Source: Chloroflexota bacterium (lineage in GTDB: Bacteria > Chloroflexota > Anaerolineae > Anaerolineales > UBA11858). Taken from it: a stretch of 32,331 nt of DNA. The DNA lies in NCBI GenBank assembly GCA_018263575.1, contig JAANWX010000032.1, forward strand, positions 1 to 32,331. The letters are read 5' to 3'. A program made the position numbers and the translations under genes. Below, one piece after another: positions 1 to 32,331 of this stretch (position 1 is its first letter; every line of letters starts with the position of its first letter). The notes beneath the pieces were generated by a model. That model searched no databases and was not told the origin of the DNA. It saw nothing but the letters and a program-made list of their open reading frames with translations.

Positions 1-2
1 AC

Positions 3-122
3 CTCTTGCCCTGGGTTCAGGTTCCCGGGCGGGGCTCCCTGGGCATCACAGAAACGATCCGCGTCACCAAAGATGGTTGTGAAATTCTGACGAATTTTGA
101 GCGGAAGCTATTTACCAAGTAA
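3..122 (+). CDS. C-terminal fragment, probable M24-family (Xaa-Pro aminopeptidase-like) peptidase
   Basis: Open frame from the window edge ...LLPWVQVPGRGSLGITETIRVTKDGCEILTNFERKLFTK*; resembles the M24 C-terminal 'PG..G..G.E.T..VT.DG.E.LT' pattern; too short to be in the ORF track. Confidence 0.5.
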   Translation, partial: LLPWVQVPGRGSLGITETIRVTKDGCEILTNFERKLFTK

Positions 123-186
123 AAAGTAACGAGTAATGAGTAATGCGTCAATGTCATTTCGTTAGGGCGTCACTCATTACTGCCTA

Positions 187-312
187 GTCAATGTCATTTC
201 GAACGAAGTGAGAAATCTTTCGGTGATGCGTGAATAACAACTCGACACCAAGATTTCTCCTCGTTCCTCGTCGAAATGACATACTTTGTTTCACTAACTT
301 AATGACATTGAC
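187..312. repeat. Nested inverted-repeat element (REP/MITE-like): GTCATTTCGAACGAAGTGAGAAATCTT ... AAGATTTCTCCTCGTTCCTCGTCGAAATGAC
   Basis: Inverted arms 193-219 / 250-280, plus outer GTCAATGTCATT (187-198) / AATGACATTGAC (301-312); extra direct copy of GTCAATGTCATTTCG at 147-161. Confidence 0.75.
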
Positions 313-371
313 TGCCTGGTAATAGTGAAGGTATCTCACCGAACGGCACTGCTCGGTGGGGACACCATCGC

Positions 372-415
372 TATCCACACTTGTTACTCATCACTCGTTA
401 CTCATTACTCATCAC
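372..415 (+). repeat. Degenerate 7-nt tandem repeat (ACTCATY-type) upstream of a start codon
   Basis: ttactcatcactcgttactcattactcatcacgcacc, directly upstream of the CAGGAG SD at ~427. Confidence 0.8.
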
Positions 416-438
416 GCACCACTCCCCAGGAGCACATC

Positions 439-1437
439 ATGTCCCTTGAAAAATCCCCCATCAGCACCGACGTCAACTTTGAAAAGGAGGGCAAACAATT
501 CTCTTATTTGCGTGTGCCCTACTCCCGAAACGATTCCGCCTGGGGGGGCGTGTTCGTTCCTGTTGTTGTAGTCAAAAATGGTAAAGGGCCAACCGTGCTC
601 TTTGTGGGCGGCAACCATGGTGGAGAATATGAAGGTTCCGTGACTTTGTTGAAACTCAGCCGCACGTTGGAAGCCGACCAAATTCAGGGGCGGGTGATCC
701 TTTTGCCAGCCCTGAACCTACCGGCCGTTCAAGCCGGTGAGCGGGTCTCCCCCATTGATGGCCGGGACATGAACCGAACTTTCCCTGGAAAACACAACGG
801 CACCATCTCCCAAATCATCGCCCACTACGTGCACGAAGCCATCCTACCCCTCTGCGACGCGGTGATCGACCTGCACTCCGGCGGCTATTCGCTCGACCTG
901 ATGCCCTACAACAGCATGCACTACCTCCCCGACGAAGAACTGCGAAAGCGCACCATGGCCGCCCTCAAGGCCTTCGACGCTCCGGTTTCCCTGGTCATGC
1001 GCGAGTTCACGGGCGAGGGATTGCTGGACTACGCTGTGGAGGGGATGGGGAAAATCTTCCTATGTGCCGAGATCGGCGGGCGCGGTGTTCTCTCCCCTTC
1101 TAAGCTGAAAATTGCCGAAAGGGGTGTGCAAAATATGCTCAAACATTTCAACCTCATCAAGGGAGATCTGGCAAAGCCGACCACACGCCTCATGGAAGTC
1201 CCTGAAACCGGCAACTATGCCTATGCACAAAGTAATGGGATTTATGAGGCTTTCTTCGAGATTGGGGAAGAGGTCCCGGCCGGCCAACCCGTGGGGCAGG
1301 TTCACTATCCCGAATCCCCGGAGCGCGAGCCGGAAGTCTTGACCATTGGCCGGGGGGGCGTATTGGTCGGCACCCGGGGGCCCGGTTTTGTGGAGCGGGG
1401 GGACTGCGTGGCCGTCACCGCGCAGGACCTGGAGTAG
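439..1437 (+). CDS. Succinylglutamate desuccinylase/aspartoacylase-family deacylase (DoeB-like)
   Basis: Zn-carboxypeptidase-like GGNHGGEYEG, DGRDMNRTFPG, DLHSGG motifs; start moved to ATG 439 because the upstream ORF extension is repeat sequence and CAGGAG lies just upstream. Confidence 0.8.
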   Translation: MSLEKSPISTDVNFEKEGKQFSYLRVPYSRNDSAWGGVFVPVVVVKNGKGPTVLFVGGNHGGEYEGSVTLLKLSRTLEADQIQGRVILLPALNLPAVQAGERVSPIDGRDMNRTFPGKHNGTISQIIAHYVHEAILPLCDAVIDLHSGGYSLDLMPYNSMHYLPDEELRKRTMAALKAFDAPVSLVMREFTGEGLLDYAVEGMGKIFLCAEIGGRGVLSPSKLKIAERGVQNMLKHFNLIKGDLAKPTTRLMEVPETGNYAYAQSNGIYEAFFEIGEEVPAGQPVGQVHYPESPEREPEVLTIGRGGVLVGTRGPGFVERGDCVAVTAQDLE

Positions 1438-1539
1438 GGCAGATTTACATCTACCGCCATATGTGGCGGGTAGCGTACCTTTTCAGGTATGCTACGCGAA
1501 AAGCCGCCCTACGTTGGCCACGCTAAAAGGAGTCCCCTC

Positions 1540-2715
1540 TTGGAAAATTTGCATTTCACCATAGACACCCCCTATTTGACCCAAACGACCCAAGAACTGG
1601 TGCGGATCAACTCGATCAATCCCTCCCTGACCCCGGATGGCCCTGGCGAAGCTGAGATTGGCGACTATCTAGCCGATCAACTCAATCAGCTTGGCCTGGC
1701 CGTTAGCACAAGCGAAATCGAACCTGGACGCGTTAATGTGCTTGGCATGATGCAGGGCGTTGGTGATGGCCGCACGTTGCTTCTCAACGCCCACACGGAC
1801 ACGGTCGGCGTGGAGGGCATGACCATCGACCCCTTCGAGGCCGAGACTCGCGCTGGCCGCCTGTACGGGCGCGGCGCCTATGACATGAAAGCCAGCCTGG
1901 CCGCCATGCTGGCGGCGGTGAAAGCGCTCCGTGACGCGGGGGTCGAGTTACAGGGTGATTTGTTGATCACCGCCGTGGCCGATGAAGAGCACAGCAGTAT
2001 CGGCACCGAAGCGCTTCTCCAGCACGTTCACGCGGATGGGGCCATCGTCACCGAGCCGACCGACCTGGCCATCTGCCGCGCCCACCGGGGCTTCATCTGG
2101 TACAATATCGAGACCATCGGGCGTGCGGCTCACGGCAGCCGCTACCAGGAGGGAATCGACGCCAACCTGCATATGGGCCGCGTTTTGGCTGAGCTTGATG
2201 CGCTTTCGCAAGCATTGGTAGCGCGAAAGCCCCATCCACTGATGGGACCGCCCTCGCTGAATGCTGCCATTCTACGGGGCGGCACCGAAGTGAGCACCTA
2301 TGCCGATCGCTGCTTGCTGAAGATGGAACGCCGCACCATCGCTGGTGAGACCGAAGCGAGTTGCAGGCAAGAATTACAGCAAATTCTGGATCAACTCGCC
2401 AGCCATGATAAGGATTTCGAGGCTCTCCTGCGCTTTATCTTCGAACGCAGACCCTTCGAGGTCCCCGCGTCGGCGGCTATTGTTCAAGTTCTGGACCGCG
2501 CCTGCCACGATGTGCTCGACACTATGCCCGAACACATTGGCCAAACTTTCTGGACGGACGCGGCTTTATTCGCCGATGCGGGCATGGAAACCGTCCTCCT
2601 TGGGCCAAGAGGCCATGGCCTGCATGCTGCCGAAGAGTGGGTTGACCTGGAATCAGTCTCTCAGTTGGCACAGATTCTAACCCGGGCAGCTATTAAGTAT
2701 TGTGGAATAACGTAG
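1540..2715 (+). CDS. M20-family metallopeptidase/deacylase (ArgE/DapE/CPG2-like)
   Basis: LLNAHTDTVGVEGM, LYGRGAYDMKASLAAMLAA, AVADEEHSSIGTE; AAAAGGAG SD then TTG start at 1540 preferred over 1489. Confidence 0.82.
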   Translation: MENLHFTIDTPYLTQTTQELVRINSINPSLTPDGPGEAEIGDYLADQLNQLGLAVSTSEIEPGRVNVLGMMQGVGDGRTLLLNAHTDTVGVEGMTIDPFEAETRAGRLYGRGAYDMKASLAAMLAAVKALRDAGVELQGDLLITAVADEEHSSIGTEALLQHVHADGAIVTEPTDLAICRAHRGFIWYNIETIGRAAHGSRYQEGIDANLHMGRVLAELDALSQALVARKPHPLMGPPSLNAAILRGGTEVSTYADRCLLKMERRTIAGETEASCRQELQQILDQLASHDKDFEALLRFIFERRPFEVPASAAIVQVLDRACHDVLDTMPEHIGQTFWTDAALFADAGMETVLLGPRGHGLHAAEEWVDLESVSQLAQILTRAAIKYCGIT

Positions 2716-2754
2716 CCCTGGAGAAACATTACCCGCATCATCTCAATAATTTGG

Positions 2755-2799
2755 GGAGGAATAAACCAGGTTTCTCTGAGAAACCTGGTTTATTCCTCC
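2755..2799. terminator. Perfect 22-bp stem palindrome between convergent genes (bidirectional terminator-like)
   Basis: GGAGGAATAAACCAGGTTTCTC-T-GAGAAACCTGGTTTATTCCTCC. Confidence 0.75.
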
Positions 2800-2805
2800 T
2801 TTCTA

Positions 2806-4068
2806 CTATTCGCCATGCACCGCCGCCGCCTCAAACGATAGCCCGTTCTCCGTCAGCGCCCAGGCGGTTTTGTTGAGGGCATCAATCTTATCCTGGAAGT
2901 TGAGGGCCAGGGCATCCCAATCACCCGCTTCTATGACCTCTTCTTTATCCCGGAAGTAGTCGAGGATGTCGGAGGGGTGTTCGCGAGTCTGGTCAATCTC
3001 GGGGTCACCGCCTTCGTGTTTGGCGGAGATGTTGGCAACATGGTCAGCGATTTCGACAAGTTCATCACGGCGGTTGTAGGGCTGGATGACGATGCTCTTG
3101 TAGGTCTCGGTGATATGATGCTCGAAGCGCACCACGTCCTCGAAGCCCCAATCTGCCCGGAATTGAGCCGTGATCTCCATGGTCTCGTTGTTGACGCTGT
3201 TGCTCCAGTTGAAGCCAATCAGCGGGGAAGTGCCATCATCTCGAGCGAAGAGTTTCGCGCCCAGCAGAGTCCATAATCCGGCATAGGGATTGTCGTTGCC
3301 CATGAAAACCGAAATCTTGAATTCTATGTCCACGCCCAAACGGTGGAGCATGTAGCCGAGGAAAACTGTCCCAGGGTTGATATTCAGGACTTGGGTTAGG
3401 CCATATTCAGTGTAATAATAGAGATATTCGTCCAACCATGCCAAGGCGTGATCGTTGGGCTGGCCTACACCGCCAAAATAACCGGTGATGGTCTCCGGCC
3501 CGCCCAGGTGAACGTTGGAGCCATCCGTGCCCTTGGTGTCGAGCGTTTCTACGTAGCTGGCGCCCAAAATTTGCATCGCCGCTGCAAAAGCGACCAGGTC
3601 GCCATCTTCTTCTTGTTCTTTCATCTTACGGACGCGGATGAAGCGGCCAGGCATGAGAAAATTTTCTTCAATGGCGCGTTTAGCCGCTGTGATCAACCAA
3701 GGAAAATACTGGCATGCGCTAACTTCGAGGGTGACAGCGAAATCATCCGCGAAATCCGTTGTCTCTGCCCTATCACCAAGCACCTTGTGCCGGTAATCGT
3801 CCACACTCATGAACGCGCCCTGGTCACGTTGCTCGATGAGCCATTCCAGGTCTGCCAAGTATTCGGGTTTGATCTCCTTTACCTTGGCAAGCAAATTATC
3901 AAGTTGGCGGGCTTCCTCGGCCTTAGCATTGATCTCCTCTGGCGTGCCGTACTTGGCAACAACATCAAAAAAATCATTCATCACACGCATCTCAGGGTTG
4001 AGCAGAACGCTGTTAATAGCGTCAATGCGCTCAGGGGATATTTCTAATCTTTGGCGTAAATTGGTCAT
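2806..4068 (-). CDS. Conserved-looking hypothetical protein, ~420 aa, family not recognised
   Basis: Long ORF; start placed at MTNLRQRLEIS (4068) with AAAGGAG SD; the ORF-track extension (MATRLAATRLTTTRL...) is translated repeat DNA. Confidence 0.7.
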   Translation of the reverse strand: MTNLRQRLEISPERIDAINSVLLNPEMRVMNDFFDVVAKYGTPEEINAKAEEARQLDNLLAKVKEIKPEYLADLEWLIEQRDQGAFMSVDDYRHKVLGDRAETTDFADDFAVTLEVSACQYFPWLITAAKRAIEENFLMPGRFIRVRKMKEQEEDGDLVAFAAAMQILGASYVETLDTKGTDGSNVHLGGPETITGYFGGVGQPNDHALAWLDEYLYYYTEYGLTQVLNINPGTVFLGYMLHRLGVDIEFKISVFMGNDNPYAGLWTLLGAKLFARDDGTSPLIGFNWSNSVNNETMEITAQFRADWGFEDVVRFEHHITETYKSIVIQPYNRRDELVEIADHVANISAKHEGGDPEIDQTREHPSDILDYFRDKEEVIEAGDWDALALNFQDKIDALNKTAWALTENGLSFEAAAVHGE

Positions 4069-4087
4069 CAGTAGTCTCCTTTGGGGG

Positions 4088-4168
4088 GATGTTAGTTTTG
4101 TAGTCGTTAGTCTTGTAGTCGCTAGTCTTGTAGTCGTTAGTCTTGTAGCCGCTAGTCTTGTAGCCATT
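4088..4168. repeat. Degenerate tandem repeat; minus-strand reading ACTACAAGACTAACGACTACAAGACTAGCG
   Basis: gttagttttgtagtcgttagtcttgtagtcgctagtcttgtagtcgttagtcttgtagccgctagtcttgtagcc; lies directly upstream (minus strand) of the 2806-4068 gene SD. Confidence 0.85.
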
Positions 4169-4199
4169 GCTGTCCCGTGATTAAGCTCGGTGATGATAA

Positions 4200-4262
4200 T
4201 CAGACTACCAGACTACCAGACTGCCAGACTATCAGACTATCAGACTAGAGACTATCAGACTA
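4200..4262. repeat. Degenerate ~9-10-nt tandem repeat (CAGACTACC/CAGACTATC)
   Basis: cagactaccagactaccagactgccagactatcagactatcagactagagactatcagactac; the last unit contains the panB stop codon. Confidence 0.85.
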
Positions 4263-5114
4263 CTCCAATAACTCCATCAACTCGTCGTATTCCTCATCTT
4301 TCATCGTAAACCAGTTTTCTGGCTGGGGGAAAGTTTTATCCTTGACCTCGTTATGATATTCTTGGAGACCTTCGAGGATGACTTTTCCGGCATCTCCAAA
4401 GACCTTGGCCATGCGGGGTTTGAAATTAGGATAGAGGCCAAACATATCATGGTAAATTAACAATTGGCCATGGGCGTGGGGGCCTGAGCCGAGGCTGAGG
4501 ATCAGACAGTCTTCAGCGCGTTCGGTGATGATCTTGCACACCCGGTCGGGAACCATTTCTAGCAAGATGGCAAAAGCACCCGCCTCTTCAATGGCCTTGG
4601 CGTCATCGATGATCTGCTTGGCCTGGCCCGCTCCCCGGCCCTGCACCCGGAATCCGCCCAGGGCGGCCACACTCTGGGGCGTGAGTCCCAGGTGACCGAC
4701 AACGGGAATCCCGGCCGCGCGAATACCGGCCACTCTGCTGACGATCTCACTTCCGCCTTCCAGTTTGATGGCGTCACAGCTCGCTTCTGCCATGAACCGC
4801 CCCGCGTTACGAATAGCGGATTCAACGCTGGGCTGATAGGACATATAGGGCATGTCGCCAATCAAAAATGCGGTTGGCGCGCCCCGCCGGACGGCTTGGG
4901 TGTGACGAATCATGTCATCCATGGTCACGGGCAAAGTACTGTCATACCCGAGCATGGTCATCCCCAGGCTGTCGCCGACCAGAATCATATCTACCCCAGC
5001 CTCTTCTTGAAAGCTAGCCGTGGGGTAGTCATAACAAGTCAGCCATGAAAGGGGTTCTTTTTGCTTGGCCTTCGTGAATAAGGTGCGAATAGTAACTTTT
5101 TTTCGATCTGCCAT
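4260..5114 (-). CDS. panB: 3-methyl-2-oxobutanoate hydroxymethyltransferase
   Basis: LTCYDYPTASFQEEAGVDMILVGDSLGMTMLGYDSTLPVTMDDMIRHTQAVRRGAPTAFLIGDMPYMSY, IKLEGG; GGAGG upstream of start. Confidence 0.95.
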   Translation of the reverse strand: MADRKKVTIRTLFTKAKQKEPLSWLTCYDYPTASFQEEAGVDMILVGDSLGMTMLGYDSTLPVTMDDMIRHTQAVRRGAPTAFLIGDMPYMSYQPSVESAIRNAGRFMAEASCDAIKLEGGSEIVSRVAGIRAAGIPVVGHLGLTPQSVAALGGFRVQGRGAGQAKQIIDDAKAIEEAGAFAILLEMVPDRVCKIITERAEDCLILSLGSGPHAHGQLLIYHDMFGLYPNFKPRMAKVFGDAGKVILEGLQEYHNEVKDKTFPQPENWFTMKDEEYDELMELLE

Positions 5115-5129
5115 AATAGGCCTCCGGTA

Positions 5130-5176
5130 GTGAAACGTAAAATGTGAAACGTGAAATCGTGAAGCGTGAAATCACG
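5130..5176. repeat. Degenerate GTGAAACGTGAAAT-type tandem repeat
   Basis: gtgaaacgtaaaatgtgaaacgtgaaatcgtgaagcgtgaaatcacg immediately upstream (minus strand) of the panB SD. Confidence 0.8.
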
Positions 5177-5264
5177 TTTTTTGAAATGGAATTTACAAAT
5201 CTAGTGGGCATTATAAACTGCGGCCACCTTTTCTTCAACTGACGTTTATCCATATTGAGGATAC

Positions 5265-5333
5265 AGAAGAAACAAAGTAGACATAGGAAACAGAGGGGAC
5301 AGAGGAGACAAAGGGGGCAGAGGAGGCAAAATA
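5265..5333. repeat. Degenerate 9-nt period purine-rich repeat (GAGGANACA-type; minus strand TGYYYCCTC)
   Basis: Minus strand: TGCCTCCTC TGCCCCCTT TGTCTCCTC TGTCCCCTC TGTTTCCTA TGTCTACTT TGTTTCTTC TGTATCCTC. Confidence 0.85.
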
Positions 5334-5349
5334 CCATCATGAAACTGAA

Positions 5350-5402
5350 ACACCACATGCCACATGTCACCTGCCACATGCCACCTGCACACATGCACAC
5401 TC
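5350..5402. repeat. Degenerate 7-nt repeat (CACATGC/CACCTGC)
   Basis: caccacatgccacatgtcacctgccacatgccacctgcacacatgcacac. Confidence 0.8.
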
Positions 5403-5407
5403 GTCCG

Positions 5408-5438
5408 TCCCTAATATATTTCTGATATATTACAGGGA
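5408..5438. promoter_or_regulatory. AT-rich palindrome in the panB/folD divergent intergenic region, candidate operator
   Basis: TCCCTAATATAT-ttctg-ATATATTAcaGGGA; inner 8-bp arms perfect. Confidence 0.35.
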
Positions 5439-5547
5439 ATTTGTGACGAATATAACTTGCCCTAAAAGCATTTTTTGACCATAATAAGACCTAGTATAAA
5501 AGGGGGAGGTCTGGTATTGGTAATAATCGTATATAGGAGTTGACTCT

Positions 5548-6429
5548 ATGACAGCTAAAAAAATTGATGGTCGAGCAATTGCCAAAGAAGTCCGCACCGC
5601 GGTAGCGGCCGATGTGGCAGCAATGGTTGCTGAGGGACATAACCCACCGGGATTAGCCACAGTCCTGGTTGGTGAAGACCCTGCCTCGCAAGTTTATGTG
5701 CGCATGAAGCACAGAGCTTGTGAGAAAGCGGGTATTAAATCATTTCACCATGAATTACCCGCCACGGCAACACAGGATGAAGTGGAGACTTTGGTGAAAG
5801 AATTGAATGCCAATCCGGAAGTGCATGGTATTTTGGTACAATTACCATTACCCGATGGCCTGGACGACGAACAAGTCTTAAACTCAATTAGCATTGATAA
5901 AGACGTAGATGGATTCCATCCTATCAATATTGGGCGTCTCGCCCAAAAAGGCCGTGAGCCTCAGTTTATTCCCTGCACGCCCCATGGATGCATTCACTTG
6001 TTGAAGACTTCGGGCGTTGAGTTAGAAGGCGCCAACGCGGTTGTTCTGGGGCGTTCGAACATCGTCGGCATGCCAGTCGCCCTCTTGTTGGTAGGAGAGA
6101 ACGCCACCGTCACCATCTGCCACTCCCGCACCCGGAATCTTGCAGAAAAATGCCGCGAGGCGGATATTCTAATTGCCGCCGTTGGACGCCCGGAAATGGT
6201 AAAGGGTGATTGGATCAAACCAGGCGCCGCAGTCATTGATGTGGGCGTAAATCGCGTTGACGATGAAACCCGTGAGCGCGGCTACTATTTAGCCGGTGAT
6301 GTTGATTACGACGAAGCTAAAGAGGTTGCTGGCTACCTGACCCCTGTTCCCGGCGGTGTCGGCCCCATGACGATCGCTATGCTGCTTCGTAATACTGTTC
6401 GAGCCGCAAAAATTGCCTACAGTGAATAA
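5548..6429 (+). CDS. folD: Bifunctional methylene-tetrahydrofolate dehydrogenase/cyclohydrolase
   Basis: [91 protein letters not shown]. Confidence 0.97.
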
Positions 6430-6470
6430 TTTTGTTCGAGGATTTGTATGTATCATTTCAAAAACTCGAA

Positions 6471-6549
6471 GAATGATGTAGGGCGATTTGGTATCGCCAA
6501 AGGCACGCACCGCGATCGCCAGTCGAAATACCATTTCGACCTACATTCT
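6471..6549. repeat. Imperfect palindromic intergenic element
   Basis: ATGTAGGGCGATTTGGTATCGCC ... GTCGAAATACCATTTCGACCTACAT; outer arms inverted with substitutions. Confidence 0.6.
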
Positions 6550-6616
6550 CCCGAAATATTGAAAAGATACGGAAATTCTTATTTAGACACGTTGCCCATT
6601 TATAAGGAGTAAAAAA

Positions 6617-8512
6617 ATGCCTATTGAAATAAAGCACCCCGTCCCCTCAGATATTGACATCGCTCATGCCGCCGAAAAATTACCCATCACCGAAATAGCA
6701 AAAAGTGTTGGCCTGTTGGATGATGAGCTAGAGCTTTACGGCAAATATAAAGCCAAGGTAAAGTTAGATGTCCTAGAACGCTTGAAAGATGCCCCCAATG
6801 GAAAATACATTGACGTGACGGCAATTACCCCCACACCTTTGGGTGAGGGGAAAACCGTGACCACCATTGGGGTGAGTCAGGGTCTTCATTATATTGGCGA
6901 GAAAGTCTTCACCTGCATTCGCCAGCCCAGCCAAGGACCGACCTTTGGGATCAAGGGTGGCGCGGCCGGTGGCGGCTATTCCCAGGTTGTACCGATGGAA
7001 GACTTCAACCTGCACCTGACGGGCGACATCCATGCCGTGGGTGCGGCCCACAACCTCTTAGCCGCAGCAATCGAAAACCGCATGGCCAAGGAATCCCGCT
7101 GGAGTACCGCTTTCTTAGCCAAAGCCCTTTGCCCAGATGGCGAATATACCGATTCCATGCGCAAACGCCTGGATAAACTGGGCATTGAATCTGAAAAACC
7201 CGCTGACTTAAGTGAAGATGATAAGGAACGCATGTTCCGCCTCAACATTGACCCCAGTTCAATTCAATGGCGGCGCGTAGTGGATGTCTCCGATGCGGCG
7301 CTGCGGGACATCACCGTTGGGAAGGGCGGCAATGGCCTGCCGCGCGAAACCGGCTATGACATTACGGTTGCTTCCGAAATTATGGCCGCGTTAGGGATGT
7401 GCAGCAGCTTGGCTGACCTCCGCGAGCGCATGGGTCGCATCATCATTGGCACCAACAAAACAGGCGGTAAACGTCAGGTAGATCGTCCGGTGATGCCCAT
7501 CACGGCTGAAGACCTGAACGTCTCCGGGGCCATGACTGTCTTGCTCAAAGATGCCATCAAACCTAACATGATGCAAACCTTGCCCGGCAGTCCCGCTTTC
7601 GTTCACACTGGACCGTTCGCCAACATTGCTCAGGGCAACAGCTCCATCATGGCTGATAAAATTGCCCTTAAATTAGTTGGAGAAGACGGCTATGTCGTCA
7701 CAGAATCCGGCTTTGGTGCTGACTGCGGCATGGAGAAATTCATGAACCTCAAGAGCCGCGTCAGTGGGTTGGTTCCCAACTGTGTGGTGATGGTTGCTAC
7801 CATACGCGCTCTCAAGATGCACGGCGGCGGCCCCAAAGTTGTGGCCGGTAAACCATTAGACAAGGCTTATACTAACGAGAACCTAGAGCTGTTAGAAGCT
7901 GGATTACCCAACTTGTTGCAGCACATTGAAAACGCTACCAAGTTCGGCGTGCCGGTTGTTGTAGCCATCAACCGCTTCACCACCGACACAGACGCTGAGG
8001 TTGCCTTGGTACGTGAACGCGCCAAAGAGACCGGAGCCTACGACGCTGTTGCCAGCGAAGTTTGGACTTATGGTGGCAAGGGTGGCGCTGACCTTGCCCG
8101 TGCTGTTGTCAAAGCCATTGAGGAAGAAGAGAATAACTTCAAATTTCTCTACGATGACGACATGTCAATCAAGGAAAAAATCGAGACCGTTGCCCGTGAA
8201 ATCTATCGAGCCGATGGTGTGGATTACTCCCCCGCGGCTGAGGCCAAGATCAAGCAATTCACCAAGATGGGATTGAGCCATCTGCCGCTCTGCATGGCGA
8301 AGACACATCTTTCGTTCTCCTCTGATGCATCGCTCAAGGGTGCCCCACGCGGCTTCCGCATGCCGATCACCGACGTGCGTGCCAGTGTAGGCGCAGGCTT
8401 CATCTTCCCGCTCTTGGGCACGATGAAGACCATGCCCGGCCTGCCCACCCGCCCGGTATACACCGATATTGATATTGACGTGGAAACTGGCGAGGTTGTA
8501 GGCTTGTCGTAG
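6617..8512 (+). CDS. fhs: Formate--tetrahydrofolate ligase
   Basis: TPLGEGKTVTTIGVSQGL, RQPSQGPTFGIKGGAAGGGYSQVVPMEDFNLHLTGDIHA, VTESGFGADCGMEKFMNLK, FIFPLLGTMKTMPGLPTRP; SD aaggag. Confidence 0.97.
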   Translation: MPIEIKHPVPSDIDIAHAAEKLPITEIAKSVGLLDDELELYGKYKAKVKLDVLERLKDAPNGKYIDVTAITPTPLGEGKTVTTIGVSQGLHYIGEKVFTCIRQPSQGPTFGIKGGAAGGGYSQVVPMEDFNLHLTGDIHAVGAAHNLLAAAIENRMAKESRWSTAFLAKALCPDGEYTDSMRKRLDKLGIESEKPADLSEDDKERMFRLNIDPSSIQWRRVVDVSDAALRDITVGKGGNGLPRETGYDITVASEIMAALGMCSSLADLRERMGRIIIGTNKTGGKRQVDRPVMPITAEDLNVSGAMTVLLKDAIKPNMMQTLPGSPAFVHTGPFANIAQGNSSIMADKIALKLVGEDGYVVTESGFGADCGMEKFMNLKSRVSGLVPNCVVMVATIRALKMHGGGPKVVAGKPLDKAYTNENLELLEAGLPNLLQHIENATKFGVPVVVAINRFTTDTDAEVALVRERAKETGAYDAVASEVWTYGGKGGADLARAVVKAIEEEENNFKFLYDDDMSIKEKIETVAREIYRADGVDYSPAAEAKIKQFTKMGLSHLPLCMAKTHLSFSSDASLKGAPRGFRMPITDVRASVGAGFIFPLLGTMKTMPGLPTRPVYTDIDIDVETGEVVGLS

Positions 8513-8542
8513 TCTTAGCTGCAGCTCACGTAACCGAGTTCA

Positions 8543-8582
8543 GAAGGGTGGCTGTTGCATATGGTAATAGCCACCCTTTTCT
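8543..8582 (+). terminator. Rho-independent terminator after fhs
   Basis: AAGGGTGGCT ... AGCCACCCTT followed by TT. Confidence 0.8.
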
Positions 8583-8611
8583 CTTAGTTATCAGTAGATT
8601 TAGGCTTTCCC

Positions 8612-9397
8612 ATGGGAAAATCAGGAGCCGTCGACATTCGCTGGCATCAATATCGGGCCACATGGGAAGCTGTGGATGGCGAGATTATCGAGGAATCTCT
8701 CATCACTATCTATGTCAATGGGATAGAGATCGCCGCTCTAATGGGAACTCCCCTCCATTTGGATTGGTTGGCCTTAGGCTTCTTGAAAAATGAAGGTTTG
8801 ATTGAAACCCCAAAGGTAGTAGAGAGTCTTTGGGTCACACAAGATAGATGCTGCGTGGATGTGTGGCTCTCCCATGAGGTCCAAAAACCCAAACGGGTGA
8901 TCATTACCTCCGGCTGTGGGGGCGGCCTCACCTTTGATGATCCCTCCCTGGGCATCGAGCCGATCCGTTCCTCGTTGCGGGTTGAGCCGGAACAGATCCT
9001 GGACATGTTCAACTCCCTCCAATCTTCAGAGAGCCTATACGCTCGGGCACGCGGCGTGCATGCTTCTGGGCTGATGGATGCGGAAGAGGATCAGCTTCTG
9101 GCGGTTGCCGAAGACGTTGGCCGGCATAACAGTATTGACAAAGTGCATGGGGCTTGCCTGCAGGCAGGGATTGAAACGCGCGGGCGTGTACTTTTGACCA
9201 CCGGTCGGATCTCCTCCGAAATGCTGCGCAAGGGAGCAGTGATGGGGTGCCCCATTGTCGCCTCCCGCACCTCGCCAACTTCCCTTTCCATGGAGATGGC
9301 CCAAGCCTGGAACATTACCCTGGTTGGCTACGTCCGCGGCGGCGGGATGCAGGTCTATACGCACCCAGAAAGATTGGGGTACAAAAGTGAGACGTGA
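8612..9397 (+). CDS. fdhD: Formate dehydrogenase accessory sulfurtransferase FdhD
   Basis: FLKNEGLI, ITSGCGGG, ARGVHASGL, VAEDVGRHNSIDKVHGACL, TTGRISSEMLRKGAVMGCPIVASRTSPTSLSMEMA. Confidence 0.92.
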   Translation: MGKSGAVDIRWHQYRATWEAVDGEIIEESLITIYVNGIEIAALMGTPLHLDWLALGFLKNEGLIETPKVVESLWVTQDRCCVDVWLSHEVQKPKRVIITSGCGGGLTFDDPSLGIEPIRSSLRVEPEQILDMFNSLQSSESLYARARGVHASGLMDAEEDQLLAVAEDVGRHNSIDKVHGACLQAGIETRGRVLLTTGRISSEMLRKGAVMGCPIVASRTSPTSLSMEMAQAWNITLVGYVRGGGMQVYTHPERLGYKSET

Positions 9398-9540
9398 TGA
9401 GTAAAACCTAAAGAGTAACCAAGCGAATCTGATTTGCTGCTGTCTCGCAGAATCCACCTCCACGGATTAGAATCAATGAGCACCAAAATCGATGCGGGCC
9501 GGTTTTGCAACACAGAGTTGATTTCCAATCGATTTATTAC

Positions 9541-9626
9541 TTCGTCATTTCATTACTCATCACTCATCGCTCATTAATCATCACTCATCACTCATCACTC
9601 TTTACTCTTTACTTATCATTCATCAC
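9541..9626 (+). repeat. Degenerate 7-nt ACTCATC/ACTCATT repeat leader upstream of the nuoE-like gene
   Basis: catttcattactcatcactcatcgctcattaatcatcactcatcactcatcactctttactctttacttatcattcatcacctcac; almost G-free on the coding strand. Confidence 0.9.
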
Positions 9627-9642
9627 CTCACAAGGAGCCATC

Positions 9643-10107
9643 ATGGACAAAGCATTAGAAACTATTTTTTCGCAATTTGAAGGAAAACGGGAAGAAATCA
9701 TCCCCATTTTGCAGAAAGTACAAGAAGAATATACCTACCTTCCTGAACATTTAATGGAAGAAATTGCTGATTTTACTCATGTTCCAGGAAGTGATATTTA
9801 TGGCGTAGCCACTTTCTACGCTCAATTTCGATTTACTCCAACTGGAGATAAAATTGTTTCAGTATGTAGAGGAACAGCTTGCCACGTTCGGGGAGCGCCA
9901 GCTATTTACGAAGAGATAACTGACCAGTTGGGTCTCGAGGGGGAGGGAACCACAGAAGATCAAAAATATACGGTGGAAACTGTGGCTTGTGTTGGCTGTT
10001 GCGCCTTGGCGCCGGTTATTACCATCAATGAAGAAGTGCATGGTGACCTAACCAAGAAAAAAGTGCGCAAGCTCTTGAAAAAAGAAGGGAGGAAGAATGG
10101 AAGATAA
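9643..10107 (+). CDS. NADH dehydrogenase (ubiquinone) 24 kDa/NuoE-like [2Fe-2S] subunit (HydA-C/Hyl-type complex)
   Basis: EYTYLPEHLMEEIA, GVATFYAQFRF, CRGTACHVRGA, VACVGCCALAPV; AAGGAG SD, start moved to ATG 9643. Confidence 0.9.
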   Translation: MDKALETIFSQFEGKREEIIPILQKVQEEYTYLPEHLMEEIADFTHVPGSDIYGVATFYAQFRFTPTGDKIVSVCRGTACHVRGAPAIYEEITDQLGLEGEGTTEDQKYTVETVACVGCCALAPVITINEEVHGDLTKKKVRKLLKKEGRKNGR

Positions 10108-11929
10108 AAAACGTACTATTCTTATCTGTCGAGGCACAGGCTGTGAATCTGCGAAATCGCCCCAAATTCAGGCGGCGCTCGAAGAAAAGGTTCAAGGCTT
10201 GAATGTTGAAGTTAAATTCACAGGTTGTCACGGTATGTGCCAACAGGGACCTATTGTTGTTGTCGAGCCAGAAGACATCTTCTATGCTCATGTCAAACTT
10301 CGGGATGTCCCTAAAATTGTAGAATCACATATTAAAAATGATGAGGTTGTTGAGCGTTTGGTCTATGAAGACCCAACCACCAAGGAAAAAATTCCTACAT
10401 ACCACGATATACCTTTTTATAAACGACAAAAGCGATTGGTCTTGCGTAATTGTGGGCAAATTGACCCTGAAAACATAGATGATGCCCTTGCTCGTGATAG
10501 TTATGCCGGGCTGGGCGAAGCCTTGAAGATGGAACCGGTCGAAATCGTTGCGGAAGTCAAAAAATCAGGCTTGCGTGGACGTGGCGGCGGAGGCTTTCCG
10601 ACAGGGCTGAAGTGGGAGTTTACCCAGAAAGCAGCAGGCGATGTCAAATATGTGCTTTGCAACGCCGACGAAGGTGATCCCGGAGCTTTCATGGATCGTT
10701 CAGTCTTGGAGGGTGACCCTCACGCGGTTTTAGAGGGCATGATCATCGCCGGATTTGCCATTAGCGCCAAACAGGGCTATATTTATTGCCGTGCCGAATA
10801 TCCTTTGGCAATTAAGAGGTTGCAAATTGCCATCGAGCAAGCCAGAGAGCACGGCTATCTTGGCAAGGACATCCTGGGCAGTGGTTTTGATTTTGATATC
10901 GAAATCTTCCACGGCGCAGGCGCTTTTGTGTGTGGTGAGGAAACGGCCCTGATCACCTCTATTGAAGGTAATCGCGGTATGCCCCGCAACCGGCCTCCCT
11001 ACCCAGCCAACGAGGGATTGTACGGAAAACCCACCTTGCTCAACAACGTAAAAACTTACGCCAATATTCCCCTGATTATCACGAATGGTTCGGGCTGGTT
11101 TGCAGATATTGGTACCGAGAACAGTAAAGGGACAGCCGTTTTTGCCCTTACCGGAAAGATTGCCAATAGTGGGTTGATAGAAGTTCCCATGGGCGTCACC
11201 CTACGAGAGATCATTTATGACATTGGGGGTGGCATTTTAGACAGCAAGGAATTCAAAGCTGTTCAAACAGGTGGTCCTTCGGGGGGATGTTTGCCGGAAT
11301 CGTTCCTGGATACCCCTGTGGACTATGACTCATTGATAGAAGCCGGCTCGATGATGGGGTCAGGTGGTATGGTCGTCATGGATGAAGACACCTGTATGGT
11401 CGACGTTGCTCGTTATTTCTTGGACTTCACAGAAAAGGAATCGTGCGGAAAATGCGTCCCATGCCGAATCGGAACCAAACAAATGCTGACCATCTTAGAA
11501 GATATTGTTGAAGGACGCGGCAAACCTGGTGACATTGATCGCTTGGAAGAATTGGCTCATGGTATCAAAATCGGATCCTTGTGTGGCCTGGGACAAACAG
11601 CCCCGAACCCTGTTTTGACGACTATCCGCTATTTCCGAGATGAGTACGAAGCTCACATTTATGATAACGCTTGCCCGGCGAAACAGTGTAAAGAATTCAT
11701 CTCCTACCACATTGTAGACTCCTGCATAGGATGTGGTCTTTGCCGCCGGAATTGCCCGGTTGACGCCATTACTGGTGAACAAAAAGAACTTCACCACATC
11801 GACCAAGAGCTTTGCATTCAATGCGGTGAATGTTATGAAGTTTGCCCGCCGAAAGTCTTTTCCATAGAAATTCACACGGGAGAGAAATCAACAGAACCTG
11901 AACCAGTTTTGCAAGTCGTAACTGGATAG
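10097..11929 (+). CDS. NuoF/HydB-like flavoprotein (Trx-like [2Fe-2S] + FMN/NADH + SLBB + 2x[4Fe-4S])
   Basis: GTGCESAKS, GLRGRGGGGFPTGLKWEF, CNADEGDPGAFMDRS, GAGAFVCGEETALITSIEG, ESCGKCVPCRIGT, CIGCGLCRRNCPVDAITG, CIQCGECYEVCPP. Confidence 0.94.
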   Translation: MEDKKRTILICRGTGCESAKSPQIQAALEEKVQGLNVEVKFTGCHGMCQQGPIVVVEPEDIFYAHVKLRDVPKIVESHIKNDEVVERLVYEDPTTKEKIPTYHDIPFYKRQKRLVLRNCGQIDPENIDDALARDSYAGLGEALKMEPVEIVAEVKKSGLRGRGGGGFPTGLKWEFTQKAAGDVKYVLCNADEGDPGAFMDRSVLEGDPHAVLEGMIIAGFAISAKQGYIYCRAEYPLAIKRLQIAIEQAREHGYLGKDILGSGFDFDIEIFHGAGAFVCGEETALITSIEGNRGMPRNRPPYPANEGLYGKPTLLNNVKTYANIPLIITNGSGWFADIGTENSKGTAVFALTGKIANSGLIEVPMGVTLREIIYDIGGGILDSKEFKAVQTGGPSGGCLPESFLDTPVDYDSLIEAGSMMGSGGMVVMDEDTCMVDVARYFLDFTEKESCGKCVPCRIGTKQMLTILEDIVEGRGKPGDIDRLEELAHGIKIGSLCGLGQTAPNPVLTTIRYFRDEYEAHIYDNACPAKQCKEFISYHIVDSCIGCGLCRRNCPVDAITGEQKELHHIDQELCIQCGECYEVCPPKVFSIEIHTGEKSTEPEPVLQVVTG

Positions 11930-11946
11930 CATTGGAGAAACCTTTT

Positions 11947-14613
11947 ATGGATCAATTTACATTTACTATCGATGGACAAACAATCACCGCCGAAGATGGC
12001 ATGTCCATAATGGACGCCGCTTTGGCGAACGATATTTACATCCCCTATCTTTGCCATCACCCTGACCTGGAACCTGTGGGGGCCTGCCGCCTGTGCGGCG
12101 TTGAGGTGGATGGCAGGCCGATGGTCATGTCGTGTATGACCCCCGCAAAAGAAGGCACTGACGTAAGAACCAACAGCCCGGCAATTTACCAGGCCCGCAA
12201 AGTGGCCATGGAATTGTTGATCATGGATCATGACATGGACTGCCTGGCCTGTGAAGCGGCTGATGATTGTGATCTTCTGAAAGTTTCGGCTTACCTGGGC
12301 ATACAACCGGAGCAATTAGAAGGTTTGCGCCCCCTGGGCAGACAACTTCCCATTGACGATTCGAATCCCTATTTCCAATTCGACCCCAACAAATGTATAC
12401 TTTGCGGGATTTGTGTTCGCACCTGCAACGAGATTGTCGGCTTAGGCGCGCTGGGCTACATCAACCGTGGGATCGAAACCGTCGTTGGCACCTTTGGCGA
12501 TAAAGGATTTGTCGATTCAATCTGTGAATCTTGCGGAGAATGTGTCGTTCGTTGCCCGGTAGGATCTCTGGCGCCAAAGAAACCGCAATTGGCCGCCCGA
12601 GAAATAAGTACCATTTGCGCCTACTGCGGCGTGGGATGCGGAATTCATTTCGGAGTCAGGGGAGACGAAATCGTCAGCACCCGAGCCGACCGGGAAAGCC
12701 CCGCCAACCGGGGCAGCCTGTGCGTCAAGGGACGCTATGGCTTCAACTTCATCAACCACCCCGACCGGCTAACCACGCCCCTCATCAAAAAAGACGGCCA
12801 ATTTGTGGAATCTTCCTGGGAAGAAGCCATCACCCTCGTAGCTGATAAACTCTCCAACTACCATGGCGAAGAATTCGCGGCCCTGACCTCAGCCAAATGC
12901 ACCAACGAAGATAATTACGTCGTGCAGAAATTCACCAGGGCGGTGATGGGAACCAACACCATTGACCATTGTGCCAGGCTTTGACACTCTCCTACTGTGG
13001 CCGGTCTGGTCACAACATTTGGCAGCGGCGCAATGACCAACTCCATCGCGGAAATCGATGACGCGGGAACCATTTTCGTCATTGGCTCGAACACTACCTC
13101 GGCGCACCCGGTGATTGGACAGCGCATGAGAAGGGCGGCTCGAAACGGGGCCACGATCATCGTTGCTAATCCCAAGGAAATCGACCTTGTGCGTTCCGCC
13201 TCCTACTTCATTCAGCACAAGCCCGGCTCGGACGTGGCCCTGCTGATGGGGATGGCACGCTACATCATCGAGAACGACTTACACGACAAGGAATTCATCG
13301 CCGAACGCTGCGAGAACTTCGAAGCCTTCGAAGAATCCTTAGCACCTTTCACGCCGGAATTCGTGGAAGAAATCACCGGTGTTTCCTGGGAAGAGATTGG
13401 CCAGGTGGCGCGGATTTATGCCACCAACCAACCCGCCTCCATCTTTTACGCCATGGGGATCACCCAGCACACCCACGGGACCGACAACGTGATGGCGACC
13501 GCCAACCTGGCCATGCTGACCGGCTCGGTCGGGAAACCCTCCACGGGCGTGAATCCCCTCCGGGGGCAGAACAACGTCCAAGGAGCCTGCGACCTGGGCG
13601 GCCTCCCTAACGTTTATCCGGGGTATCAGAAAGTGGAAGACCCGGCCATGAAAGAGAAATTCGAAAAGGCTTGGGGGCGTGAACTATCCGGCAAAAACGG
13701 ATTAACCCACACAGAAATTTTTGATGCTATTCATGATGGTACGGTCAAAGCGCTTTACATGGTCGGGGAAAATCCCGCCCTCACCGAAGCGGACGCCAAA
13801 CACGCGCAAAAGGCCCTTGACAAAGTGGACTTTTTGGTCAGCCAAGAAATTTTCCTCTCTGAAAGCGCCGAATACGCTGATGTCGTCTTCCCCGCGGCCT
13901 CATTCGCTGAAAAAGAAGGCACCTTTACCAACACCGAAAGGCGCGTCCAACGGGTTCGGCGCGTAATCCCCCCCAGGGGTAATTCCAAACCTGATTGGTG
14001 GATTGTGACTCAAATAGCCCAGGCGATGGGTGAGAAAGGTTTTGGGTACGAGACCCCTGATGATGTGATGGATGAGATCAACGCGGTCACGCCCATTTAC
14101 GGCGGAATCACCTACGAGCGCGTTGAGGAGATTGGCCTGCAATGGCCCTGCCCCGACGCGGATCATCCCGGAACGAAATATCTGCACAAGGGTGAATTTG
14201 CTCGCGGAAAAGGGCATTTTGTGCCGCTAGTCTACAAGCCCTCCGCGGAAATCACCGATGAGGAGTACCCCCTTATCTTGACGACCGACCGGAGCCTGTA
14301 CCACTTCCACAGCACCATGACCCGCCGCGATTACGGCCTAGAAGCTTTAGACAGTGAGGAATTGGTGAAGATCCACCCCACCGACGCGGAAACGTTGGGT
14401 GTCGAAAGTGGGGATTGGGTTGAAGTAAGCTCCCGGCGGGGGACGGTCAAAGCCCGCGCCCAGGTGACAGAAATTTGTCAACCGGGCCTGTGCTCCATGA
14501 CATTCCATTTCTTCGAAAGCCCCACCAACGAGATCACCAACCCCGCCCTTGACCCGATCGCCAAAATCCCGGAGACCAAAGTGGCGGCGGTGCGAGTCAA
14601 AAAGGTGAGTTGA
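11947..14613 (+). CDS. Selenocysteine-containing formate dehydrogenase alpha subunit (TGA 12982-12984 = Sec)
   Basis: Two ORF-track entries (11932-12984, 12997-14613) are in the same frame separated by a single TGA: ...[32 protein letters not shown]..., the FdhF/FdhA active-site context. N-terminal [2Fe-2S] CHHPDLEPVGACRLC, 2x[4Fe-4S], then CAYCGVGC. GGAG SD before ATG 11947. Confidence 0.93.
12996..13014 (+). promoter_or_regulatory. Bacterial SECIS-like hairpin
   Basis: TGTGGCC-GGTCT-GGTCACA: 7-bp stem (one G.U), 5-nt loop, 11 nt after the UGA. Confidence 0.8.
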
Positions 14614-14628
14614 TGAACATTCCCTAAA

Positions 14629-14874
14629 GTGTTTTCGAGAACTTATTCGAAAAAGCTGCCGCATGATATTCAGCAAAGAGCTTACCGCAAACTTCGTATG
14701 CTGCATAACGCGATAACTATAGACGACCTGCGTACCCCCCCGGGAAATCGATTAGAAAAATTAGTTGGTGACAGAACGGGAGAATACAGTATTCGCATAA
14801 ATAAACAATGGCGAATTTGCTTCGAATGGGAAAATGGCGATGCTTATCGTGTTGAGATTATAGATTATCATTAA
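14629..14874 (+). pseudogene. HigB-family toxin, apparently lacking its N-terminal ~10-14 residues
   Basis: VFSRTYSKKLPHDIQQRAYRKLRMLHNAITIDDLRTPPGNRLEKLVGDRTGEYSIRINKQWRICFEWENGDAYRVEIIDYH; only a GTG start, in-frame stop 12 nt upstream of K-V-F-S-R. Confidence 0.65.
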
Positions 14875-14892
14875 CATTAAGGTAAAATACAA

Positions 14893-15198
14893 ATGACAGA
14901 GATAAAATTAAACCCCGTTCATCCTGGTGAAGTGCTCTTAGAAGAATTCTTGAAGCCAATGAATTTGAGCCAAAACCGTTTAGCCATAAACCTTGGTGTG
15001 GACGCTCGTCGCATCAACGCTATTGTTCTTGGCAAAAGGAGAATCACCGCAGATACAGCTTTAAGATTATCTCGTTTTTTTGGAACTTCAGCTCAGTTTT
15101 GGATGGGGTTACAAAGTGATTACGACTAAGATGTGGCGGAGGATGAATTAGGAAACTGTTTGGAACAAGAAGTTCTCCAATACGAAATGGTTCGATAA
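14893..15198 (+). pseudogene. HigA-family XRE antitoxin interrupted by TAA (15127-15129)
   Basis: MTEIKLNPVHPGEVLLEEFL...QFWMGLQSDYD* then in frame DVAEDELGNCLEQEVLQYEMVR*. Confidence 0.75.
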
Positions 15199-15240
15199 AA
15201 TAACTCTTGCTGGTTTCAGAATTTCAACACGGAGGTGTAA

Positions 15241-16986
15241 ATGAAAAAACGATGGTTGATAATCCTGGGGATATTTCTTCTCTTCAGCGTCTTGTATGCC
15301 CCTGTGTCTGCTCGGGGGTTGGGCGGAGAGAATGCTGACGTCACCCTAACGCTCACCGGGCGGGTGGTCAACACACAGGGATTGGGTGTGGAAGAGGGGG
15401 AGGTGCGCGTTTTTATGGGCGGTGAACAGCGCACATTGCTCGTGGCCGGAGAAGAGGCCGAGGTGGCGCATACGCACTCAGATGGCTCTTTTGTGGTTGA
15501 CCTGACCCTTCCCAAAGAAGTATTGGAAACAAAAAATATAGCTGTCGAGATTACCCACTCAAGCTTTCGCACCACGCGCGAGGGATTCTCTAAACAGGAA
15601 GTAGCCTGCGCCAACAACCATTGCTATGTCAGTATTCCTGAAGTTGTTCTGCCGAGAGTTTTCAACCCGGCCTTCTTCATTGCCACGGGAATCTTTCTTG
15701 TGGTATTTGGTTTTATTTCTTTTAATATTGTCCACGAGACCATAGCCGCTCTTTTGGGCACAGCGTCCATGCTAGGCGTGACCTATTTATTAGGGCACGC
15801 CAACCTTGACTTTTGGATTATCGACTTTCATAGGGCCATAACCTTCATCGACTTTGACGTGATTTTCTTGTTGATGACTATGATGATCTTCATGGCCATC
15901 ATGAGCCAAACGGGCATTTTTCAGTGGATGTCTTATCGAACGTTTAAAACGGCTAAGGGCAACGCCTTTCTCGTAACAACTATTTTGGTTATCATTACCG
16001 GGGTGTTCTCAGCGGTGCTCAATGATACAACCGTCATGCTACTGATGACGCCCATTAGCATCCAGATTGCCCTGGCCATGAATATTCATCCCGCGGCCAT
16101 TGTCATCCCTGAGGTGCTGGCCTCCAACATCGGGGGAGCGGCCTCGCTGATAGGCACACCGCCTAACACCATTATTGGCTCCTACGTGGGTTTGACATTC
16201 AATCAGTTTTTGAATAATATGCTACCTGTCTCGTTGATCGGGATGGTGCTCTTGATCTTTATGACCCGCTGGTTATATAAAGACGAATTCAACCAAGAAG
16301 GCAACGAGCCTTCAGAAGCATTGGTGGAACAATTGGAGCGCGGTTCACAAATAACTGACAAGAATCTGCTGATCAAATCTCTGATTGTCTTTGCGGGTAC
16401 GCTGATCATGTTTTTCACCGCCGATAGGTTCAATATGCCTCCTGCTGCTGTGGCCATTATCGGCTCCTCGGCTTTGTTGTTATGGGTTCGCCCCAATATT
16501 AGCGAGATGCTTCGGGAAGTGGACTGGACGACTTTGGTTTTCTTCATGGCCTTGTTCATGATGGTAGGTGGAATTCAGGAGGTGGGGTTGATTCAAATTA
16601 TTGCCGAATCCGTCAAAAATCTGGCTGGGGACAGTCTGGTCCTGGCCACATTGCTAATGATTTGGGTTTCGGCTATCGCTTCGGCCGTGGTCGCCAACAT
16701 TCCCTTTACAGCGGCCATGGTGCCTGTGGCGGTTTATCTCACCCAGACCATCCCCGGCGCGGAAAACAATGTCCTCTACTGGGCTTTGGCGGTGGGCGCG
16801 GGTTTGGGCGGAAACGCCACGTATATTGGCTCCGCACCGAATGTGGTCGCGGCCGGCATTATGGATAGGGCTGGCTTCAGGCTCAAATTCCAGGACTTTT
16901 CTCGCATTGGTGTGCCAATCACCTTTGTGACTATTTTTGTGCCTATGTTCTGGATTTTGCTACGCTATTTTTGGCTTAATTTCTAA
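15241..16986 (+). CDS. SLC13/ArsB/NhaD-type anion or Na+/H+ transporter with N-terminal extracytoplasmic beta-sandwich domain
   Basis: Signal peptide, ~120-aa domain (LTGRVVNTQGLGVEEGEVRV...SDGSFVVDL), then FLLMTMMIFMAIMSQTGIFQW, VFSAVLNDTTVMLLMTPI, NIGGAASLIGTPPNTIIG, GNATYIGSAPNVVAAGI. Confidence 0.85.
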   Translation: MKKRWLIILGIFLLFSVLYAPVSARGLGGENADVTLTLTGRVVNTQGLGVEEGEVRVFMGGEQRTLLVAGEEAEVAHTHSDGSFVVDLTLPKEVLETKNIAVEITHSSFRTTREGFSKQEVACANNHCYVSIPEVVLPRVFNPAFFIATGIFLVVFGFISFNIVHETIAALLGTASMLGVTYLLGHANLDFWIIDFHRAITFIDFDVIFLLMTMMIFMAIMSQTGIFQWMSYRTFKTAKGNAFLVTTILVIITGVFSAVLNDTTVMLLMTPISIQIALAMNIHPAAIVIPEVLASNIGGAASLIGTPPNTIIGSYVGLTFNQFLNNMLPVSLIGMVLLIFMTRWLYKDEFNQEGNEPSEALVEQLERGSQITDKNLLIKSLIVFAGTLIMFFTADRFNMPPAAVAIIGSSALLLWVRPNISEMLREVDWTTLVFFMALFMMVGGIQEVGLIQIIAESVKNLAGDSLVLATLLMIWVSAIASAVVANIPFTAAMVPVAVYLTQTIPGAENNVLYWALAVGAGLGGNATYIGSAPNVVAAGIMDRAGFRLKFQDFSRIGVPITFVTIFVPMFWILLRYFWLNF

Positions 16987-17121
16987 TTGTGAACCGTCCC
17001 CCTTGGGGGATCCTACCCTATGCGATGAAGGCGTGACAAGTAATGAGTGGAACGTGATGCGTGAATTCACGTTTTACATGTCATAAAAACTAAGGCTTAC
17101 AAAGAGATAAAGGAGTATCTC

Positions 17122-17544
17122 ATGGGTATAATCGTATGCGCGACACGAGGTGGAGAAGCTAGTTATCGCACCCAGGACGCAGCAATCACTTTGGCAAAAG
17201 AACAAAACGACACGCTGCTTTTTCTGTACGTTGTTGATACGAGTTTCCTCGATAAAATCACCGGAGCTGGCGTTGTGGACACAGAGCAGGAATTATCCAA
17301 CATGGGTCAATTTCTGTTAACAATGGCTCAGGAGCGAGCTGCCGCGCAGGATGCTGAGGCCGAGACAGTAATCTACGAAGGCCTCGTGCATGAAGCGGTG
17401 GCAGACGTTGCCCACGACGCGGAGGCTTCGTTGATTGTGTTTGGCAGCCCAGGGGAAGAGGGCAGTCACTTCAACCTCTCAGGCTTGGAAAAGATGGCTG
17501 AGAAAATAGAAGAAGATACAGGAGTTGAGACACGGATTATCTGA
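17122..17544 (+). CDS. Universal stress protein (UspA family)
   Basis: IIVCATRGGEASYRTQDAAITLAKEQNDTLLFLYVVD ... VADVAHDAEASLIVFGSPG. Confidence 0.75.
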   Translation: MGIIVCATRGGEASYRTQDAAITLAKEQNDTLLFLYVVDTSFLDKITGAGVVDTEQELSNMGQFLLTMAQERAAAQDAEAETVIYEGLVHEAVADVAHDAEASLIVFGSPGEEGSHFNLSGLEKMAEKIEEDTGVETRII

Positions 17545-17579
17545 TTTGGCAATCTCAAGAAAATAATTATCCCCAAGTG

Positions 17580-17625
17580 CGTGAAACGTGAGGCGATATG
17601 CGTGCCCTCACGTTTCACGTTTTAA
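17580..17625 (+). terminator. Rho-independent terminator after the usp gene
   Basis: CGTGAAACGTGAGG (17580-17593) / CCTCACGTTTCACG (17606-17619) perfect 14 bp, then TTTTAATTTT. Confidence 0.85.
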
Positions 17626-17800
17626 TTTTGCATACTTAGGGCTGAAAGCTAAATAACTTGCCCATTTTTCGTGATTTGCTAGTCCGCTTTCAGCTTGATT
17701 TGTTCAAGTAATTTAATTCTCATTCCTTAGACAGCACTGAAAAAACGAAGCGCGGAGTCGCTAGGATGCAGAGCGGCAGAAAAAAAGATTGATTTTGCCA

Positions 17801-18211
17801 TTAGACAAAAACAGCCGGTGAGACACGAAAACGTTTGGCTAAGGCCCGTATCTGACGTACATTCAATTCTCTTTTGCCGTTGAGAATTTCGGACATAACC
17901 CCCTGAGAGCCAACTTCTGGTAAATCAACTTGCCGTAAATCATGTTCTTCCATGAGATAACGCAAAACCTCGCTCCCGCTGACTGGCGGCTTGTGATAAT
18001 TCCTTTCCTCATACGCATGAATCAATGTGCCTAATGTGTCCAGAAAATCATACATGGGATGGTCTTCATCCGTGCCAATCTCATCAATCAGTGCGTTCAT
18101 TTGCTCGACAGCCCGATCATAATCTTCCTCATTGTGAATCGAAAGATAGGGACGAACAACAGTCCAATAGGGTTGAATTTGTTGATGAACCATGACAGTC
18201 ATTTTTTCCAT
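17801..18211 (-). CDS. higA: HigA-like XRE antitoxin
   Basis: HPMYDFLDTLGTLIHAYEERNY ... GSEVLRYLMEEHDLRQVDLPEVGSQGVMSEILNGKRELNVRQIRALAKRFRVSPAVFV. Confidence 0.88.
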   Translation of the reverse strand: MEKMTVMVHQQIQPYWTVVRPYLSIHNEEDYDRAVEQMNALIDEIGTDEDHPMYDFLDTLGTLIHAYEERNYHKPPVSGSEVLRYLMEEHDLRQVDLPEVGSQGVMSEILNGKRELNVRQIRALAKRFRVSPAVFV

Positions 18212-18486
18212 GCTCCTTTGTCATATTCCGAATGCGTCAAGACATGACGAATATAAACTTTGTTGCGGTTGAAATGTATCGAAGCAATCAGTCGGTATTT
18301 ATTTCCACCAATGTTAAAAACAATTAAATCTCCGACTTTATCAGCAGAGGGAAACGTATACCTCAATTCGTTGAAACTGGCAAAATCAGTTTTGTGCATG
18401 ATTTTAAACCAACGTGAAAGTCGTCCCTTACTATCTGGATGACTTTCCCAAAATTGTCGAAGCGCTTTTTGTGAGATGATGTGCAT
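18199..18486 (-). CDS. higB: HigB-type mRNA interferase toxin
   Basis: FWESHPDSKGRLSRWFKIMHKTDFASFNELRYTFPSADKVGDLIVFNIGGNKYRLIASIHFNRNKVYIRHVLTHSEYDKGAWKK; overlaps the antitoxin by 13 nt. Confidence 0.9.
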   Translation of the reverse strand: MHIISQKALRQFWESHPDSKGRLSRWFKIMHKTDFASFNELRYTFPSADKVGDLIVFNIGGNKYRLIASIHFNRNKVYIRHVLTHSEYDKGAWKK

Positions 18487-18537
18487 GAAAGTATCTTATC
18501 TCATAACGAGATAAAATACAAGACGTATGTATACCCA

Positions 18538-18790
18538 CCTGCTAGGGCAATCGCATATGGAAAAGTGCCTCAAGGGATAGCGAAGGTTTTACGGTGTTGC
18601 CTACGGCACGCACTAGCCTATGGGCTGTACACCGTAGAGCGAACCCACGGACTAGCGCCGTAGGCGTACCGCTGGCGTAACCGAGCGGTAGAGGGTAGCA
18701 CAGCTCGTTCGGCGCAACCCAAGGTTATGCTTCGCTAGGGGGTCTGAGGGGAGCGGTGATTAACCAACATCTTTTTAGCACTCCCCGGTT
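18538..18790. repeat. Palindrome-dense non-coding region (repeat/structured RNA candidate)
   Basis: TACGGTGT (18590-18597)/ACACCGTA (18629-18636); GCCTACGGC (18599-18607)/GCCGTAGGC (18657-18665); TACCGCT (18667-18673)/AGCGGTA (18684-18690). Confidence 0.5.
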
Positions 18791-18866
18791 TAGGTAGGCG
18801 TTGCACCTAGTCTATGAGTATGGTAAACTGAGGACAGAGTTAGAAAGAAAACCCAGGAGAACAAAT

Positions 18867-19130
18867 ATGAATGCAATTACCCATTCTCAAGTGCAAGATT
18901 TAGTCACGCACTTACCGTCCAAAAAGCTTCCGATCGCATACCAGTTATTGGCCGATTTACATTCAGGCGATTGTAATTCGCGACGAGAAGATTTCATGCT
19001 CCTCCCCTTAGAAGAACGCCGAAAGATTATGGCTGAACAAGCCTCCCAAATGATGAAACACTACGAGCGAAAAGATTCCGAACGCTCAACGTGGCAATCA
19101 GGAGAATTTCTTGAATATTCAACGGAATGA
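18867..19130 (+). CDS. MazE-like antitoxin of a MazEF-type pair
   Basis: MNAITHSQVQDLVTHLPSKKLPIAYQLL...LPLEERRKIMAEQASQMMKHYERKDSERSTWQSGEFLEY; CAGGAG SD; translationally overlaps a mazF remnant. Confidence 0.6.
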   Translation: MNAITHSQVQDLVTHLPSKKLPIAYQLLADLHSGDCNSRREDFMLLPLEERRKIMAEQASQMMKHYERKDSERSTWQSGEFLEYSTE

Positions 19131-19297
19131 TATTTGGTTAGTCAGCCTTGACCTAACTATCGGAGCAGAAATTCGCAAGACACGTCCGGTTGTTGTTGTC
19201 AGCGCAGATGCCCTGGGATTGCTGCCGATCAAATTGGTCGCTCCTTGTTATGTGGTCGATCGTCCTGGCAATCGCCGCGGTTATTGAGTACGAGTAG
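19111..19297 (+). pseudogene. mazF remnant with internal frame-shifting deletion
   Basis: Frame 1: LNIQRNDIWLVSLDLTIGAEIRKTRPVVVVSADALGLLPIKLVAP (MazF N-half), stop 19285-19287; shifted frame at 19262-19297: VLAIAAVIEYE* (MazF-like C-terminus). Confidence 0.75.
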
Positions 19298-19465
19298 TCC
19301 GGGAGCACAAATGAGGGGATAAGAAACACAATTGTCCATCCCATTTGCTTCTCATATCCCCGCGTGGTAGAATTTATTAGTCGTTAATATTCTTTCCTGC
19401 CTTTCGCTACCATATGGCGTAAGCGCAGGTATTACAAGTCTATCAATAACAGGAGTTTAGTAAAA

Positions 19466-20353
19466 ATGGAATCTCAAATTAGCACCTTTACAACCAAAAA
19501 GGGGCTTGCCCAAATGCTCAAAGGGGGCGTGATCATGGACGTGGTCACACCTGAACACGCTGTAATCGCGGAAGAGGCGGGCGCGGTAGCCGTCATGGCC
19601 CTAGAACGGGTCCCAGCCGATATCCGCGCCGACGGCGGTGTGGCCCGCATGAGTGACCCCAAGATGATTTCTGAAATCATGGAAAGTGTCTCTATCCCCG
19701 TCATGGCCAAAGCCCGAATTGGGCATTTTGTGGAAGCCCAAATTCTCGAAGCCCTGGAAGTGGATTATATTGACGAATCCGAAGTCCTCACGCCGGCGGA
19801 TTTGCACCATCACATTGACAAGCACGCCTTCAAGACCCCCTTCGTGTGCGGCTGCCGGGACCTGGGCGAAGCCCTGCGGCGGATTGGAGAAGGCGCGGCC
19901 ATGATCCGCACCAAAGGCGAGGCCGGGACCGGTGATGTGGTGGAAGCCGTCCGCCACGCCAGGACCGTGTGGGGCGAAATTCGCCGCTTAGAGAACATGC
20001 CGCCCGAAGAGCTAATGGCCTTCGCCAAAGAAATTGGCGCACCTTATGAGCTTGTCAAAGAGACCCGCGAACTGGGACGCTTGCCCGTGGTCAACTTTGC
20101 CGCCGGTGGAATCGCTACTCCTGCTGACGCGGCCCTGATGATGCAGTTGGGCGTGGATGGGGTTTTTGTTGGCTCTGGAATCTTCAAGTCTGGTGACCCT
20201 GCCAAGCGTGGAGAGGCCATCGTCAAAGCTGTAACACACTACAATGACCCCAAAATCCTGGCTGAAATCAGCCGCGACCTGGGTGAAGCCATGGTGGGGC
20301 GCAACGTCACTGAGTTACCCGAATCTGAACAACTTGCCCAGCGTGGGTGGTAG
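19466..20353 (+). CDS. pdxS: Pyridoxal 5'-phosphate synthase subunit PdxS
   Basis: [83 protein letters not shown]. Confidence 0.97.
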
Positions 20354-20357
20354 AGGC

Positions 20358-20475
20358 TAGGAATCAGGTGACCAGGGAACAGGAATCAGGTGACCAGGGA
20401 TTAGGAAACCAGGAATCAGGGACTACCAGGCTACCAGACTACCAGACTAACGACTACCCAACTAATGACTAATGA
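20358..20475 (+). repeat. Bipartite degenerate repeat: AATCAGGTGACCAGGGA-type, then GACTACCAG-type
   Basis: gaatcaggtgaccagggaacaggaatcaggtgaccagggattaggaaaccaggaatcagggactaccaggctaccagactaccagactaacgactacccaactaatgactaATGACTAAA; runs into the pdxT start. Confidence 0.9.
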
Positions 20476-21053
20476 CTAAAATCGGCGTCCTCGCCCTCCA
20501 AGGCTCTTTTCGAGAACACATAACCATCCTCAAGAAAATTGGCGTAGAAGCCGTAGAAGTCCGCCTGCCAGAGCACTTAGAGGAAATTGATGGCCTCATC
20601 ATCCCCGGCGGAGAATCGACCACGATTGGAAAACTGGCCGTTGACTTTGGCTTATTCGAAAAACTGCGTGCCTTCGGGCGCGAAAAAGCCATCTGGGGCA
20701 CCTGCGCGGGGGCCATTTTTCTCTCGAAAGACGCCCACCGCCAGCAGCCTCTCCTGGAGTTGATGGACATCACCGTGGAACGCAACGCTTACGGTCGCCA
20801 GATTGCCAGCTTCGAAATGGACGTGGAAATTCCAGCCCTGAAAAAGGTCTCCCCAAATGATGCCCCCTTCCATGCCATCTTTATCCGCGCCCCGCTGATT
20901 GCCTCCGTATCGGGGGGCGCCGAAATCCTCGCAACCTTGCCCGATGGGCGCATTGTGGCCGCCCAACAGGGCCATCTCCTGGCCACTGCCTTTCACCCCG
21001 AATTGACCAACGACGACCGCGTGCATCGTTATTTTTTGAAGTTGGTGGGTTGA
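20472..21053 (+). CDS. pdxT: Pyridoxal 5'-phosphate synthase glutaminase subunit PdxT
   Basis: IGVLALQGSFREH, LIIPGGESTTIGKL, WGTCAGAIFLSK, ATAFHPEL. Confidence 0.96.
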   Translation: MTKIGVLALQGSFREHITILKKIGVEAVEVRLPEHLEEIDGLIIPGGESTTIGKLAVDFGLFEKLRAFGREKAIWGTCAGAIFLSKDAHRQQPLLELMDITVERNAYGRQIASFEMDVEIPALKKVSPNDAPFHAIFIRAPLIASVSGGAEILATLPDGRIVAAQQGHLLATAFHPELTNDDRVHRYFLKLVG

Positions 21054-21056
21054 AGT

Positions 21057-21971
21057 ATGACTCAAAATTTCACCTGGCAAGACCTCTCCAGCCTGCCTCG
21101 TTATCGTAAGCGGCAAATATTTACTGACACCGCCTTAGGCATCACCTACGCTCCGGGCGTGTTGTCGAGCGTCTTGCAATCTTTCATGAGGAGAGATTTT
21201 TGCGTCTTGGTCCACCCCGCTGGGTTTCTGGGGCAAGTGGGTCACCTATCTCACAAAGTCTATGCCCGGCTGACTTTTGTGGCAACGAAAGATTCTTTCT
21301 CTAACCCGGGGATGGTAGATTTGCTGAACCATCTCTGCCAACAAGCCGGGGAGATGGGCGCTTTTCGCGTTTTGGCGGAAGTGGAGGAGGGAACGCCTTT
21401 GGCACATCACCTGTTGCGGGCGGGATTCGCCCCCTATGCCGAACAACGTATCTGGCGTTTCCCCATTGACCTGGAAGATGTTCCGAACCCGTTGCCGTGG
21501 AAGCCTGTTTCGGCCCGTCACCTGGGAGAGATTCACGCGCTCTACCAAAAACTCGTCCCGGCCGAGGTCAGGCGCGTGGAGCCGCCCCCCACAGCGGCCG
21601 ACTTGCAGGGTCTGGTTTGCCGCCGGGAGGGGGAAATGGTGGGGTACGCGGCCGCTCAATTTGGGCCCAAAGGGGCACTGCTGGATGTGTGGCTGGATCA
21701 CGCTCAGGAGGAGAACAAGGCCCACTTAACGGGCATCCTCTCCACCCTCCGCACCCACCGCTCACAGGAAGTTTACGTTCGGGTTCGGTCGTACCAGCAA
21801 AAATTGGGGACGGCAGCGGAATCTCTCTCCGCATCCCCCACAGCCAGGCAGCTCAGCATGGTAAAACACCTGGCCACCCACCAAAAAATTAGACAACCCT
21901 TCACGCTCCCGGCCATAGAGCAGCAGCCCGATGTGTCTACGCCTATGATAAAATCAGAAAGAAACTCATAA
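21057..21971 (+). CDS. Hypothetical, GNAT-like N-acetyltransferase fold suspected
   Basis: Long ORF directly after pdxT; AFRVLAEVEEGTPLAHHLLRAGFAPYAEQRIWRF is GNAT-like. Confidence 0.55.
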   Translation: MTQNFTWQDLSSLPRYRKRQIFTDTALGITYAPGVLSSVLQSFMRRDFCVLVHPAGFLGQVGHLSHKVYARLTFVATKDSFSNPGMVDLLNHLCQQAGEMGAFRVLAEVEEGTPLAHHLLRAGFAPYAEQRIWRFPIDLEDVPNPLPWKPVSARHLGEIHALYQKLVPAEVRRVEPPPTAADLQGLVCRREGEMVGYAAAQFGPKGALLDVWLDHAQEENKAHLTGILSTLRTHRSQEVYVRVRSYQQKLGTAAESLSASPTARQLSMVKHLATHQKIRQPFTLPAIEQQPDVSTPMIKSERNS

Positions 21972-21974
21972 ATT

Positions 21975-23531
21975 ATGTCAAACCATCTCATCACTGATAA
22001 TTTAGAATCACTCCTTAACATTTTGCCCCCTCACATCACGGAAAGAATTTTGGCGGCCGGCGATAAAGACAATCTCGTCGAAGTGGTCTTGGATTTGGGG
22101 CGTATCCCTACCGCGCGTTTCGCGGACACCGAGGTAGAGCTTAGCAAAAAAGAGGTTGTGCGCGCTGAGATCGATTCCATCGTGGAGAATATTGGCGAGT
22201 TCGATGACGATAACCGGGCCGGGATAGAGCGCACCCTGCACCGCATTGCCGCCATTCGCAACCGCACCGGCGACGTGGTCGGATTGACGTGCCGCGTGGG
22301 GCGGGCCGTTTATGGGACCACGGACATTATCCAGGATTTGATCGAAAGCTCCAAGAGTCTGCTTTTGCTCGGCCGTCCGGGGGTGGGGAAGACGACCATG
22401 TTGCGCGAGGCAGCCCGGATTTTGGCGGAGAGCAAGCGCGTGGTGATTGTCGACACCTCCAACGAGATTGGCGGGGATGGCGATGTCCCGCATCCGGCCA
22501 TCGGCAAAGCCCGCCGCATGCAGGTCGCCGCTCCCTCCTTGCAGCATGAGGTGATGATCGAGGCGGTCGAGAATCACAACCCCGAAGCCATTGTCATCGA
22601 CGAAATTGGACGCGAGCTAGAAGCGCTGGCGGCACGCACGATCGCCGAGCGCGGCGTACAATTGATTGGCACAGCCCACGGCAACACATTAGAAAACTTG
22701 CTCATTAATCCCACTTTGTCAGATTTGATCGGCGGCATTGAGTCGGTCACCCTCTCCGACGAAGAAGCCCGCCGCAGGGGAACGCAGAAAACCGTTTTGG
22801 AGCGGCGCTCTCATCCTACTTTCCATGTCCTGATTGAAATTCAGACCCGTGACCGCTTGGCCATTCACGAGGATGTCGCTACTGCTGTAGATTCTATGCT
22901 GCGGGAAGAATTAATGGTGCCCGAAATTCGTTCCCGCGAAGAAAGCGGCGAAATCAGCGTCCGAAAATCTCCCACTCGGCCTAAGTTAGAAAAAGCCTCT
23001 CAGGGTATTCAGCGCCAGGCCAGTTACCAGCCTGAGGTGTTCCTCCCTGAACAGCCGCGCGAAAAACTAGACGAGATCGCTATTTTCCCCTATGGTGTGG
23101 CCCGAGACCGCCTGACGAAAGCGTCCAAGAGCTTAGAAGTGCCCATCTCCATCCAGAAAAAAGTTCGCGACGCAGACATTGCCGTCACCCTGAAACATCA
23201 TTACCGCAAACACCCCCAACAGATCAAGGATGCGGAAAAACTAGGGTTGCCAATTTATGTTTTACGCTCGAATACCCTGAAGCGCATGGAACGTTTTTTG
23301 CGGGATTTATTCAACTTGCCAAAGACTTCTCTTTCTCCGGAGGAAGAGGGGGATTTGCAACAGGCCCAAGGGGCTATTCAAGCCGTCCTCAACGGAGAGC
23401 GCTGGGTCGAGCTTCCGCCAACGACGTCCTATATCCGCCGCTTACAGCATCAAATGGCCCGACAGGCGAATTTAACCTCGCATTCTTATGGGAAGGATCC
23501 CAATAGGCGGGTGAGGATTTTTAGGGAGTAG
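21975..23531 (+). CDS. AAA ATPase / R3H-like single-stranded nucleic-acid binding protein (SpoIIIAA/Ycf45-like)
   Basis: Walker A LLLLGRPGVGKTTMLREAARIL, VIVDTSNEIGGDGDVPHPAIGKARRMQV, IVIDEIG; C-terminal R3H-like tail. Confidence 0.85.
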   Translation: MSNHLITDNLESLLNILPPHITERILAAGDKDNLVEVVLDLGRIPTARFADTEVELSKKEVVRAEIDSIVENIGEFDDDNRAGIERTLHRIAAIRNRTGDVVGLTCRVGRAVYGTTDIIQDLIESSKSLLLLGRPGVGKTTMLREAARILAESKRVVIVDTSNEIGGDGDVPHPAIGKARRMQVAAPSLQHEVMIEAVENHNPEAIVIDEIGRELEALAARTIAERGVQLIGTAHGNTLENLLINPTLSDLIGGIESVTLSDEEARRRGTQKTVLERRSHPTFHVLIEIQTRDRLAIHEDVATAVDSMLREELMVPEIRSREESGEISVRKSPTRPKLEKASQGIQRQASYQPEVFLPEQPREKLDEIAIFPYGVARDRLTKASKSLEVPISIQKKVRDADIAVTLKHHYRKHPQQIKDAEKLGLPIYVLRSNTLKRMERFLRDLFNLPKTSLSPEEEGDLQQAQGAIQAVLNGERWVELPPTTSYIRRLQHQMARQANLTSHSYGKDPNRRVRIFRE

Positions 23532-23735
23532 GGGAACGGGGAGCAGCAGATCAGGGAGCAGGGGGGCAGGGAAACAGTAGATCAGGAATCAGGGAACAGG
23601 GGAGCAGTAGATCAGGAATCAGGGAGCGGGGGAGCAGTGACTATTGACTGGGTAATTAGGAGATCGCAAGACCATAATGAGTTTTAGGCCATTCAGACTA
23701 CAAGACTACCTAACTAAGGACTACTAGACTAACCG
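23530..23735 (+). repeat. Bipartite degenerate repeat: ATCAGGGAGCAGGGG-type, then GACTACAAGACTACC-type, ending at the tmk start
   Basis: ggaacggggagcagcagatcagggagcaggggggcaggg...gatcaggaatcagggagcgggggagcag ... cagactacaagactacctaactaaggactactagactaaccgATG. Confidence 0.85.
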
Positions 23736-24386
23736 ATGTTCATCACACTCGAAGGGCCCGAAGGTAGCGGCAAAACCACGCAAATTGTTAAATTAGCCCA
23801 ATTCCTCGAGGAACAGGGGCATAATGTGATTCGCACGCGGGAGCCCGGAGGAACGAGGATTGGGGATCAGATTCGCGCTACATTATTGGCGCTAGAGAAT
23901 ACAGAAATGCACCCCCGCACCGAAGCTTTGCTGCTTCAAGCGTCTCGGGCGCAACTGGTAGAAGAGATTATTATCCCACGTTTAGCAAAGGGAGAAATTG
24001 TCCTCTGTGACCGTTATGCGGATTCTACGCTCGCTTATCAGGGATATGGGCATCAGCACGACCTGGAGCCGTTGCGGAAGATCGTCCAATACGCCACCGG
24101 AGGTTTAAAACCGGATTTAACGATTTTGCTCGATTTGGCAGTGGAAGAGGGCTTGAGCCGCAGGCATGAGGCGGGAGATATCAATCGCTTGGATGCTTTG
24201 GACCTGGACTTCCACCGCCGCGTGAGGGAGGGATATTTAGAACTCGCCAAGGAAGAGCCTGAACGCTGGGTGGTCGTCAACGCCGATCAGCCCTTCGAGG
24301 TCATTCAGCGGGAAATTCGGGAGCTTGTGTCAAGGAAGATTTCCCCTCGTTTCGGGGGTAACCACCCCGACACTTCGCCGAAATGA
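23736..24386 (+). CDS. tmk: Thymidylate kinase
   Basis: MFITLEGPEGSGKTTQIVKLAQFLEEQGHNVIRTREPGGTRIGDQIR, CDRYADSTLAYQGYG; C-terminal tail encoded by repeat DNA. Confidence 0.95.
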   Translation: MFITLEGPEGSGKTTQIVKLAQFLEEQGHNVIRTREPGGTRIGDQIRATLLALENTEMHPRTEALLLQASRAQLVEEIIIPRLAKGEIVLCDRYADSTLAYQGYGHQHDLEPLRKIVQYATGGLKPDLTILLDLAVEEGLSRRHEAGDINRLDALDLDFHRRVREGYLELAKEEPERWVVVNADQPFEVIQREIRELVSRKISPRFGGNHPDTSPK

Positions 24387-24387
24387 C
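24336..24387 (+). repeat. AAGATTTCNCCTCGTTnC...GAAATGAC palindromic-element copy overlapping the tmk 3' end
   Basis: AAGATTTCCCCTCGTTTCGGGGGTAACCACCCCGACACTTCGCCGAAATGAC compared with AAGATTTCTCCTCGTTCCTCGTCGAAATGAC at 250-280. Confidence 0.7.
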
Positions 24388-24420
24388 ATCGTTCATTCCC
24401 TGCCAACTGACATTGCCCCC

Positions 24421-24476
24421 TCGCTCATCACGCATTACTCATTACTCTTTACTCATTACTCATCACGCCCTCACGC
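24421..24476 (+). repeat. Degenerate ACTCATT/ACTCATC 7-nt repeat
   Basis: tcgctcatcacgcattactcattactctttactcattactcatcacgccctcacgc. Confidence 0.85.
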
Positions 24477-24477
24477 T

Positions 24478-25539
24478 TCAAATTCCACGCCTGCGCACTT
24501 CCCGTCTCACCGCTTCACATCGCGCACAGCGCCCATTTTCACACAACAAGGCGGTGGGGTCTTTGCGGATAAGCTCTCGGGTGACGCGAATCAAATTTTC
24601 GAGGGATATGGCCGCGAGCATTGTTGATCTTAATTTCTCTTTTTTGACATAATATTGAATAGGCTGAGATAAGGCGCTAAAACCTTGCGCGCACCCAGGA
24701 AAATTGGGGCATTCTAGGCTTCCTGCCGGGGTAAGCGCCCAACGCATAAATTGTTTTCGCCCAGCCAATTGCTCGGCATGGTGAATGCTGGTATTGGCGG
24801 TCTGGTCAATACCAACAAGCAACACCCAACCTCCCTTATCCGCTAGGACTTCAATGGGGGCCAAGGGATCAGAGAGTTTTTGGGCCTCCAAGGCATCCTC
24901 AACACGCACCCCCGCAAAAGAGAGAATAGGGTGCCGAGAACGCTTGCCATAAGGCTGATCCAAGATAATCTCTGGCAACTTTCCCATGGGGAAACTGGGT
25001 TGTAAATCAGGAGTGAAGAAGAGCGCGTCTCCGTTATCTATGGGCGGATTATCATAGTCCACAGCATTATTCTCTGGCCCTTCCCCGGGAACCGTCATCG
25101 TCTGGTACGTAAACGCCGGGGCCATAATAGGGCCATAAACAGCGTCTAAAGCTCCCCAAAATTTATTCTTTTCCCCCTGTGTATTGCCCAAAATACCTGG
25201 CGAGGCATGAACAATAACGGGTTTATCGGCCGGAATCTCTAACGTTCGAAAAGCATTTACAAGCTCCCGATAAGTCATCTTGGATATCAAGCTTCGTTGA
25301 ATTGGGCTGCGCGCCATGCCATATAATCCAAGAGAATTATCTTTTTCCCATTCATCAATCCAGCAAGCCACAAGGTCGGGATGGACATCATAAATATCAG
25401 CGATTTCCTTAATCGGGTATCCTTGGTGGCTCAACAATAGGCTATGGGCGCGTTTTCTCACTTGTGGCGCCTCATGATTATCGTAAAAAGCCCTCAACTT
25501 AACTTCTTGGGAATCAGACAATGACGAGACCCGTTTCAT
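24478..25539 (-). CDS. Fusion: N-terminal IS630-type transposase helix-turn-helix + AAC(3)-family (aminoglycoside N3-acetyltransferase-like) domain
   Basis: N-term LSDSQEVKLRAFYDNHEAPQVRKRAHSLLLSHQGYPIKEIADIYDVHPDLVACWIDEWEKDNSLGLYGMARSP; C-part VIVHASPGILG, SFPMGKLPEIILDQPYGKRSRHPILSFAGV, PLAPIEVLADKGGWVLLVGIDQTANTSIHHAEQLAG; GGAGG SD before the ATG. Confidence 0.82.
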   Translation of the reverse strand: MKRVSSLSDSQEVKLRAFYDNHEAPQVRKRAHSLLLSHQGYPIKEIADIYDVHPDLVACWIDEWEKDNSLGLYGMARSPIQRSLISKMTYRELVNAFRTLEIPADKPVIVHASPGILGNTQGEKNKFWGALDAVYGPIMAPAFTYQTMTVPGEGPENNAVDYDNPPIDNGDALFFTPDLQPSFPMGKLPEIILDQPYGKRSRHPILSFAGVRVEDALEAQKLSDPLAPIEVLADKGGWVLLVGIDQTANTSIHHAEQLAGRKQFMRWALTPAGSLECPNFPGCAQGFSALSQPIQYYVKKEKLRSTMLAAISLENLIRVTRELIRKDPTALLCENGRCARCEAVRREVRRRGI

Positions 25540-25554
25540 AGTGCCTCCTACAAC

Positions 25555-26331
25555 TTACGCTCCTTGCCATTCAGCTTTTCGTTTTTCTATAAAAGCCCGC
25601 ATGCCTTCTTTTTGGTCTTCGGAAGCAAATAAGAGATAAAATAACCGGCGCTCATCTTCCAGGCCCCCAGCCAAAAAGGTTTCGAAGGCTTTGTTGACCG
25701 CTTCTTTACCGAACAGAACTGCCAAAGGAGCGCGCTGGGCAATTTCCTTGGCCAATGTAAAGGCCTTATCAAAATATTCTTCCACAGGAAGGACATAATT
25801 CACCAGCCCATACTCGAGGGCCTCGTGCGCCGTCAATTTTCGGTCGTTGAGCACCATCTCCATGGCAAGGGCTTTGCCAACGGCCTTGGTCAAACGCTGT
25901 GTCCCTCCGGCCCCGGGAATGACGCCCAAATTAATTTCGGGTTGTCCAAACTTAGCCGTCTCTGAAGCGACCACCATATCGCAGGCCATGGCCAATTCAT
26001 TCCCGCCTCCCAGGCACCAACCAGAAACAGCGGCGATGATGGGCTTCCTGATTTCATGTATTTGGGCGAAGGTGGGAATAAAGTCGCTCTTTAACATATC
26101 TACGGGAGAAGCGGTAGACATTTCTTTAATATCCGCCCCGGCCGCAAAGGCTTTATCGCTCCCCGTGATGAGCATAGCGCCAATTTCCTCTTGGGCGTCA
26201 AAAGCGAACAAGGCATTCATGGCCTCTTGCATAAGCTGCGGACTGAGGGCATTGAGCGCCTTGGGGCGATTGAAACGAATAATGCCTACACCTTCCTTCG
26301 TTTCGTTAAGAATGGTTTTATATTCGGTCAT
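25555..26331 (-). CDS. Enoyl-CoA hydratase/isomerase family protein
   Basis: GVGIIRFNRPKALNALSPQLM, ITGSDKAFAAGADIKEM, AVSGWCLGGGNELAMACDMVVAS, PEINLGVIPGAGGTQRL. Confidence 0.93.
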   Translation of the reverse strand: MTEYKTILNETKEGVGIIRFNRPKALNALSPQLMQEAMNALFAFDAQEEIGAMLITGSDKAFAAGADIKEMSTASPVDMLKSDFIPTFAQIHEIRKPIIAAVSGWCLGGGNELAMACDMVVASETAKFGQPEINLGVIPGAGGTQRLTKAVGKALAMEMVLNDRKLTAHEALEYGLVNYVLPVEEYFDKAFTLAKEIAQRAPLAVLFGKEAVNKAFETFLAGGLEDERRLFYLLFASEDQKEGMRAFIEKRKAEWQGA

Positions 26332-26354
26332 CTTTTCTCCTTGATAGAACATTC

Positions 26355-26400
26355 AGGGGGACCAAACCAGGTTTCTATGAGAATCTAGTTTGGTTCCCCT
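26355..26400. repeat. Imperfect palindrome with CCAGGTTT core
   Basis: AGGGGGACCAAACCAGGTTTCT-atg-AGAATCTAGTTTGGTTCCCCT. Confidence 0.7.
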
Positions 26401-26415
26401 TATTATACAACAAAA

Positions 26416-27105
26416 TTACAGCAATACTTCAGAAATGGGGTATTCTCCTGTTTTTGAGGCAGCCATGCCGGTGATTCTTTTGGAAGTAGCGGTGCTGTAT
26501 CGCAAAATATGCCTCATAAGGTCTTCCTCAGTCATGCCCTGGGGATAAACAGCGTTAACGTGGACGTTGCCTGATTCAAGCTCGTGAGCGGATTCATGCG
26601 TCAGCCGCAACAGGGCGGAAGCGCTGACCGTCAGCGCGGGGTTCCCCGTCCCGGGGATGATGTTGACCACCGCCCCGCCGCGAGGCTCCTCCCCCCCACC
26701 AGCAGCCCCTTCCCCAGCCACACGGCCAAAGGCTTGGAGGGCGTAAAACACGCCGGAAAGGTTGACATCCAGGGAACGCTGCCAATCCCACTCATCCAGG
26801 GCCAGAATTCCACCTTTGGGGTTGACATAGCCCGCGTTTATTAAAACGTCAATGTGCCCCCAATCCTCCAGCACTTCTTCCACAACTCCCTGCACGATGC
26901 GTTTTTTGGCCATATCGCTGGCATAGGTGCAGCACTCTCCTCCCGAGGCGTGGATGGCTTCTTCCACCTCCGCCAATAGCAGGGGAGAAATGTCAACGGC
27001 GGCTATACTCGCTCCCTCAGCGGCCAAAGCTTCGGCCAGCGTTCTTCCCACGCCGCGCCCGGCGCCGGTGATGAGGATGATTTGATCCGTAAGTGCTTGT
27101 GTCAT
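26416..27105 (-). CDS. Short-chain dehydrogenase/reductase (SDR)
   Basis: QIILITGAGRGVGRTLAEALAAEGASIAAVDIS, DVLINAGYVNPKGG, SLDVNLSGVFY; catalytic Tyr context is atypical. Confidence 0.85.
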   Translation of the reverse strand: MTQALTDQIILITGAGRGVGRTLAEALAAEGASIAAVDISPLLLAEVEEAIHASGGECCTYASDMAKKRIVQGVVEEVLEDWGHIDVLINAGYVNPKGGILALDEWDWQRSLDVNLSGVFYALQAFGRVAGEGAAGGGEEPRGGAVVNIIPGTGNPALTVSASALLRLTHESAHELESGNVHVNAVYPQGMTEEDLMRHILRYSTATSKRITGMAASKTGEYPISEVLL

Positions 27106-27448
27106 GGGATGCTCCTGTTTTGGGAGACCTGCGGATGTTTTCTAGCTCGTCTTCCTTATGTTCGGCGATGAGGATCGTGGCCCGGCCTTGGGTCATGTCG
27201 TGGATGAGCTGCCCGGCTTTTTCCCCGTGAGGGGAGGTCATCCCCCGCAGCAAGGCGTCCTTATCTGGGAAGTAGAATTCGTAAACACGCCTGATGATCT
27301 CCCGCCCATGAACCAGCTCTCGGGCGTGGGTGGCGGATTCCCGAATCAAGCCCGGCATCTGCTCGACGTAATGCAAAAATTCTGGCCAAGCCTCATCAAG
27401 TGCGCTTTCATCAACGTGTGGGGGGATCAGGATCATGAGTTTGTACAT
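27017..27448 (-). CDS. EthD-like small protein
   Basis: MYKLMILIPPHVDESALDEAWPEFLHYVEQMPGLIRESATHARELVHGREIIRRVYEFYFPDKDALLRGMTSPHGEKAGQLIHDMTQGRATILIAEH; overlaps the SDR start by 89 nt in another frame. Confidence 0.6.
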   Translation of the reverse strand: MYKLMILIPPHVDESALDEAWPEFLHYVEQMPGLIRESATHARELVHGREIIRRVYEFYFPDKDALLRGMTSPHGEKAGQLIHDMTQGRATILIAEHKEDELENIRRSPKTGASHDTSTYGSNHPHHRRRARRGKNAGRSFGR

Positions 27449-27489
27449 GCTTATATTATACTCGCTTTGGTATGTTTTAAAAAACGCGC

Positions 27490-27537
27490 GTGGGGAAACC
27501 TGGATAATGTCATATGACACTATCCAGGTTTCCCCAC
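27490..27537. repeat. Long near-perfect palindrome with AAACCTGG/CCAGGTTT core
   Basis: GTGGGGAAACCTGGATA-a-TGTCATATGACA-c-TATCCAGGTTTCCCCAC. Confidence 0.85.
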
Positions 27538-27631
27538 TCTTCACAATTCGCACCATTTACTGATAACCTATTTATGGTATTATACACGCATACAATAAGA
27601 AATAAGTTTAGAAGAAAAAGATAATCAAATT

Positions 27632-28000
27632 ATGAGTGACAAAATTACTATCATCGAAGGCCCTACCCCCGTATTTCAAGAAGTCGACGGTCTCTGGAGC
27701 TACAGCCTCATAGAAAGCCATCTCCAACACGACACGCTTTTCACTGAGTTACGAGCTTTTAACGGAAATTCCTTGGTGGAGCGGTGCCGCCAAGCGTGGC
27801 GCGGACAAGAACCTATCTATCTCGAATTCCGCACCAAAGATGGGTTACCGGATCAATTGCCCATTGTCGCCGCCCACAACAAGAAAATCGAGGAGGGCGA
27901 CGTACTTCAACTTTGGCTCCGCCTGGAGCGGAAGGACACCGAAATAGAGATAAAGTTCATTGATGACTATGAAGACGATGATCCGGATATGCTTTTTTAA
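27632..28000 (+). CDS. Hypothetical protein, acidic, 122 aa
   Basis: Complete ORF with its own promoter-like AT-rich upstream and a terminator downstream. Confidence 0.65.
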   Translation: MSDKITIIEGPTPVFQEVDGLWSYSLIESHLQHDTLFTELRAFNGNSLVERCRQAWRGQEPIYLEFRTKDGLPDQLPIVAAHNKKIEEGDVLQLWLRLERKDTEIEIKFIDDYEDDDPDMLF

Positions 28001-28017
28001 ATTGCTTCTTCCTACCC

Positions 28018-28056
28018 CAAAACTCTCAGGCCTAAACCTGGGAGTTTGTCTTTTTA
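28018..28056 (+). terminator. Rho-independent terminator
   Basis: AAACTCTCAGG-cctaaa-CCTGGGAGTTT then gtcTTTTT. Confidence 0.75.
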
Positions 28057-28062
28057 ACCACC

Positions 28063-28323
28063 TTATAAATCCTCAAAATCCCCCTCGATGATCTCATCCT
28101 GCACTTTTTGAGCCTCTTTATACTCGTCAAGGATCTCCTGGGGAACGAGGGCTATGAAAATCCCCATCGCCAAAGCGATGATACCAGCATCATTAATGGG
28201 TCCGGGGAAGAAATCCGGGAAAATGATCAGGTAAATTAAAGAAAGAATGGGCAGGAGTTTAATCAGCGGATGTATCCGGTCATCTTTCATCAAGCGAATG
28301 AACAAGCTAAGTTGCTTAATCAT
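28063..28323 (-). CDS. DUF1232/YkvA-like small membrane protein
   Basis: DDRIHPLIKLLPILSLIYLIIFPDFFPGPINDAGIIALAMGIFIALVP. Confidence 0.75.
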   Translation of the reverse strand: MIKQLSLFIRLMKDDRIHPLIKLLPILSLIYLIIFPDFFPGPINDAGIIALAMGIFIALVPQEILDEYKEAQKVQDEIIEGDFEDL

Positions 28324-28419
28324 AAGACCTCACTTTTAGGGCATACATTTAATTTAAGGTGAATTATACTACTTTGGACAACACAACTCATTAAAATTTT
28401 GTATAATTAGGACATACAC

Positions 28420-29106
28420 ATGAATGATACTATTCAAGGATTGATTTTCGACTTCGATGGTTTGATTCTAGAAACCGAAGGCCCCATCTTCCAGGCTGTA
28501 CAGGAGGTTTACCAATCTTTTGGACAGGATTTAAGTTTAAGCACCTGGGGAGATGTTATCGGTCTCTCTCCCGCTGAACATGATCCCATAGCAGATTTAG
28601 AAGCCCTGGTCGGTAAGCGCTTGGACCGGGAGCGTCTAGAAGCCCATCTCAGCGACCGAGAACATGAACTAATTTTAGCACAAGAAGTTCTCCCAGGCAT
28701 TGAGGATACGATTAAGGAGGCCAAGGAGAAGAGACTCAAATTAGCAATCGCTTCCAGTTCCTCACATAAATGGGTGCAGGGACATTTGGAACGTCTAAAT
28801 TTATTGCCGCACTTTGATGTTATATGCTGCTCAGATGATGTAGAAAGAGCAAAACCTGACCCAGCTCTCTATCAGCTCGCTCTGGAAAAACTAGACTTAG
28901 ACCCTTCACAGGCCATCGTATTCGAAGACTCGCCCAATGGTGTTTTGGCCGCTAATCGAGCTGGTCTTTTTTCAGTGGTCATACCCACAGCATTGACTAA
29001 GCAACTCTCCCTGGATCACGCTGATATGCAGCTCGATTCTCTGGCTGGAGTATCACTCAATGAAATACTTGAGAGAATACAAGTTGACTCTCTATCAGGA
29101 GGTTAA
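28420..29106 (+). CDS. HAD-superfamily hydrolase (beta-phosphoglucomutase-like)
   Basis: LIFDFDGLILETEGPIFQA, LAIASSSSHKWVQGHLERL, CCSDDVERAKPDPALYQLAL, VFEDSPNGVLAANRAGL. Confidence 0.9.
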   Translation: MNDTIQGLIFDFDGLILETEGPIFQAVQEVYQSFGQDLSLSTWGDVIGLSPAEHDPIADLEALVGKRLDRERLEAHLSDREHELILAQEVLPGIEDTIKEAKEKRLKLAIASSSSHKWVQGHLERLNLLPHFDVICCSDDVERAKPDPALYQLALEKLDLDPSQAIVFEDSPNGVLAANRAGLFSVVIPTALTKQLSLDHADMQLDSLAGVSLNEILERIQVDSLSGG

Positions 29107-29107
29107 G

Positions 29108-30211
29108 ATGAACACTGTTTTGAAAGTAATTGCCAAAATTATTGCCTTTCTTGTTGCCTTCTTGCTCGTGGTGGCTCTCCCCTTGTCAATTATTTCCTAC
29201 AATGTGGGGCGGGTCGTCTTCGACCCCCCCCTTGTTAAGCAGGTCGTCACCGATCTCGTTACCGAATCTGACCTGATTCCCGTAGCCTTGGAGTGGTTCT
29301 CTGAGCGCAGGGCAGAGGAGCGCTACGCAGAAGGAGAGGCCCAAGCCTGGCAGGATGAACCCGACATCGTCCAATTAATGTCCAAGTTGGATTCCGAAGA
29401 TTGGGGCGAAGTGCGCCAAGAAATCCTTCCAGACTCTATTCTATCCGGGTGGGTGTCAGTAAGCGTGGATGGTACTTACGAGTGGATCGACAATGAAGAC
29501 CGAGTACCTCAAATCACCTGGAGCATGGCTCCCTTTATCGAGCGCGCGGATGGCGACCATGGAAGAAAAGCAATTCTCATCGCCTACCGAGAACTTGACC
29601 CCTGCACTGAAGAAGAAATTGAAGATTTTCAATCACGTTTGGATGCTGCCCCAAAGGGAACTGAAGTGCTCTACAACCTTTGCCAATTCCCCGACCCATG
29701 GTATGAGGACCAAATTAGCGATTATATTGAATCCTTACGGAATTTGGTAAAAAACGTCCCCCCTGAATTTGCATTAACCGGCGAGCTAGCCCAAACAGAA
29801 GATACCGAAGGTGTAGGCCCCTCGGCCATCAAAAACCAGTTGCGAACCATCAGGCTGCTCATGAATCTGGCTCCTCTGATTCCCCTGGTATTGCTGCTCC
29901 TGATCTTGTTATTTACTGTCCGTTCCCTGAAAGGGCTGGGGATGTGGTGGGGTATTCCTATCACCCTGGGTAGTTTAATAACATTTATCATCGCCCTCTT
30001 ATACAGGCCTTTACTGACCGCTGCCCTGGCTTCCGGTCCTATGAGCGAGGTGCCAAGTATAATCCACGCCTCTGCCCAGAGAGGAATACTGCATCTCATG
30101 GCCGTCATCTTCCAACCCATGCGAGGACAGGCCCTGGTGGCGCTCTTATTAGGCATAGCACTACTCATTGTCATGATTGTTGCTAAATCTGAAAGAGCGG
30201 CAAACCAATAA
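29108..30211 (+). CDS. Hypothetical membrane protein (several TM segments, large extracytoplasmic loop)
   Basis: GGAGG SD and ATG at 29108; N-terminal TM, loop, then TM segments LIPLVLLLLILLFTV, IPITLGSLITFIIALLY, ALVALLLGIALLIVMIV. Confidence 0.75.
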   Translation: MNTVLKVIAKIIAFLVAFLLVVALPLSIISYNVGRVVFDPPLVKQVVTDLVTESDLIPVALEWFSERRAEERYAEGEAQAWQDEPDIVQLMSKLDSEDWGEVRQEILPDSILSGWVSVSVDGTYEWIDNEDRVPQITWSMAPFIERADGDHGRKAILIAYRELDPCTEEEIEDFQSRLDAAPKGTEVLYNLCQFPDPWYEDQISDYIESLRNLVKNVPPEFALTGELAQTEDTEGVGPSAIKNQLRTIRLLMNLAPLIPLVLLLLILLFTVRSLKGLGMWWGIPITLGSLITFIIALLYRPLLTAALASGPMSEVPSIIHASAQRGILHLMAVIFQPMRGQALVALLLGIALLIVMIVAKSERAANQ

Positions 30212-30293
30212 AGCAGATGGCGGCATGGCTCATGTAAGCTGCTCCCATAACAATCCTGCTCATCTTAAAGAACCTGTAAAAAGGAGGAGAAGG

Positions 30294-32297
30294 ATGAAAA
30301 AACACTATATTTTCACGCAAACCTTGTTTCAGGTATTAGTTTTGTTTTCATTGTCTATGGGAGTAGGCTTCCTATTGAGTGGTTGTGGTATTCTTCCAAG
30401 TGAACAAGGTATCTTGGATGTTTTCAATGAAACTACCAAGCCCCCTACATTCACACCTCTTCCGCCAACCTCTACCCCCCAAGACACGCCAACGGCAGTC
30501 CCACTTCCCTTTCAACCAAAGAATGTTCTAGAACCTTCAGTCAGTATCCACGAACATTTCGATAAAGTACAAAGCGTAGCTTTTTCACCCGATGGGCAAC
30601 TCCTAGCCTCGTCCAGCAGCGACTCGGTAGTAATGCTTGTAGATTCTGTAAGCGGTAAGTGGGTTCGGAATTTTTCTGGGCATGCTGGCTGGGCGAATAG
30701 TATTTCCTTTTCACCGAATGGAGAACTCTTGGCCTCTGGCCATGGGGATAACTCAGTCATCGTATGGGATGTCGGCAGCGGGGAAAAGCTAGAAACCTTC
30801 ACAGGACATACTAACTGGGTGAACAGTGTGGTTTTCTCGCCGGATGGATCTCTGCTTGCCTCTGGCAGCAGTGACAATACCATTAAAATTTGGGAGCTCA
30901 GCACTGGATTATTGTTGGATACTTTTACTGGACATACGGGCCGTGTCAACAGTATAGCATTCTCTCCAGATGGAAAGATCCTTGCTTCTGCGAGCGGAGA
31001 TGAAACGGTCAAGCTTTGGGACATGGATACAAGGCAGGAAATGGCCACAATCGAGGGCTTCCTAAGTGGAGCATGGCAAGTGATATTTTCCCCACATACT
31101 GGATTATTAGCCTCAGTTAGTGCCAGACAAGTCAAACTGTTGGACCCCACGACAGGGCAAGAAGTCTACACGCTCGATCAATTCGATAGTTGGGTAAACC
31201 AGATAGCCTTCTCTCCTGATGGATACATCATTGCCTCAGCAAATAAGGATGGAAGCGTGGGATTATGGGAGGCTGGTAATGGACAAAAATTATCTACGCT
31301 CCAAGGCCATTCTGAAGCAATTAACAGCGTGGCATTCTCCCCAGATGGACGATCAGTCGCTGCTGGGAGCGATGACGGGACCGTTAACGTTTGGGCCATC
31401 ACTGGCAATCCACTGCTGGCCACTCTCGATGGCCATACCCAATGGGTGAACAGTGTGGCCTTTTCACCCGATGGAAAGTATTTAGCTTCGGGAAGTGCCG
31501 ATCAGACCGTGAAAATCTGGGATGCTCGAAACTACACAATGGCACACAATCTCACAGGACATACGGAGAGCGTCAACAGCGTGGCTTTTTCACCCGATGG
31601 CAGCATTTTAGCATCCGCTGGCAGCGATCAACTTATTAAACTTTGGGATACCGCCAACTTCGAGGAGTTAAACACCCTGACCGGGCACGGTTATGCGATC
31701 AGGAGTGTTGCCTTTTCTTCCGATGGGAATACGCTGGCCTCTGCCAGTGGAGATGCAACCGTTAGGCTTTGGGATGTAACGACAGGGGAAGAAATATATA
31801 ATCTTGGGAGACAGATTGCAGGGGTTTGGAGCGTGGTATTCTCTCCGGATGGGAAGCGTTTAGCTTTTAGCAGCCTTGGAAGAATTGTCATGTGGAGCAT
31901 ACCCGAACAACAAGAGCTATTCAACATCCAAGCCCATGGTGACTGGGTGACCCAAGTGGCCTTCTCGCCCGATGGCAATTTGTTGGCGTCTGCAAGCCGG
32001 GATGGGATGGTAAAGATATGGGATGTCAATACCGGCCAGGAAATTTTTACCCTTCGAGGGCGATCAGATTGGGTGAATTGTGTCATCTTTTCGCCTGAGG
32101 AGGAAATTGTCGTCTCCGGAAGCAGTAATTATCGAGTCAACATGTGGCAGTTCACCGAGGAAGATGTATCGCTTGTCCTGGGAGGACACGCGGATTGGGT
32201 CAATGGCCTCGCTTTCTCTCCCAATGGCCAAGTGCTGGCTTCGGCAAGCAATGACAAAACCGTCAAGCTCTGGGATCTGACCCTCGCCTTCCCATAA
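30294..32297 (+). CDS. WD40-repeat lipoprotein, 14 repeats
   Basis: Signal peptide with LSGC lipobox, Pro/Thr linker, then 14 GH-x-VxSVAFSPDG-xxLASAS-DxxVKLWD repeats; AAGGAGGAGAAGG SD. Confidence 0.93.
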   Translation: MKKHYIFTQTLFQVLVLFSLSMGVGFLLSGCGILPSEQGILDVFNETTKPPTFTPLPPTSTPQDTPTAVPLPFQPKNVLEPSVSIHEHFDKVQSVAFSPDGQLLASSSSDSVVMLVDSVSGKWVRNFSGHAGWANSISFSPNGELLASGHGDNSVIVWDVGSGEKLETFTGHTNWVNSVVFSPDGSLLASGSSDNTIKIWELSTGLLLDTFTGHTGRVNSIAFSPDGKILASASGDETVKLWDMDTRQEMATIEGFLSGAWQVIFSPHTGLLASVSARQVKLLDPTTGQEVYTLDQFDSWVNQIAFSPDGYIIASANKDGSVGLWEAGNGQKLSTLQGHSEAINSVAFSPDGRSVAAGSDDGTVNVWAITGNPLLATLDGHTQWVNSVAFSPDGKYLASGSADQTVKIWDARNYTMAHNLTGHTESVNSVAFSPDGSILASAGSDQLIKLWDTANFEELNTLTGHGYAIRSVAFSSDGNTLASASGDATVRLWDVTTGEEIYNLGRQIAGVWSVVFSPDGKRLAFSSLGRIVMWSIPEQQELFNIQAHGDWVTQVAFSPDGNLLASASRDGMVKIWDVNTGQEIFTLRGRSDWVNCVIFSPEEEIVVSGSSNYRVNMWQFTEEDVSLVLGGHADWVNGLAFSPNGQVLASASNDKTVKLWDLTLAFP

Positions 32298-32331
32298 GCT
32301 TCAGCCCCCTTAGGAAATCGCTTAAAAACAG

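Follow-up and report, generated by a model that had tools for sequence, protein, structure and literature searches.

In eukaryotes, host genes are well known to have captured DNA-binding domains from transposases, a process aided by splicing; in the vertebrate host-transposase fusion genes, the DNA-binding domain of a transposase has been captured by a host gene. The fused open reading frame (ORF) described here, from one draft genome (121 contigs) of a Chloroflexota (Anaerolineae-related) bacterium, resembles these genes in that a host domain is preceded in frame by the 5′ portion, encoding the DNA-binding region, of a DNA transposon gene, and differs from them in being bacterial, in having no splicing, in being seen in one genome and in that its DNA binding is doubtful. 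No description of a bacterial fusion of this type was found in the literature searched, the coverage of which was partial and gives weak evidence of absence. Among the families related to the two halves, the IS630 (Tc1/mariner-related) transposases share the HTH_23 match and can be aligned up to about residue 78 with 35–43% identity, whereas the fused helix-turn-helix (HTH) is without the rest of the DNA-binding region and the DDE domain, has an acidic core and is joined to an enzyme. The Antibiotic_NAT family is characterized by the motif Tx(hydrophobic)H(hydrophobic)AE (TxxHxAE), whose His/Glu pair activates an amine (the aminoglycoside 3-amine in the known members) to attack acetyl-CoA, and the C-terminal extension of AAC(3)-IVa contains a C3H1 Zn site (PMC8956665). 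The fused enzyme has the TxxHxAE motif in common with the AAC(3) family and the fold in common with AAC(3)-IVa, BA2930, YokD and FrbF, with about 19–23% identity to the solved Antibiotic_NAT structures; AAC(3)-IVa is likewise cysteine-bearing at its C-terminus. FrbF is a phosphonate biosynthesis enzyme, so the same fold also serves biosynthesis. Compared with the AAC(3) family, the fused protein has an additional N-terminal HTH, and its gene adjoins that of an enoyl-CoA hydratase instead of lying in a resistance context.

The features of the locus are collected in Table 1, with positions given in the window, namely the whole stretch of 32,331 nucleotides that was analyzed. The fused ORF was free of internal stops over all its codons and began 15 nt past the stop codon of the hydratase gene on the same strand. 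Its ribosome site, TGTAGGAGGCACTATG, contains a strong Shine-Dalgarno sequence (AGGAGG) four bases 5′ of the ATG, while no Shine-Dalgarno sequence was found before the internal Met88. Pfam HTH_23 matched residues 25–68 (35.1 bits, cut-off 24.6; 1.1e-8), and Pfam Antibiotic_NAT (PF02522) matched residues 109–263 (75.2 bits, gathering cut-off 25; 7.5e-21) within a complete Antibiotic_NAT/AAC(3) domain spanning residues ∼88–350. The two-domain make-up, which is far above chance, was thereby confirmed, and codon usage was equal in the two parts (0.012 each on the same index). The original prediction of a single ORF with a good Shine-Dalgarno sequence, an IS630-like HTH at the N-terminus and an antibiotic N-acetyltransferase-like domain with the quoted motifs was thus borne out, and AlphaFold2, in answer to its proposal of structure prediction, gave both domains folded. 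The CENGRCARC tail that it had pointed out is present and is not special to the fused protein, being conserved in the orthologues.

Table 1. Positions of the fused gene, its parts and its upstream partner in the window.
Feature	Position	Strand	Length or basis
Fused HTH-acetyltransferase ORF	24478-25539	minus	353 aa, ATG start
N-terminal HTH segment of IS630 type (homeodomain-like), residues 1-87	25279..25539	minus	HTH_23, NF033545, alignments, AlphaFold2
Antibiotic_NAT / AAC(3)-fold domain, Met88 to stop	24478..25278	minus	PF02522, orthologue starts, AlphaFold2, Foldseek
C-terminal cysteine stretch (C277, C283, C333, C338, C341), candidate metal site resembling that of AAC(3)-IVa	24481..24711	minus	orthologue conservation
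Hydratase stop codon, 15-nt spacer and Shine-Dalgarno sequence (AGGAGG) of the fused gene	25540..25557	minus	sequence
Enoyl-CoA hydratase (ECH_1), conserved upstream partner	25555..26352	minus	PF00378 1.9e-75

Two other observations were made in the window. Short tandem-like runs of the ACTCATTACTC type occur at positions 24424–24458 and in other intergenic stretches, and similar runs seem to be repeated in further spacers of the window (translations in spurious frames, THYSLL/THHSSL). At positions 11932–14613 (plus strand), a single gene seems to be split into two formate-dehydrogenase-like frames by a read-through TGA at 12982–12984 (context HCARL-TGA-HSPTVAGL), which we take to be the catalytic Sec/Cys position. 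Given this position and a tRNA-Sec match above the cut-off elsewhere in the genome (contig C18, 66.7 bits), the gene very probably encodes a selenocysteine formate dehydrogenase.

The acetyltransferase half belongs to a widespread set of enzymes, with relatives found by protein search in 175 of the 301 sampled genomes of the order. Among the matches listed outside its own genome, none extended upstream of residue 58 and most began at residues 84–90; where the examined matches passed residue ∼85, the extension consisted of hydratase or spacer sequence and held no HTH. Apart from the fused one, the orthologues examined start at the equivalent of Met88 (MTYRELV), and the class-level sample repeated this pattern of orthologues without the HTH. 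The catalytic motif T250-S-I-H253-H-A-E256 is intact in the fused protein. According to an alignment of 36 sequences, His253 is invariant and Thr250 and Glu256 are at least 90% conserved, while the residue after the catalytic His, which is mostly Tyr in the orthologues, is a His in the fused protein and not a hydrophobic residue. The same alignment showed the five cysteines of Table 1 to be conserved across the orthologues, in which the C-terminal tail has the form LLCxxxDCERC. A profile alignment with AAC(3)-IVa reached the C-terminus of that enzyme, and a consensus C-terminal query gave no residue-by-residue match to its zinc ligands. In the AlphaFold2 model of the acetyltransferase domain, the pLDDT was mostly >90, and Foldseek matched the model to BA2930, AAC(3)-IVa, YokD and FrbF with probability 1.00; the target-normalized TM was highest, among the matches listed, for AAC(3)-IVa (6mn3, 0.81). 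Departures from the columns conserved at ≥90% numbered 7 in the fused enzyme part as against 5 and 6 in two sister genes, and no accelerated evolution of the enzyme part was seen, the relative-rate comparison of the example tested not being significant. On these sequence data, the enzyme part looks intact, apparently under normal constraint and with no sign of decay. Judging from the motif and the fold, catalysis would proceed as in the orthologues: His253, helped by Glu256, would deprotonate an amine acceptor, which would attack acetyl-CoA or another acyl-CoA, and the substrate need not be an aminoglycoside. The same genome encodes, on another contig (C44:3820-4356, L002), one more AAC(3)-like acetyltransferase, distant in sequence (30% identity).

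An enoyl-CoA hydratase gene followed by a five-cysteine AAC(3)-fold enzyme gene was observed as a recurrent pair across the order (window 24478–26352; loci L003–L032), and the same hydratase gene precedes the acetyltransferase in 21 related loci. Identity of the hydratase is 86% for the two closest genomes and mostly 62–77% for the others. This order-wide pairing suggests a metabolic function for the enzyme, as an acyl- or acetyltransferase, and speaks against a resistance gene. The autoregulated resistance enzyme offered in the original prediction found no support: the named families nearest to the enzyme are aminoglycoside AAC(3)s, but the scores fall far below the NCBIfam equivalog cut-offs (NF033082, 41 bits against 270), and the conserved neighbor is a hydratase. 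The spacers between hydratase and acetyltransferase range from 3 to ∼490 nt and are non-coding or differently filled. In the two closest relatives, which are of the same genus and whose acetyltransferases are 63 and 58% identical to the fused enzyme, the spacers are 130 and 182 nt long, non-coding and devoid of the HTH; in the fused locus the spacer measures 276 nt, 261 of which code for the HTH segment. A different small gene, with a four-helix-bundle-like look (MKIERFEDLRAWQLARELS...), occupies ∼1009–1500 of the spacer in locus L023, so the spacer seems to be a tolerant landing site.

The arrangement of these loci is compatible with a simple history. The starting state would be an AAC(3)-fold acetyltransferase encoded by the second gene of the hydratase-acetyltransferase pair in the order. 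A stretch of ∼78 codons from the start of an IS630-family transposase gene would then have been captured into the intergenic spacer, its reading frame matching that of the native start Met88, and the 353-aa fusion would probably be translated from a message common with the hydratase. We infer this order of events, while the architecture, the synteny, the absence of the fusion elsewhere and the IS630 relationship were observed. Insertion into the spacer is the simplest history, although neither terminal inverted repeats nor a target duplication was found around the HTH segment. A lineage-specific capture of this kind, which would have placed the start of an IS630 transposase gene before a conserved AAC(3)-fold gene, with a working enzyme and an HTH that is at most a weak DNA binder, is the reading that we consider likely.

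It is unlikely that there is no real fusion and that the arrangement stems from faulty assembly or from an insertion that is recent and decaying, with the enzyme made from Met88 or with HTH and enzyme as separate proteins. The draft state of the assembly speaks for such an artefact, as does the confinement of the fusion to a single sequence from one genome. The gene order flanking the segment, however, matches that of the relatives, which makes a contig chimera at this place unlikely; moreover, the 87 codons are open and compatible with a fold, and it is Met1 and not Met88 that carries the Shine-Dalgarno sequence. The fusion is probably real, as a lineage-specific and new combination of two known parts. 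It was seen in one strain and was absent from the 300 other sampled genomes of the order and from the class-level sample, so the orthologues with the same architecture that the original prediction had called for did not turn up.

For the HTH half, the only NCBIfam match was the IS630 transposase model (NF033545), with 24.9 bits over model positions 1–66 of 299 only, as compared with the curated cut-off of 100 for the full-length transposase with its DDE domain. The nearest relative was the N-terminus of an IS630 transposase on Azotobacter plasmids (43% over 77 aa, E 1e-10), followed by a Halomonas IS630 (40%, 8e-9) and by Chloroflexota IS630 elements (∼35%); the Azotobacter and Halomonas copies each represent the first frame of an element that is disrupted or consists of two frames. 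The homology ends at about residue 78, where the IS630 proteins have GRP, and residues ∼79–87 are probably a linker, formed from the former 5′ spacer now read in frame. No second copy of the HTH was present in its own genome, and 20 other genomes of the family gave one weak match only (30%, E 0.0015), in a transposase-like frame on another contig. Searches of 35 related loci with three HMMs found no HTH remnants (best E >1), and no relatives were found in viral contigs or, by sequence, in the PDB. The source IS630 element was absent from the searches made. In the genome itself, the single clear IS630 copy, a transposase in two overlapping frames (C101:4921-5861, L039/L040), was rejected as the donor, its N-terminus being only distantly related.

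With an IS630 alignment, AlphaFold2 gave a confident helical HTH for the segment of residues 1–87 (pLDDT 92–96 over residues 11–60), for which a Foldseek search of the PDB returned nothing significant (best probability, PAX paired domain, 0.77; E 2.5). The charge of this domain is unusual. The net charge of the core (residues 24–67) is −3, as compared with +1 to +8 in the IS630 homologs (mean +4.0, sd 1.8, n = 30), and in a second set the charge from helix 2 to helix 3 (−6) was lower than in all 34 of the 34 IS630 sequences. Two substitutions, T56L and R63E, affect conserved residues in the recognition helix: Thr56, found in 79% of IS630, is Leu in the fused protein, and position 63, which is R/K in 79% and acidic in none, is Glu. 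Arg28, Lys29 and Arg30 are kept, Arg30 being near-invariant across IS630. In the closest IS630 subgroup, the recognition helix is itself somewhat acidic (−3, −2) with Ala at position 63, so the difference in charge may in part be ancestral. On the charge and residue statistics, the captured HTH would keep its helical fold with a negative core. Retained sequence-specific DNA binding appears unlikely because of the acidic core and R63E, and the captured domain most probably rides along as a passenger or acts as a protein-protein or oligomerization appendage, at most binding DNA weakly.

Against this background, it is decidedly unlikely that the IS630 DNA-binding domain underwent a charge reversal and was exapted as a new DNA-targeting, autoregulatory or protein-binding module of the conserved acyltransferase. 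A functional domesticated DNA-binding acetyltransferase, in which the HTH still binds DNA, such as IS630 ends or the promoter of its own operon, and serves to recruit or regulate the enzyme, is very unlikely. The open frame, the strong Shine-Dalgarno sequence and the high-confidence predicted HTH fold are consistent with it, and so are the three retained basic residues; against it, the core charge lies outside the range of the 30 IS630 HTHs, T56L and R63E alter the recognition helix, just the first DNA-binding subdomain of IS630 is present, and the architecture occurs in no other sampled genome. The original prediction had put such an enzyme forward as a candidate; it is not supported, given the acidic HTH core and given that the fusion is unique among the genomes sampled and the orthologues start at the internal MTYRELV without an HTH, the outcome that the prediction itself had named as refuting. 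An origin of the HTH from a stand-alone HTH regulator gene, as hinted at by some matches of ∼139–156 aa annotated "helix-turn-helix domain-containing protein", is highly improbable, given that the best matches are first frames of IS630 transposases and that the IS630 model alone matches the segment in NCBIfam.

Under the preferred reading, capture of the IS630 5′ end before a working enzyme gene, this bacterial case with its conserved flanking order suggests that a transposase domain can be captured by simple insertion 5′ of a start codon. If the HTH is only a passenger, the case would caution against naming every HTH-enzyme fusion a regulator. The hydratase-acetyltransferase pair is perhaps of greater interest than the fusion itself, and genomes G059 and G158, set against the window, form a before-and-after pair for asking what the appended domain does.
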